From Candidatus Aramenus sp. CH1 (lineage in GTDB: Archaea; Thermoproteota; Thermoprotei_A; Sulfolobales; Sulfolobaceae): 64,000 nt of DNA. Positions within the stretch are counted from its first letter, which is position 1. Each line of letters opens with the position of its first letter. The position numbers and the translations under genes were made by a program. Below, in pieces: positions 1 through 64,000 of this stretch. The stretch spans positions 124,001 through 188,000 of the forward strand of contig JALBWU010000001.1 in the NCBI GenBank assembly GCA_022678445.1, in the 5' to 3' direction. A model generated the notes under the pieces. That model was not told the origin of the DNA and made no database searches. It saw nothing but the letters and a program-made list of their open reading frames with translations.

Positions 1-1
1 C

Positions 2-688
2 GCCCTCGGAGGGAGGGAGGAGGACGCGTACCCTGGGGCGCTGGCAACGGAGATCCTCCACTCCGCCTCACTCGCACTAGACGACATAGTGGACTACGAC
101 GAGACCAGGAGGGGAAAGAAGGCAGCGTGGGCCGTTTACACAAACAGGAAGGTGATCTTCGTCTCCAACTACTTAATACCGACAGCCCTCAACATCATCT
201 CCCGATACGGTAGCAAGGCCCTCAACATAAGCATAGAGCTCTGGAAGGACACATCAGTGGGGGCACTAAAGGACTTATACGGGGACAAGTCGGAGTACCT
301 CAAGACCATAGAGCTCAAGACGGCCAGCCTCTTCAAGCTTCCGACAATGTTGGCGTCCTTTTCCTCCAAGAGGGAAGACCTTGTGGACAGACTAATTGGC
401 CTAGGGAAGCACTTGGGTATCATATACCAGTTGGTGGACGACTACGTGGACTGCGTCTCTTTGGACAAGGAGAACTTGGTGGGGAGCGCGAGGCAACTCT
501 TCGAGCTCACGCAGGGCAAAGTTGACCCCTTCGTATCCCTTATGGTAGAGGAGCACAAGACGGAGTACTTAAAGGTCCTCGACTCCATTCCGGTATCCCC
601 AGAGCTAAAGGACACCCTGTACGCACTGCCGGACTTTTTGGCGTACGGTCTCCTCTCAGAGGCGGGAATAAAGAATAAAATGTTTTAG
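2..688 (+). CDS. Polyprenyl (geranylgeranyl/farnesyl-type) diphosphate synthase, 5' truncated by window edge
   Basis: The frame is open from base 2, so the start lies upstream of the window; 228 codons are visible and roughly the first 90 of a ~320-residue enzyme are missing. Both aspartate-rich motifs that bind the Mg-diphosphates are seen: DDIVD at visible residues 27-31 and DDYVD at 146-150, and a RRGK stretch follows the first motif as usual. A GTG inside the first motif is not the true start. The family condenses isopentenyl diphosphate onto allylic diphosphates in the cytoplasm, making the C20 chains of archaeal lipids. The chain length of the product cannot be read here because the residues before the first motif are outside the window. 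Two geranylgeranyl-reductase-type flavoproteins lie within 6 kb, consistent with a lipid role. Confidence 0.9.
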
Positions 689-703
689 GTCGCGTTAAAT
701 CTT

Positions 704-717
704 GGTGAAAAGTCATA
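704..717 (+). promoter_or_regulatory. Ribosome-binding site GGTGA preceding a non-canonical ATA start
   Basis: GGTGA (704-708), complementary to the 16S rRNA 3' end, is followed by a 6-nt spacer and ATA (715-717), after which the frame encodes the expected N-terminus of a RimK-like protein. There is no ATG, GTG or TTG in this frame between the stop at 706-708 and GTG 880. Confidence 0.6.
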
Positions 718-1599
718 AGGATTGCGGTCATCCACGAGTCTCAGAAGGTCACAGAGGCTTCTAAGCAGTTATTACTCGAGATAAAGAACAAGGGCCACGT
801 CGCCTACTACGTTAGGCCTTCAAAGCTGAGTGGTATAATAGAGAAGGACGGGATAACCTTCACCTATGCAGGGAGAGAGGTGAGCTTTGACGGAGGGATC
901 TTGAGGAACTTGGGCTTCATAGTCACTACCGAGCAGTTGATGAAGAGGATAGACGTACTAGAAGAGATGAGGACCTCCGGGGTGTACATAGTAAACAGGC
1001 CCTCTTCCATGTTGCTGGCGAGGGACAAATTCAGGAGCCTAATGGTGCTGAAGAAGAACAACATACCGGTTCCGGAGACTGCGTTAGTGGAGGACCCAAT
1101 TGAGGCAATGAGGCTAACGGAAAAGTGGGGAGAAGTAGTGATAAAGCCCGTGGTAGGGAGCCTCGGCTTGGGCTCGGTAAAGGCCAGCGATCCAGACATT
1201 GCCTTTAGGGTGGCAAAGTCGATCTTGGCCATAAACCAGCCAGTTTACATCCAGAAGTACGTGAAGAAGCCAGGGAGGGACATTAGGGCCTTCGTGGTAG
1301 GGGGCGAAGTGCTGGGGGCGGTCTACAGGATTTCCCCCAACAACTGGAAGACAAACGTGGCTCAAGGCGCAACAACCCAAGTAATGGTGCCACCAAAGGA
1401 GATAGTGGAGCTGAGCGTGAAGGTCAACGAGGTCCTCGGCTTGGAGTACTCCGGCATAGACATAGTGGAGGATTTGGAGGGGGGCTACAAGGTACTAGAG
1501 GTCAACGGAGCTCCCCTTTGGAAGGGGTTCATGACTGCCACGTCCATTAACCCCGCAAAGTACATAGTGGAGCACGTCATAAGAAACGGTAGGAAATGA
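715..1599 (+). CDS. RimK-like ATP-grasp glutamate/amino-acid ligase, apparent ATA start
   Basis: The ATP-grasp fold is recognisable from the conserved PSS..LARDK segment (about residues 96-104), the [10 protein letters not shown] lysine/glycine loop and the C-terminal EVNGAPLW metal-binding motif, as in RimK, LysX and CofF/MptN enzymes that attach amino acids through an acyl-phosphate. The substrate is not deducible. The first ATG/GTG-type start in frame is GTG at 880, which would delete the first 55 residues of the N-terminal domain, although the frame upstream reads convincingly (RIAVIHES, RimK-like). The in-frame stop is at 706-708. A GGTGA ribosome-binding sequence (704-708) sits 6 nt before an ATA codon at 715, giving 294 residues, the normal family length. 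So either ATA initiates here or the base at 717 is a mutation/sequencing error for ATG. Confidence 0.82.
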
Positions 1600-1645
1600 G
1601 GAAAAAGCAAACCGTCTGAGAAGTGATGTGGAGCTCTCGCCCTGA

Positions 1646-2104
1646 TCACTCCTCGAACATCCTTTTTTCCTTGATAGTCCTCAACACGAACATGGTGTAA
1701 GTTGAGGTCACGCCGGGCATGTTGCCTATCCTGTCCAGCACCTTTGCCAACTCCTCTTTGGCGCTCACTCTGACCTTGAGTAGAGCGTAGTACTCCCCAG
1801 TGACGTCGTATATCTCGTAGACCTCCTTCATGTTCCCTATCTCCCTGAGCACCTCTTCGTACCTCTTTGGATCTGCCTTTATGAGGACGAAGGCAAGGAC
1901 GTTTAACCCCACCTTCTCCAAGTTGACGTCTATAGTGAAGGTCCTTATAACCCCTGACTCCCTGAGCCTCCTGACCCTCATGTGGATGGTCGACTCGCTT
2001 AGGTTGAGCATCTTAGCTAGCTTCGAGTAAGATATCCTAGAGTCCTGTTGGAGTATGTTCAGGATTTTCTTGTCGACGTCGTCTAGGTAGTAAAAATCGT
2101 TCAT
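1646..2104 (-). CDS. Lrp/AsnC-family transcriptional regulator
   Basis: 152 residues. An N-terminal winged helix-turn-helix (about residues 8-55, with the [19 protein letters not shown] recognition region) is followed by a RAM/ACT-like effector domain (about 70-140), the standard Lrp layout and length. Such proteins form dimers or octamers and bind DNA, often responding to amino acids; the ligand and targets cannot be told from sequence. It is the last gene of a three-gene minus-strand operon: its ATG overlaps the stop of the flavoprotein gene in a TAATG junction, so the two are translated together, which suggests that the regulator controls this operon or lipid/redox genes nearby. That functional link is inference. 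Confidence 0.93.
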
Positions 2105-3093
2105 TAAAATATCATCCTCCCGAATAATTTAAGCAGATCTATTTTACTGAACTCGCCCATGGAGAACTTTATTACCAACTCAGGGTCAGCCTTCAGTAAT
2201 ACCCTTTCAAGTCCCTTGACTGAGTTTGTCCTCTTGGCGTGGGCTATTACCCTCGCATGAACCTTTAGACTGGAGTAGAGCTGGCTGGACGTGAACTCCT
2301 TCCTGAAGTCCTTACCCTCCAGGATGGACTTGGCCATTATCTTAGAGGAGATTATGGAAGGCCTTATCCCCTCGCCCGTGACCGCGTACACTGTGCCCAA
2401 GGCCTCCCCCACGTAGTCACCGTTAAGCCTCTCCTCCACTATGCCATAGTCGTTCACCCTGGCCCCTTGGAAGCCCTTTACCCTCCCCTTGAGTATGGTC
2501 TTTAGCCTCTCCTTTAGGAAGTTTACGTCTGCGTAACCCCCTATGCCTATTTTAGCTCCATCCCTCTCCGGGAAGACCCAACCGTAGCCCAGGAGGTCGG
2601 AATAGAAGTACATCTCCACTATTTCGGGGTCAATGTTATAGTCGGTCATGTACTGTATCGCGGGTATCGTGTACTCCTTAGGCAGGGAGTAGTGCCCTGT
2701 GGCGTATATCACCTTATCTGCCTTTAGCTCTTCCCCGTTGACGAAAACCTTTCCGTTCTTCGTCACCACCTTGGCGTTGAACTTAACGTCAACCTTCTCC
2801 GCCAAGAGCTTAAGGAACAGCGGCTTGTCAACTATGTAGCCGAGCTTCGACTTCTTCCCCACTTCGTACAGCAACTTGTTGTCTAGGTATACCCTAAACC
2901 CCTTGATCTCGCTTATGACGCTCTCCTTTGAAACGTCTATTACCTTGTCTATGTCTGAGAGCACCCCCCACGCACAGGGCTTAACGCCCAAGGTGGAGAG
3001 GCCCTCGTATACTGTGACCTCGTGCTTGGAGCCCCTTAGGAAGTAGGCTAGCGATATCCCGGCTGGCCCTCCTCCCACTACTGCAATCTGCAT
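2104..3093 (-). CDS. FAD-dependent oxidoreductase of the geranylgeranyl reductase family
   Basis: 329 residues. Starts with a Rossmann FAD motif (VGGGPAG, residues 5-11), then a KPCAWG segment that corresponds to the KPCGDG loop of geranylgeranyl reductases, and a C-terminal GEGIRPS motif that contacts the flavin. It is shorter than the true digeranylgeranylglycerophospholipid reductase at 5459 and diverges from it, so it is a paralog whose substrate may be another isoprenoid (for example quinone side chain or polyprenol). It lies 7 nt after a small membrane protein gene and overlaps the Lrp gene by one base. Flavoprotein assignment is firm; the substrate is unknown. Confidence 0.8.
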
Positions 3094-3100
3094 AAAAATA

Positions 3101-3601
3101 TCACTCTTTAAAGTACAAATAAGCTATTATTCCTAGCGTAATAAACCCGGAATACAAGACTATAAGCTCGTAGAAGTTGTGGAAGAACCTCCCTATTATC
3201 GCCCCTATTATCACCACGATCAACATGGCCACGTAGCCGTTGCCGAACTTGATCAAGTCGACCCTCAAGAGGTTGCCGATCAAGGGCCTTAACAGGAACG
3301 CTAGGCTAACCACGAACGGTATGGAAAAGGCCAACGTCACTAGGGCGTAGTCCTTTGGCTTCATTGGGAGGTCTAGGAATACCGCCAAGCCTAGGCCAAA
3401 GGCGAATATCCCCGTGAAGAACGTGGACACCACGGCGTTGTTCAGGCTTTCCCAAGGCTTGTACTGGAGGAACAGGTAGAGGGCTATAACAAAGCCCACA
3501 ACAGACCCACCTACAAAACCGTAGAAGGAACGGACGAAGGCAGGGATAGCAGGCAATAACACGAGTAGGATGGCGATTGACGTAGTTTGCCACTGCTTCA
3601 T
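3101..3601 (-). CDS. Small polytopic membrane protein of unknown function
   Basis: 166 residues, about five to six hydrophobic segments separated by short polar loops, no recognisable catalytic motif. It is the first gene of the operon with the flavoprotein and Lrp genes. The start ATG has an A/T-rich element (about 3622-3632 read on the minus strand) near the usual TATA distance, so a leaderless mRNA is likely. Its position next to a lipid-type reductase suggests a membrane or lipid role, but nothing in the sequence proves that. Confidence 0.75.
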
Positions 3602-3657
3602 CTTGGTCGTTGGTTAATAGTTAACAAAAATAAAAATATCTAATGGTAATATAACGC
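3602..3657. promoter_or_regulatory. Divergent promoter region (membrane protein / isoaspartyl peptidase)
   Basis: A 56-bp gap between two outward-facing starts contains one A/T tract (about 3622-3641). Read on the plus strand it places a TATA-like element about 26 nt before GTG 3658, and on the minus strand a weaker one about 26 nt before the ATG at 3601. Both mRNAs would be leaderless. Confidence 0.55.
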
Positions 3658-4470
3658 GTGAAGTACAGTCAGCCAGTCCTCCTAGTCCACGGAGGCGCGG
3701 GGAGCTGGAAGGAAAGGGAACACGACGTCGTCCTAAGGGAAATAAGGCGGGCCCTAGATTACGGCTACGATTTCTTTTCCAAGGGGAGCGCTATTGAGGC
3801 GGTGGTGGAGAGCATAGCGTACATGGAGGACTCGGGTTACTTTGACGCTGGCAAGGGTAGCTACAAGAACGCGTTGGGCGAGGTCGAGATGGACGCGGGG
3901 ATAATGCACGGCAACGCCATGAGGGTGGGGGCAGTGGCCTCAGTGAAGGTGAAGAACCCCATAAGGGAGGCCCTAAAGGTCATGTTAGACGGCAGGCACG
4001 TGCTCATGACGGGGAAGGTTGAGGAGGCGTTGACCATTGGCAGGGGGCTCCACGACGGGGATACGGTCGGGGCAGTGGCGCTGGACAAGGACGGGAACCT
4101 CGTGGCTGGCACGAGCACTGGCGGGATAAAGGGGAAGTTGCCCGGCAGGGTAGGCGACTCCCCTATTCCCGGGGCTGGCTACTACGCGACGAGCAACGTT
4201 GCAGTTTCCTCCACGGGGATAGGGGAAATCATACTGAGGGTTCTGCCAGCGAAGGAAGTCGACATACTGGTGTCCATGGGGTTCACTGTGGAGGACAGCG
4301 TGAGGAGCGTGGTCAACAAGGTGACGGAGCTCTTTGGGAAGGACAACTTGGGTATGATAGCCATAGACAGTAGGGGCCACGCTACTGCGTTCTTCAACAC
4401 CAAGGGTATGCCTAGAGGAATTAAATACCCCGGAGGAGAAAAGATTCTCTTGTTTGAAGGTGAAATCTAA
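3658..4470 (+). CDS. Isoaspartyl peptidase / plant-type L-asparaginase (Ntn hydrolase)
   Basis: 270 residues, GTG start. The N-terminal VHGGAGSW motif, the autoprocessing/catalytic threonine in HDGDTVG (Thr136) and the GTSTGG loop (151-156) are the hallmarks of the Ntn-hydrolase asparaginase-2 family. The precursor cleaves itself before Thr136 to give alpha and beta chains, and the enzyme removes beta-aspartyl residues formed by protein ageing, a useful activity in hot acid. Length is slightly short for the family (~300). Its stop overlaps the next ATG by one base (TAATG), so it is coupled to the phosphoesterase-like gene. Confidence 0.93.
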
Positions 4471-5006
4471 TGAAGCTACTAGTCATGAGCAACATAAGGT
4501 TCCCCGAGCCTCACATAGAGAGCACGCTCTCGTCAATAGTGAAGAAGGAGGAGCCCGAGGTAATAGTCCTCAACGGCGACACCACTCAGTGCTACTGGGA
4601 CTACGAGTGCCCAAGGGTAATAGACGTCCTGTACGTGATTAGGAGCATAGCGCCGTGGGCACAGATAGTCTACATCCAGGGGGACATGGACCCCCACGCC
4701 ATCAAGTGCATCATGGCAGAACCGAGGTACAGGGAGGAAATAATAGGCACTACCATGTACGTGGCCGACGTTTCCTCGGTTAAGTACTACATAATGCACG
4801 GGCACCAGGGGGAGGTTGATCAATTGAGGAAAGACCTGAAGGCGGGGCCGTGGGACTGGATAGTTGTAGGCCAGCAAAAGAGGCTGGAAATAGACAAGTT
4901 GGCCAGGGTCATCTACACGGGAGGGATAACCAGGGAGTTCCCGCAGGAGACCAGGGGCTACTTGGTCATAACCGACTCCAACCACTACATAAGGACGCTT
5001 AGCTAA
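4470..5006 (+). CDS. Metallophosphoesterase-like protein, divergent
   Basis: 178 residues. Fold-level motifs resemble calcineurin-type phosphoesterases of the YfcE/MJ0936 size class: NGDTTQ (residues 35-40), QGDMDPH in place of GNHD, and HGHQGE for the final metal-binding His pair. The first D-x-H metal motif is replaced by S-N-I-R-F, so one metal site may be altered. It is translationally coupled to the isoaspartyl peptidase. Activity is therefore uncertain: it may be a phosphodiesterase with changed metal use or a binding protein. Confidence 0.6.
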
Positions 5007-5008
5007 AC

Positions 5009-5016
5009 GTTTTTAA
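5009..5016 (+). promoter_or_regulatory. TATA box for the 126-aa protein gene
   Basis: GTTTTTAA at 5009-5016, about 25 nt before the ATG at 5038, the spacing of leaderless archaeal promoters. Confidence 0.5.
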
Positions 5017-5037
5017 CTCGTCGGGTTTTACCCCTTT

Positions 5038-5418
5038 ATGGAATCCGATTACAGGCCAGTTGTAGCCATATTCTCCGCGAAGCTCGAAGAGAACACAGAC
5101 TTCTTCAGGACTTTGTTAAGGGAAGTGAGGGCTTTGAAGGGCAAGAAGATCATCGTGCACGTCTTAGAAGACGTGGAGTACTGGGACTTCTTGGCGTCGA
5201 CAAGGGAGGCGATACTGGACAACATAGACCTCGGGCTCGAGATCTACGTCTGGAGGACGAGCGACTTGGACAAGATGCTCAAGAAGGTACAAGAGGAGAA
5301 GGACATTAAGGGGGTCATAATGGTCTGCGGTGAAGAGAACAAGTACGCGTTGAGGAAGGTGCTAGACAGCTTACCGAACTCAGTAAAGGCAAATATGCTC
5401 AAGGACTTATGTAAGTAA
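5038..5418 (+). CDS. Conserved-looking hypothetical protein (126 aa)
   Basis: Not recognised. The sequence is soluble, mixed alpha/beta (strands [28 protein letters not shown] separated by helices), so a small Rossmann-like or CheY-like fold is plausible, but no motif supports a function. A TTTTTAA element at 5010-5016 is centred 25 nt before the ATG, so transcription is probably leaderless from its own promoter. The geranylgeranyl reductase gene begins 40 nt downstream on the same strand. Confidence 0.7.
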
Positions 5419-5458
5419 TTTTTTAATATTGAAAGCCAAAAAAGAGAGGCGAAATATC

Positions 5459-6805
5459 TTGAACAACTACGACGTGTTAATTATTGGAGGAGGTTTCGCG
5501 GGTGCTACTTCTGCGTGGCACCTCGCAAAGAAGGGACTAAAAGTCCTCCTCATAGACAGCAAGCCTTGGAACAGGATAGGGGACAAGCCCTGTGGTGACG
5601 CTGTAAGCAAGGATCACTTCGACAACTTAGGCATGCCCTATCCTGAAGGAGAACAGCTCGAGCAGAAGATCCAGGGGATCAAGATTTACAGCCCCGACAA
5701 CGAGACAATGTGGAAAGTTGACGGTGAGGGGTTCGAGATAAACGCCCCGGCCTACACCCAGAGGCTACTTAGGGAGGCCCAGGACAGGGGCGTAGAGGTC
5801 ATGGATCAGACAACCGCTATGAAGCCCATATTTGAAGACGGCTTCATAAGGGGCGCGGTTATCTTCGACAGGAGGAGGGAACAGCAGACTGAGGTCAAGG
5901 CGAAGGTCGTGATAGAGGCAACTGGGTACTCTATGAGCTTCAGGAGCAAGTTGCCACAGGAGCTCCCCGTAAGTGAGTTACTTGACGACAGGGACTCTGA
6001 CATAGCCTACAGGGAGGTGGGAATAACAAAGGACGAGATCGAGGACCCAGGGTACTTGAGGATATTCATAAACCAGAAGGCATCACCTGGAGGTTACTGG
6101 TGGTACTTCCCCAAGGGCAAGGACAAGGTCAACGTAGGTCTTGGAATCCAGGGTGGAATGGGTTACCCCAGTATATACACGTATTACCAGAAGTACTTGA
6201 AGGACTACGCCCCAGACCTAGACAGGGTAGTGGTAAAGGGAGGGGCCCTTGTCCCCACTAGGAGACCCATATCGACCCTCGTCTGGAACGGCATAATAGT
6301 GGTAGGGGACTCCGCCTTTACCGCTAACCCAGTACACGGAGGAGGGAAGGGCTCGGCCATGATATCCGGGTTCTGCGCAGCTAAGGCCGTGCTCAACGCC
6401 TTCGAGGTGGGCGACTTCTCTGCAGAGTCCCTATGGGAGACCAACATATGCTACAACGAGAGGTACGGGGCAAAGCAGGCTAGCCTAGAGCTGTTCAGGA
6501 GGTTCCTCCAGAGGCTCTCCGACGACGAGATAAACTACGGCATGAAGAAGAGGGTGATAAGGGAAGAGGACCTGCTGGAGACGAGCCTCAAGGGAGACCT
6601 ACAGCTCTCCGTTGTGGACAAGGCCATGAGGGTCATCTCCGCCCTAGGCAAGCCCTCCCTGCTCTTCAAGCTCAAGACCGTGGCAGAGTACATGAAGGAG
6701 ATGAAGTCCATCTACAAGGAGTACCCGAGGAACCCCAAGGAACTCCCCATGTGGAAGGCAAGAGTAGAAAACGCGCTCTCACAGTTTGAGCAGAGCATAA
6801 AGTGA
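5459..6805 (+). CDS. Digeranylgeranylglycerophospholipid / geranylgeranyl reductase
   Basis: 448 residues from TTG 5459. The protein saturates the double bonds of geranylgeranyl chains to give phytanyl/biphytanyl membrane lipids. Features: FAD motif GGGFAG near the N-terminus, the [12 protein letters not shown] loop carrying the conserved cysteine, the substrate-cavity motif [10 protein letters not shown], and the [19 protein letters not shown] motif. It closely matches my recollection of the structurally known Sulfolobus acidocaldarius enzyme along its whole length. A longer frame begins at TTG 5429, but the later TTG is preceded by GAGAGG at about 9 nt and gives the family N-terminus. The 3' end overlaps the convergent DUF2070 gene by 27 bp. 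Confidence 0.93.
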
Positions 6806-8365
6806 GGAAAAGAGGAAGAGGAGGACGTAAGAGGACGCTATGGGTATCCAGAAAGTCCTCAAGGTATAGTTGCCCACTTTTTCCAGCCCCTCCACCATTG
6901 CCGATATTATCTTACCTATAACTTTCGTCTTAACCTTTGTCACCTTCTGTGAAGAGTCGACTTCCCTCATCTTGCTGAGGGCGTCAAGGGTCAGCTTGTA
7001 GGAGAGATCCACGAGGGAGGGACAGGGCTGAGAAGGGGTGTAGAGGTTGCCCAAACTAGTCCCAGTGCACGAGTGGTCGTCTGGGGTCACTAGGATAGCC
7101 CTGTCCACGAGTCCAGCAAGCTTCCCGTATACTTGCTCCTTCAACTCTCTTGACGCGTTGTTGCCGTACACGTACACTATGGCCACCTTCTTCTCCTCGT
7201 CACTAAAGACAAACACCTTGACCTTCCTCGAGCAAAGTCCCTCGCACTCCTTGTCTAATGATCCCTCTGAGTAGGCAAACAGGAGGGGCCTCCTCCTTCC
7301 CTCTCTCCTCCTCCTGACGAAGCTCTTCAGCTGGGATATCTCTTCCTTGGAGAAATCCTCCACAAGCGACTCGTTGTGGCAGTCAACCAAGAAATTGTTG
7401 TTAGCGATCATGTCCTTCCAGAGGGAAGTGGGGAGGTCGTCTATGCCCTTCCCTGGTCTCTCCACAAAGGTCAAGGAGGACTTGTCAAAGGACAAAGTGG
7501 TCAACCTAAAGCTCCCTATGTCGTTAAACCTTATGCCGTAAAACTCGTTCTCCTCCATATCCTCTAACGCTTTGGACACCTTGGATATGACCTCTAGGGA
7601 GTACTTCCTGGACGGGACGTCGATGTCATGGCTCCCCGGTCCATGAAAGGCCGTAGAGTCATTTACCTTTTCCTCTAGGTCGTACGGGAAGTAGGAGCTA
7701 CCCACGGTGCCGTACAACCCGTAGTGGACTTCCGGCACGACGAGCTTTTGTCCGTCGACCTTCAAGACGTATACGTGGGCGTAGTAGGGGATGGAGATCT
7801 TCTCGAGGAAGTTCTCTACCTCTGCCTCCCTCTTGTAGTTAATAGCCCTTATGAAGGGTCTTACGACGTTCATGGACGAGATGCCTATGACCTTAAGGCC
7901 CTTCCTGTTAATTGAGTAAATGTAAAAGCTCGTCAGCAAGGCCACAGCGATTACGTAAGCGTAGAAGATCCAGTCCTTGGTAAGGGTTACTAACAAGGGG
8001 AAGAAGGTAGCCGAAGTCGAGAGTAATATTGCCTTTGTCTCCTTGTAGTCAATAAGGAGGGGGTAGTCTACTAGGGGGAGGAAAGTCCCAAAAGAGTAAA
8101 GGAAATATGCAGGGAAGAGCGAGAAGACCAAGTAGATGAAGGAGAATATAGTGGAAAGGGCTACAACTGTGCGCCACTTTAACCTGAAAACCAACAAAAG
8201 GGCGAAGAGGTAAGCGAAAAAGGACAGGGCAAAGTCGATGCCTATCTCTATTCCCCTTGCCAACACCAACGCCCACTCAACTCCGTTTACCCCAACTAGT
8301 ACTTCGTTGCTGGGTAACCTTATCATCTTGGAGTAGAACTTTCTGGTAACTTTTTCTGAATCCAC
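6779..8365 (-). CDS. DUF2070-family archaeal membrane protein
   Basis: 528 residues, GTG start. The N-terminal ~180 residues hold about six transmembrane helices; a long soluble domain follows with the conserved segments [25 protein letters not shown] and TPDDHSCTG, and one more helix ends the protein. These His/Asp-rich motifs are typical of the DUF2070 family (from memory), whose function is unknown but whose histidines suggest a metal-dependent hydrolase-like domain. A TATA element (8388-8395, minus strand) is centred about 26 nt before the start. The gene converges on the geranylgeranyl reductase. Confidence 0.8.
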
Positions 8366-8395
8366 GATTTAATGACAACTGTGGGGGTTTAAATT
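8366..8395. promoter_or_regulatory. Overlapping divergent promoters
   Basis: Only 29 bp separate GTG 8365 (minus) and TTG 8395 (plus). A GATTTAAT-type TATA at about 8366-8373 lies 26 nt before TTG 8395, and an ATTTAAAC TATA (minus strand, 8388-8395) lies 26 nt before GTG 8365. Each TATA box therefore covers the other gene's transcription start. Confidence 0.55.
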
Positions 8396-8685
8396 TGGTA
8401 GAGCTAAAGGCTGAGGAGGTCGGCGTAAAGAAGGTCATACACAATAGCTTAAACGACTGCGACCTCTTCGTGCTCAGGGGAGAAGGGGAGGAGTACCTCC
8501 TCTTCCTGTTTAGGGGTAAAGTCACCTACTTCAAGGTCATGCCTCCCTTTCCAGGGAGGTGGGACTGCTACGACGCCCTCTACAGCCCCTGGGGCCTCTA
8601 CGGCTTCGTCTTCGACGAAAAACAATTAAGCGCTAAAGTAAAGGAGAGGCTCGAGGAGTTGAGGAGAGTTGTTAAGGGACTATGA
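8395..8685 (+). CDS. Hypothetical protein (96 aa) upstream of HAD hydrolase
   Basis: Not recognised. Soluble, with a beta-rich first half ([24 protein letters not shown]) and a charged C-terminal helix. TTG start, probably leaderless. The last 17 nt overlap the start of the HAD phosphatase gene, which indicates coupled translation and supports it being real despite its size. Confidence 0.6.
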
Positions 8686-9460
8686 GTTGATCATAAGCGA
8701 CGTAGATGGAGTCATTGTAAGGGAAGGGGAGCCCATCTGGGAAAACCTCTCCGTTATGAGGAGGCTGATGGAGGAGAGGAAGAAGGTCGTATTCGTCACG
8801 AACAACTCCGGGTTCAGCAGAGTTATCCTGGCAAGACAGCTCAGCTACTTGGGCCTAAAGGTAACGCCCAACAACATAATCACCAGTGGACTAGCTGCTG
8901 CCATCTACATGAAGAGGCGCATGAACGTGGGATCCGTCTTCGTTATCGGGGAGGAAGGACTAATAGAGGAGATGAGGAACTTCGGCTTCAAGGTGATGTA
9001 CATGAGCGAGGTAGAGGAGAACACCCCAGACGCGGTAGTCTTGGGACTAGACAGGCTGAGCACTTACGACAAGCTCTCCGCAGGGATGAGGTGCATAGCC
9101 AGGGGGTCCAAGTTCGTGGTAACTAACATGGACAGGCTCTGGCCTTCGAAGGACGGGCTGAAGCTGGGGGCCGGGGCCCTAGCCAGCGCGATCATCTATG
9201 CGCTGAACAGGAGCCCGGACTTCATAGCCGGGAAGCCCAACAAGTGGATCATAGACGTGGCCATGGAGATCTCCGGGATAAGGGACTTGAGTAAGGTGGT
9301 GGTCATAGGCGACCAGCTGGAGACTGACATAAGGATGGGGAACTCCATTGGGGCCGACACGGTCTTGGTGCTCACGGGAATAGCAAAGAAGGAGGACGTT
9401 GAGAGGAGCGACGTAAAGCCCAAGATCGTTGTAGACAATCTCTCAGAAATTTCTGACTAA
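8669..9460 (+). CDS. HAD-superfamily phosphatase, NagD-like (subfamily IIA)
   Basis: 263 residues, TTG start overlapping the upstream gene. All HAD motifs are visible: nucleophile/acid DVDGVI (Asp11, Asp13), motif II in FVTNNSG, the lysine in AGKPNKW and the acidic GDQLETDI motif. The C2-type cap between about residues 75 and 180 places it with NagD/4-nitrophenylphosphatase/phosphoglycolate phosphatases. It dephosphorylates small phosphorylated metabolites; the substrate is unknown. Confidence 0.9.
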
Positions 9461-9462
9461 AG

Positions 9463-9470
9463 TTTATATT
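9463..9470 (+). promoter_or_regulatory. TATA box of the succinate dehydrogenase operon
   Basis: TTTATATT, centred 25.5 nt before ATG 9492. This favours the third candidate start (ATG 9492) over TTG 9483 and ATG 9486 and a leaderless sdhA mRNA. Confidence 0.65.
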
Positions 9471-9491
9471 TTTTAAACTGACTTGATGCAT

Positions 9492-11189
9492 ATGGACAAA
9501 CTCTCTTACGACGCAGTGGTCGTGGGAGGCGGACTTGCTGGACTAATGGCAGCCCACGAGATCGCGTCCTCTGGCTTCAAGGTAGCGGTAATCTCTAAGG
9601 TCTTCCCAACTAGGTCGCACTCGTCCTCTGCAGAGGGAGGTATAGCAGCTTACATCCCGGGGAACTCCGACCCAAACGACAACCCCGACTACATGACCTA
9701 CGACACGGTCAAGGGTGGGGACTACCTAGTGGACCAAGACGCGGCGGAGCTCCTATCCAATAAGTCTGGAGAGATAGTCAAGATAATGGAGAGCTGGGGA
9801 ACACTATTCAACAGGCAACCCGACGGAAGGGTTGCAGTGAGGTACTTTGGCGGGCAAACTTACCCTAGGACTAGGTTCGTGGGCGACAAGACAGGGATGG
9901 CCTTGCTCCACGCCCTCTTCCAGAGGGTGTCAGGGCTCGACATAGACTTCTACAACGAGTGGTTCGCCCTGGACCTGATAAAGGACGAAAGGAAGGTAGT
10001 AGGACTAGTCGCAATGGAGATGAGGTCCATGAGCCCCGCCTTCTTCAGGGCGAGGGCCGTGGTAATGGCCACTGGGGGCATGGGGATGCTCTACCAGCAC
10101 ACCACGAACGCTTACATAAACACCGGGGACGGCTACGCTATGGCGTTGAGGGCAGGGGCGGCAATAAAGGATCCGGAGTTCGTCCAGTTCCACCCCACTG
10201 CCCTTTACCCCTCAGATATCCTCATAAGCGAGGCCGCGAGGGGAGAGGGAGGCATACTCAGGAACGTGAAGGGAGAGAGGTTCATGGCCAGGTACGCGCC
10301 AAAGAAGTTGGACTTGGCCCCAAGGGACATAGCGTCTAGGGCAATAGTAACTGAGATAAGGGAGGGGAGAGGGTTCCCTGGAGGATACGTTGGCCTCGAC
10401 TTAACTCACTTAGGCGAGGAGTACATCAAGGAGAGGCTGGCCCTCGCATACGAGGCTGCTATGAACTTCGCCGGAGTGGACGCCACAAAGGAACCCATTC
10501 CAGTGAGGCCTGCACAGCACTACTACATGGGGGGGATCGACGTTGACATAACTGGGACAAACCGGGACTTGATAGGACTCTTCGCTGCGGGAGAGGCCGC
10601 TTGCGTGTCCGTACATGGGGCGAACAGGCTGGGGTCTAACTCCCTTCTTGAGACCTTGGTCTTTGGCAGGGAGACCGGGAGGGCAGTGGCCTCGTTCTTA
10701 AAGGAGGCGACGGAGTCCTCGGCGAGCGTGGACAAGGAGGCAGAGAAGGTAGTGGACGAAGCGTACTCCTTCGTCAAGAGCGAGAGCGGAGAGCACTTCG
10801 GCGTTATTCTCAACAACCTAAGGAAGACAATGTGGGACAACGTGGGGATATTCAGGGACGAGGACGGGCTAAAGACTGCCATCTCTGACGTGCTGAAGCT
10901 GAGAGAGGAGGCAAAGAGGATGTACGTGTTGGACAAGAGCAAGAGCTACAACACCGAGTTCTTCAACGCCTTGGAGCTGAGGAACATGCTCGATCTGGCA
11001 ATAGTGATAGCCACAGCTGCCTTGAACAGGAAGGAGTCTAGGGGTGCCCACTACAGAACCGACTACCCAGAGAGGGACGACAAGAACTGGCTCAAGCACA
11101 CCGTTGCCTACTTAAGGGGGAACACTATTGAGATAGACTACAATCCAGTTAAGATCACCAGGTTCCAGCCGGAGGCGAGGGTGTACTGA
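9492..11189 (+). CDS. sdhA: Succinate dehydrogenase flavoprotein subunit
   Basis: 565 residues from ATG 9492. FAD motif VVVGGGLAG at the N-terminus, the SHSSSAEGG segment with the histidine (His43) that carries covalent FAD, the HPTALYP and EAARGEGG active-site motifs with substrate-binding Arg, and [13 protein letters not shown] near the C-terminal third. Oxidises succinate to fumarate on the membrane and passes electrons to SdhB, feeding caldariellaquinone. The stop is 1 nt before sdhB. Confidence 0.97.
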
Positions 11190-11190
11190 A

Positions 11191-12135
11191 ATGGAGAACG
11201 AGCAGGAGATCGTTGTAAGGGTAAGGAGGTTCAACCAAGAGAAGGGAGAGTGGTGGCAGGAGTACAAGCTGAAGGTAGACAGGTTTACGCAGATGACCGA
11301 AGTGCTTAGGCGGATAAAGACCGAGCAGGACCCGACCCTGGCTTACAGGGCGTCCTGCCACATGGCCGTGTGCGGTAGCTGTGCAATGAAGATAAACGGA
11401 GAACCGAGGCTCGCATGTAAGACCTTGGCGTTGGACGTTGTCAAGAAGTACGGCTCTAACGTAATAACGGTAGAGCCAATGGACTTCTTCAAGAGGGAGA
11501 AGGACCTCATAGTGGACATGGAGGACTTCTACTCGAGGATGTTCAAGGTCAAGCCGAGGCTCTACCCGTCCAAGGAGGTACTGGAAGGAAAGGCAGAGCA
11601 TAGGCTAAAGCCTGAAGACCAGAGGGAGCTGTGGAAGTTCGAGCAGTGCATCTGGTGTGGGCTATGCGTCTCAGCGTGTCCTGCAGTGAGGATAGACCTG
11701 GAGTTCCTAGGCCCCGCCGCGCACGCAAAGGGCTATAGGTTCCTGGCAGACCCCAGGGACACAATATACGAGGAGAGGCTCAAGATCCTGGTGGACAGCG
11801 CGTGGAGGTGCACCTACTGTTACATGTGCTTTAACGTCTGCCCAAGGGACGTGGAACCGGTGACGGCAATAAAGAAGACGAGGGCCCACACCAGGTTCTT
11901 GAGAGAAAGGACGCCCGTCGCCAACACCGGCGAAAGGCACATCGAGGCGATAGAGGAGTCAATAAGGGAGACCGGGAAGATCCAGGAGGCCTCGGTCTAC
12001 TTGAAGACCTACGGCGTCCTAGGCTCCCTGACCGACCTCATCTACGCGTTCCAGAACGGGAAGCTCAAGTACGCGCTTATTAAGGAAGAGAAGGTTAAGA
12101 ACATTGAGCAACTCAAAAAGTTGATGGGTGAGTGA
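11191..12135 (+). CDS. sdhB: Succinate dehydrogenase iron-sulfur subunit
   Basis: 314 residues. N-terminal plant-type ferredoxin domain with [2Fe-2S] ligands Cys56, 61, 64 and 76; C-terminal bacterial ferredoxin domain with Cys153/156/159/163 and Cys207/210/213/217. Both C-terminal sets keep four cysteines, so the centre that is [3Fe-4S] in canonical SdhB is probably [4Fe-4S], as described for Sulfolobales enzymes. The C-terminus is longer than in typical SdhB (~240). Overlaps sdhC by 8 nt. Confidence 0.96.
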
Positions 12136-13024
12136 GATGACAAACAACAGCAACAAGATAGCCTATTACCCTGGGTGTGCCACCCACGGGCTCTCAAAGG
12201 ACGTGGACATAGCGACAAAAAAGGTAGCAGAGGTGTTGGGGATAGAACTTGTCGAAGTTGAGGACTGGAACTGCTGTGGTGGGGGCTTCCTGGACGAGAG
12301 AGACGAGGTAACCCACACTGCGCTAAACTTGAGGAACTTGTCCAACGTGGAGAAGATGGGGCTACAGAAGATGGTCACACCGTGTAGCGTGTGCCTGCAG
12401 AGCCACAGACTTGCCTCGCACAAGTACCACGAGAACAGGGACTTGAGGAAAGAAGTGGACAAGAGACTAAATGACGCAAAGGTTGAGTACTCTGGAAAGG
12501 CAACCGCGGAGCACATAGTGTGGGTTCTAGTGAGAGACGTAGGACTGGAGAAGATAAAGTCACTCGTTAAGAGGCCCTTGACGGGGCTGAAGGTAGGGGC
12601 TTACTACGGTTGCCAGATGCTTAGGCCAGAGCAGGTGATGGGGTTCGAGCCGGCTTTTAAACCACATAGCCTGGAGGACTTAATCTCTACCACTGGGGCT
12701 ACCCCGGTGACTTTCCCTATGAGAGCGGCGTGCTGTGGCTTCCCCCTCATGGGGAGCAACCCTAAGGGCGGGCTAAAGTTGGCCTACAACGTGCTCAGCT
12801 CAGCCAAGAGCTCCGGCGCCGACATCCTAGTGCACCCGTGCAGTCTCTGCCACCTACAGCTAGACGTCATCCAGCTAAAGGTAAAGAACGAGTTCAGTGT
12901 AAACTGGACGCTCCCAGCCATCTACGTGACCCAACTCTTAGGACTGGCATTTGGCTTCTCCCCAGAAGAGCTAGGGATAAGTAAGTTGACCCAGAATGTA
13001 CTCAAGGAAAAGGGGTTCGCTTGA
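12128..13024 (+). CDS. sdhC: Succinate dehydrogenase subunit C, CCG-domain (HdrB-like)
   Basis: 298 residues, GTG 12128 (ATG 12137 is an alternative). Two CCG modules are visible: WNCCGGGF with PCSVC, and [10 protein letters not shown] with HPCSLC, the cysteine-rich repeats also found in heterodisulfide reductase HdrB. In the Sulfolobales-type (class E) succinate dehydrogenase this protein replaces the usual haem-binding membrane anchor and binds an iron-sulfur cluster. There is no obvious transmembrane helix, so membrane attachment is monotopic or via SdhD. Confidence 0.93.
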
Positions 13025-13034
13025 GGTGGTGGAA

Positions 13035-13385
13035 ATGACTATAGAGGAAGAAGTCGTGAACGCGTTAAAGAGGGCGGGCGCAGAGGTCGGCGAATGGAAG
13101 GAAGTGTCAGAGAGACCAGGGAGGGCACCCTTCGCCAAGGAACTAGAGTACAAGGTTCAGGATCTCATGTGGGGGAAAGTACACCTGAGGCTAACTGGAG
13201 AAATCTACGTACACGTGATCTCCAAGTTACCCTTCAACTGGAAGGACAGAGTCAAGGAGCTAAAGCTCTCAGGAGAAGTGGTGGACGCTGCTGGAGGGCT
13301 AATGTGGCTACAAGAGCGGAGCCCAACGGACTTGCTAAAGGACCTTGAGTTTTTGAGGGACTACCTATCCAAGTTGAAAAAGTGA
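13035..13385 (+). CDS. sdhD: Succinate dehydrogenase subunit D (small, crenarchaeal type)
   Basis: 116 residues. The open frame extends back to 12996 inside sdhC, but ATG 13035 has a strong GAGGTG ribosome-binding site (13023-13028) with a 6-nt spacer, so I use it. The sequence is amphipathic rather than hydrophobic and has no family motif; assignment rests on it being the fourth gene after sdhABC with the size of Sulfolobus SdhD. It probably helps to hold the complex on the membrane. Confidence 0.75.
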
Positions 13386-13465
13386 AGAAAAGGAGAGGAG
13401 GCCCCAGCCTCATTCTGCCACGGTTGCGTGGAACGTTGGCTGGGTATGGCCAAGATTTAGTTTAG

Positions 13466-13486
13466 AGCTTTACAAAAAAAGCTTTT
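13466..13486. terminator. Bidirectional terminator between sdhD and viaA-like genes
   Basis: A 6-bp inverted repeat AGCTTT/AAAGCT with a 6-nt loop is followed by TTTT on the plus strand; read on the minus strand the loop gives a run of seven T. It lies in the 110-bp gap between the convergent operons. Confidence 0.5.
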
Positions 13487-13495
13487 CTAAACCCC

Positions 13496-14860
13496 TTACG
13501 CCTCTACTACCTTCAACAAGTCGTTTTGGTCTAGCTTGTATACCACGAAGTAGTTGTCTGAAATCCTCCTCAAGTCGGCGTTGTCCCCCCTTATCATGAC
13601 GCTGATCAAAGTCGCGTTTGCCTCCTTTAAGTACCTCCTCACCGTGGTCTCAGCTATCTTGTCCTCACCGTCGGTGAGGATTATGACGTCGCTTACCCCC
13701 TTTACGTGGCCCTCCTTTATGTCCTCACACGCCGAGATTATTGACCTGCTTATGTCTGTCCCTCCCCCTCCCCTTATCTTGCCAATGTACTCCACCATCT
13801 TTATCACGTCCTTGCTCTTTGCGTTCTTTATGACCTTAATCAGGGGATAGGGTATGTTGTCGAAGAACCTCAAGTAAAAGTCCCTGTTCTCCCTCTTAGC
13901 CCTACTGTAGAGGGCAAGGGCAACCGCCTTTGCCCAAAGTATCTTCTCCCCGTCCATACTGCCCGACTTGTCCAGCAAGAGGTAAATGGGGCCCAAGGTC
14001 TCCTTTATCTGTTTCTGGTAAAGCAACAGCTCGTTCTCAGCTAACTTCACGTAGAAGAGCTCCTCTGGCATCGCCAGCTCAGATGGCACCAACCTCTCTA
14101 GGTCGGAACCCTCCTCGTAGCCGTAGAGCTCTCCCTTAGTGTACCTAGTCGTCCTCCTTTTGGTTATGCTCCCCAGCTTGGGTATCCCGTTGAGGAACTC
14201 GAGGATCTTCTTTATCTCGGTGTTCCTAGCTAGCCTCAGGACCTCGTGGATCTCCCCCTCAAAGTTCAACATGCTCCCTGTCCCTGCTCCGTTGCCTCCC
14301 ACTATCCTCTGCATGCTCCTCACGGCACTGGCATCCTCTGCTGCCTTGGAGAGGGCCTTTTCATGTGCCTGCTTCATAACCTTGTTGACGGACTCCTGGG
14401 GCTGCTGCGACTGCTGTTGTTGCTGTTTCTCCTCGCCCTCTTTCCCTGAACTTCCCTTCATGAGCCCGTTGAGGATCTGCTCTGCCGCCTGCCTCTCCTC
14501 TTGGGACTGGGAAGTCCTCCTGATCCTCTCCAGCTCCTCGATTAAGTTCTGGACGTAGCTTACGGAGAGCGCCATACTCACTGCCGAGTTTGCTATTGAG
14601 TAGTTCCTGTTCCTGTTAACAACGTCAGAGGCCAAGGTCATGTCCAAGAGGGTGAACTTTATCCCGTCCTTGGGATCCACGTCTGACTTAGGCTTCAGCA
14701 AGGGTAAAGGTAGGTAGTGGATGTAATAGGTGTCTATTAGGAAAGCCGGGTCTACGTTGGACTCTCTACCCGACACCTTTTTCAGCGTATAGGAGATCCT
14801 CTCTCCCCTATACTTCACTATGGGGTCCTCGTAGTCCACCCCAACTAAAAGGCCGCTCAT
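13496..14860 (-). CDS. VWA-domain protein, ViaA-like
   Basis: 454 residues. The C-terminal von Willebrand A domain has a full metal-ion-dependent adhesion site: Asp297-x-Ser299-x-Ser301 in LLLDKSGSM, the RGGGGTD threonine/aspartate and LTDGED. Before it, the segment with [12 protein letters not shown] and AENELLLY matches the arrangement in E. coli ViaA (DLSRLLPSELL ... AERRLLTY). A Gln-rich linker lies near residue 145-157. The gene overlaps the RavA-like ATPase by 4 nt, so they are made together. Such proteins act as cofactors of MoxR AAA+ chaperones. Confidence 0.87.
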
Positions 14861-16014
14861 GAGTATATCCCCAGCTTTTTGGCCACCTTCTCAAGGAGCT
14901 TGTCTATTTCGGAGCTCACTTCCCTCGAGAACTGCTCCACCTTCTCCTCCCCGCTCTCCTTACCTAGGGCGATCACCCTGTCTCTAGTTGCCCTCAACGT
15001 TCTGATCAAGTCAATTAGCCTTGGATCGCTCTCTGAGGCAGAGTCAACGTACTTCCCCGCCTCCTTGATGTTGTTGTATATCTCGTTGAGCTCCCTCATG
15101 TACTTGATGGGGGTCTTAAGCTCCTCAGAGAGGAGTGCCGACACCTTCTCGAAGTCGTCTATCTCCTTGGGGGCTATGTACTTGAGCACTATTAGATCTT
15201 CTTCGCTGGCCCTCAGCCTCCCGTTGAGCAGTGAGTGCGCTGCTACTAGCTTTAGAACCTTGCCCTTCCTCCTGTCACTTAAGTGTATCCCCTTTTCCTC
15301 AAGCATAGCAAACAGCTTTAGCAACTTGCTTTTCACGGAGCTCAAGTCCACCTCCGTCAGCATGGAGTAAATGGCGTCGAGGTCTTGTATGGACATAACT
15401 GGCGAAGTCACCTTCCACTTGTCGCTGAACTCCAACTCCCACGCAGAGTCCAGCAAGCTCTTCCATAGGTCTTCCCCTATTGGCCTAGCGTAGTGCCTCA
15501 ACAGCAACCTATCGTAAAGCGCCTCAAGCTCTGGCTCGTCTGGGACCCTGTTGGAGGCGCTTATGAGCGTCCTCAGGGGTACCTTGATCACGTTGTACCC
15601 ATCGTATATTACCCTCTCGTTCAACAGGGAGAGGAGGGCGTTGAGGATAGCGGAGTTGGCGTTGAAGATCTCGTCGAGGAAGGCGAGCTCGCTCTCCGGT
15701 AACTTGTCCTTGGTTATCCTCTTGTACACCCCCTGCTTGAGGGCGTTTATGTCAAGTGCACCGAAGAGCTCGGCTGGTTCAGTGTACTTGGTGAGCAGGT
15801 ACATGAAGAACTTGGCGTTCAATATCTCAGCTGCCCTCCTGGCTAAGGCGGACTTTGCTGTGCCCGGCTCCCCTATTAGCGAAACGTGCTCCTTCGTTAT
15901 CAAGGCAAGGGTTATTACCTTGGCCTCCTCCTCCCTACCTACGAAGGGCGAAGACAGGGACTCAAGGAATTTCTTAGGTAGTTCTAATAGCCTATTTTCC
16001 ACTACTTCCCACAA
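14857..16014 (-). CDS. MoxR-family AAA+ ATPase, RavA-like
   Basis: 385 residues, TTG start. Walker A GEPGTAKS (48-55), Walker B ELAFLDEI (109-116), sensor-1 SASNRVPDE (Asn155) and the YDRLLLR segment. The stretch from EPAELFGAL through [12 protein letters not shown] matches E. coli RavA better than generic MoxR proteins. The C-terminal region is helical. Paired with the VWA gene, it should form a hexameric chaperone acting on a complex or cofactor-containing protein. A TTTATAAG box (minus strand, 16036-16043) sits 25.5 nt before the TTG. Confidence 0.9.
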
Positions 16015-16035
16015 TATATTTTATACATTTTTTAG

Positions 16036-16043
16036 CTTATAAA
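16036..16043 (-). promoter_or_regulatory. TATA box of the RavA-ViaA-like operon
   Basis: TTTATAAG on the minus strand, centred 25.5 nt before TTG 16014; supports a leaderless transcript and the TTG start. Confidence 0.6.
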
Positions 16044-16079
16044 CAAAGGTTAAAAGGGGGCAAGGAGGACGTAGACCTT

Positions 16080-16511
16080 TCACTGGTTCAAGTAAATTGC
16101 GGTCACGAGCAACGTTTCCCCGTTGCTGAAGCCCAAGTCAAGGGTCACGTAGGTGCCCTGAGGTACAGCGGTAGTGGGAACTAAGCACAGGGTCAGCGAG
16201 TCCACGCCAGTGTAAAGTACTACAGGGGCAGTGGCGTTCCCCCTTTCGTAAAAGGTGACGTTCTGGTTGTCCAAGGAAACGGAGACGAGGTCGACTTTTC
16301 CCGTAACCTTGAAGGTCACAGTTAGTTCGTAGTGGCCATCCCCTGTGGGAGAGATGTAGGCTGTACCAAGCTGAGTACCTACTGGGGTAGAGGATATTGC
16401 CCCGGAGAGGCCAAAGGAGAACGCGACCAATAATATGGCTATAACTATCGATGTAATGACCAGAATCAGCGTGGAAAAGGCGTTCGACAGACCCCTCTTT
16501 ACTTTCGCCAT
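16080..16511 (-). CDS. Archaeal type IV pilin-like protein
   Basis: 143 residues. N-terminal class III signal peptide MAKVKRG followed by a ~25-residue hydrophobic helix (LSNAFSTLILV...), the layout processed by the prepilin peptidase PibD after the glycine. The rest is a Thr/Val/Gly-rich beta domain ending in NGETLLVTAIYLNQ, similar to the end of the pilin at 26452 (DGETVVVSVIAQ). It stands alone with no assembly ATPase or platform gene nearby, so it must use machinery encoded elsewhere. A TTTTTATAG box at about 16541-16549 (minus strand) lies upstream. Confidence 0.8.
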   Translation of the reverse strand: MAKVKRGLSNAFSTLILVITSIVIAILLVAFSFGLSGAISSTPVGTQLGTAYISPTGDGHYELTVTFKVTGKVDLVSVSLDNQNVTFYERGNATAPVVLYTGVDSLTLCLVPTTAVPQGTYVTLDLGFSNGETLLVTAIYLNQ

Positions 16512-16582
16512 ACTCCGTAAAATTTTTAGGTGAATTTTTCTATAAAAATCTTCCTCTTAAAGGAACCTAGACGCTGAGGAGG

Positions 16583-17707
16583 TCAAATGGACTTGAGTGC
16601 CTGGTCAAGATCCTCTATCAGATCCTCGACGTCCTCAATCCCCACAGACAGCCTCAACAGCCCCTCGTTTAGCCCTATTGCCTTCCTCTCTTCCGGCGTG
16701 AGAGTCCTGTGACTCATGGTGGGAGGGTGGGAGATCAGGGAGTTAACCCCTCCCAAGCTCTGGGCCGGGATTATTATCTTCAGGGACTGCATCAACTTTA
16801 ACGCGTCGTTTGTCGTCCCTCTCACGTCAAAGCTCACGACCCCGCCGTAGCCCTTCAGCACTCTCCTCGCCACGGAGTGGTCTGGGTGGGACTCGAGTCC
16901 TGGGTAGTAGACCCTCTGCACCTTGGGGTGGTCCTCGAGGAACTCCGCCACTTGTATGGCGTTCCTGTTGATCACGTCCATCCTTACCTTCAAAGTCTTT
17001 AGCCCCCTTAATACTAGGTAAGCTGGGGAGGGCTCCAGTGACGTACCCAGGGTCCTCCTCATCTGGTCTACCTTAGTCATTATAGGCGCAGGTCCTGCGG
17101 AGAGCCCCGCTATGACGTCGTTGTGCCCAGCCAAGAACTTGGACGCACTCTCCACGACCACGTCCGCCCCCAACTCCAAGGGCTTCTGATTCACAGGGGT
17201 CGCAAAGGTGGAGTCTACCACCAAGACGCTACCGTTCTCCTTGCATATCTTAGCCAAGTTCTCCACGTCGACTACACGAAGCAACGGGTTGGTTATGCTC
17301 TCCACGAACACTACCGTGTGATGCCTCTTAGCCATATCTAGGAGGTTGTCGTTTCCCGGCGGGGATACGTCGACCTTCACCCCCCAGTTCCTCAGGAAGT
17401 CCTTGGCGAACCTCAAGGACCTGCCGAACATGTCCATGGTCACGAGGAGGGAGGAACCAGGAGAGAGGAGGGAGAAGAGGGTAGTTGTTATTGACCCCAT
17501 CCCCGAGGAAAAGGCCGCGCCCATCTCCCCGCCCTCTATCTCGGCGAACTTCTTGGCGAGCTCCGCCGTTGTAGGGTTTACCTCCCTCGAATAGCGGTAC
17601 TTCTCGCCCTTGGGGAACCTAAAGGCTGTTGACTGAAATATTGGGGTAGTAATTGCCCCTGTCTCGTCGTCGTAGGTCTCCCTGGAGATCTTAGTCCCTT
17701 CTCTCAA
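16583..17707 (-). CDS. Cystathionine gamma-synthase / gamma-lyase family PLP enzyme
   Basis: 374 residues. The Cys/Met metabolism PLP fold is clear: YSREVNPT near the N-terminus, AFSSGMGS phosphate loop, VDSTFATP with the PLP-ring Asp, and the Schiff-base lysine Lys190 in ESASKFLAGHND. Whether it synthesises or cleaves cystathionine cannot be told from sequence. It overlaps the homoserine kinase gene by 17 nt in one operon, which favours a role in methionine/cysteine metabolism from homoserine. Confidence 0.92.
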   Translation of the reverse strand: MREGTKISRETYDDETGAITTPIFQSTAFRFPKGEKYRYSREVNPTTAELAKKFAEIEGGEMGAAFSSGMGSITTTLFSLLSPGSSLLVTMDMFGRSLRFAKDFLRNWGVKVDVSPPGNDNLLDMAKRHHTVVFVESITNPLLRVVDVENLAKICKENGSVLVVDSTFATPVNQKPLELGADVVVESASKFLAGHNDVIAGLSAGPAPIMTKVDQMRRTLGTSLEPSPAYLVLRGLKTLKVRMDVINRNAIQVAEFLEDHPKVQRVYYPGLESHPDHSVARRVLKGYGGVVSFDVRGTTNDALKLMQSLKIIIPAQSLGGVNSLISHPPTMSHRTLTPEERKAIGLNEGLLRLSVGIEDVEDLIEDLDQALKSI

Positions 17708-18617
17708 CCCTTACCCCCTCCGCCAGCTCAGTCTTCAGGAAATTGCAGTTAATCCCAAAGGACTTGCAAACCTCCCTTGAGGACGACACAATTCCCTCTA
17801 CGTCAGTCCTCTCGTCGTAGAGGACAAGGATTGAGGGACCTGCACCGCTGACGCAGACGCCCACGGCGTCCCTCTCCAACGCGACCTCCTTCACCTTATT
17901 GTAGTGCGGGAAGAGGGGAAGCCTTGCCACCTCAAAGACGTCATCGTTGAGGCCCCGCTTTACGAGGTCCCTGTCGCCCTTGGTCAGGCCCACTATGAGG
18001 GAGACCAAGTACCTGGCGTTGCCGACGTACTTTTCCAAGGGCACGGAGGAGGGCAACATCTCCCTGGCCTTCTTCGTCTTCCCCTCGCCTCCCTTCTCTG
18101 GAACAATCAGGAGGAGCTTGAAGTGAAGGGAGTTGGGGACCCTGACGACCCTCGTGGGAGAAGTAGAGGTAACTGCCACTATCCCGCCAAACGTGCTCGC
18201 GGCCACGTTGTCGGGGTGAGGAGAACCGGAGGAGGCTATCTCGCCAAGCTTGGCGAACTCAACCTGCTCGTCGGGGCTCAAACCGAGGTCGAGGAGCTCG
18301 TTAACCGCTGCGACGGCGGCTGAGGCAGAGGCGCCACTGCTCCCGAGGCCGAGGCCGTAGGGTATACCTTTTTTTACTAATAATGAAATTTCTGCCTTTA
18401 TTCCAAGCGTTTCTAACAATTTCTTCACTGCGTAACCTGCGGAATTCTTTTCAACGTCCTGTGGCGTGTCTGACGATATAACTGAAACCTTTAGCTCGCC
18501 CCTCCCCTTCAGTTCTGCGGTCACCTGGTCGTAGAAGGCCTTATGGGCCATTGAAAGCACGTCAAAGCCCGAACCCAAGTTCGCGGAACTTGAAAACGCC
18601 TTGGCAGTAACTGACAT
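17691..18617 (-). CDS. thrB: Homoserine kinase
   Basis: 308 residues from ATG 18617. GHMP kinase: N-terminal AFSSSANLGSGFD, ATP-binding PYGLGLGSSGASASA, and the C-terminal VSGAGPS motif. An open frame reaches 18854, but the extension runs antisense to moeA and does not look like protein; a CTTATAT box (minus strand, 18641-18647) is about 26 nt before ATG 18617, which fixes the start. Phosphorylates homoserine on the way to threonine or, with the neighbouring PLP enzyme, sulfur amino acids. Confidence 0.93.
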   Translation of the reverse strand: MSVTAKAFSSSANLGSGFDVLSMAHKAFYDQVTAELKGRGELKVSVISSDTPQDVEKNSAGYAVKKLLETLGIKAEISLLVKKGIPYGLGLGSSGASASAAVAAVNELLDLGLSPDEQVEFAKLGEIASSGSPHPDNVAASTFGGIVAVTSTSPTRVVRVPNSLHFKLLLIVPEKGGEGKTKKAREMLPSSVPLEKYVGNARYLVSLIVGLTKGDRDLVKRGLNDDVFEVARLPLFPHYNKVKEVALERDAVGVCVSGAGPSILVLYDERTDVEGIVSSSREVCKSFGINCNFLKTELAEGVRVERRD

Positions 18618-18640
18618 ACCTTGTGGTCTACCTCTTTCAC

Positions 18641-18647
18641 ATATAAG
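18641..18647 (-). promoter_or_regulatory. TATA box of thrB
   Basis: Minus-strand CTTATAT about 26 nt before ATG 18617, between thrB and the end of moeA; indicates a leaderless transcript. Confidence 0.6.
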
Positions 18648-18679
18648 ATTTATTGAATTGAACAGTTTTAAAAAATTCC

Positions 18680-20275
18680 TCACTGGAATTTCCCTATCCT
18701 GCTCACAACGTAAATCCTCTCGGTAAAGGCCCTCTGCCCCTCGATGTACCCCCTGGGGGCGTACACCTTTGCCCTTCCCAAGAAGTAGGGAGCGGTGGAA
18801 GGGGACTTGAGCCTCACCGAGGGGTTTTTGACTAGCCTGCTCATCCCCACCCACTCGTGGTAGCCCACCTCCTCCCCCTCGCCGTTAACTAGGACGTCCC
18901 TGTCAAAGGAGTACGTGTAGTCCTTTGGCTCGCACACGAGGGAGCTCACCACCAGGACTTCCCCTACACCCTTCTCCAACGCCTTGCACGCGGGATAGGA
19001 GCCTAGGAATACCTTCCTCAGCTCCACGTCCTTGAAGGACACGTCCTCCTCCCCCAGCAGGGTGGGCGGTACTTCCTTGACCTTCACCACGACCTCAGCC
19101 TCCTGGTCCTCCTCCACCCTCGCCCCAGGAGGGAGGACTATGTAGCCGTCTGCAGAGGAGAAGGTACCTATCATGTGGCTGTCAAATGGTACTGAGAGGA
19201 AGTAGAGCGAGTCCTTACCGTGTAGGAGGTACACAGGTAGGTAGGTGAACCTCCTCTTGTCCCCCTCTGCAGGCAACAGCGCCTTTGCCTTCACCTTTGC
19301 CTCCTCCCTCTGCCCTAGGGACGCCATCCTGTCTAGGTACTTCCTTATTACTTGTTCGTAGACCATGATGGTGGACACGACGTTTCCCGGAAGGCCAAAC
19401 ACTGGCTTCCCCTTCACTACTGCCAGGATCGTGGGCTTTCCGGGCTTAAACTTTATGCCGTGCACAACTATTTCCCCCATCTCCCTGATTACTTGGTGCA
19501 CGTAGTCCTTCTCCCCCGCGCTCGTACCGCCTGTCAGGATTACTACGTCGGCCATGGAGAGGGCGTTTTCCAACGCCTTCCTTATCTCCTCCTTGTCGTC
19601 CCTTACTAGGAAGTAGCCCACGGAAACGTAGTCCCTTAGCCTCGAGAGGAGGTAGTGAGCGTTGCTCTCGTACACCTTCCCCTTGTCCAGCTTTTCGCCT
19701 GGCTCAACGAGCTCGTCCCCCGTGACTATAACGTAGACTCTCGGAGAGTACACCTTGACTTCTTTCACCCCGACCGAGGCTAGGGCAGCCACCTTCTCCG
19801 GGGTTATTACCTCGCCCCTTTTGAGGAGCTGGAACCCCCTAGGTACGTCGCTCCCGACCCACGCGACGTTCTGGCCAAACCTTACCTTTCCCTTAACGAC
19901 GACCTCGTTTCCCTTGACGTCTACCTCTTCCACCTTGACTACGGCGTTTGCCCCCTCTGGGAGGAGGGACCCCGTGTCGACCTCCACCGCCTCTCCCCTG
20001 GAGACCTTGAGCTCCTTGTACTCGCCAATGGGCACCTTCCCTACAACCCTCAGGGTGCCAGGCGTGTCCTCTGCCCTCAAAGCGAAGCCGTCAACTGTTG
20101 ACCGGGAAAAGGGGGGCAAGTCAATTGGGGAGAAGACGTCCTCCGCTGATGCCTTACCTAGGGCGTCTAGGAGGGGGAGAGAGACTACAAGGGGCCTCGG
20201 AGGGAGCCTGCCCTCGAAGATAGAGAGAGCCTCCTCTGCAGATAACAGTGAATCTTCTGGAAGAATAGCCCTCAT
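18680..20275 (-). CDS. moeA: Molybdopterin molybdotransferase MoeA with C-terminal extension
   Basis: 531 residues. Residues ~1-400 are a normal MoeA: PPFSRSTVDGFALRA, DTGSLLPEGANAVV, VTGDELVEPG, the molybdopterin-binding LTGGTSAGEKDYV and FGLPGNVVST. It inserts molybdenum or tungsten into adenylated molybdopterin. About 130 further residues follow; some archaeal MoeA proteins carry a periplasmic-binding-protein-like domain there, but this tail is too short for a full one and I cannot assign it. Downstream of, and separate from, the PqqD-SSB pair. Confidence 0.93.
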   Translation of the reverse strand: MRAILPEDSLLSAEEALSIFEGRLPPRPLVVSLPLLDALGKASAEDVFSPIDLPPFSRSTVDGFALRAEDTPGTLRVVGKVPIGEYKELKVSRGEAVEVDTGSLLPEGANAVVKVEEVDVKGNEVVVKGKVRFGQNVAWVGSDVPRGFQLLKRGEVITPEKVAALASVGVKEVKVYSPRVYVIVTGDELVEPGEKLDKGKVYESNAHYLLSRLRDYVSVGYFLVRDDKEEIRKALENALSMADVVILTGGTSAGEKDYVHQVIREMGEIVVHGIKFKPGKPTILAVVKGKPVFGLPGNVVSTIMVYEQVIRKYLDRMASLGQREEAKVKAKALLPAEGDKRRFTYLPVYLLHGKDSLYFLSVPFDSHMIGTFSSADGYIVLPPGARVEEDQEAEVVVKVKEVPPTLLGEEDVSFKDVELRKVFLGSYPACKALEKGVGEVLVVSSLVCEPKDYTYSFDRDVLVNGEGEEVGYHEWVGMSRLVKNPSVRLKSPSTAPYFLGRAKVYAPRGYIEGQRAFTERIYVVSRIGKFQ

Positions 20276-20306
20276 AAGGGAAAGATGGGGAAAAACAAAT
20301 TTATTT

Positions 20307-20588
20307 TTATATGGAGATAAGGGACGCTTCCTGCAATTGCTCTAACACGGTTACTATTGGGTCCCTTATCTGAGAAGACTCGATGTTCGCCTCTTTGCTT
20401 ATCTCCTCTATGATCTGGCTTACGGTCTTCTCTCCGTCACACATGTTCCACACGTAAAACGCTATGGGGGCTACCTCGTAGATCTTGTCCTCTGCGAGCT
20501 TGATAATGTAGTTCTCTCCGTCCTCAGACTTGTCTATTACCTCTCCCTTCCTAACCGGCTTTACGTCCTTTATTTCGTCGAAGTTCAC
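20307..20588 (-). CDS. PqqD-like small protein
   Basis: 93 residues, GTG start. The pattern [21 protein letters not shown] then [18 protein letters not shown] matches the PqqD family, which binds peptide substrates for radical-SAM or other modifying enzymes. There is no pqq operon or radical-SAM partner gene within the window, so the client is unknown. Its GTG overlaps the SSB stop in a GTGA junction, so both come from one transcript. Confidence 0.8.
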
Positions 20589-21040
20589 TCCTCTTCTCCT
20601 CCTTCTTCGTCTTCTTCCCTAGGTCTCCTAGGGCCTCTGCCGAACCTCCTTCCTCCTCCGCCTCTACCTCTAAAACTTCTTCTAGGCTGGAAGGAGTTGT
20701 CGGTGGGCATATTCTCTGGGATCTGGTCCTCGCTTGGGGCTGAGTTGTCCTCTACTTCGGACACAGTAGACTTGCTACCGGCGTTTAGTTGTACCTGCCC
20801 TCTGAAGACAGTCGTCCAGCCGTTCTCCACCCTTATTGCCTGCCCTTGCTTGACGTCGTCGAACTTGGTCCCCCATAGCGTGAGCTTGACCCTACCAGTC
20901 TCGTCCCCAACAACAAGCTCACGAATGGTTCGGGGACCATTCTTCGTCTGGATTGTCTTTTGTTCTCCTACTTCGAGAACTCTTGCGGTTACATTTACGC
21001 TTTCCATTCCACCTTTTAGGTTACCTATCTTTTCGTCCAT
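20585..21040 (-). CDS. ssb: Single-stranded DNA-binding protein (crenarchaeal SSB)
   Basis: 151 residues. One OB fold (about residues 8-100, with [14 protein letters not shown] and [19 protein letters not shown]), then an Arg/Gly-rich linker and an acidic tail ([11 protein letters not shown]), matching the Sulfolobus SSB layout and length. It coats ssDNA during replication and repair, and the acidic tail recruits partners. A TTTTTAAC element on the minus strand (around 21063-21070) lies about 26 nt before the ATG. Confidence 0.95.
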
Positions 21041-21119
21041 CTGTCTCGACTCACACGTATTTGTTAAAAATTACTCTGCTACTAAGTATATAAGTCTAGA
21101 GGAAGTTTTGAAAAACGTT

Positions 21120-21127
21120 ATTTATAA
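21120..21127 (+). promoter_or_regulatory. TATA box for the secreted protein gene
   Basis: TTTATAAG about 26 nt before ATG 21150. Confidence 0.55.
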
Positions 21128-21149
21128 GGGGGAGAACAAGTAGGAAATG

Positions 21150-21857
21150 ATGAATAAAAAGTTAGCCACAGCGTTGATTGCCTTAATTTTGGGAATTCCC
21201 TTACTTTTCACGGCATCTATTTCATATACAGTTACGCCAGGGAAGTTCTTAGTATACAACGAAACTGTATATATTTACAATCAAAATAAAACGCTAGTAA
21301 ATGAAATAGTGATTATCCAGCAAGTATTAACGGTCTACAATAACGGCTCCTACTTAGTGAACTCGACGGTGGTAAGCGTAACTCAAAACTCAACGGTTTC
21401 CTCAACAGTAGGAATACAAAATCCTTCTGAATTTGGCCTCCTATATCGTGTAGATCCAGAAATGTTGGGCAAGACAATAAAGGACGGAAACACTTCCTTG
21501 GAATATAATGGCACTGAAGACGGGCTCTACAAGTACGTGGGTAGGTCAGCTCTTGTGCTAAATGGACAGGAAGAGAGTACGTTAATACTCTACTTCAACT
21601 CCTCGGGGGTGGTAGTAAAGGGAGTAGACTGCGACGTGGCCAACGGCGCTCTCCTCAGTAAATCAATAATAAATTTGTGGACAAGCAACTTCTTTTCAAA
21701 CGCTACGCTGCCTAAGCTTAACGTGGGGCATATAAAGCCTATTTCGGTCAACCTTTCTAGTCTATACTTCAATTTGGGTAAGAAAATTGAAGAGGGAATA
21801 ATCTTTATTGGCCTCTTTTCTATCTTGATTATATTATTGTTTAGGAAACACAGTTAA
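21150..21857 (+). CDS. Secreted, membrane-anchored glycoprotein-like protein
   Basis: 235 residues from ATG 21150 (ATG 21147 is equally possible; a TTTATAAG box at 21120-21127 is 23-26 nt upstream). An N-terminal signal sequence/anchor, an extracellular beta-rich domain with about ten N-x-S/T sequons, and a C-terminal helix followed by FRKHS. Not recognised by family. The layout resembles the protein at 25564-26211. The gene starts the AT-rich surface island. Confidence 0.72.
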   Translation: MNKKLATALIALILGIPLLFTASISYTVTPGKFLVYNETVYIYNQNKTLVNEIVIIQQVLTVYNNGSYLVNSTVVSVTQNSTVSSTVGIQNPSEFGLLYRVDPEMLGKTIKDGNTSLEYNGTEDGLYKYVGRSALVLNGQEESTLILYFNSSGVVVKGVDCDVANGALLSKSIINLWTSNFFSNATLPKLNVGHIKPISVNLSSLYFNLGKKIEEGIIFIGLFSILIILLFRKHS

Positions 21858-22034
21858 TTCAATTTTGATATCTTGTAATTCACAAGAAACTCGTATTCCC
21901 TTTTAACCGTTTTCCCGTCTCCTTCATGGACGATACCTAACCCGTTTTATCTGAGTTCTTCCCTTGAACCCCGAGTATTATTTTCCTTTCCCCTTTAATT
22001 AATATCACGCGAAGAGAAAACTCAGTGGTTTAAG

Positions 22035-22553
22035 GTGAGCGTTGATTCGTTAAGTAGAACGAGCGACGTTCTCGGAATAAAAATTGGAGAGGCAACTGCT
22101 CACATTTTAGCCGCAGCCTCAATAGTTGAAGCAATAGAGGGAGAGACTGAGGAAGTAAAAGAGACGGTGAGAAGGTACGTAGACGCGTGGATAGCTGAAG
22201 TTGTGCCTATAAAGTATTTTCCAGGCTTGGCGGAACTCATATCCTCCCGGTTGAAGAGAAAGTTAACGGAAGTCTTTAACGAGGTATCGGAAGACGAATT
22301 GGGAGAAACCCTTGAGGTAGTAGCTGAGTTTAAGAAGGGATTGGACAACGGAGAAATTCTGTACAACTACGAGGAAGTGGAAGTTAGGATAGAAAGGGTA
22401 ATGAGAGCTTTGGGAATGGACCTTAACGCATTCTCACACCTCCTTGACGTAAGCGACCTCAACGAAAAGTTTTCTAGGCTGATTTCCATATTCACTGTAA
22501 CCATAGGAATTGCTTCGGTCTGGGATAAGACATGGACAGCGGGATCTCAATAA
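22035..22553 (+). CDS. Hypothetical alpha-helical protein (172 aa)
   Basis: Not recognised. GTG start; nearly all-helical, charged, soluble, without membrane segments or Cys/His clusters. It overlaps the C2H2 zinc-finger gene by 22 nt, so the pair is probably co-translated and may act together. The 177-bp region upstream (21858-22034) contains a CTTGT/ACAAG inverted repeat near 21872-21886, T-rich stretches that could end the previous transcript, and a TTTAATTAAT element at about 21995-22004. Confidence 0.6.
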   Translation: MSVDSLSRTSDVLGIKIGEATAHILAAASIVEAIEGETEEVKETVRRYVDAWIAEVVPIKYFPGLAELISSRLKRKLTEVFNEVSEDELGETLEVVAEFKKGLDNGEILYNYEEVEVRIERVMRALGMDLNAFSHLLDVSDLNEKFSRLISIFTVTIGIASVWDKTWTAGSQ

Positions 22554-22843
22554 CGGCTGAAAAACTCGTAGATTACACGGCCAAGAGGGCTTCAATGATA
22601 GCCAGCAAGGAAAACCTAGAAAGAATAGTCGGAATATCTTCGAAACAAATGGCAGAGAGGGCAGTTGAAAGGGTAGCCTTTTGGTTAGCTGAAACTCAAA
22701 ATAGCCTGCTTTACTGCAAGCTGTGTAATAGGGGTCCTTTCACGAAGAAAGGACTTTATTTGCATCTAACAAGGGTTCATAGACAGGAAATAAAGACAAT
22801 GCTTGAGGAGGAAATAAAAAGGGAACTGAAGGCAGTAATATAA
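22532..22843 (+). CDS. Small C2H2 zinc-finger protein
   Basis: 103 residues. A classical C-x2-C-x12-H-x4-H finger (Cys62, Cys65, His78, His83) lies in the C-terminal half behind a ~60-residue helical region and before a charged helix. One finger is common in small archaeal DNA-binding or protein-binding regulators. Position between surface-protein genes, 44 nt before a pilin gene, suggests a regulator of this locus, but that is inference. Confidence 0.72.
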   Translation: MDSGISITAEKLVDYTAKRASMIASKENLERIVGISSKQMAERAVERVAFWLAETQNSLLYCKLCNRGPFTKKGLYLHLTRVHRQEIKTMLEEEIKRELKAVI

Positions 22844-22854
22844 CAAACAAAAGA

Positions 22855-22862
22855 TTTTTATA
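22855..22862 (+). promoter_or_regulatory. TATA box of the pilin gene at 22888
   Basis: TTTTTATA, centred about 28-29 nt before ATG 22888. Confidence 0.5.
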
Positions 22863-22887
22863 GATTAGACTACGATAATGTTCTCTA

Positions 22888-23286
22888 ATGAAATCGAGAA
22901 AAGGTGGCATGGGTAACCCGATTATAGAGCTAATTATCCTTGTTGCCACAGTGGTCATTACGCTGGTTGTTGTTGGGTATTTCTTTGGACTTCTTGGAGC
23001 AGTTTCAGCCCAAAAGATTCAAGTAAGCGGAGGAGTAAACCAAATTTTTCAGGAGGGAAATTCATATTACTTGAATGTTACTATAATGTCCAACGTTCCA
23101 GCAAACATAACTTCTGTACAAGTTGAGGGACTCTCTCTATCAGTTAACATACCTTTAAAGACAGGGCTTAACAAAGTGACAGTTCCTCTACCTCCTGGAG
23201 CGTCATTTACGCATAGTAACACCTACTACGTGATACTAGTAACAAGCGATGGAATTACCTTAGATGTTCCTGCTTATTATCCTTAG
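22888..23286 (+). CDS. Archaeal type IV pilin-like protein
   Basis: 132 residues. A short basic leader (MKSRKGG) followed by MGNPIIELIILV... hydrophobic helix is a class III signal peptide for PibD, then a beta-rich extracellular domain with sequons. It differs from the pilins at 16080 and 26452 in its tail (ends DVPAYYP). The 3' end overlaps the convergent 757-residue membrane protein by 27 bp. Confidence 0.75.
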   Translation: MKSRKGGMGNPIIELIILVATVVITLVVVGYFFGLLGAVSAQKIQVSGGVNQIFQEGNSYYLNVTIMSNVPANITSVQVEGLSLSVNIPLKTGLNKVTVPLPPGASFTHSNTYYVILVTSDGITLDVPAYYP

Positions 23287-25533
23287 CCTTACTTGTCCAA
23301 CGCTTTTCCTAATCCGTTCCCTTACCCCCTTTTCTGCGAGTATGGCAAGGAAGAAGCTCAAAGCGTTAAGGATTATTGCCTCGTTGGTGTAATTTTTGCC
23401 GTTCACTGGTACTGCCCTGCCCAAAAGCGACGTGCTTGATGGCACTGTAGTAACGTTGATGTAATGATTAGAAAACGTTAAGTTATGAGGAATAAGCCAC
23501 ACTTGGTACAAGTAAGCCGGGGAATTGCCAGTATAATACAAGAATAAATTGCCTGAGAACGACATATTTCCTAAATATTCAAACTTTAGGGAAGTTTGAC
23601 CAAAAGGGCTAACGCTCAAGTTATAGGTCCCATTACCTACGACAAAGCTCCCCTCGTCGGGATAAGAAATAAACGCTAAGACCACTTCGTAATCCCCGTA
23701 AATGGAGCTTAGGTGAAGAGAAGATGGCTTTGCCACGCTTATAACACCTCCAGGGAAAAACGAATAAATCTCTGTGTTGTTTAGCGTTTCATAGAAGGAA
23801 TACGTAAAGTTAGTAGGGTTAGGGAGGTTTTGTAAATGAAAGGTTAAAGGCTTTAATCCGCTCTTTATAGCTTTATAAACTAAGTAGTCTGCATAGGAAT
23901 TTCCTATGTATCCTCCAACCCAACTGCTGTTAATATTAACAACTGCTGGCGCCAAATTCACAGACGTGTTTAAGGGAGAGAGATTAGCGTTAGGATAGTC
24001 AAAAAGCAAATAGAATGGAGAAGTAAGATTATACGTAAAGTTTGGGTTCTCAAAAATAACGTATTGGGAGTTGTTAAAAGCGACCGAGAACGCTTGAGCC
24101 GTGAAGTAGTTTATTAGCGATTTGTTTTCCGCGTAAACAACTACGTACTGAACTCCCAGAGAATTAAGCAACTTGCCCTCGTTTTTTGGGTAAATGAAAG
24201 GAACAGGAGGAAAGTATTGATTTGGCAAAAGAAGTGGAAAGCCGAGATTTATTACGTTGCCAATTGCGTGACTTTCAAGAAACTTTGCTACCTCCATGTA
24301 GCTCTGAGGGATCTGAATTGGGTTGTAATAACCTTGGTAATTTCCAGATAAAATGTTTGGCAAAGAGAAAGTAAGCTGGCCAGTAACCACGAATACCAAT
24401 AGTAAGGTAGTCTTGACGTTAATTTTGTATGCGACAAGGGAAAAGAGAAGAAAGAGAGGAGCCAAAACCATTTCTGAAATATATGTGGGTAAAAATATCC
24501 AAAGATACTTAAAGAGAAAAGTATTTTGTAAAGCTTCCCACACAGCGTAAGAAGGATTTAGATTGATCACATGGCCTAGAAAAACAACGTTGGAGGAAAT
24601 AAAGAAGGAAAGGAAAAGGTAAAGAGCTAGAAAGTAAGTGGTGAACTTGTTCTTCACAAAGATGTAGCCTAACACTGAAAATTCCAAAAGAGCGAAAGAA
24701 AGGAAATAAGTAATTACCACATTTCCACCTAACGCTGGCGTAAAAGTGTGAAAGAGGCCCAAGCCTCTAAGAGAATCCAAAAGAGGGAAGGTATAGTAGT
24801 TTAGCCAAAGTTGAACAGTTGATATCCCTTGAGAAACCTCGTTATATGCAGGGATATTGAAGAAGATAAGAATGAAAGTCCTTAGATTTATCATGAAGTA
24901 GAGAGGGAGAGATAAAAGAAACGTTTTGATATCTCTCCTCACCAACAGATATGTTAGCGCGATGAAGAAAGCGAAAACAAAACCTCTAGGATCTGTTGTA
25001 GTCAAAGACATGAAAAGAGCTAATAGCAGGTAATTTCTCTTCTTCAAGGAGTAATCCACTCCAGCTATTAGCGCTGGGATAAATGCGTAAAAACCTGCGT
25101 AATTTGACCAATGACTAAAATAGTAAGCAGTAGGCGTAACCGCGTAGAGAAAGGCAGTGGTAGAAGATATAGCCATCATTTTCCAGAAGTCTACCTTCTC
25201 GTAAATTTCGTAAATAAAGTGTCTAACAGCCCAATACATAGAAGGAACTGCTAGCGCGAAAGGAAAGAGAAGGTACTGAAACCAATAAAAGGTCTCAGGG
25301 GTAATTAAATTAAAGTAAAGAAGGAGAAGAAGAGGGGCGTAAGTGTTATCCATTACTGCGGGAAATACTAGGAAAGCGTTCACAGTTTGTTGTCTGTCTA
25401 GGTAATAAGCGGGGTAAGAGTCCCTTTGGAAAATCCAGCCTTGATGAAGGAAAACGTGGCGAAGAGCTATCAAAGGCGTAATAGCTGAGAGCAAAAGAAC
25501 AACAAGAATCTCCAGTAAAGTCCTTCTCTCCAT
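23260..25533 (-). CDS. Large polytopic membrane protein, possible GT-C-type glycosyltransferase
   Basis: 757 residues. About ten to twelve hydrophobic segments fill residues ~1-390, followed by a ~330-residue extracellular-type domain with many N-x-S/T sequons and one final helix plus basic tail. The shape (polytopic N-half with a large outer C-half) and an acidic residue pair near the first outer loop (QRDSYPAYY) recall GT-C enzymes such as oligosaccharyltransferase-like proteins, but no WWDYG-type motif was found. Function is therefore unproven. Very AT-rich coding sequence. Confidence 0.6.
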   Translation of the reverse strand: MERRTLLEILVVLLLSAITPLIALRHVFLHQGWIFQRDSYPAYYLDRQQTVNAFLVFPAVMDNTYAPLLLLLYFNLITPETFYWFQYLLFPFALAVPSMYWAVRHFIYEIYEKVDFWKMMAISSTTAFLYAVTPTAYYFSHWSNYAGFYAFIPALIAGVDYSLKKRNYLLLALFMSLTTTDPRGFVFAFFIALTYLLVRRDIKTFLLSLPLYFMINLRTFILIFFNIPAYNEVSQGISTVQLWLNYYTFPLLDSLRGLGLFHTFTPALGGNVVITYFLSFALLEFSVLGYIFVKNKFTTYFLALYLFLSFFISSNVVFLGHVINLNPSYAVWEALQNTFLFKYLWIFLPTYISEMVLAPLFLLFSLVAYKINVKTTLLLVFVVTGQLTFSLPNILSGNYQGYYNPIQIPQSYMEVAKFLESHAIGNVINLGFPLLLPNQYFPPVPFIYPKNEGKLLNSLGVQYVVVYAENKSLINYFTAQAFSVAFNNSQYVIFENPNFTYNLTSPFYLLFDYPNANLSPLNTSVNLAPAVVNINSSWVGGYIGNSYADYLVYKAIKSGLKPLTFHLQNLPNPTNFTYSFYETLNNTEIYSFFPGGVISVAKPSSLHLSSIYGDYEVVLAFISYPDEGSFVVGNGTYNLSVSPFGQTSLKFEYLGNMSFSGNLFLYYTGNSPAYLYQVWLIPHNLTFSNHYINVTTVPSSTSLLGRAVPVNGKNYTNEAIILNALSFFLAILAEKGVRERIRKSVGQVRLRIISRNI

Positions 25534-25563
25534 AATTTAACTCTATAAGTCAAGGGTAAAAAT

Positions 25564-26211
25564 TTACCTAAAAATTTTTCTCTTAAGTAAAATTATTGTA
25601 GGAATTGCAATTAGATTAAAAAGAACTACGTATTCGCCAAAGTAATAGTCAGGACCTTCAATGACTATCTTTATTGTCTTAGCTTGAGTTAGGTTATCTG
25701 GGATATACAAAGTGGCATTTGGATTAATTAAATTAGAGGAAATCAATTTATACACAGTCTTACTCACTAATTCTCCAGTCACAGAATATTGAAAGATCTC
25801 AATTTTTGAGGGAACTCCCGTCGAATTAACGAAGTAGAAATACTTTAATGTAACGCCTTGAACGTTTTGAGTGCCCTCATAAACGTAAGTTCCATTGGTG
25901 TAGTTAACTAACGTAAGACCGATACTCCTAGGAATCATCTTATCTCCGGGGTGATTAATAAAATAAAAAGTGGAAGGACAAGAAAGATTATCTAAGACTG
26001 ATGATGGGGAAATTTCTGAATAATTTAAAAAGACCACAGTTAAGTTATAAGCAAAAGTGGAGTTCGGGAAAACCTTAACTACTTTTTCTATGATTAAATT
26101 CGAAATGAAATTACTGCCAGGCGAATTAAAGTAAGTTGTGGCTTGATATTCAACAAAAGCCCCTATGTGCAACGTAAGAAACAATATGACCATTAGCTGT
26201 AAATTAGACAT
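25564..26211 (-). CDS. Membrane-anchored extracellular protein of unknown family
   Basis: 215 residues with an N-terminal signal helix, a sequon-rich extracellular domain and a C-terminal helix ending in KRKIFR. The layout matches the protein at 21150-21857, and both contain a phrase of the type Y.G...V.G, so they may be distant paralogs. It lies 30 bp upstream of the large membrane protein gene and is probably co-transcribed with it. Confidence 0.65.
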   Translation of the reverse strand: MSNLQLMVILFLTLHIGAFVEYQATTYFNSPGSNFISNLIIEKVVKVFPNSTFAYNLTVVFLNYSEISPSSVLDNLSCPSTFYFINHPGDKMIPRSIGLTLVNYTNGTYVYEGTQNVQGVTLKYFYFVNSTGVPSKIEIFQYSVTGELVSKTVYKLISSNLINPNATLYIPDNLTQAKTIKIVIEGPDYYFGEYVVLFNLIAIPTIILLKRKIFR

Positions 26212-26451
26212 TTTGACATATATGCAAAGTACTTTAGATGTATAAATATTTTAACTAGCCTTGACCTTAAAATAGGATTGACCTTGCCATCGCATTAAAA
26301 CTAAATATAAATACGTTGAGTGAGGCTAATGTTTGGAATACATTATAGCCTAGGATTTCACACTTGAAATACTTTTTATCATAAGTATAAAAGGATTTGA
26401 GAAGATTAGACAAAAAATAATTAGAATAAAACAAAAAATAATGTATTACTT
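26212..26451. other. AT-rich intergenic region with an orphan promoter-like element and hairpin
   Basis: Contains the minus-strand promoter of the 215-residue protein (a TATTTATAC-type element near 26240-26248), a plus-strand AATATAAATA element (about 26302-26312) with no annotated gene behind it, an imperfect hairpin CTTTTTAT/ATAAAAGG (about 26373-26394), and the terminator of the pilin gene. Confidence 0.4.
26409..26441 (-). terminator. T-rich terminator of the pilin gene
   Basis: On the minus strand two copies of TTATTTTTTGT lie 20 nt apart just after the pilin stop codon. Archaeal termination commonly occurs at such T-runs. Confidence 0.5.
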
Positions 26452-26883
26452 TTATTGTGCTATCACGGATACTACAACTGTCTCTCCGTCAGATAGGGCT
26501 AGAGATATATTGTATGTAGAGCCGGGCTGCAAGTTATGAGTAGTACCGAATTTAATAGTAACTGTATTCAATCCAGGAGTTAATGATGTTGCTGTTATAG
26601 AAGATGTCCCTGCTGTATAACTTGTCCCTACTATCTGAGCGCTAACTATTTGCACACTACCAGAACTCTTAAGGGTAAAGGTAGCTGTACCAGTCGCAAC
26701 GTCTATAGTCCCAGTTCCTACCTGGGTGACTTGTGGGGTTCCACTAAAAGCTCCGAACAAACCAAATGCAAAACCTACTACTACCAAAGCTATGATTACG
26801 CTAGCGATCACTAGGATTAGGGCTGTTACTGCTCCTGATATTCCCCTCTTGGATTTAGTTGACCTAACTCTTAGCGATCTCAT
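26452..26883 (-). CDS. Type IV pilin, AapB/adhesive-pilin-like
   Basis: 143 residues. Class III signal peptide with KSKRG then ISGAVTALILV... helix continuing to GFAFGLFGAFSG, followed by a Thr/Ser/Gly/Val-rich beta-sandwich ending LSDGETVVVSVIAQ. From memory this pattern is that of the major adhesive pilins of Sulfolobus. Low charge and high Thr/Ser content suit an acid-stable glycosylated filament. It has its own promoter (TATATAAA, minus strand, 26915-26922) and terminator, suggesting a strong monocistronic unit. Confidence 0.82.
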   Translation of the reverse strand: MRSLRVRSTKSKRGISGAVTALILVIASVIIALVVVGFAFGLFGAFSGTPQVTQVGTGTIDVATGTATFTLKSSGSVQIVSAQIVGTSYTAGTSSITATSLTPGLNTVTIKFGTTHNLQPGSTYNISLALSDGETVVVSVIAQ

Positions 26884-26914
26884 TTTGGTTCTAAAGATAG
26901 TTACGAATTTATTC

Positions 26915-26922
26915 TATATAAA
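26915..26922 (-). promoter_or_regulatory. TATA box of the adhesive-pilin-like gene
   Basis: On the minus strand TTTATATA lies about 35 nt before ATG 26883, leaving a leader of roughly 9 nt. Confidence 0.5.
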
Positions 26923-27166
26923 TTTTTCTATAGGATTGGCCTAACTGACGACATACCGACTTTTTTGCCTCCTCACATACTCACTAAAGCTATCCTTTTA
27001 GCAATACCGGAAAACGCGACGCTGACCTTAATCGCGTACTAACTTAAACGAAAACCGGTATGGGGATTTACAGACTGCCAGTTCTAGTGCCCATGAAAAC
27101 TGCGTTATGCCTAATCCTTTACCTTCCTCTTACCATCTTTAGGAGCTCAGCTCTCACACGGTCGCA
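26923..27166. other. Non-coding region with nested inverted repeats
   Basis: Nothing protein-coding is convincing here. It holds a T-run (26961-26966) and a nested pair of inverted repeats: ATACCGG (27004-27010) with CCGGTAT (27055-27061), enclosing CGCGA (27015-27019) with TCGCG (27032-27036). It lies between the pilin promoter and the 3' end of the inositol-phosphate synthase gene. Confidence 0.4.
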
Positions 27167-28213
27167 TCACCGCTCAGTCCGGGGTTCACTCATCACTTTT
27201 CTCAAGAATTCCTCTAGATCTTTTCTTGCTTCTTCAAAGCTTCCATACCTATAAGAGTTCTTAAAGTAATATCCGCAAATTGGCTTTATTGCCCCTCCAA
27301 TTCCCCTCTCCTTCACTATCTTCGCGAGTCTTATTAAATCCACTAGAGGTTGGACAGCGTTTGCCCCATCCCTCGTTTTCAACGAAATGTCAACCCTCAC
27401 CTTTTCTCCAAGCGCGTATTCGCCCTCGATCACAATGTAGCTTACCCTTCTATCCCCTAGAAACTCCACGTAGTCAGAGGTTCCAGCAACTACTTCTCCG
27501 TCAGACCTAGAGGTTATGAAATTGGACTTTATCCTCTTCTTCATCTCTTTTCTCCAATCCTCTAACGTCACGTAGGTCTCCGTGTTGCCAGAAATGTCAA
27601 TTTGGTATGATCTTATCACCTTAATCCCTCTGCTCTTCAAAAACTCTATAATCCCTGTGTGGAAAGCAGTTCCCCCGACTTGACTCATTAAATCGTCTCC
27701 AAATAGCGGTACCCTTTTCTCTTCGAACTCCTTTCCGGCATTCTTCACCACCTCTGTGGGAGTTGCGTTGATAAATGCGACTGACGCTTTCAAAGACGAT
27801 TTTGCGTAAAACATTGTGGCTTGCTCTGCTCCAGTAGGCAAGAGGTTTAACAACACGTCAACTTTCTCCTCCTTCAACGTTGATATAACGTCAACTGGAG
27901 GTTCGCTAGATTCCTCTATAACTTCTGATAACTTCCCCGAGATGCCGTCAAGGGTTGGGCCCCTTTTTACTATTACGTCGCTCTTTACTTCCGCGTATCT
28001 GGGCACAACGTTTGGCTTCTCAAAGATCGCCTCAGAAAGCTTTTTGCCAACCTTCCTTTTGTCCACGTCGAACGCAGCGACAACCTCTATTTCGCTAGGC
28101 GAAATAGGAAGCTTAAGGATCCCAGGAATTTCCTCCCCCTTTTTAGCTAAGCTTAAGCCTTGTAGAAGGGCAGATGCGGAATTTCCAACCCCAGCTATTG
28201 CAACCTTTATCAA
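27167..28213 (-). CDS. ino1: myo-Inositol-1-phosphate synthase
   Basis: 348 residues, TTG start. N-terminal NAD-binding GVGNSASAL, the [14 protein letters not shown] and FINATPTEV segments and [14 protein letters not shown] are typical of archaeal-type inositol-1-phosphate synthase. It converts glucose-6-phosphate into inositol-phosphate for archaetidylinositol and related lipids. Its start overlaps the nuoN stop (TTGA), so it is the last cistron of the complex I operon. Confidence 0.92.
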
Positions 28214-29604
28214 GACACCACCACCAACAGCAATGGGGCAATTAGCCCCAAGGCTATACTTAGGGTGGAAGCAAATATAACGCTGTCTCTCTCTGAGCTC
28301 CTAACTAGACTGAACTCCTCTCCTTCCCTGAACATCTCCCTTATTACTGGAATGTAATATCCTGCAGAAACAGCGCTGTTAATTACAGCAATTACCACAA
28401 GCCAAGGCAAGTTAAAGGCAGAAAGGAATAAGAACAATTTACCCCAGAAGCCAAGTATTGGCGGTATTCCTAGAAGGCTTAGCAACAGAATGGTTGAGGA
28501 AACTGCAAGTCCCTTATCCTTTGAACTCAAACCCCTCAACCCTCTAAGCTCGGAAGTACCAGAAACCTTCTCCACGTGGTTTACGAAGTTGAAGAGCCCA
28601 GCTTGCGCAATGACGTAGGCTATCATTTGCACAACTATTCCCGCAATCGCGAGCCCTTTGTCGAGCAATAGCGTGGCAAAGCCTATAATCACGAATCCCA
28701 TCTGCGACACACTGCTGAAAGACAGAATGGAAGCTACGTCCTTCCTTGAGAAGGCTATTACGTTGCCTATTGTCATGCTCAGTATAGAGACTAGGGCAAA
28801 CACAACCACGGTTAGCGTCCTCTCTAGGGGAACTGGATCTACAGCCAAAAGAACCCTAACCAAGGGCACTACTCCCACCATCTTACCCACGCTGGAAATA
28901 AAGGAAACGGAGATCCTGTCTGCCCCGGTATACACGTCTGGTAACCACCCCTGGAACGGGAACGCGCCTATCTTAAAGAGGAAGGACACGGAGATTAGTA
29001 AGAGACCTAGGGTGAACAAGCTCGGGTAGGGAATTGAGGCGAAGTTGAATTGTAAGGTACCAGCGCCAAGGGAATAGGCGGCGAAACCGGCTATCATGAA
29101 CGAGGAAGAGATCAACCCCATCACTAGGTACTTTATTCCAGCTACAACTGAACCGTAGTCCTTCCTTAGCATAACTATAGCGTAGCTCGCTGCAGACGCT
29201 ATGCCCCATCCAGTTAAGATAACTATTACGTTATTGGAGAAGGCCATGTATATTATGCCCAGGACTGTCAACAGGGAAAGTGAAAGCATTGACGACCTAG
29301 TTTTCCAAGATTCTAGGTGTTCCTTAGCTCCCATTAGCGATACAATTCCCCCCAAAGCCGTGGCAATAGAAAGGAAGTAACCCACTACGTCCACGTGTAG
29401 CGTGTAGGAGAACAAGTAGAAGTTGTTGACTCCCATACCGAAGAACGCCATTAGCACCACTACTACGAGTACCAAGGAGGCTAAGGTCAAGTAATAGCTT
29501 GTCTTGTAAGCCTTCTCCGTCCCAACGTCTAAGAAGAGCACAGCTAAGGAGGAGAAGACCAGAACAATTGAGGGAATTACTACAGGAAGGTATTCTAGCA
29601 TCAT
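28210..29604 (-). CDS. nuoN: NADH-quinone oxidoreductase-type subunit N
   Basis: 464 residues, about 14 transmembrane helices of the Mrp-antiporter family. The proton-channel motif region around [18 protein letters not shown] and the [10 protein letters not shown] segment are typical of NuoN. Overlaps both neighbours by 4 nt. Part of the membrane proton-pumping arm. Confidence 0.93.
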
Positions 29605-32600
29605 ACCACCCCTAGAATAATGAGGAATATCAAAACCAACAACACCACTCCCCCAACGTAGTACGCCAAGTAATCCCTGAGCACGCCAGTCTGTATCTTG
29701 GAGAAGGCAATGGCTCCGTACTTTAGAACGCCAGCCGGCAACTTCACGTTCAACCCTTGGTCTATTACTCCAGTCTCCATGTACTTAAAGACAGCGTTGT
29801 AGAACTTGAAAGACATTGCCCCCCACAAATCGAAGAGGGGATAGACGTACCAGCCATAGTAGAGGAAGTCTATCAAGGGCCTAAGCGCCGAATACCTAGC
29901 GAAGTCTGCGTTCCCAGTGAACACAGCCAGCGCTATGAATATCCCCACTAAGGACGCGACCAGGTCGACCACGTCGAAGTGGAACGCAAAGCCAGGAACA
30001 AGTAGCTCCTTGGAGAAGAACGCCGCCACTTGAGGTATCAGGACCCCTAGCCCTATTGAGGCCAGCACCAAGACAAGGGACGGCACGAGCATCACCTTGC
30101 TCACGTGCCCCTCCAACTCCTTCTCTCCCTTGCCCCAGAGGAAGGTCTTAGCCACATACCTTATTATGTACACGCTACCCAGGAACTCTAGTGCCACGTA
30201 GAGGTAGGACAAGTAACTTGAGGTAAAGCTGGAGATGAAGGAGTGCGCCCAGAACCCGATGAGGGGAGGGACGTTGGCCAAGTTAAACGCAGCGAGCGTC
30301 TGCAGCGCGAAAACGCCTTTCAGCTTCCTGTAAAGGTTGGGGTACTCTCCCACGTACCTAGTCTCCGTAGCGTGGATTACGGAGCCAGCGTTCATGAAGA
30401 GAGAGGCCTTGTATATTCCGTGGGCCACCATTTGTATGAGCCCGACCCCTATCCCAGCGTATAGGAACAGCGGGTTGCTATAGACCAAGGTGAACAACGC
30501 TCCCATGGAAGAGGAGAATATCATCAGCGATATCTGGTCTGAAGTGGAGTTTGCCAGTATGACCTTCTGCTCGTTGGAAACTAGGGCGTTGAGGCTGGTG
30601 TACGCAGCTGTAAATATTGATATACCAGCAACCAAGGAGAGGAACGTGACGGCGACCCCGTTACCTCCCGGCACCAAGTAGGGGTAGGTGATGAAGGTGA
30701 ATATCGCCCCCAGGTTGACCATGGTGGCGGCGTGGATCAGTGCGCTCACCGGCGTAGGACCGGTCATGGCGGTGACGAGCCACTGGGTGAAGGGGAACTG
30801 GGCGCTCTTGGACAGACCGCCCAAGTACGTGAACACCAAGAGGACTAACCCCAGCGGTAGGACGGAAAACAGGTGGAGGTAGGGTAGGACTCCCTCGTAG
30901 AGTAGGGTGTTGCCGTAGAAGACTGAGTTTGTGGTTAAGTACACCAAGTAGCCTAGGCCTAGGAAGAGCCCCACGTCCCCTACCCTAGTGAAGATCATTG
31001 CCCTTATGGCGCTGGTAGTTGGCCTGCTCAAGTACTCAACTCCAATAACCTTCCTGCCGAAGTCGCCTACGACGTTCCTGTCGTTGTCGTCGAGCCAGTA
31101 ACCTATTAGCCCGTACGACGCTAAGCTCGTGCCCTCCCACCCGGCAAGGAAGAGGAGCACGTTGTCAGAAAGGACTACGGCCAGCATTGAAGAGACGAAG
31201 AACCCGAAGAACCCCCAGTACCTCCTGAGGACGCTGTCCTCCTTCATGTAGCCTATGCTGTAGAGGGCTATGAAGAAGGACAGGGTGGACACGAACGTGG
31301 CCAGGATAGCTTGGAGGAGGGAGGAGCTGAACTGTAAATAGCCAAAGAGCTGGTAGTACTGGGTGGGGACGTAGAAGACCCTGTTCAACTGCACTGCCGA
31401 CGTCAAGTTCAAGTAGGACAGGACCATGGAGATGCCTATGCTGAGAACTACAATGGCTCCCCTTACGTCTTGGTTGAGGGACTTAGGAGTGACCAAGGCA
31501 ACTAGCGATCCTAACGCGGGAGCGAAGACTATGAGGAAGAGTGAGAAGTCCCCCGAGCTAAGCAACGGCGCCAGGAAGTCGTTAAGGGAAGCCGTCAAGT
31601 ACTGGGGGAAGAAGAAGGTTATCATGCTAACTAAAGCCAGGATTGCCATTGGCAGGCTGTACTCCACGACCCCGTCTATGGACTTCCTCTGGGGGGTACC
31701 GCCGTACACCCTCTTGTACAAGTACGTCATGTAAGCTGAAGAGATGCCTATGGCCACGAACACCGCCAACGCAACTATTACCCACGTTGTCCCGACTGCC
31801 CTTGCCAGCTCCCCAGCGGAGAAGAGGAGTAGTGCCTCGCTAACTAGCCCCAGCGAGGGAGGCAGACCTAAGATGTTGAGCATTCCTATGAAGGCGAGCG
31901 TGGAGTGGAGGGGCGAAGACGCGTAGAGCCCTCCCAGATTGTAAATGTTCCTCTCCTTGAGCTCTGTAATTGACGCTCCGGCGCTCATGAAGAGGATGGC
32001 CTTCCCAAAGCCGTGGGAGGCATATATCAGCACGGATGCCAACACTCCCAAGGGTAAGACGTCGGCAGAGCTACCGAGCCCCATCAAGTAAGCTATCGAG
32101 GCACCGAGCAGCATGTAGCCCATCTGGGACACGGAGGAGTAGGCAAGGAACCTCTTGAAGTCCTTCTGGGCTATGGCGTTGACCCCACCGTATATCATGG
32201 TTATGAGGGCCCAGCCTATGAACGCCCCCGCCAAGTAGCTAAAGGAGGGAAAGAGGTAGAAGTACAGGATAACTACGAACACCCCGAGCCCCACAGTGTT
32301 CGGGCTCAACAGTGCCGATACTGGAGTGGGAGCCTCACCGTGGGCGTAGGGGAGCCATATGTTGAAGCCAGCCTGCGCGCTCTTCACCATCATCCCTACT
32401 ATCCCAAGGAGGAAGAGGAGGAGGGCGTAGCTCACCGAGGAGTAGTCCTCAAAGGTACCGTATGACGAGTATATGTCCATCTTCCCTGTGGCTACGCCAA
32501 TCACAATTATGGATGCTAACAGCAGGATAGTACCCACGTGCGTCCATATGAAGTAGAGGAGGCTTATTCTCCTCCTGTCCCCGTAGCCATAAAGCATTAT

Positions 32601-33020
32601 GAGCAGAAAAGACGTGATAAGGGCGACCTCCAGGAAGATGTAGAGCTCCAGCAAGTTCACTGAAAGTACAACGTATATCATGGAGATGGCAAAGAGGTCG
32701 AAAAGGCCGAAGTAGAGTCCCCAGTTACCTCCCAGCTCCTCGAACCTCTCCTCCATGTACCTCAGTGAGTACACTGCAGACGACAAAGACACTACAAGTA
32801 TCGTTACTAGGAAGGCGAAGTTCAAGTCGTTTACGGTGAAGCCAAAGTACCCAATGGAAGAGGCGACGTAGAACTCCTCTAACAGCCCCCTCTTAAACAG
32901 GAAGTAGGCGTTTAGGGCAATGGTTACCATAGAGAGAGCAAACGCAGTCTTCTTTTCCCTTATTACAAAAACCAGGGAAGAGAGGGCAAAGGTTACCGCG
33001 AATATGAACAGGGAGATCAT
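29601..33020 (-). CDS. Fused NuoM-NuoL antiporter-like subunit of complex I
   Basis: 1139 residues, about twice the size of one antiporter-like subunit. Residues ~1-480 form an M-type unit (FLEVALI with Glu131, Lys213, then [14 protein letters not shown] near 228-240 and SSVSQMGYM). Residues ~520-1139 form an L-type unit ([45 protein letters not shown], then a long C-terminal part with a lateral-helix-like region). One reading frame with no internal stop or restart signal seen, so this appears to be a true fusion covering both distal proton channels. Confidence 0.9.
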
Positions 33021-33021
33021 C

Positions 33022-33312
33022 TTAGTCTACCTCTAGAGAACCTTTCTGCCTGAAATAAAGGATTATCGCAGCGAAAGCGACCACTACCTCGGTTAACGCC
33101 ATCCCAACGGCGAAGATCGAGAACACTATGGGTAGGTAAGTTCTGCCCAGCACGCTGGACAGGGAGAAAACGAACAGTATGGAGGCGTTGAGTATCACCT
33201 CCGAGGATAGGAGTATCCTTATTACGTTCTTGCTGTTTGTGAGCCCAAAAATCCCTATCCCCAGGAGGATTACGGCGAGGGTAACGCCAAAGTAGGACAC
33301 CAGCACCTTCAC
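33022..33312 (-). CDS. nuoK: NADH-quinone oxidoreductase-type subunit K
   Basis: 96 residues, three transmembrane helices, GTG start. The second helix carries the conserved glutamate in SSEVILNA and the third in LTEVVVAFA, both used in proton transfer. Overlaps nuoJ by 4 nt and is 1 nt from the fused M-L gene. Confidence 0.92.
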
Positions 33313-33806
33313 TCCCTCCTGGCCAATGAGATGGCCTCTATCACAGTGGTCAACAGCCCTATGATAAGTATTATTGCAGGGAACCAGTAACCTTGAAGTA
33401 TCTCAACAGCGAGGCTCTGTAGATCCACGGTCTTGGGATAGATAGACGGTAAATTACCTACTGTGACTAGGATCACAATGAATATCACCGCCGTCGCTAT
33501 GACGGAGAGGACGCCCGACCAAGGTATCCTACCTTCCTTGACGTCAATCCCCTTGAACATGACCAGGGATATGGAGAGGAATACCACCGTGGCTCCTACA
33601 TACAACAACAAGTGGAAGGCAGAGTAAATCGAGTAAGCCTCTGGGGAGATGTCAGCAATCAGCATTGCCACGCTAACTCCTAGGAAGGCCAACGCTATTG
33701 CTGAGTAGAAGACGTTCCTCGCCCTCACTATGAATATTGCTGACGCCATTGCTACCACTGAAAAGAACGCGAATATCCCGAACTGGAAGTCACTCATCAG
33801 GGACAT
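33309..33806 (-). CDS. nuoJ: NADH-quinone oxidoreductase-type subunit J
   Basis: 165 residues, five transmembrane helices. Helix 3 includes the conserved [14 protein letters not shown] segment seen in NuoJ. Overlaps nuoI by 17 nt and nuoK by 4 nt. Confidence 0.9.
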
Positions 33807-34287
33807 ACTTTATCCCCCTCTCTTCGTCCACTACTGCTTTGACCTTCTTTACCACCCTTTCCGTTGGAGGCTCATCGTAGCTCTTGTTGAACTTGTCAGG
33901 GTAGAACACTAGGTCCCTCCTGTTAGTGAAGGCAGCGTCGTGGACCCCGGTCTCCTTTAGGGCGTCTACTGGGCATATGTCGACGCAGAAACCGCAGAAA
34001 ACGCATCTGCCGTAGTTTATTGTAGGCAACTTCTTGCCCTCCTGCGTTACCATCTTCATGGCGTCGGCTGGACACACCATGGCACACAGCGTACAGCCTA
34101 TGCAGACGTCCTTGTAAAGCCTTATTAGCCCCCTGTAACCGCTGGGTAGAGAAAGGGCCTCTTCTGGGTACTTCAACGTTATCCTCTGAGGCCTTACAAA
34201 GTACTTTATCCCTGTACCTATTGCTTGTACGTGATCTCCGAATAACTTAAACGGGTTTGCCTTCTTGTACTCCTTCACCTTATCCAT
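33790..34287 (-). CDS. nuoI: NADH-quinone oxidoreductase-type subunit I (2x[4Fe-4S])
   Basis: 165 residues. Two ferredoxin motifs, [12 protein letters not shown] and [12 protein letters not shown], bind the N6a and N6b clusters that connect the input site to the N2 cluster on NuoB. Overlaps nuoH by 13 nt. As NuoE, F and G are absent from the operon, electrons must enter from another donor, probably ferredoxin or an F420-like carrier (inference). Confidence 0.94.
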
Positions 34288-35333
34288 ACGTATCCCACCA
34301 CCACACCTAAAATTAAGGACGCGAAGGCCAAGGGGAGTAGGTACTTCCAGCTCCCCCTCAAGGCTTGGTCTATCCTGTACCTACCGTATACCGACCTCAT
34401 GAAGGTCGCAAAAAAGAGGACTATTACGGCCTTCAACACTGTGAGGACTAACCCGGGGAAACCCGACAAGGGGTACCACCCCCACAGGAAGACGTCTGCA
34501 AACACTAACGCGTAGATGAAATTGCCCACGTACGACCCGGCCATGGTCAAGACGAAGAGGAAACCGCTGTACTCAGTGTAGGGCCCTATCACTAGCTCCG
34601 TCTCTGCCTCGGATATGTCAAACGGGAACCTGGAAGAGCCCATAAGCATGGCTACGAAGAACAGGAAGGCTGCTAGTGGGTTAGCAACTATGCCCGGGAT
34701 GCCGTAGCTTACTATCTTGGCTATGTCTAGGGTGTGGTACTCCAACGCTATAGCCAGCGTGGACATGAGTAGTATTACGTCGTAGCTCACCGAAAGGTAG
34801 GTCTCTCTAACTGCTCCAACCACAGCGAACCTGTTGTTGGTACTCCACGCCAATAGAACCACAAATATTGGGTAGACGGACTCTATCGCTAGGACGAGCA
34901 GGAGGTTGTAGTTGACGAACAGTCCAGCTACTACTCCAGAATTGATGTTGGGGTCGTAGAAGTCCTTAAAGTAGATGGAGAACACAGAGCCGGAGGGCGG
35001 TATAACGGAGAGGGGGATAACAGCTATGGGGAGGAATGATGCTATCACCACTAATACCGGCGCGAGAGCGTAGAGCGTGGGGTTAACTTCGTTGGGTATG
35101 ATTATCTCTGAGAAAACGAACTTCACGGCATCAGCCACTAACTGCAGAATTCCGCCGAGGCGCTTAGAGGCGTAGTAGGGCCCTATCCTCATCTGGACCC
35201 TGGCTGCAGCCTTCCTCTCGAACCAAATCGTCACCAGCAACAGGAGTAGGGCGAATATGAGCCCCGGGAAGATGACAGTAACAAAGAACGAGGGGTAGAG
35301 TATGTAGAACCTCAAAAGGCCTAGTATCTCCAT
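34275..35333 (-). CDS. nuoH: NADH-quinone oxidoreductase-type subunit H
   Basis: 352 residues, eight transmembrane helices. [15 protein letters not shown] and [14 protein letters not shown], the charged quinone-chamber motifs of NuoH, are present. The start overlaps the nuoD stop by one base (TAATG). Confidence 0.94.
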
Positions 35334-36553
35334 TACCTGTCAGCCTCCGGAGGGAAATAATCAAGGCTACCGTAAATCGAGACCAGGTCTGCGAACCTGC
35401 TCCCCTTTGCCAAGTTCCTCATCACGTTTATTAGACGGTATGAGGGGGTCACCATCCTCAGCCTATAGGGCTTCGCTGACCCGTCGCTTACTACGTAGTA
35501 GAGAAGCTCTCCCCTTGCTGCCTCTACTCTAGTTACTGCCTCCCCCTTTGGGGGCCTAAATGAGGCGTAATAGCCTGGGAGCACTATCCTGCGGTAGCCC
35601 TCCCACCACTTCTTTAGCCTAGTTGGGGGGATCTGCTTGAAGAACCTGTCGCTCAAGATGTTCCCCTCCGGGATCTCCTTGATTATCTGCTCGAGCATCC
35701 TTAAGCTCTGCTCGACCTCCTCGAACCTCACCATGGTCCTGGCGTAGCCATCGCCCTCCTTGTACACTGGGATCTCGAAGTCCAACTTGGGGTAGGCGGC
35801 GTAGGGTTCGATCTTTCTCACGTCGTAGTACACACCAGAGGCCCTCAAGTTGGGTCCGACAGCTCCCCACTCTATTGCCTTCTCCCTGGTCATTACGCCA
35901 ACGTTCTCCAGCCTAGCCCTAATGGTGGGGTTGTAGAGGAATATCTTCCTCCAGTCCTCCAGCTTCTTCCTCATGTAGGTTATGGCCTTCTTTGTCTCCT
36001 CTATAATTGCTGGCGTTAGATCCCTCCTGACCCCGCCTGGAATTATGTAGGAGTTCGTCACCCTTGCCCCAGTGAGCATCTCAAGGATGTGAACCCACAC
36101 TTCCCTGTCCCCAAAGCCCCACATGAAGGCAGTTGAGTGGCCGAGGAATATGCCCAGGATACCGAGGCCGTACAAGTGGCTAGCGATCCTGTTTACCTCA
36201 GCCGCGAAGCTCCTCAAGTACTGGGCCCTTTCGGGGACGTCAACGTTAATTATCTTCTCCACTGCCATGACGTAGCCTAGGTTCATGTGGATTGAGTCGA
36301 GGATGGCAGGGCGCTCTACCAAGGGTATGAGGTGCATGTAGTTCCTGTTCTCTCCCAGCTTCTCAACTGCCCTGTGGACGTAACCCACGTCCAAGTCAAC
36401 GTCTTCTATGATGTCGCCGTTGAGCTTTACTAGGATCCTCATGTGCCCCGAACCGGGATGTTGGGGCCCTACGTTTAGCTCTCCCTCAACTGGAACTATG
36501 TCTACCGCCATTCCAGAGTTCTCAAGTACGTCCTCAAGCCTGTTTGTCAACAA
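35333..36553 (-). CDS. nuoD: NADH-quinone oxidoreductase-type subunit D
   Basis: 406 residues, TTG start overlapping nuoC by 20 nt (a later start at the methionine before AVDIVP is possible). [13 protein letters not shown] with the quinone-site histidine, [14 protein letters not shown] and [14 protein letters not shown] are conserved 49-kDa-subunit motifs. Forms the quinone-binding pocket with NuoB, which is not encoded in this operon. Confidence 0.94.
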
Positions 36554-37019
36554 ACAACCCCTCCAACTTTATCTTGTAACTCTTCCTTAAGGGGTAGACT
36601 CCCTCAAAGTCCTCCGGTAAGAAGAGCCTCCTCATGTCCGGGTGGCCCTCGAAGTACACTCCTAGCATCTCGTACGTCTCCCTCTCCCCAGTCCACGCGC
36701 TCTCCCACACCTCGTAGAGGCTCTGCATCTTCAGTTCCTTATACGTCACGTAGGTCTTCAAAGCCAAGATGACCCTAGCCAATTCTGGATTTGAGTACGA
36801 GGAAACGTGGTAAACGACTTGTATCTTCTCTTCCTCGGGGAAGTCTATCCCAGTGACTGACTTCACGTGATCAAAGCCCTGCTCCTTCAAGAGCTTCGCT
36901 ACCTCCACTACTACCTTCTTGTCAACCTCTATTTGCCCCCTAGTGTCACTATCCGCCTTTACTTGGGCGTTAAACTTTGACTTAACTAGGTTTAACACGT
37001 TGTCTATTGGTCTCTGCAT
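36534..37019 (-). CDS. nuoC: NADH-quinone oxidoreductase-type subunit C
   Basis: 161 residues. Matches the 30-kDa subunit: [14 protein letters not shown], then [34 protein letters not shown]. It lies 3 nt after nuoA; in many genomes nuoB would be between them. Confidence 0.93.
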
Positions 37020-37022
37020 TTC

Positions 37023-37412
37023 CTATCTCCTCAGCTCCCAATTTAACGCCATGTTGATTTGCCTAACTGCGTAGAGTAACACGGGGTAAAGGACGACGAC
37101 GCTTGATGACACCACCACCATGAGGTTCCTGAACAAGGTAAGGGAAGTATAGTAAGGTGCTGAGGCGATCAAAAAGAGCAGGACTACTATCGGTTCAAGG
37201 GAGGTGTACACCAAAAGGTAGCCGTAGTACTGGAGAGGGAACCAGAGCCTCCCCTCGCCGGTCGGGATGTTTCCAGCCTCAAACCTACTTACCTTTAGAG
37301 GCGACGGTTCATGTGGGACTATAAGCGAAATTACCTTATACCCACCGTAACCTGCTAACAGGAAGAGTACAGCCGGTAAGCCAAAAGCCACGATAGCCTG
37401 CGTGTAGGACAT
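37023..37412 (-). CDS. nuoA: NADH-quinone oxidoreductase-type subunit A
   Basis: 129 residues, three transmembrane helices. The loop [16 protein letters not shown] resembles the conserved E-C/x-G segment of NuoA (with Ala where many have Cys), and [18 protein letters not shown] carries the conserved acidic residue. First gene of the operon; an AAAAATATTTAA promoter element (minus strand, 37438-37449) lies upstream. Confidence 0.9.
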
Positions 37413-37437
37413 CAGAAATATTACGTCGTCTACAATC

Positions 37438-37449
37438 TTAAATATTTTT
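37438..37449 (-). promoter_or_regulatory. Promoter of the complex I operon
   Basis: Minus-strand AAAAATATTTAA about 26-36 nt before the nuoA ATG; the only promoter-like sequence upstream of the ten-gene nuo-ino1 run. Confidence 0.5.
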
Positions 37450-37511
37450 CTTAGTGTTGTTTGAGAATGCTTATACCATTTAAAAATTTTAGTTTAAAAG
37501 AAAAAAGCGTG

Positions 37512-38279
37512 TCATATTTTTTCAACTATTGAGCGCGAGTTGAGTATGCACTTTGAAATTCCGTCCCTTGGTACCCCCTCTATACACCTCTGCGAGAGGA
37601 ACTCCACCTTCCTAGACATAACATCGTCTAAAGTAACTGGGTCGTTGCGCACGAAGTTCTCGTGTATGACGCAGTTGGGTCCAGCATAACGGAAAAGGCG
37701 TGGGTGAACTTTTCGCACTTCTTCGAGCATCTTCCACGCAATTGCGCGAATTTCCCACTGCGCCCGGCTACACAGTCTCAACGCGAAGAAGTTGTACAAC
37801 TCACGAGCGTTCATAGTTACGACTACGTTAGTGTTGACGCCGTTGGGCAACACGTACCTGGCGTCCTCCTCGGGTACGCCTGCAGATAACAGCTCGTAAT
37901 AGCGATCATATGCCTCCTTGTACGCCTTCTCTATGAGCTCCTTCTCCCTCTTCTCGGCAGAAGGTGGGATAACAGGCTGATAGTACTCGTCAACTGGCTT
38001 GGCGAAGCGGTGAGACATCTGAGTGTATGAAGCAATACGGTGCCTCACAAGTTGATGAGAGGCTACCCTGCTTATGCCCTCGACGGAAAAGGTGTACACA
38101 CTGTGTTCCAGGACTGACCAATACCCGTGAAGGATGGCGTCCTTTATCCACGTCTCAACCTCGTCGTCAGACATAGTCTCCTCGTGATGCCTCCAACCCT
38201 TCCTACTTCTGCTCATCTTCGACGCGATTGCTACAACGCGTTCGCCGTCCTTGGTATAGGAAACCAGAGAAACATACAT
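37512..38279 (-). CDS. thyX: Flavin-dependent thymidylate synthase
   Basis: 255 residues from ATG 38279. The ThyX signature RHR-x7-S ([11 protein letters not shown]) is followed by HRF; N-terminal VLEHSVYTF and C-terminal [11 protein letters not shown] complete the family pattern. Makes dTMP from dUMP with FAD and methylene-tetrahydrofolate (or its archaeal analogue). The open frame continues to 38312, but a TTTTTATATAC box (minus strand, 38298-38308) is 25 nt before ATG 38279. Confidence 0.95.
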
Positions 38280-38345
38280 TGCTTCCTTATTTACTTTGTA
38301 TATAAAAATCATCGTTTAAAGCTAGTAACTTAGTATTTCTCCTAC

Positions 38346-38681
38346 TCACTCCAAAACTCCACTCAGTTTCTCCACAGCCCTAGTAAACATAGCGGCGTTC
38401 TTCTCGGCGTCCTTCTCGGCCTGCTCCATGAACTTCTTTGCATCCTCGTTGCTTACCACTGACATCCTCTGCTTATATACTGTTATTAACCTCAGCTCGT
38501 CCTCCAGCGAGTCCAGCACCGCCTTTATTTGCGACTCGTCGACTTTAGCGGTCTTTATGGCCTTGTCCCTGAAGCACGTGTAGTGTACCACCGTCTTCTT
38601 AGAGGTAAAGGTGAACAACTCGTCCCAGTAAATAGTGTTCTTGCATATATCGCAAGTCCACTTTGTAGGTGCACGGCTCAT
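38346..38681 (-). CDS. DUF2175-like zinc-binding small protein
   Basis: 111 residues. N-terminal C-x2-C (Cys10, Cys13) and a later H-x2-C (VVHYTC) form a likely treble-clef zinc site, followed by a ~75-residue helical region. The pattern resembles the crenarchaeal DUF2175 family as I remember it; function unknown. Confidence 0.65.
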
Positions 38682-38725
38682 GGTCTAAAGTAGGTGTTAT
38701 ATACTAAATAAATATTACGGTAAAT
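38682..38725. promoter_or_regulatory. Divergent promoter with interlocked TATA elements
   Basis: TTATATAC (38697-38704) is centred 25.5 nt before ATG 38726 on the plus strand; the overlapping TATTTAGT (minus strand, 38703-38710) is centred about 26 nt before the minus-strand start at 38681. Confidence 0.6.
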
Positions 38726-39877
38726 ATGCTCACAGACAAAGCTCTCTCCGACGCGAAGTTCTACAACAAGCCCATAGCTTTGCTGTTCTACACTGAGGAC
38801 TGCGACGTGTGCAAGCCCTTGTTTGAGAAAGTTAAGGAGCTGAGCATCTCCAAGAGGTTCTACCTCTTTGAAGTGGACGCCATAGAGAGGAGCGACTACT
38901 TCATTAGGCTCACCAGGGGCTTAGTTCCCTCCATAGTAGTCGTGTCCCCAGAGGTAAAGCTCCTAGGTATTGTGGAGTCAAACGACGTGAACTTCGTGGA
39001 TAAAAGCTTGAGGAGAATCTACGAAAGGTACTCCCAAGGCTACAAGGGAGAGGAAATACCTTCCTTCTCCCCTGAACCGGACGATCCCTCGTTAGACGTG
39101 CTGTACGAAGTGCTCAACAGGGCGATGTCTGGCGAGACCGTAGACTTCAGGGGTGCGGAGTTCGTAAAACTCGTGTCCACGGTGCACAAGGAGTACCAGA
39201 AGGCGTTGAAGACGTTGAACCCGGAGAACGAGCTGGCCAAGTTTGTGGTAACAGGGGAAAGACCCCCCCTGGACGCCAAATACGTCTTCACCACAGCGTT
39301 CCTTGTGTCCTACGGCCTCCTTGAGCCCAAGGAGCTGTACCGCTTCTTTGGGGAGAGAGGCCTAGTTTACAGAAGCGAAAGGAAGGAGGGCTACGGTTAC
39401 CTAGTGGATCAGAGCATGGCAGGGAACGCTCTGATAACGCTCTACAACAGGACTGGGGACAGCGAGTACTTGAAGAGGGCGGAGGAGGTGTTCTCCTTCG
39501 TCAAGCAAAACCTGTCCACGGAGAAGGGCTTCAGGGACGTGATAATAAGGGACAAGGTCACTTCCTCCCTGTTCCTGGAGCCCCTGGCCAACGCAGAGGC
39601 TTCCCTGTTCTTCGCGAGGCTGTGGGCTGTAACAGAGAACGAGGAGGCAAAGAAGTTAGTGGAGGTGGCTATGAGGTGCGCCTTCGCAGGCTCAAGGGAC
39701 ATAAAGGTGCTATCCAGGATAGCCCTTACCATGGTCGTCCTCAACGAGAAGGTGAAAACTAGCGAGAAGGTAGCAGAACCAGACTACAGGGTCTACCTTG
39801 GGCACACCAGCTGTAAGTTCGAGTTTAATGGAACGTGCTTTAACTCGTTGGAGGAGATAAAGCCTAAAGTCTTCTAA
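38726..39877 (+). CDS. Thioredoxin-fold protein with C-terminal alpha-helical domain (YyaL-like, reduced)
   Basis: 383 residues. An N-terminal thioredoxin domain (about 1-110) has a Cys26-x2-Cys29 motif and a cis-proline site (LVPSIVVV). The rest is helical, with VDQSMAGNALITLYNRTGDSEYLKRAEEVFSFV and LEPLANAEASLFFARLW resembling the six-hairpin domain of the YyaL/SSP411 proteins, but that family is about 650 residues. Looks like a shortened relative; its function is unknown. The last 14 nt overlap the convergent DUF364-like gene. Confidence 0.7.
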   Translation: MLTDKALSDAKFYNKPIALLFYTEDCDVCKPLFEKVKELSISKRFYLFEVDAIERSDYFIRLTRGLVPSIVVVSPEVKLLGIVESNDVNFVDKSLRRIYERYSQGYKGEEIPSFSPEPDDPSLDVLYEVLNRAMSGETVDFRGAEFVKLVSTVHKEYQKALKTLNPENELAKFVVTGERPPLDAKYVFTTAFLVSYGLLEPKELYRFFGERGLVYRSERKEGYGYLVDQSMAGNALITLYNRTGDSEYLKRAEEVFSFVKQNLSTEKGFRDVIIRDKVTSSLFLEPLANAEASLFFARLWAVTENEEAKKLVEVAMRCAFAGSRDIKVLSRIALTMVVLNEKVKTSEKVAEPDYRVYLGHTSCKFEFNGTCFNSLEEIKPKVF

Positions 39878-40541
39878 AGCCTCTAGTTACGAACTTGTTT
39901 AACTGCCTCGCCCCTCCTCCTTCACACACTATTCTAAACACCCTATAGTTGTCCGTCGGTATCACCTTCCCAACTACCTCGAAACCGTACTTCTTGAGCG
40001 TCTGTGGGGCCTCAAAGGAGGACACACCTGTGAGCACTAGGTGATCTGCCCTCAGTCCCTTCAATACATTCTCCGTTGTGTTGAGGACAAAGGATGAGGC
40101 GAATATCACTGCAGTGTCGCACACCTCTCCCTTGTACTCGGAGAACGGCTTGAAGTTGGAGCTGTTCGAGAAGTCGTAAGCCACGACCTCCTTAAACCCT
40201 GAGGAGTTGACGTAGGGCTGATACCCAAAGACGCAGAGCTTGTTCCCCGTGAACAAGGTCATTGGGTCTCCCCTCTCTAGGTTCCTTCCACCTAAGGCGT
40301 TCAAGATGGCGAGGGATATGCTCCTCTTTATGGGGGAGTCTATTTCCTTGGCGACGTCATACGCGTTCTTTCCCACTATTTCCCCCGCGTTTTCAACTTC
40401 CCCTTCCGTCACGGTGTGGGAAAGTCCCACGCTCTGATTGTCCAAGATCACTGAAGTGAAGGCCACTCCTACACACAAGTTGATTACTTTTCTTTGCTTT
40501 AGCTCGTAAGACAGCTCCTCTATTGCTTCCTCCAAGATCAT
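39864..40541 (-). CDS. DUF364-like Rossmann-type protein (putative heavy-metal chelation family)
   Basis: 225 residues. VGVAFTSVIL, a GL.HT segment near residue 40, the Rossmann-like AVIFASSFVLNTT and the terminal LVLTGVSSFEAP loop agree with the DUF4213/DUF364 family. Members are proposed to bind metals; the evidence is structural only. It overlaps the nucleotidyltransferase gene by 4 nt. Confidence 0.72.
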   Translation of the reverse strand: MILEEAIEELSYELKQRKVINLCVGVAFTSVILDNQSVGLSHTVTEGEVENAGEIVGKNAYDVAKEIDSPIKRSISLAILNALGGRNLERGDPMTLFTGNKLCVFGYQPYVNSSGFKEVVAYDFSNSSNFKPFSEYKGEVCDTAVIFASSFVLNTTENVLKGLRADHLVLTGVSSFEAPQTLKKYGFEVVGKVIPTDNYRVFRIVCEGGGARQLNKFVTRGFRRL

Positions 40542-41629
40542 AGAATTATCTTCCCCCTTTCGTATATCGGCTCAGTAACTTCTTTGTTGGGCAATATAAC
40601 GGTTTCCCTGTTCAGGAGGACTCCGTCCCTTGTAAGGACTTCTTCTCCAACTATGGTGTCCTCCCTTAGGTGGTTCCACTTCCCTATCCTGGACTTGTCG
40701 GCTATAATGGTCCCAACTAAGTAAGAGTAATCCCCTACTTTCACGTTGTCCATTAGTATTGAGTTCCCCAGGAAGACTCCTTTGCCTATCTCAGAGCTCT
40801 TGCCTATGACCGAGTTTTGGGATATCACCGCCTCATCGCTTACCGACACACCAGGGGAGACGTAATAGGGAGGAGAGAGCGTTGCCCTCTCGCTCACCTT
40901 AGCCTCTGAGGAGACGAAGCCCTTTGGATGCTTCTCGGCCAACAAGTTAAAGTTGAGCTTCATGTAGTCCTTTGGGACTCCAATGTCTGCCCAAACGCCC
41001 TTATACTCGTAGACCGAGACGCACGTTGTGTCGAGCAACTTGGGCAAGAAGTCCTTGGCAATTGAGGCCTCGCTTGCCCCGTCCCTCCTTATGAGCGAGA
41101 AAACCTTTTTGTTGAAGACGTAAATCCCAGCGTTGATTAAGTTCGAAATGGGGTTCTCTGGCTTCTCCTGGATCTGCGCTAGAACGTCTCCCTCCGTGAT
41201 GAGGACGCCGTACCTCCTCGGGTTCTCAACTCTCTTGCCCACAACCGTGGCGGGGCAACCGGACTTCTCGTGGAACTTGAGCAGTTCTCTTACGTCAATC
41301 TCGCTATATATGTCCCCGTACACTACAAGTACGGTTTCGTCGAGTTTGTAGTTGGAGAAGATGTACTTTAAGGGGCCTGCATCGCCGAGGGGTTCTTTTT
41401 CTACCACTAACGTTGCTCTCCTCCCCATTGCCTCCAAGTGGGATATGACCTTTTCCGCCATCACCCTCAGGGAAAGGTACACGTCATTTATGCCTGCGAG
41501 CTCTATGGAGTCCAGAATGTAGTCTATTATGGGCTTACCTAAAACGGGGAAGAGGGCCTTGGGTTTGGTAAGGCTGAGGGGCCTAAGCCTGGTGGCGTAG
41601 CCTCCAGCTAGGACAATGGCAGAAACCAT
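40538..41629 (-). CDS. Sugar-phosphate nucleotidyltransferase (mannose/glucose-1-phosphate type)
   Basis: 363 residues. Nucleotide-binding LAGGYATRLRPLSLTKPKALFPV, the VVYGDIYSEID metal site, NAGIYVF and a C-terminal left-handed beta-helix built of hexapeptide repeats (about 240-340). Makes an NDP-sugar for glycans; the base and sugar used cannot be read with certainty. Precedes the DUF364-like gene in one transcript. Confidence 0.9.
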   Translation of the reverse strand: MVSAIVLAGGYATRLRPLSLTKPKALFPVLGKPIIDYILDSIELAGINDVYLSLRVMAEKVISHLEAMGRRATLVVEKEPLGDAGPLKYIFSNYKLDETVLVVYGDIYSEIDVRELLKFHEKSGCPATVVGKRVENPRRYGVLITEGDVLAQIQEKPENPISNLINAGIYVFNKKVFSLIRRDGASEASIAKDFLPKLLDTTCVSVYEYKGVWADIGVPKDYMKLNFNLLAEKHPKGFVSSEAKVSERATLSPPYYVSPGVSVSDEAVISQNSVIGKSSEIGKGVFLGNSILMDNVKVGDYSYLVGTIIADKSRIGKWNHLREDTIVGEEVLTRDGVLLNRETVILPNKEVTEPIYERGKIIL

Positions 41630-41659
41630 AAGAATAAAAGAGGACTGCAGAAAAAAGCT

Positions 41660-42295
41660 TTACTTGTTGAGGTATTTCTGTAACTTCTTGTCCGCCCAGT
41701 CCCAGTTGACTATGTTCCACCAGTTGTTTACGTAGTCTGCCCTCTTATTCTTGTACTGCAAGTAGTAGGCGTGCTCGAACTCGTCCAAGATCAGTATAAT
41801 TGGTAGCTCAGCTATGTGGTTCTGGAAGTGGTTCTCGAAGGTCATGATCTCCAAGTTACCGCTCTCGGTGTCGTAATATAGCACAGTCCACCCTGTCCCT
41901 GGTAGGGAGTTGGCCGCCTCAGTAAACACGGCCTTGAACTTGTCGAAGCTGCCAAACTGCTTGTCTATTAAGTCAGCAAGTGCTCCTCCCGGCTTCCCTC
42001 CACCCTTTCCGTTGGGTGCCATGTTTTCCCAGTAAAGCGCATGCAACTTGTGACCGTTGATGTTGAACACGAGGCCCCTAAGAATACCTTGGATGTCGTA
42101 CTGCCCTGACTGCACTTCTCCCTTTATGACCTTGTTTAGCCTGTCAAGGAAGGAGTTCGCCCCGTTCACGTATCCCTTATGGTGTCCATTGTAGTGGACG
42201 TCTATTATGTCCTTACTTATGTACGGCTCTAATGCGTCCACCTTATATGGAAGGGGCGGTAGTTCGTACTTTTTGAACGATATGGAAGAACTCAT
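41660..42295 (-). CDS. sod: Superoxide dismutase (Fe type)
   Basis: 211 residues. Metal ligands are found in [20 protein letters not shown] and [11 protein letters not shown], and the conserved [11 protein letters not shown] end. Sulfolobus SODs are iron enzymes; metal choice here is by analogy. A GATAAAA box (minus strand, 42319-42325) is about 26 nt before the ATG, so it is a leaderless, single-gene unit. Confidence 0.95.
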
Positions 42296-42318
42296 AACAA
42301 CAATTAATTGATAGTAAC

Positions 42319-42325
42319 TTTTATC
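42319..42325 (-). promoter_or_regulatory. TATA box of superoxide dismutase gene
   Basis: Minus-strand GATAAAA about 26 nt before ATG 42295. Confidence 0.55.
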
Positions 42326-42407
42326 TCTTTCGCATTAGCTAGAAGTCCCAAGCACTTTACAGTCCTAGACTTAGGCGCTCTCTACAAGGCTCTACAGGAG
42401 AGCAACC

Positions 42408-42415
42408 TATAAATA
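42408..42415 (+). promoter_or_regulatory. Orphan TATA box in the 253-bp sod/608-aa intergenic region
   Basis: TATAAATA predicts a start near 42437. Behind it is only a 13-codon frame (ATG 42445 to TAA 42486) and A/T-rich sequence, then the promoter of the next gene. Confidence 0.35.
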
Positions 42416-42519
42416 GTACGGGAAATCCTAATTATTTCGAGTTAATGAGTACAAAGGAAAATCGTATTACCACGTATAGCCCATAATGAATAAACGCCAA
42501 CAAAATTTTATAATTCTCC

Positions 42520-42527
42520 TTATATTA
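42520..42527 (+). promoter_or_regulatory. TATA box of the 608-aa membrane protein gene
   Basis: TTATATTA, centred 25.5 nt before ATG 42549; leaderless transcript expected. Confidence 0.6.
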
Positions 42528-42548
42528 TAGTATATTAGCGATAAAGAA

Positions 42549-44375
42549 ATGAAAATTAAGGTAACCACCGAGAAGTTCAACGACTACGTAGAGAGAGGAG
42601 CACTGGCCATATTGAACTCCTTTTTGGCAATAGAGCTAGTTAAGGATTTCGGTTTCCCACAGCTGTACGAGTATGCGCTAGTGCCCTTCGCAGTTATAAT
42701 AACTGTGTTTATACCGTTCTTCATGACATCGTTTATCTCGGTACTCTACGTAAGCACTATGATTTACAATATGACTGCCCATTACACACTTGCCCTTTAC
42801 CAAGGTTACTTGGACGTATTTCTCCTCGCGGTGCTGGGCATCTTGTTACCGGTTACAGTGGAGCTGAAGTTTAAGTCCCTTCAAGCTTTCATAGGAATAA
42901 ATAGCGTGGTGGCTTATACAGCCTTTCCCGCATCGGCGCTTTTCCTTTTCGCTGGGATATCTGAGAAACGTAGCGTGGTCATTAACTCCATATCGTCGCT
43001 TCCCCTGGTTATTTGGATGATCTACCCCAATTTCGTAGACCCCCCGATCTATAGACTGTCCTTGGCGATAGCACTCGTCATAGTAGGGGCAGCGATGATG
43101 GGGGTCAAGAAAGCCTTTAGCCCGATAGGCGCAGTGTTGCCCGCAGTGGCCCTATACTACGCAGTACATTCTTTGCCACTAAGCCAAGTAATTGAGGCCG
43201 CCCTCCTGGCTGTAGCTATAAACGTGGTACCAGTCGCCCTACAGTTCCTGGAGAACAAGTCTATCGAAAGGTCGGAATTTGAGCAGTTGAGGAATTCGTT
43301 AAACGGTAGTATGGAGGAAGCTATTATCTCTCTGCAAAGGCTCAACAAGGTTGACGACGAGAGGCTTTCTTCGTTGTGCACAAAGAACTTAGAATTCTTG
43401 GCCTCTGTATACAACGACCTAGCTAAGTGCAACGACAGGAAGTGCACTGAGGAATTATCCCTGAAGTTTAGCAGAGCGAAGGAGGAAATAGAAAGGCAGA
43501 TAGACGAGGAGTTGTTCAAAATCATCGTAGAGTTTAACGAGAAGGCCAGGAAGTTAAGGAAACTCAACTTGCCTGTAGGAGAGATACCGCCAGGAGAGAG
43601 GAAGTTCACGCTTAACTCAAGCGGGGTGGACTACGCATACAGCGTAATCTCTTCAATAAACTCGAGCCTTGACGCCACAGTAAAGAGTCTCAACGAGACA
43701 GCTAAGAACTTAAACCAGATATTTGGCACCAACTTCAACCTCCTTTTAAGCAAAAACGTAGACAAGATAGTTGAGGCCTCCGAGGCTCTCTTGAATAAGG
43801 AATTAATTGAGAGGATGAAGAGCTTAATAGAGATGGAAAAAGACATTCTAGCCAAGCTCAACGATAGCTCCATCACTCAGCTAAAGCTAAAGCTTACAAG
43901 AGATCTGAACTTAATAGACCTAGATAACGTAACCTTCTACGAAGTAAACCAGCTAGTTGCGGCCACCAGGGAAATAAACAAGATAATAGACTCGGAAGTG
44001 CAGAAGATTAGCAATACACGCACAAACGGGAAGCTTCCTCCCTTCCTTGTCGAAAGGATATTGAACGCGGGAAACAAACTACAGAAGAGCATAAAAGACG
44101 CCAAGAGCCTTTACGACAAGTTCAGTGAGTTCCTAGCCTCTATTGACGAGGTCAACGAAGTGCTGGACATTCTGTCTAAAGAGGAGGTGCTGGAGGACCT
44201 ATTCAGCCTAATGGAAAGCAATTCCAGCCAGATCATAAGCACACTAAGCGAGGGATCATGCATAAACATTTCCGATATAGGGATTGACGAGTCGTTCTCC
44301 CCTTACGTTATTTATTGGCTGGAGAACAAGGAACTGAAAGTAAAGAAGGTCAAAAACTCCATCTGCTTATCTTAG
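42549..44375 (+). CDS. Membrane protein with long coiled-coil cytoplasmic domain (608 aa)
   Basis: Not recognised. Residues ~15-235 contain about eight transmembrane helices; from ~240 to ~580 the sequence is heptad-rich helix (repeated I/L/V at a/d positions, many K/E/N/S) and ends with a short [18 protein letters not shown] region. This two-part shape resembles FUSC/aromatic-acid exporter proteins and also membrane-bound chemoreceptor-like scaffolds, but no signature of either is present. Convergent with, and overlapping by 9 nt, the TusA-like gene. Base composition is lower in GC than its neighbours. Confidence 0.65.
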
Positions 44376-44585
44376 CCTTTTTATGACTATTTCTGCGTGG
44401 TCCCCTACAACATCGCCCTTGAAGAGGTACCTTGGGGCGTTCTTAAGTAGCAGGTGAGTGCACAAGATCCTGTCGGAGTCCGCTATTACTTGGATACTCT
44501 CCCCTGGTTTAAGGGCGACCAAGTGTTTTGAGAGCTCCAGGATAAACTCCTCGCAGGATTTTCCCCTGAGATCTAATGTGGTCAT
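44367..44585 (-). CDS. TusA/SirA-like small protein
   Basis: 72 residues. [19 protein letters not shown] corresponds to the TusA motif with one conserved Cys (Cys11), but the usual C-P-x-P is C-E-E-F. A TusA-like alpha/beta fold is likely. Sulfur-transfer proteins of this type are common in sulfur-oxidising Sulfolobales; whether this variant carries sulfane sulfur is unclear. Confidence 0.7.
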
Positions 44586-44620
44586 AAAAGTTTACTTCTA
44601 TTTTTTAGATTTAAACTTAA

Positions 44621-45409
44621 CTAGATAATCAATTTTCTCTCAAGATTCTTTTGTTCTAAATTTTTCTGTTCTTTCTCTACTTTTTCCCACAAGGCATCGT
44701 AGTTACTCAGCATGAAGTTGTAGACCTTAAGTATCCTCTTCATTACCTCAGCGTCGCTTAGTGGGTAAATCCTGACCCCTACCCTCCCAACGCTAGCTCC
44801 CCTTATCATGAGCCAGTGGGCAAACACCTCGATTGGGTAAAGGGACTTGACCCTCTCCAGGGGCAACTTGCTCCTATACAGCCAGTAGAGCTCCCTCACG
44901 AAGTTGCTGGAGATGTTCCTCATCATCTTTTCCTCCCACTGCTCGAGGTACTTTTCGCCTTCCTTTAGCATGACGTTCCTCAAGTAGTTGTACTCCTCTT
45001 CGGCGTTGTCGCTTAGGACTAACCCGGTCACCGCCATCAGGAAGTCCTTTTGGGCCATGAAGGAGTCGAAGTCCCTGTTGACGTATAGCCACGCGGTAGC
45101 AGCGAAGGAGTCCACAATTCCGTACATGAGCTTGTTGACGAGCTCTTCCTTGTTTACCTCTTTTTTCACGCGCTCCCCTGACAGTATCCTAGCGAGCTCC
45201 TCGAAGTCTACCGTTCCCGCGTAGACGAGCTTGCCGTCTATGAAGACCGAAGGAGTCGATATTACTCCCCTCTCGATTGCGAGGAACGGGTAGAGCTCTG
45301 TGTCGATCAGCTGGACTTTACCCAATAGACCACGTTGATCAAGGAACTCAATTAGTAGGTTGCACTCAGTACAGTTTTTATGCGTAAATATCTCTACCTT
45401 CATTTCCAC
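44621..45409 (-). CDS. Glutaredoxin/thioredoxin-domain protein with helical C-terminal domain
   Basis: 262 residues. The N-terminal ~80 residues form a small thioredoxin fold with Cys13-x2-Cys16 (KNCTECN) and a cis-Pro in STPSV; the remaining ~180 are helical and unrecognised. The end contains a short tandem EQKNLEQKNLERK. It lies 14 nt after the XPD gene in the same operon. Confidence 0.7.
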   Translation of the reverse strand: MEMKVEIFTHKNCTECNLLIEFLDQRGLLGKVQLIDTELYPFLAIERGVISTPSVFIDGKLVYAGTVDFEELARILSGERVKKEVNKEELVNKLMYGIVDSFAATAWLYVNRDFDSFMAQKDFLMAVTGLVLSDNAEEEYNYLRNVMLKEGEKYLEQWEEKMMRNISSNFVRELYWLYRSKLPLERVKSLYPIEVFAHWLMIRGASVGRVGVRIYPLSDAEVMKRILKVYNFMLSNYDALWEKVEKEQKNLEQKNLERKLII

Positions 45410-45423
45410 ACAATTTCAAACAG

Positions 45424-47049
45424 CTATAATTTAACTTTAGCGGGGTTGAAGCACTTGAGCCTCATCTTCCACCAGACGTTCTCGAACCTCTTGTCTAATA
45501 GCCACACGTTTACCTCGTCCTCTGGGCTCCTGATGGCCCTGCCTATAGCCTGTTTCACGGAGATCGAGGCCGGTATCTTAACTAGGAGTTCCTCCACTCT
45601 TCCGTCACCGTGCTTAGCGACCTCTTGGGCCCTCAGCTTTAGGTAGTCGTCCACAGGGGGATAGGGTACCCCAGCTATGACAACGTCTGAGATCAAGCTC
45701 TTCCCGTTTTCCGTGAGCTCTATTCCCTCGGAGAACTTTCCCCTCGCTACCACTGCTATTACCGTTTTCCCTTCCTTGACCTTTTCCTCTAACTCCTCCA
45801 AAGTTGAGCTATCCCCCTCCACGAACTTCCTCACTTTGACGTATTCCATGACCTCCTCCATTACTTGGTAGCTGGGAAACACCGCCAAGACGTTGCCCCT
45901 AGAGGAGTAGAATACCTTAAGCACGTAGCTGGCGTACCTTTTCCACATCTCCTTTGTCCTGAGGGGATAGGAGGAAGTGACGTCCGTGGCCAAGAGGCAA
46001 TTCACTCTACCCGTTAGCCTCTCCTTTACCTCCTTTTCTGCGTCGACGTAAAGAACCTTCCTCGTAATCCCCATTACTTTCCTCATGTACTCTAGGGGCT
46101 GAAGCGTCCCAGACATGAGGAGGAAGGCGGTGTCCTCGTTTAGAACTGAAAGGTACTGGGAAGGTGTAAGAGGCTTCGACACTAGGCTCCCCCTGTAGGA
46201 AAACACCTTGTTGAGCTTAGCGCTCTTGTAGAACTTTATTACTGAGCCCAAGTGTATCTTCGACACCTTCCTCCTCTTTATCGCCTCCTCCCTTACCCTG
46301 TCGTACTCCCCTTGTAGGACCTCTAGCTCCCAGTCCTCCAGGGGAGAAAACCCCTCCACGAGGATGTACTTTTCCTCAGCCTTCACCACCTGCTTGAAGT
46401 TAGCCTCAACCTTCTCCAAGACCTTCTTTGCCTCCTCTGATGTAGCCTCGCGCTTTGCCATGTTTATTACGTTCTGGGTCAGCTTCCTTTCCTCCAAGTC
46501 GTTCAAGTAGTCTAGGTTATGTGCCTCGTCTACTACAACTGCAAACTCCCTCAAGTCGAGCCCCAGTCCCTCCCTTAAGTACGGCAGAAACAAGTACGGG
46601 TAAGTCACTGCGACTACTTCAGATTCGCCCAAGTTCTCCAGCAAGGAGTAATACGGGCAAAATCCCTTCTCCACTCCTTCCTTCTTGAGTCTCCTAAGGA
46701 AGTTAAAGGGAGTGTCGCTTACCTCCACCTTTGCTGGGGCGAATATGTCGCACGAGGAACACTTAATGTCCTCTGGATCCGCGTTCCCGTCTGAAAAGGG
46801 GCAAGCAGTGGTCTTTCCCACTAAGAAGGAAAACGTCTTGCCCAGCCTCTTGGCCTCCCTGTACACTGGGAAAAACTCATTGTGAGTCCTCACTACGAAG
46901 AGAACTCTGGGCTTGACATCAAAAGAAACTAAAAGGGAAAATAGGGTCTTTCCGCTCCCGGTAGGAGCTTGAAGGGCTACTAAAAACCCGTTTTTAAGGT
47001 GTTCGACCACCTTGTCCTTGATCGCTCTCTGCCAGTGCCTTAGATCCAC
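45424..47049 (-). CDS. xpd: XPD/Rad3-family iron-sulfur DNA helicase
   Basis: 541 residues. Walker A with Lys34 (PTGSGKT), DEAH box (174-177), and a four-cysteine [4Fe-4S] domain between them (Cys83, 97, 100, 131), matching the Sulfolobus XPD arrangement; C-terminal motif VI QAIGRAIRSPED. A 5'-3' helicase of nucleotide excision repair. Overlaps the small upstream gene by 10 nt. Confidence 0.94.
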   Translation of the reverse strand: MDLRHWQRAIKDKVVEHLKNGFLVALQAPTGSGKTLFSLLVSFDVKPRVLFVVRTHNEFFPVYREAKRLGKTFSFLVGKTTACPFSDGNADPEDIKCSSCDIFAPAKVEVSDTPFNFLRRLKKEGVEKGFCPYYSLLENLGESEVVAVTYPYLFLPYLREGLGLDLREFAVVVDEAHNLDYLNDLEERKLTQNVINMAKREATSEEAKKVLEKVEANFKQVVKAEEKYILVEGFSPLEDWELEVLQGEYDRVREEAIKRRKVSKIHLGSVIKFYKSAKLNKVFSYRGSLVSKPLTPSQYLSVLNEDTAFLLMSGTLQPLEYMRKVMGITRKVLYVDAEKEVKERLTGRVNCLLATDVTSSYPLRTKEMWKRYASYVLKVFYSSRGNVLAVFPSYQVMEEVMEYVKVRKFVEGDSSTLEELEEKVKEGKTVIAVVARGKFSEGIELTENGKSLISDVVIAGVPYPPVDDYLKLRAQEVAKHGDGRVEELLVKIPASISVKQAIGRAIRSPEDEVNVWLLDKRFENVWWKMRLKCFNPAKVKL

Positions 47050-47330
47050 TCTTCTGTCTTCACAACAATCTCGTCCATCATTATATACTTAACGAAGGGC
47101 TTCTCTGACAGCTTTACAACTTCCCTGGCCTTCCCCCTTACCTTAACGGTGAACATGAAGTTGAAGACCTTCTCGACGTTTACCAGCTGTGATATCTCCC
47201 TCACTACCTCCTCTGATGGGGGTACCTCAAGGATTACAGTAGCTCTAACTTCGGTGCTTGGAGAGTTTTCAGCTATCTGGACTATCCTATAGTCCACCTT
47301 CGACCTCGTTATTTCTCTCACATTAGACAT
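47040..47330 (-). CDS. Hypothetical protein (96 aa) upstream of XPD
   Basis: Not recognised. Predicted mixed alpha/beta, with a repeat-like REVV/REIS pattern and no Cys or His cluster. It overlaps the start of the XPD gene by 10 nt and is the first cistron of the xpd operon, so it is probably a real gene. A partner or regulator of XPD would be a guess. Confidence 0.65.
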   Translation of the reverse strand: MSNVREITRSKVDYRIVQIAENSPSTEVRATVILEVPPSEEVVREISQLVNVEKVFNFMFTVKVRGKAREVVKLSEKPFVKYIMMDEIVVKTEEWI

Positions 47331-47418
47331 TCTCTACTACACCTCTTCTAAAGATAATATGCTATTTTAACATTATAAAACCTTTTCCCTCCGTGGGCCA
47401 TGGTGGGAGAGCAAGGGA

Positions 47419-47445
47419 TATAAGCCGGTTTATAATTGGCTTATA
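47419..47445. promoter_or_regulatory. Palindromic operator overlapping the thiC promoter
   Basis: Perfect 8-bp inverted repeat TATAAGCC (47419-47426) and GGCTTATA (47438-47445) with an 11-nt spacer. The left arm coincides with the ATATAAG TATA box, about 28 nt before ATG 47449, and the right arm covers the expected transcription start. A dimeric repressor bound here would block initiation. In archaea thiC is known to be controlled by ThiR, a regulator with a ThiN domain; that this is its site is inference. Confidence 0.65.
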
Positions 47446-47448
47446 ATA

Positions 47449-48759
47449 ATGACTCAAATAACAGAAGCGAGGAGCGGTAACGTAACGGAGGAGATGAAGA
47501 TAATAGCCAAAGTAGAGGACGAAGACCCAAACAAGATAAGGGACAAGGTGGCAAAGGGAAAGGCGGTAATACTCAAAAACGTTGCCAGGAAGCTGGAGAG
47601 GTACACTGCACTGGGGGAAGGCCTGTCCACTAAGGTAAACGTGAACATAGGGGCTTCCACCGACCACTACGACGTAGAGGAGGAGATGAAGAAGGTGGAG
47701 ATCGCAAACAAGTACGGGGCGGACGCCATCATGGACTTGACCGACGGGGGAGACATAGACTACATGAGGAGTCTCGTGCTCAAGAGGGCGATGATGCCAG
47801 TAGGGACTGTCCCAATTTACCAAGTGTACTACGAGATGGTGGCCAAGAGAAAGTACGTAATTGACTTCACAGAAGACGACTTGTTTAACGTCATAGAGAA
47901 GCACTTCAGAGACGGCGTAGACTTCGTGACGGTTCACACTGGGATCACCTTTGAGCTGGCCAAAAAGGCCGCGGAAATAAAGAGGACCGCTGGCGTAGTG
48001 AGCAGGGGAGGGACGATAATGGCTGCTTGGTCAATATACAACGACAAGGAGAACCCCCTCTACTCAAACTTCGACTACCTTTTGGAGTTGGCGAAGGAAT
48101 ACGACGTAACCCTGAGCCTCGGAGACGCCCTTAGGCCAGGAGGCATAGACGACGCCCACGACGAGCTTCAAGTGGGTGAACTGTTAGTCAACGCAAGGCT
48201 CGCAAAAAGGGCAATAGAGAGAGGAGTTCAAGTAATGATAGAGGGTCCAGGGCACATGCCCTTGGACCACATAGCAATGGACGTAAAACTGGAGAAGGAG
48301 CTAACTGGGGGTGTACCTTATTACGTGTTGGGAATCCTCCCAACTGATGTAGCGGCTGGGTACGACCACATAGCTGGGGCGATAGGAGGCGCCATAGCGG
48401 CAATGAGCGGGGCCGACATGCTGTGCTACTTGACTCCTGCTGAGCATCTATCCCTTCCCAACCCCGAGCAGGTAAAGGAAGGGCTGATAGCCTTTAAGAT
48501 AGCTGCCCACGCTGGGGACGTAGTTAAGCTAGGAGAGAAGGCAAGGAGAAAGGACACAGAGATGAGCAGAGCGAGGGCTTCCCTCAATTGGGGCAAGATG
48601 TTCGAACTCACCTTCGACAAGGAAAGGGCTATCAAGATATACTCCCAGTACAAGAACTTCACAGGAGGGTCGTGCACAATGTGCGGCGACTTATGCGTTT
48701 ATTTAGTGTTGCCCAGAGCATTAAATAGAAAGGCACATGATAAGGGTGAGAAAGCCTGA
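47449..48759 (+). CDS. thiC: Phosphomethylpyrimidine synthase
   Basis: 436 residues. [58 protein letters not shown] and the C-terminal C-x2-C-x4-C cluster motif (CTMCGDLC) mark ThiC, which rearranges aminoimidazole ribotide into the thiamin pyrimidine by radical SAM chemistry. Leaderless with a palindromic operator. The last 23 nt overlap the Rieske ferredoxin gene. Confidence 0.96.
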
Positions 48760-49036
48760 AGTAAAGGTGGGAGAGAAGGTAAAGGTAGTAGAGGGAGGCC
48801 AAGAGATTCTTTTAATTTACCTCGGGGCTGGTAGGTACCTTGCCTTCGATAACAAGTGCCCACACTTGAAGTGCGACCTCTACAAGTACGGCGTCTTGAT
48901 TAGGGAAGAGCTCGTATGCCAATGCCACTTCTCCCACTTTTCTGTTAAGGACGGCAAACCAAGGAAGGGGCCAGCTAAAGAGCCCCTAAAGGTCTACAGC
49001 GTCAAAGAGGACGGGGAGTATCTAATAATTTCGTAG
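48737..49036 (+). CDS. Rieske-type [2Fe-2S] ferredoxin
   Basis: 99 residues. Cluster ligands Cys41/His43 (CPHLKC) and Cys61/His64 (CQCHFSHF); no membrane anchor, so a soluble electron carrier. Its ATG lies inside the end of thiC, which makes it translationally coupled to a radical-SAM enzyme that needs reducing electrons; a role as its donor is inference. Its 3' end overlaps the convergent aroD by 15 bp. Confidence 0.88.
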
Positions 49037-49642
49037 GATCTTCAAGATCTCAAGAAGCGCCTTGTAGTGCATCTGGCCGGGGGCAGTTGGTTCCTTAACG
49101 TAGCCGTATACCAACCTCGAGCCCAAGATACTGAAGGCTATCCTCTCCAACGGAGGCACTCCCATGGGCATCACAGCGACGTTATCGTACTTGAGCATCG
49201 AGGCCAAGACGCCCTTGTAGTTTCCCCTTCCCACGACAGCGAACTTGACAACGAAGGCCTCCTTGTACTTTTCGTACGTCTTTTCCAGCTCGTCGACGCT
49301 CGGCACTGAGTTAAAGTAGTGGGCTGATACTATTTTCCCTATGTACTCTACCCTTCTCCTTTCCAGGAAAGATGCCTCAACGTCGTAGAGGAACCCCCTC
49401 CTGTGGAGTTCGCGCAGGAAGGCCTCCTTCTCCTCGTCCTGGATCTCCTTTACTCCTCCCTCTCTCACGTCCCTGATTGTCAGTATCAGCTTGTCCTTAA
49501 ACCTCTCCAAGAAGTCGAGGTCTACTTCCAACCTACCCATGTAGTCTAGCCTTAGCTCCACAAAGTCGGCCTCCACGGCTTCTACTAGCTTCACGTCTTC
49601 CACCTTGTAAACAGGCAAGGCTGCGACTACGTAAGTCTTCAC
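49022..49642 (-). CDS. aroD: 3-Dehydroquinate dehydratase (type I)
   Basis: 206 residues, GTG start. Type I motifs: VELRLDYM with catalytic-pocket Glu/Arg, LILTIRD, IVSAHYF with catalytic His, and the Schiff-base lysine in VVKFAVVG. Third step of the shikimate pathway. Last gene of the aromatic operon; its start overlaps the aroA stop by 4 nt. Confidence 0.92.
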   Translation of the reverse strand: MKTYVVAALPVYKVEDVKLVEAVEADFVELRLDYMGRLEVDLDFLERFKDKLILTIRDVREGGVKEIQDEEKEAFLRELHRRGFLYDVEASFLERRRVEYIGKIVSAHYFNSVPSVDELEKTYEKYKEAFVVKFAVVGRGNYKGVLASMLKYDNVAVMPMGVPPLERIAFSILGSRLVYGYVKEPTAPGQMHYKALLEILKILRNY

Positions 49643-50814
49643 GAAAGCCTCACCTTCCCTCCTAGTGCCCTTAAGTCGTCCCAGAAGTAGGGATTGCTCT
49701 TCTTAACGCACTCTGCTCCCTCTATTACCCCTCCGGAACGCGTAGCTATGTCAGCGGCCATCATTGCTATCCTGTGGTCGTTAGGGCACAGCACGTATCC
49801 CCTCCTCGGGTTAGCACCGCGAATGTATATGCTCCCTTCAGCGTAGTAGGCCTCTACTCCGAAGGCTCTTAGCCCCTCTATTATGGTGGAGACTCTATCG
49901 CTCTCCTTTATCCTCAATCTCTCCACATTCCTTAAAACGCTGACGCCGATTGCAACTGAGGCTAAGGCTGCGATCGAGGGGGCCATGTCTGGGGAATCGT
50001 CGAGCTCAAGGTCTATTGACGAGTACGACCCGGAGCCCTCCAACACCCACTTGCCGTCTTGATAAAAGCTTCTTGCTCCCATGTCCCTTAGCACGTCCAC
50101 TATGGAGTGATCCCCAAAGTACTTAGGCGGTTCGTACAAGTTGTGGATAACTACCCTACCCCCAGTTGTAAGGGAAGCTATGCCGTAAAAGGAGGCGAGT
50201 AGGTAGTCCCCTGGGACTTCTCCCTCAAAGGGGTTTAGTTTGCCCGCCTCTACCTCAATTACGTTACCCTCCATCTTCACCATTCCCCCTAGCTTGTTGA
50301 CGAGGTCCATAGTCATGAGTATGTAGCTTTTAGACGAAATGGGGGGCAACACCACGATCCTTCCCCTCCCTAGGAGGGCATATGCAAGTATGAGCCCAGA
50401 TACGTACTGGCTACTTTCGCTCCCCTCAATGACTGTCTCGTCCTCTAGCTCTCCGTATACTGTCACAGGCAACGTATTGGACGAGAAGCTAGCCCTTTTC
50501 AGCGCCTTAACTATTGCGCTTATTGGCCTCTTCCTCAGGGTCTCGTCGCCGTCGATAGTGACCCTCCTCTTTAGGGCTAAGGCAATGGGTATCAACATCC
50601 TGAGCGTAGTTGCAGAGCCTCCGACGTAAATGTGCTCCTTCCCCCTCTTCAATGCGTTAACGGCGTCGAGTGCCCTCTTTATGTCCTCAGACTCCCAGAA
50701 GTTAGTCTTGACTTCAGTAAGCAGGGAAAGAAACGCTAGCCTTATGGCAAAGCTCTTAGACTGGGGGGCCTTGACCTCCCCTTGTATTAGCGACTTCTCA
50801 ATCTCTGCTCTCAA
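49639..50814 (-). CDS. aroA: 5-Enolpyruvylshikimate-3-phosphate synthase
   Basis: 391 residues, TTG start. [45 protein letters not shown] and [15 protein letters not shown] are the EPSP synthase signatures. Transfers enolpyruvyl from PEP to shikimate-3-phosphate. Overlaps shikimate kinase by 17 nt and aroD by 4 nt. Confidence 0.95.
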
Positions 50815-51580
50815 GCTCGACAGCCCTAGTTATAGTTACTTTCCCGTACTTACTTAACCTTTCGTAGACTGGTCCCTCTTCTCCCTCCTTTGTCACGGCA
50901 AACATCGATGGGCCGTTTCCAGAGACCCCGTATGCCAACGCACCTGTCCTCATGGCCTCAAGGATAGGCTCCCTCTCGTAGCCCAAGATCTCTGCCACTG
51001 CCACCCCGTTCAACCTCATTGCCGTAATGACGTCGCTTAAAGCCACCTTAAATATCTCCTGGAACAACGCGCTGTACTTTTTTAGGGAATTGGGGTCAAC
51101 TCTCTGCCTATTGCCCCTGGCTAGGACGAGCACAACTAGCCCGTTTGGGGGACTCTGCTTCTTAATGACCTTGAAATCCTTGTTGTATGTGAAGGACACC
51201 CCGCCGTGATACGCGGCCACTGCGTCGTCGAGGGCCCCGGTCACCGACACCCCTGCCTTGATGGAAAGTATGGCGGAAAGCTTGGGCACGTCCACGTCTA
51301 TGCCGTACTTCCTCGCTATTTCGCCTATTAGGGCAGTGGAAACGGCACTACTGCTCTTTAAGCCGCTCATCTGTGGGATCTCGGAGTGGATCTTGACCTT
51401 TAGCCTAGGCAAGTTGTACTTCTGCCTAAAGTAATCCACGATAGTCTTGACGAGTACGCTCTGTTCCCCTATTTCCTCGCCCTCCTCTACCGTTACCTCC
51501 ACTTTGAGGTCTACTGCCATAGAGGAGCCGTACCAAGAGGGTATTGCGTTTACTACCGAGACTCCTCCGTAGGTCTGCAT
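50798..51580 (-). CDS. aroK: Shikimate kinase, archaeal GHMP type
   Basis: 260 residues. [17 protein letters not shown] at the N-terminus, ATP loop [15 protein letters not shown] and C-terminal [11 protein letters not shown] show a GHMP kinase, which replaces the bacterial NMP-type AroK in archaea. Overlaps aroC by 28 nt. A methionine at residue ~21 is an alternative but less likely start. Confidence 0.93.
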
Positions 51581-52725
51581 ATCGCTTTATACCTCTCCCA
51601 CCTTTCTTGGATCACCTTAGCCTGTTCCTTGCCAAGCTTGACAGGGGGTATTACTCCAGACCTAATGGCGTGGTCTACTAGGACTAGGGAGACCATAGCC
51701 TCAACCACCGCTACCCCCCTTATGGCCACCACGGGGTCGTGCCTTCCCTTCACTGAGATCTCTGCCTCCTCCATTGTGTTGAGGTCAACTGTCTTCTGCG
51801 GTATCCTTATCGAACTAGTAGGCTTGAAAGCGCACCTAACTACTATTGGCTCGCCGTTCGTTATCCCTCCCAAGATACCTCCAGCCACGTTCCTCTTCCA
51901 CCCCAACTTCCCTTCCTTAAGCACTATCTCGTCGTTGGCCTCGCTTCCTCTCATCCTGGCCAACTTAAAGCCTAGGCCGTACTCAAAACCCACCGCTGCA
52001 GGGATAGACATTATCGCCTTAGCTAGGTCTGCCTTTATCTTGTCGAAGACGGGCTCTCCTAGCCCAGCTGGTGGGTTCTTTACCACTACCTCTGCAACTC
52101 CGCCGTAGCTGTCCCCTGATTGGTGAGCCCTCATTACCAGCTCCGTGAACTTCTCCTCTAGGCTCTTCTTTGCTGCCCTAACGGGGCTGTACTTGGAGCA
52201 GAGTACCTCCTCGAAGGTGGGCTCTTCATTAAGCTCCACGTCCCCTATACTCCTTAAGTGCCCAGCTACTATCGTGTCAGTCAACATCAACAGCTTCTTT
52301 GCTATGGCTGAGGCTATGACCCTCCCCACAGTCTCCCTCGCGCTAGACCTCCCCCCGCCCCTGTAGTCCCAGTTCTCGTAGCCGTACCTCACGATGAACG
52401 GCAGGTCGGCGTGGCCTGGCCTAGGCTTGTGCCTTATTTCCTCGTAAAGGGAGGAGATAACGTCAGTGTTCCTCACTATCACTGCTATTGGCGCCCCGGT
52501 AGTCCTCCCCTCAAATATCCCGCTAAGTATCTCAGGCTCGTCCTTCTCCCTCCTCCCTGAGACCAAGAACCTCCCGGGCCTCCTGAACGAGAGCTCGAAC
52601 TCTATGTCTTCCTTGCCCAAGGGTAAGCCAGCAGGGACCCCGTCTATCACTGCCCCCACGGCGGGACCGTGGCTCTCCCCAAAGGTGGTAACCCTAAACA
52701 GTTTACCGAACGAGTTTCCTGGCAT
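51553..52725 (-). CDS. aroC: Chorismate synthase
   Basis: 390 residues. N-terminal [46 protein letters not shown] and the C-terminal [11 protein letters not shown] are diagnostic; the enzyme needs reduced flavin to remove phosphate from EPSP. Overlaps both neighbours (aroE by 23 nt, aroK by 28 nt). Confidence 0.96.
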
Positions 52726-53488
52726 ATAGGTATTTCACCACTTCGTCCTTATTAGCGCTCTTGCCTAGCCAGATTTTCTGGGCCTCCAACGCCTGTCCCA
52801 CGAGTATCTCTAGCCCGTCCGCTGTGGCCATTCCCTTTTCCTTAGCCCTAGTGAGGAAAGACGTCATAACGGGCGTATAGACAAAGTCTATGGCCAACTT
52901 ACCCTTGATACACTGGTCCGGTGGGAAGGACGGGTCGGGAGTGGCGTTAACTATTATCTCGTAACTGAGGTTGCAGTGGTCTACATATGAGGCCTTGAAG
53001 CCCTTTTCCCTTAAGTAGGAGGCTAGCCTCTCCCCCTTCTCCCTAGTCCTGTCGTATATGTAGAGGTTGACCCCCTCCTCCGCAACAGCGACCGCTATCG
53101 CCCTCGAGGCCCCTCCTGCCCCAAAGACCAAGGTGTCGAAATAACCGTACCTCCTGAGTATCTCCTTCAACGCCAAGTAGTCAGTGTTGTAGCCCACCTT
53201 TCCCTTGATCGTGTTCACTGCCCCGACCTTTTCCGCTGTGTCGTCCAGCTTATCTAGGAACTCCATCACTTTCTCCTTATAGGGTATGGTAACGTTAAAC
53301 CCCGCACCTACCTCCAGTAGGCCTGGGATCGCTCTATCCACTTTGTCCTCTTCCAGGTCAAAGGCCAAGTAGACCGCGTTTACGCCCATAACGCTGAAGC
53401 AGTAATTGTGAATAGCGGGGGAGAGAGTGTAGCTTATCTTCCTCCCTATCACGCCGTAAAGCTTCGTGTTATAGTCTACTTCAAGCAC
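52703..53488 (-). CDS. aroE: Shikimate dehydrogenase
   Basis: 261 residues from GTG 53488. Substrate site [10 protein letters not shown] with conserved Ser residues and Lys in PYKEKVM, then [15 protein letters not shown] loop and [11 protein letters not shown]. The open frame continues into aroB, but the family N-terminus ([11 protein letters not shown]) begins about eight residues after GTG 53488, so I place the start there, overlapping aroB by 13 nt. Confidence 0.93.
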
Positions 53489-54519
53489 TGCTCCGCGAAC
53501 CCCCTCAAGGTCTCCAGTGGAACGTCGACCCTCTTCCAGTCTCCAATCCTGGTAGGGAAGGGCATCATCACCGTGCTTCCCCTGACCTTCTTGTCCTTCC
53601 CTATGGCCTTTAGCGCCTTCTCCAGGGAAACATTTTGCCCCAGCTGGTCTACTGAGATTGGGAGGTCGTAAAGCTGTAGGAGCCATATCACGTCCTCCAC
53701 TACCCCCTCCTCGGAGTACCCCATCTCCTCTGCTATCTTAGCCTCGCACACCATGCCCACTGAAATAGCATAGCCGTGAGGTACCTTGAAGTCAGAACCG
53801 GCCTCTATTGCGTGGCCTATGGTATGGCCGAAGTTTAGCACTATCCTTACCCCCTTCTCTTCCCTTTCGTCATGCTTCACGACGTCGAGCTTGTCCTTGA
53901 CGGAATGGTAAACTACCTCCTCTAGGGAGTCCTCATCCTTTGCCATCACCCTGTCCTTGTTTAGAGAGAGGTAGTCGTAGAGCTCTTTGTCGAGAGTCAA
54001 GGAGTACTTTATTACCTCCGCCATTCCCTTCTTTAGCTCCTCAATTGGGAGGGTGCGCAGGAACTTTAGGTCTATCACTATCTTCGATGGCTGGTAGAAT
54101 GTGCCCAGGACGTTCTTTATCCCCTGGAAGTTCACTCCCGTCTTTCCGCCTATCCCAGCGTCGACCATCCCCAGGAACGTCGTGGGGACGTTGACCAGCT
54201 TTAGGCCCCTTAAGTAAATGGAGGAGGCGAACCCGACCACGTCAAGAACGGTACCTCCGCCAACTGCTATTACGTAATCGCCTCTGTCAAAGCCCTTCTC
54301 GAACATTTCCCTGACTATCGAAAGTACCGTGCTCAAGTCCTTTGCTTGTTCCCCGTCGTCCAAGGGAATAAGGAGGTCTGCCTCTAACCCTTCAAGCTTG
54401 AGGTTCTTGGAAAAAACAACTGCCTTCCTGCCGTTTATGGAGTTTACCTCCTCCGCATAGTCCTTGCCTATTACCACGTCTACTTGGGAACAGCATATCT
54501 GTTCTTGAAAAGACCTCAT
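53476..54519 (-). CDS. aroB: 3-Dehydroquinate synthase
   Basis: 347 residues. [39 protein letters not shown] and [12 protein letters not shown] supply NAD and zinc ligands. Converts DAHP into dehydroquinate. Its presence shows that this archaeon uses the classical DAHP route and not the AroA'/AroB' route of methanogens. Confidence 0.95.
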
Positions 54520-55511
54520 GCAGACCTACCTAGGGCAGACGCGAGGGCCTTTATCCTGTTCATTAACACCTCAAAGGATTCCGGGGTTAGCTGTTGCTCC
54601 GAGTCGCTCAAAGCCTTCTCCGGGTTTGGGTGGACTTCGATTAGAAGCATGTCAGCTCCAGCCGCCACTGAGGCCAACGCCAAGGAGTGTACTAGCTCCC
54701 TCTTTCCGGCTGGGTGGCTGGGGTCGGCACATATGGGGAGGTGCGTCATGACCTTGGCGGCTACCATTCCTCCGACGTCTAGCGTAAACCTAGTGGCCTT
54801 CTCGAAAGTCCTTATGCCCCTCTCACATAGTACGACGTTGCCGTTACCTCCGTAAAGTAAGTACTCGGCAGCCTGTAACCACTCCTCCACAGTGTTGGCC
54901 AATCCTCTCTTTAGAAGAACTGGCTTTCCAAGGGATGCGACTTCTTTTAGTAAGGAGAAGTTCTGGGCGTTCCTGGCACCTATTTGGACCATGTCCACGT
55001 ACTTCTTAAACACCTCGGAGTCCCTCGTGTCCATGATCTCCGTTACTACTGGTAGATCTACCTCGTCCCCTACCCTCCTCAGTATCTTGACGCCTTCCTC
55101 TCCCAAGCCTTGAAAAGAATAGGGACTCGTCCTGGGCTTGTAGGCTCCACCCCTCAATAGCGACGCCCCTGCCCTCTTTACTGCCTTGGCTACGGTGAGC
55201 ACTTGTTCCTCGCTCTCCACTGCACAAGGCCCTGCAGCCACTATTACTTTCTCTCCCCCTACCTCTACGTCCTTAACCTTAACTCTAGTAGGTTCCTTCT
55301 TCCACTCGTTGCTTGCCAGCACATATGACCTCTTGGTCTTTACGGCTACCTCAACGCTCTCGTCGCTTATCTTTTCCGCCTCGCTGTCTGGCCACGCTAG
55401 TAACAGGTTCTTGCCGTAGAGGTTAAGGAACTTGTAGGAGGCAGAAGACCCCTGTAGTTTTTCCTTTAAAGTCGAGTAGTCTTTCCTATCTTTTAATACA
55501 AACAAGATCAT
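54516..55511 (-). CDS. DAHP synthase, type I-beta with N-terminal ferredoxin-like regulatory domain
   Basis: 331 residues. Residues ~1-65 form a small regulatory domain typical of class I-beta (possible aromatic amino-acid feedback site); the barrel has [39 protein letters not shown] and [11 protein letters not shown]. Condenses PEP with erythrose-4-phosphate. Overlaps tyrA and aroB by 4 nt each. Confidence 0.95.
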
Positions 55512-56542
55512 TTCTTTTCACCGTCCAACTCGTGAAATAGATTCTCTAACTCGTCCATTCCAGCCTTCCTCACTTCACGTGAGAAGGGGTTCATTTCCTG
55601 GATTTCCAGAATTACGCTCTTCAGCTCGTTCACCCTCTTCACCACCTTGTATATTTCCCTGAAGTTTGTGGTCTCGAACTGGGTGAAGTCCACGTCGAAC
55701 TCCTTTCTGAGCTTCTCCAAGCTCCTACTTAAACCCATCATGTAAAAGTGGGGGAGGACTTGGACGAGGGCCATAGCCTTCTCGTGAGCCTCCAAAGTAG
55801 TCTTCACTGGTACTAGCCCGCAGTTCCTCCAGAACTCTACTACCTCGTCTACGTCCTTCGTCGTCTTGGAGGGGATCACGGCTATTTTCTCCCCTACTGG
55901 ATATAGGTAGGGGCCAAAGAGAGGGTGTACTGAGACGAAGCTGAATCCGTGCTCCGAAGACGCCTTCTCCAAGTAGGCGTAAACTGCCTGCTTGGAGGAG
56001 GATATGTCCATAACCACCTTTCCAGAAAAGTGGAGGAAAAGCCCCTTCACGAAGTCCGATAGGACTCCGGAAGGAGGAAGGGCCAAGATTACGAACTCCC
56101 CCCACCGAGACGCTTGAGCTGGATTCATATACGCGTAACCAAATTCCTTCGCGAGCTTCTCCGCCTTGTAAGAGTCCCTCCCAGTGACTACAACCTCCTG
56201 GGAGGAAAGCTTAAACAGGGAAACAAGAGACCTTGCCATTCCCCCGTATCCCACAACCACGACCTTCTTCAAAAAACTTGGGTTTATCTCGAATATCTTA
56301 GAGTACAAGAAAATTAAGTTCAGTAAGGAGTCCACCATTGTCTCAGGAAGCCCGTTCTTCTGCGCTAACGACATCCACCTTAGTCTCACTTGCTCTTCTC
56401 TCTTCTCGTCAGTCAGAGGCTGGTTCAAACGCCTTTTAACGTTCCCTACGTGCGACACTATCCTCATTCTCTGTGCTAAGAGTTCCACTATTTTCTCATC
56501 TATAGAGTCTATTTGCCTCCTGAGTTCCTCTAACTCTTTCAT
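55508..56542 (-). CDS. tyrA: Chorismate mutase-prephenate dehydrogenase fusion
   Basis: 344 residues. Residues ~1-85 are an AroQ chorismate mutase ([20 protein letters not shown] and the RR...EQVRLRW helix); from ~90 on a Rossmann prephenate dehydrogenase ([24 protein letters not shown] with catalytic His). Leads toward tyrosine. No prephenate dehydratase (PheA) gene is present in this operon. Confidence 0.92.
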
Positions 56543-57477
56543 TTCATCAACTCTAGCGCTTTTTTGACCAAGGTCTGCGAGTTTATGCCGTAGTAGTCCA
56601 GGAGTTCCCTCTGGCTCCTCGCTGACCTCCCAAACGTCGTAGCCCCAACGAATCTCATTGGAACAGGGTACTTGTTTACTACTACCTCGGCCACTGCTGA
56701 ACCTATGCCCCCGTATATCATGTGCTCCTCAATTGTGAGGATCCTTCCTGTCTTCCTAGCGTAGTACTCTATGGTAGCTTCGTCGATTGGCTTGATTGTC
56801 TCTAGGTTTATCACAGCCACGCTTATCCCCATCTTTTCTAGCTCCTCTGCAGCCCTGAGCGCGTCCCAAAGCACCACTCCCGCTCCCATTATGGCTAAGT
56901 CGTCGCCGTCCCTCAACACGTAGGCCTTCCCTATTTCGAACTTGTAGTCCATCTCGTTAGTTATTGGAGGAGAGTACTCCCTTCCCATTCTGTAGTAGGT
57001 AGGACCTCTTTCCTTAATCACCACTGGCAAACTCCTTATAACGTCTGCTGGGTCTGCAGGCACGATAACCTTGAAGTTGGTCAATGTCCTCATTAGCGCT
57101 ATATCCTCAAGGGCCTGGTGACTCGAGCCATCTCCACTGTCGCTGTAGCCCGAGTGGGTCACGAAGATCTTCACGTTCATGTTCATCCTACTTATGGTGT
57201 TCCTTATCTGCTCCCACGCCCTCATCGTGAACATCGCAAAGTCCACTACAGCAGGATTTTTGCCTACTGCCGATAGCCCAGCGGCGAAGTTAACCATGTC
57301 TTGCTCCGATATACCAACGTTAAAGTACCTGTCTGGGAACTTCTCCTTGAAGTAGGACGCCCTGGTCGAGTCGCCAACGTCCGCAGTTATCACTACCAGC
57401 TCTGGGTCCTCTTCGCCTAGCTTTACGAGCGTCTTTCCGAAGGCCTCACGAATTGATAAGGTACTCCCTTGCAACAT
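56539..57477 (-). CDS. Transketolase, C-terminal subunit
   Basis: 312 residues. Pyrimidine-binding and C-terminal domains of a split transketolase: [37 protein letters not shown] and IMGAGVVL. Overlaps the N-terminal subunit gene by 32 nt. Together the two subunits make erythrose-4-phosphate, a substrate of DAHP synthase encoded two genes downstream. Confidence 0.93.
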
Positions 57478-58261
57478 TAGGACTCGCCCTCTGCTTCTTG
57501 GTGTTCTCTATGGGCGTGAAGCCCTTACCTCTAAGCGTTTTGGCGAATATTACAACTGGTTTCCTTGCCTTGAGAGCTTCTTCAACGGTGTTCACTAAGC
57601 TCATTATGTCGTGCCCATCGCACGAGAAGACTTCCCACCCCACTGCCTTCCATACGTCCTTGAGGTATCCCTTTGGCTTCACTTCCTCCGTCGAAGCGTC
57701 CAACTGGTAACCGTTTAGCTCTATGAACGCAACTATGTTGTCAAGCTTCCTCGCAACTGCATGCGTCATTGCTTCCCAGATCTCTCCTTCGTCCTGCTCC
57801 CCGTCCCCCATTATTACGAACACTCTTCCAGTGCCCTTATTCATCTTTATGCCGGTAGCGACGCCAACGCCGAAGCTTAGCCCTTGCCCTAAACTACCCG
57901 TCGACATGTCCACTCCAGGGATGAAGATCTCAGGGTGCCCCTGGAGAAGGCCGTTTATGCTCTGTATCTTCCACAGCTCTTCCTCTGGGATTAGCCCCTT
58001 CTCGTGGAGAACAGCGTACAGGGCGGGAGCAGCGTGTCCCTTGCTGAGTATTAACCAGTCCCTGTTTACTGGGTCTTTCCCGTCCCTTATGTATTTGAAG
58101 AGAAGAGTAGTGAGTATCTCTATGCTACTTAACGAGGAACCGACGTGAAGAGACTGGTCGTAGAACTGCATCCTAATGACGTTCTTCCTTGCCCTTTCTG
58201 CCTTTTCCCTTAACTTGTTTAGTTCCTCTATTGATATTGGAGTTCCATCACTTCCACCCAT
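57446..58261 (-). CDS. Transketolase, N-terminal subunit
   Basis: 271 residues. Thiamin-diphosphate domain: [32 protein letters not shown] and the GDG-x(~26)-N motif ([14 protein letters not shown] ... ELNGYQL). First gene of the ten-gene aromatic operon, with a TTCTATAC TATA element (minus strand near 58284-58291) about 26 nt upstream of its ATG. Confidence 0.93.
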
Positions 58262-58324
58262 TGGTGTTGCATTTTACCCCTAGGTATAGAATAACTCTTA
58301 TTTTTTAAGCTTTCATTATTTCTC

Positions 58325-59194
58325 ATGGAACGTTACTCTAGGCAGCTGCTGGCCCTTGGTTTAGAAGTACAACAGAGGATTTCGTCCCTTAAGGTCCTTG
58401 TTGTGGGATGCGGCGCTTTAGGCAGTACTCTCTCGGACATGTTGGTAAGGCTTGGGGTAAAGGAGATAACAGTGGTTGACGCAGACGTTGTAGAGTTGTC
58501 TAATCTGCACAGGACAAGGATATTCACCGAGGAGGACGTAATGAGGCCAAAGGCTTTAGCGTGCAAGGACTACTTGTCCAAGGTAAACAGGGAGGTTAAG
58601 GTAAACGCTGTAGTAGACGTGGTTGACGCGGAAAACGTAGAGGAGCTGGTCAGGGGCAAAGACGTAGTATTCGACGCGTTAGACAACGTAAACTACAGGC
58701 TGATCCTAAACGACGCGTGCGTTAAGAACAACGTACCCCTCATATACGCAGGGGTCGGAGGGGAGTACGCTTCTGCCAAGCTGGTCGTCCCTGGGAAAAC
58801 GGCCTGCCTCTCGTGCTTCTTGGAGCCAGTGGACTCCCCCAACGCCTGCGAGACCATTGGCACCACTATAGCTACTGTAGACGCCATAGCTTCCGTACAG
58901 ATCCAACTCCTCATCAACTACTTAAGAGGGAAAGAGGACGACGAAATGATAATCCTTGACATGTCCAACTTGTCGATGGAGAGGGTAAAAATGAGCAGGA
59001 ATCCCAAGTGCGAGGCGTGCTCCCTCCACGAGTACAGATACCTCAACTACAAGTTCACTTCGTGTGGACTGTTCAGGTATCCTAGAGTTTCAGGCACATT
59101 GACGTACAGTTCAGGGGACGTGGAAGTCTACAAGGTAGGCGATGGAGTACTCCTTTGCTATGGAGAAAAGTGTTATAAGAAAACCACTAAGTAA
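58325..59194 (+). CDS. E1-like adenylyltransferase (ThiF/MoeB/UbaA family)
   Basis: 289 residues. ATP-binding VVGCGALGS (27-34), [11 protein letters not shown] arginine, [15 protein letters not shown] region and zinc-binding C-x2-C pairs (CLSC, CEAC). It adenylates the C-terminus of ubiquitin-like sulfur carriers (SAMP/Urm1, MoaD or ThiS type). The last ~50 residues extend beyond the minimal domain. Own promoter in the 63-bp divergent gap with transketolase. Confidence 0.9.
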
Positions 59195-59200
59195 ATAATT

Positions 59201-60133
59201 GTGAAACTGAAATATATCGTAGCGGCCCTACTTCCAGTCCTTGCAATTGTAGTCTACACGGTAGTCCTCAAAGTAAACGTTCTCGAAACAGCAAGGACGA
59301 TGTCCCCGCAGTTGATCTTGGCTTTCCTCCTTTCTTACCTGGGGCAAGTTGCCATAATAGCCTTTAGGGATAGGAAACTGGTAGGAGTGTCCTTCTTCAA
59401 CGCGTTTAAGGCGAGGCTATTGGGTAACGCAGTAAGCCTCCTTATTCCTGGGTGGGTTGGACAGGAGTTGACTAGGGCGTTGATTTACAACAAGCAAGGG
59501 GTAGACTTGGTTAGGGCGTTCTCGCTTTCAATCTTGGAGGGCTACTTTGACGTGACCACTGGGACAGCTATGTTCCTTGTCCTCCTTTACTTCATCCCCG
59601 TGAAATACATCTATATAGAGATAATATACGTACTTTACGCTGTAGGAAACCTGATTGGCTGGCTTTCTGGGATCACATATGTCTTCTTCACCGCAAACAA
59701 GGCAGTGAAAATAGAGCAGGCGATAATTAAGCTGGCTGGATTCGAGAAATATCATTTCATCTTTGAGACAGGGAAAAAGGCAATGAAGGACAGGATAAAC
59801 TTCACGAACTCAATATATTTTTACTTTTTAACTGCCTTAGGCTACTTGGTCCAGTCATCGCCCTTTTATCTTATAAGGCCGAACGTCCTTGAGGACGTGA
59901 TAATAAACACGACGTTTTTCATTGCATTTCTGTTCCCCATACCTGGTGCAGCTGGAGTCTCAGAGATAGCACTTTCCTTTTACCTTCCTTCCCACTACGT
60001 CATCGACGTCGCAATTCTCGGCTTTGTGGAGTTCCTCATGGGCTTTGTCTTCATAGGCGAAATCAACCTTGATGAGCTTAAAAACGAACTAGATAAAATT
60101 AAGAAATATGGAGAACTTTATAAGGGACCCTAG
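59201..60133 (+). CDS. YbhN/UPF0104-type integral membrane protein (LPG-synthase/flippase-like)
   Basis: 310 residues, seven to eight transmembrane helices, GTG start. The segment FPIPGAAGVSEIALSFYL is the typical motif of the lysylphosphatidylglycerol-synthase transmembrane/YbhN family, and NAVSLLIPGWVGQELTRA its partner. Members move or modify lipids; no catalytic GNAT domain is attached here. Overlaps the next gene by 26 nt. Confidence 0.8.
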   Translation: MKLKYIVAALLPVLAIVVYTVVLKVNVLETARTMSPQLILAFLLSYLGQVAIIAFRDRKLVGVSFFNAFKARLLGNAVSLLIPGWVGQELTRALIYNKQGVDLVRAFSLSILEGYFDVTTGTAMFLVLLYFIPVKYIYIEIIYVLYAVGNLIGWLSGITYVFFTANKAVKIEQAIIKLAGFEKYHFIFETGKKAMKDRINFTNSIYFYFLTALGYLVQSSPFYLIRPNVLEDVIINTTFFIAFLFPIPGAAGVSEIALSFYLPSHYVIDVAILGFVEFLMGFVFIGEINLDELKNELDKIKKYGELYKGP

Positions 60134-61127
60134 TCCACAGGACGCCCTTAAGCTCATTGAATCCCTTTACGCTGAACGCGACCTCTGTTTAAGCATCCCT
60201 TACACTCCCGACGCCATACTGTTTTCGGGGGTCATAATGAAGTACTTTAAGGGGGACTTCTTCATCTCCTTTACTGAAAACTGCGAGACAAAGCTTATAC
60301 AGAGGGGCAGGGACAGGTGGATATCCCATAGGGGCGTGGAAGTATACATAGGCAACTCCTCTTTCTCGTCAACTTTGCCATTGGGCAAGGACGACCTACC
60401 ATCAATGTTGGCCGGAGTATACTCTAGCGTAATGCTGGAGAGGAGGAGGCTGACGGAGTGGGAGTTAGGAGTAGTGGAAATGGCTAAGGACTTTGGGGTA
60501 AGCCTCGAGAAAAACCTCAAGATACCCTCCTACAACGAACTTCCCCTCTTCCTGTCGCTAATGCTCTCAATTGATCCCTACCTCCAGGGAGTGACGGGGA
60601 GCAGGGAGAACTCCATAAGCCTCGTGAAAGAGATAGGTCTCGATGAGACCACTAAGCTCGGGGAACTAGGTGAGTCCCATCTCAACACTCTACTCTACAA
60701 GATCATGACGTTGGTTATGAAGCTCAACCCGAAGGCAACTAGAGACGACGTTATCTCAGATAAGGTATTCTACATGGGTTACGACCTGACCGAGGTGGCC
60801 ATGGCAGTCTCGTTCTTCCTAGACAATGTGGGCAGTAAGGCACTTGTACAACTAGCCCTAACCCCTTCCGTCTTGGAAATCTTGGTTGAGAAGACGAGGG
60901 AGAGGCTGGCAAAGGGGTTCACCGTGGGCCAAGTATACCAGAAGGGGAAATTCTACGTCGTGGAGACCAGCCTTCCTTCGCCCATGCTCCTCTCCATCGT
61001 CGCACAACAAGTAGAGGGCAAACCCGTCAAGCCAGTAGTAATAAAGCTGGGGAACGAATATTACTCCTCTAAGTACTTTTTGGAATCACCAGAGGAGGGA
61101 CTGATTAAGGTTGATATCAAGGATTAG
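60108..61127 (+). CDS. Putative degenerate DHH-phosphoesterase-like (RecJ/Cdc45-like) protein
   Basis: 339 residues. The first ~120 residues have the strand-helix spacing of a DHH domain (YTPDAILFSGVIMKYF in place of HDNDGDTAAAI and EVYIGNSSFS in place of the second motif), but the catalytic Asp/His residues are lost; a helical insert (about 135-240) and a mixed C-terminal domain follow. A RecJ/Cdc45-like, non-catalytic role is therefore only a hypothesis. It overlaps the YbhN-like gene (26 nt) and Pcc1 (17 nt). Confidence 0.5.
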   Translation: MENFIRDPSPQDALKLIESLYAERDLCLSIPYTPDAILFSGVIMKYFKGDFFISFTENCETKLIQRGRDRWISHRGVEVYIGNSSFSSTLPLGKDDLPSMLAGVYSSVMLERRRLTEWELGVVEMAKDFGVSLEKNLKIPSYNELPLFLSLMLSIDPYLQGVTGSRENSISLVKEIGLDETTKLGELGESHLNTLLYKIMTLVMKLNPKATRDDVISDKVFYMGYDLTEVAMAVSFFLDNVGSKALVQLALTPSVLEILVEKTRERLAKGFTVGQVYQKGKFYVVETSLPSPMLLSIVAQQVEGKPVKPVVIKLGNEYYSSKYFLESPEEGLIKVDIKD

Positions 61128-61404
61128 GATAGAGTACGTCTCCCCTAACTCCGCGGAGATAGTCAAGGCCATTTTACCAGACAACGTCGACCTACCAAGG
61201 TCGATGAAGATAAGCGTAAAGGAAGGCGAGGGAAAGGTTACCGTGGAAATAGAGATGGACGTGAATACCCCTAAAGACGTGCTCACTTTAAGGAACACCG
61301 CTGACGAGATAATATCCCACATGGATCTAGTCGAAAAGGTAATTGGTGGGGTGGCCTCTAGTGCTTCGGGCGGGGGAGTGAAACGAAAAAGAGGTTCACC
61401 GTAG
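61111..61404 (+). CDS. pcc1: KEOPS complex subunit Pcc1
   Basis: 97 residues, TTG start overlapping the upstream gene. The pattern ISRIRIEYVSP ... ILPDN....P..MKISVKEGEGKVTVEIE ... LRNTADEIISHMDLVEKV fits Pcc1, the dimerisation subunit of the tRNA t6A-forming KEOPS complex. C-terminal basic tail KRKRGSP. Typical neighbour of ribosomal/exosome genes in archaea. Confidence 0.83.
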   Translation: MISRIRIEYVSPNSAEIVKAILPDNVDLPRSMKISVKEGEGKVTVEIEMDVNTPKDVLTLRNTADEIISHMDLVEKVIGGVASSASGGGVKRKRGSP

Positions 61405-61516
61405 CTAGGGGGACCCTCGCCTCGAAATGGTGTTGTCCCTGACAAAGTCTCGTAACAAGCTAGGACTAAAGGCCCACACAACCAAATTTTAAATACTCCC
61501 GGAATAACACTACATT
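61405..61516. other. Intergenic region with the rpl10e promoter
   Basis: 112 bp. A TTTAAATA TATA box (61488-61495) is centred 25.5 nt before ATG 61517. The rest (61405-61480) is GC-rich with no convincing RNA or gene. Confidence 0.6.
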
Positions 61517-62062
61517 ATGCCACTAAGACCTGGAAGATGCTATAGGCACTTCTCTGGACCGGCCTATACTAGAAAGGAGTACATACCGGGAGTCCCTGGA
61601 CCAAAGATAACCAAGTTCACAATGGGCGACCCAAATAAGGAATACGATTACATGGTAAAGCTCGTGACCAAGCAGGTTGGTCAGATAAGGCATAACGCGC
61701 TTGAAGCGGCTAGGGTAATTGTGGTTAAGCAGATCTCCAAGGCAGTAGGGAATGAGACAGACTTCTTCATATGGGTACTTAAGTACCCGCATCACGTAAT
61801 TAGGGAGAACAAGATGATGGCCTTCGCAGGAGCGGACAGGCTACAGGACGGCATGAGGCTGTCCTTTGGAAAGCCCATTGGGACAGCTGTCAGGATCGAG
61901 AGACTGGGAGAGACGTTAATGCTAGCCAAGGTGAAGAAGGAACACCTAGAGGCCGCAAAGAAGGCGTTCAAGGTGGCCATGTCTAAACTTCCTCTTGACA
62001 CTCAAATAGTCGTAGAGCCCATACAAAAGGCTCAACACAACGCGGGTGCTCAAACCCAGTGA
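61517..62062 (+). CDS. rpl10e: Ribosomal protein L10e (uL16 family)
   Basis: 181 residues. N-terminal [20 protein letters not shown] and the [24 protein letters not shown] core are characteristic; the protein sits near the peptidyl transferase centre and the 5S rRNA. Leaderless. Overlaps dph2 by 4 nt. Confidence 0.96.
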
Positions 62063-63054
62063 GCTATTTTTTTGACTACGAGAGAATAGTGCAAGAGATC
62101 CGGAAAAGAAATGCTAAAAGGGTTCTCCTTCAGTTTCCGGAGGGCCTTAAGCCCTTCTCCACTGACGCCGTAGAGTCCTTAAATAGAAGGCTCCCAGAAG
62201 TCGAGTTCGTCATCTCCGGAGAGCCAAGCTGGGGGGCTTGCGACGTAGCTGAAGACGAGGCAAGGATAGTTGGAGTAGATCTAATAGTGCACTTTGGCCA
62301 CACCCCCTATACGTGGTACTACCCGAAGTTCCCCACCCTTTTCATTGAGGCAGAAAGCAACCTAGACGTGGACGAGGAGGCTGTAAAACAGTTGAAGAAC
62401 AAGCTTAGGGAATATGGGACAAAAAAAGTCTCCCTAACCTCCACCATACAGCACTATAAGCTCCTCGACAAAATAAGGTACAAGTTAGATGGATTTGAAG
62501 TTGTAATAGGTAACCCTTCAAGCCCTTTCATGCACCCTGGACAAGTACTTGGATGCGACTACAAGGCCGCTAACGTGGAAGCAGACGTCTACGTAAACGT
62601 ATCAGGGGGAGTGTTCCACGCCCTAGGCCTTGGACTTTCCACCTTAAAGCCCACGTTAAAGCTCGACCCGTATACTAACAAGGTCGAGGACTTGACCCAA
62701 GAGGTAAACAGGATCCTGAGGGTGAGGTATTCCAAGATAATGAAGGCAATGGACGCTAGGACTTGGGTGATAATTCAAGGCGTAAAGGTGGGGCAAAACA
62801 GACCTTTAATGGTGAAGTACCTTGAGAAGAGGCTCAGGGAGATGGGCAACACGGTGTACGTGGTAACCAACAAGGTACTAAACGTAGATGTGCTGAGGAA
62901 CATAGACAGGAGCAACATAGACGCATACGTAGTCACCTCGTGTCCCAGACTGCCCATAGACGACTTGTACAATTATGAGAAACCCGTCTTGACCCCAGGG
63001 GAAGCGAAAATGATAATATTAAACAAGTTAGAACCATATATATTTCCGTGGTAA
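62059..63054 (+). CDS. dph2: Diphthamide synthase Dph2 (2-(3-amino-3-carboxypropyl)histidine synthase)
   Basis: 331 residues, GTG start. Three conserved cysteines Cys61 (WGACD), Cys166 (LGCDY) and Cys295 (TSCPRL) bind the [4Fe-4S] cluster of this radical-SAM-like enzyme, which starts diphthamide formation on elongation factor 2. Length is typical for archaeal Dph2. Confidence 0.95.
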
Positions 63055-63056
63055 AA

Positions 63057-63635
63057 ATGAGGAAGCAGAACGAGTTTGTTTTTCCAGGAGAAGAGTTGGC
63101 GGTAATAGAGGAGTTCACCCCTGGCGAGAACACCTACGAGGTCGACGGACAGGTGAGGTCCTCAGCCCTCGGCAAGGTGTTCTACGACATGATAAACAGG
63201 AGGAGCAACGTCCTAACGCTGAAGAAGCCCCTCCTCTCTACCCTAAAGAAGGCTAGGTACGTGTACGGAGTCGTAGTGGGGGTAAGGGAGGACTCAGCGA
63301 TTGTGTCCATAAACAGCGTGGAGGAGAAGTTCATTAGCCCCTCCCTGTCTGGGTTCCTCCACGTTTCCCAAATTTCCAACAAGTTCATAGAGAAGATCAC
63401 CGACTACGTGAAAGCTGGAGACATCATAAGGGCAAGGCCCATGACCTACTACATACCCTTATCGCTTACCATAAAGGGAAAGGACCTTGGAGTGGTGTAC
63501 GCCCAGTGCTCCATATGCGGCGCAGTTCTTGTAAAGCAGGACGATGAGCATTTAAGGTGTCCTAACTGTGGGAATATAGAGAGGAGGAAACTCGGGAACT
63601 ACATGGTGAAGAAAGTTGGAAATCAGGGTAATTAA
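63057..63635 (+). CDS. csl4: Exosome subunit Csl4
   Basis: 192 residues from ATG 63057 (GTG 63048 is an alternative in-frame start). N-terminal domain ([14 protein letters not shown]), an S1 RNA-binding domain (about 60-150, [15 protein letters not shown]...GFLHVSQIS) and a zinc ribbon C-x2-C...C-x2-C (CSIC, CPNC). Forms the RNA-binding cap of the archaeal exosome. Overlaps dph2-side gap by 3 bp downstream and rpoL by 20 nt. Confidence 0.93.
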
Positions 63636-63888
63636 GTCCTCAAACACCTATATGGAGATTGAAATCAAGGGAGAGGACCACACTCTAGGCAACCTAGTCG
63701 CGGGGTACTTGAGGAGAGTAAAGGGAGTTACCTTTGCTTCCTACTACCAGCCGCATCCACTAGTAGACTCAATAATACTAAAGATAATGACTGATGGCTC
63801 AATAGAGCCCAAGGAAGCCATAATAAACGCCATAGAGAAGGCCAAGGAGACCTCAGCCAAGTTCGACCAAGAGATAAGGACAGTATGA
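63616..63888 (+). CDS. rpoL: RNA polymerase subunit L (Rpb11-like)
   Basis: 90 residues, TTG start. [20 protein letters not shown] and [17 protein letters not shown] are the Rpb11/RpoL dimerisation motifs (pairs with RpoD). Overlaps csl4 by 20 nt and the next gene by 4 nt (ATGA). Confidence 0.95.
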
Positions 63889-64000
63889 AAAGGGAGACAA
63901 GGGTAGGTATCCTTTCAAGTAATGGCAAGTTTTCCTGCATTTGCGTCTTCAGGGGACAGTTTCTAGAGCACTTCGTGCTGGGAAAGGACGTGGAAGAGGC
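63885..64000 (+). CDS. Unrecognised gene, 3' end beyond the window
   Basis: Open frame from ATG 63885, which shares an ATGA junction with the rpoL stop and runs off the end; 38 codons are visible ([16 protein letters not shown] then a CICVFRGQ segment). The coupled start supports a real gene in the exosome/RNA polymerase cluster, but too little is visible to name it. Confidence 0.55.
   Translation, partial: MKRETRVGILSSNGKFSCICVFRGQFLEHFVLGKDVEE

Follow-up and report, generated by a model that had tools for sequence, protein, structure and literature searches.

A RavA-ViaA-type MoxR/VWA pair of Sulfolobales beside a succinate dehydrogenase operon

In the hot-spring archaeon Candidatus Aramenus sp. 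CH1 (family Sulfolobaceae, a congener of Candidatus Aramenus sulfurataquae), the genes of a MoxR-type AAA+ ATPase and a VWA protein lie tail to tail with sdhABCD, which encodes a CCG-type succinate dehydrogenase (SDH). Does this arrangement reflect a chaperone dedicated to SDH, or has a more general machine come to lie there? The window analyzed here is a stretch of 64,000 nucleotides (contig JALBWU010000001.1, positions 124,001 to 188,000), and its relevant features are listed in Table 1. The best explanation, held with good confidence, is that the two genes encode a MoxR/VWA remodelling pair of the RavA-ViaA type, which belongs to the old general equipment of Sulfolobales, came to lie beside sdh through lineage-specific rearrangement, and is not dedicated to SDH. 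In a literature search of openly licensed papers, no work on the Sulfolobus pair as such turned up.

Table 1. Features of the window around the ATPase/VWA pair (positions are those of the window)
Feature	Position	Strand	Remark
sdhA, flavoprotein subunit	9483-11189	+	profile matches
sdhB, iron-sulfur subunit	11191-12135	+	profile matches
sdhC, CCG-type (heterodisulfide-reductase-B-like)	12128-13024	+	profile matches
sdhD-like small gene	13035-13385	+	
Convergent gap viaA/sdhD	13386-13495		110 bp; structured, one terminator-like site per strand
ViaA-like VWA protein	13496-14860	-	454 aa
RavA-like MoxR AAA+ ATPase	14857-16014	-	385 aa, TTG start
TATA-like TTTATAAG, 5' of ATPase gene	16036-16043	-	read from sequence
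Small secreted-looking protein	16080-16511	-	
Stand-alone PqqD-like protein	20307-20588	-	adjoins SSB gene
SSB gene (single-stranded-DNA-binding protein)	20585-21040	-	

The ATPase and VWA genes overlap by 4 bp and face the sdh genes from the opposite strand. The initial annotation had set the pair directly beside sdhABCD across a 110-bp gap, and the coordinates and gene order are correct. It had also read the gap as a bidirectional terminator. Either strand of the gap folds better than shuffled sequences do (z -2.4 and -2.7), and two terminator-like sites are found against 0.2 expected; structure and a site are thus present on each strand, while the sites are only putative as archaeal terminators. 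Because the two gene sets are convergent, the pair is not co-transcribed with sdh. The sdhD-like gene gives no match in a Pfam search, and it follows sdhC in all 11 Sulfolobaceae loci compared in which both genes were called. The TATA-like element lies about 25 nt 5' of the TTG start of the ATPase gene, a spacing that would fit a leaderless transcript. The small secreted-looking protein has an archaeal-type-IV-pilin-like N-terminus (KRGLSNAFSTLILVI...) and no Pfam match, and a second copy of its cluster lies at about 26452.

Among proteins of solved structure, RavA is the closest relative of the ATPase. The ATPase matches PF20030 (1.8e-61), AAA_5 and AAA_lid_8, the same three domains as E. coli RavA. 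The solved RavA is its best PDB match by sequence (phmmer 2e-40) and also in a fold search with the predicted model (3e-11), and the two proteins share 37% identity over 272 columns of the AAA+ module (hhalign 2e-38). RavA is the top family by a wide margin in an NCBIfam search, with a score of 160 bits that lies below the equivalog cut-off of 681 bits (NF010054). The nucleotide-binding motifs are intact (Walker A GEPGTAKS and Walker B LAFLDE), and a sensor-1 motif is present as well. The segments FTEPxELFGPLDI, FLDEIFxAN, and EALYDRxLL, which correspond to the RavA-specific segments proposed from the sequence, are present throughout the RavA-like clade. In ATV p618 they are less well kept, and MoxR proteins of the YehL, GvpN, and MRP types lack them. 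The structural model is poor over residues 68-146. It contains three C-terminal helices (residues 302-381, block pLDDT mostly 81-92), a predicted bundle that may correspond to the triple-helical bundle of RavA. A Pfam search of the ATPase gives no match to the LARA domain or to ATPase_RavA_C, both of which are present in E. coli RavA. LARA is the part of RavA that binds LdcI and lipids. A search of the genome for further RavA copies returned a single strong match, with the runner-up at E 0.004, ruling out more than one copy.

The VWA protein is composed of a helical N-terminal region, a pre-VWA segment at about residues 240-285, and a VWA domain at residues 290-437 with an intact MIDAS (DKSGSM, GGT, TDGED). 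ViaA is its top NCBIfam match (2e-10), with 40 bits against an equivalog cut-off of 500 bits (NF008230), and direct comparison with ViaA gives 5e-10 by BLASTP and 97% by hhalign. The pair is therefore RavA-ViaA-like, as first suggested, with a RavA likeness far beyond chance and ViaA as the leading family for the partner. The likeness to ViaA is concentrated in the VWA domain and the short stretch preceding it. The pre-VWA segment, which lies in the ViaA middle domain, is found again in the VWA proteins that partner RavA in bacteria, but YehP does not have it. Taken alone, it matches E. coli ViaA weakly (E 0.033, best shuffle 0.42) and the plasmid and phage intermediates clearly (6e-9 and 3e-5). 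Its assignment as a segment shared with ViaA is upheld. Compared with E. coli ViaA, the N-terminal region scores below significance (E 0.16), and the choice of client may therefore differ. A fold search with the model of the VWA protein returned generic VWA domains, the Rea1/MDN1 MIDAS, and NorQD, and the N-terminal (VAN-fold) domain of ViaA was not among the 50 best matches.

In four relatives, the ViaA-like protein has an intein that splits the MIDAS motif itself (DK^SGSM). These inteins begin with CL.. and end with VHN. The intein of G135 (L044:10560-12890) has about 334 residues and matches Pfam Intein_splicing (1.1e-14). Those of G077 (L053:10203-11915), G071 (L146:2602-4320), and G089 (L147:2484-4193) are mini-inteins of about 141-144 residues, and the Intein_splicing match in G077 is under the cut-off.

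The relationship of the ATPase was analyzed in a tree built from 54 AAA+ modules. In it, the ATPases of Sulfolobales are monophyletic (98/98) and group with bacterial RavA together with the RavA relatives of plasmids and a phage (94/87). When several of the longest branches are left out, the clade joins at the same place, but support falls to 24/0. A viral source of the ATV p618/p892 type could be considered, since p618 has a bpMoxR domain, is 25% identical to the ATPase, and has been termed a member of the RavA subfamily (PMC3893208). However, ATV p618 and the SMV1 protein branch apart from the Sulfolobales clade, forcing them onto it is rejected (p = 0.03), and the ATPase gene tree follows host relationships. 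The trees rule out a viral origin, whose probability is practically negligible; a grouping with the ATV-type clade, named beforehand as evidence against the initial proposal, is not what is found. The pair is classed with RavA-ViaA, as a new member from the archaea.

RavA-like ATPase and VWA pairs also occur on mobile elements, namely plasmids of Alicyclobacillus and Brevibacillus (L120, L121) and a Moorella phage (L122). The pair on the Alicyclobacillus plasmid adjoins dnaN and a CHC2 primase-type gene. In addition, a contig labelled Candidatus Micrarchaeota (L085:7772-10872) carries a pair, with an ATPase of 40% identity over the full alignment and a VWA protein with a Gln/Asn-rich repeat. 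Its presence there represents a transfer or a binning error.

The initial proposal was a dedicated chaperone of the CCG-type SDH, acting in cofactor insertion or assembly. Distribution does not follow this reading. Across 197 genomes of the order Sulfolobales, with the presence of SDH defined by an SdhA above the family cut-off, the ATPase is found in 177, the VWA partner in 179, and SDH in 88. ATPase and SDH occur together in 80 genomes, the ATPase alone in 97, SDH alone in 8, and neither in 12 (Fisher p = 0.81). In family f7, the pair genes are absent from all five genomes, two of which are finished, and SDH is above the cut-off in four. Incomplete genomes blur some absences of the pair, but not those in f7. 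Almost every member of Sulfolobales thus has the pair, which is an old component of the order and occurs independently of SDH. As a separate observation, one locus in G179 (L070:5079-12576) contains two tandem SdhA/SdhB-like sets.

Linkage to sdh is also restricted. The genes are convergent neighbors in 20 of 31 Sulfolobaceae genomes, several kb apart in 6, and unlinked in 5; of the 11 genera, 5 show a looser linkage or none. No more than 6 kb separates sdhA from the ATPase gene in 20 of the 31 Sulfolobaceae genomes, and in none of the 34 genomes outside this family that have both genes. In g2 (Metallosphaera), sdh is several kb away and reoriented, facing cysGS, and in g8, g9, g10, and g11 it is located elsewhere. 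In g9 and g11, viaA directly abuts a HAD gene. Where the linkage exists, this gene borders sdhA on its far side, a pattern that would result from clean insertion or removal of the sdh block. A five-protein tree places g9 as basal (84/85), and the remaining unlinked genera are not clearly basal. Whether through insertion or repeated loss, the linkage is labile.

The junctions of the region in Sulfolobaceae loci are kept to different degrees. The viaA-sdhD junction is kept in 7/15, the ravA-viaA junction in 15/15, the sdh-internal pairs in 11/11, and most flanking gene pairs in 9-12/12. ravA and viaA are also adjacent in nearly all loci read in the rest of the phylum. A weak viaA-sdhD junction amid well-kept neighbors is not as expected of a selected partnership. 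The conserved gene order with sdh that the initial annotation had called for is largely lacking, and the position beside sdh looks like an accident of gene order rather than the sign of a dedicated respiratory chaperone.

Apart from the shared locus, several observations connect the pair to SDH. Deletion of sdhB in E. coli suppresses the phenotype of RavA-ViaA overexpression (PMC3893208), E. coli ViaA binds FrdA (PMC10585395), and the MoxR-like SSO2363 and SdhA SSO2356 of S. solfataricus were both recovered with tagged aIF5A (PMC6105217). Against these stand the distribution and the linkage described above, together with the convergent, non-operonic arrangement, and on distribution and linkage the dedicated chaperone was rejected as very improbable. 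What is retained of the proposal is a RavA-ViaA-type pair facing a CCG-type SDH operon; dedication to SDH is not. In a weaker form of the proposal, SDH may be one of several clients, in view of the E. coli links to sdhB and FrdA. The pair might also serve more generally against membrane or respiratory stress, with SDH among a number of clients. Such a role is debated for E. coli, in which RavA-ViaA has been connected with lipids, fumarate reductase, and NADH dehydrogenase (PMC3893208, PMC10585395, PMC9489729). However, LARA, which is required for lipid binding by RavA (PMC9489729), is missing in the archaeal ATPase, and the pair is present in many genomes without SDH, leaving this an unlikely account.

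The oldest neighbor of the pair found is not sdh but SSB, the most widely kept ATPase neighbor among those tested in the order. In 53 genomes of five families, SSB and the ATPase gene are no more than 6 kb apart; in 50 of them SSB is upstream and divergent, often at a distance of 150-1200 bp. In the window, the block of SSB, PqqD, MoeA, homoserine kinase, and cysGS genes is inverted, and SSB is therefore 4.6 kb off. The stand-alone PqqD-like protein is kept with SSB across families.

A second lead comes from S. solfataricus, where SSO2363 co-purified with tagged aIF5A (40 peptides vs 1) and SdhA SSO2356 appears in the same list (16 peptides vs 3) (PMC6105217). SSO2363 (43.7 kDa) is numbered beside SSB SSO2364 (PMC6105217, PMC3518317), and from its name, mass, and position it is probably the orthologue of the ATPase. 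These two leads raise the alternative that the client is a complex of translation or of nucleic acids. The TatD DNase or DUF123 genes that adjoin the pair in other families and the setting of the Alicyclobacillus plasmid relative among dnaN and primase-type genes are in keeping with it. However, a shared function does not follow from divergent placement, the SSB block also carries along genes for homoserine kinase, MoeA, and a PqqD-like protein, and SSB linkage was not seen in families f2, f4, f5, and f8. Moreover, pull-down lists are rich in abundant proteins, and the VWA partner is unrecognizable in the aIF5A list. The alternative is tentative and on balance not likely. The SSB and aIF5A leads nevertheless point away from a purely respiratory role, without proving another. 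A bolder and rather improbable version holds that the near-universal machine, divergently linked to SSB and reportedly co-purifying with aIF5A, remodels a translation or nucleoprotein complex as a functional counterpart of Midasin-type MIDAS machines, with bacterial RavA-ViaA as an offshoot of an older general pair.

For the preferred reading, a general RavA-ViaA-type remodelling pair, a mechanism can be outlined by analogy. NorQD provides a model for a hexamer, a docked VWA partner, and a client grip through the MIDAS (PMC9976466). In E. coli, the middle domain of ViaA stimulates RavA through the triple-helical bundle, for which LARA is dispensable (PMC10585395, PMC9489729). By comparison with both systems, the archaeal ATPase would form a hexamer, and the ViaA-like protein would dock through its pre-VWA segment onto the helical bundle and, like the middle domain of ViaA, stimulate ATP hydrolysis. 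The MIDAS metal of the VWA domain may then grip an acidic patch of the client, which ATP hydrolysis would remodel. The shared pre-VWA segment and the predicted bundle suggest that the coupling parts are conserved, with LARA missing.

What RavA-ViaA does in the cell is a matter of dispute even for E. coli. The existence of a near-universal archaeal pair that lacks LARA and occurs regardless of SDH argues against a core function bound to a single respiratory complex, and Sulfolobus offers a genetically tractable host for finding that function. The locus is also a warning that convergent neighbors should not be taken as functional partners.

Several known systems combine a MoxR-type ATPase with a VWA protein. 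ATV p618 and its SMV1 counterpart share the bpMoxR domain and a VWA partner with the archaeal pair, but form a distant, separate branch and have a long C-terminal extension and a virion or tail role. The MoxR-vWA-beta-propeller conflict systems, from which the Pfam name bpMoxR originates, share the Pfam AAA+ model, as does E. coli RavA. However, no third beta-propeller or effector gene is found beside the archaeal pair, which is flanked by sdh and by a small gene that belongs to no family, and a defense system was rejected because the pair has no PADLOC match. NorQ-NorD and CbbQ-CbbO of the CGN subfamily probably share the general MoxR and VWA mechanism with its MIDAS-mediated client grip, whereas the archaeal pair has no NCBIfam match to those families and the subfamily member GvpN branches far from the archaeal ATPase. 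The pairs of Firmicutes plasmids and the Moorella phage are of similar length, with an adjacent VWA partner and the pre-VWA segment, but are 34-38% identical and reside on mobile elements. Compared with E. coli RavA-ViaA (ravA b3746, viaA b3745), the archaeal ATPase lacks LARA and a match to ATPase_RavA_C, the N-terminal domain of its partner is not recognizably that of ViaA, and the family scores are far under the equivalog cut-offs. In both, however, two overlapping genes form a unit with the ATPase first, a RavA-type AAA+ module is followed by AAA_lid_8 and a C-terminal helical bundle (predicted in the archaeal ATPase), and the VWA partner carries a MIDAS and the pre-VWA segment.
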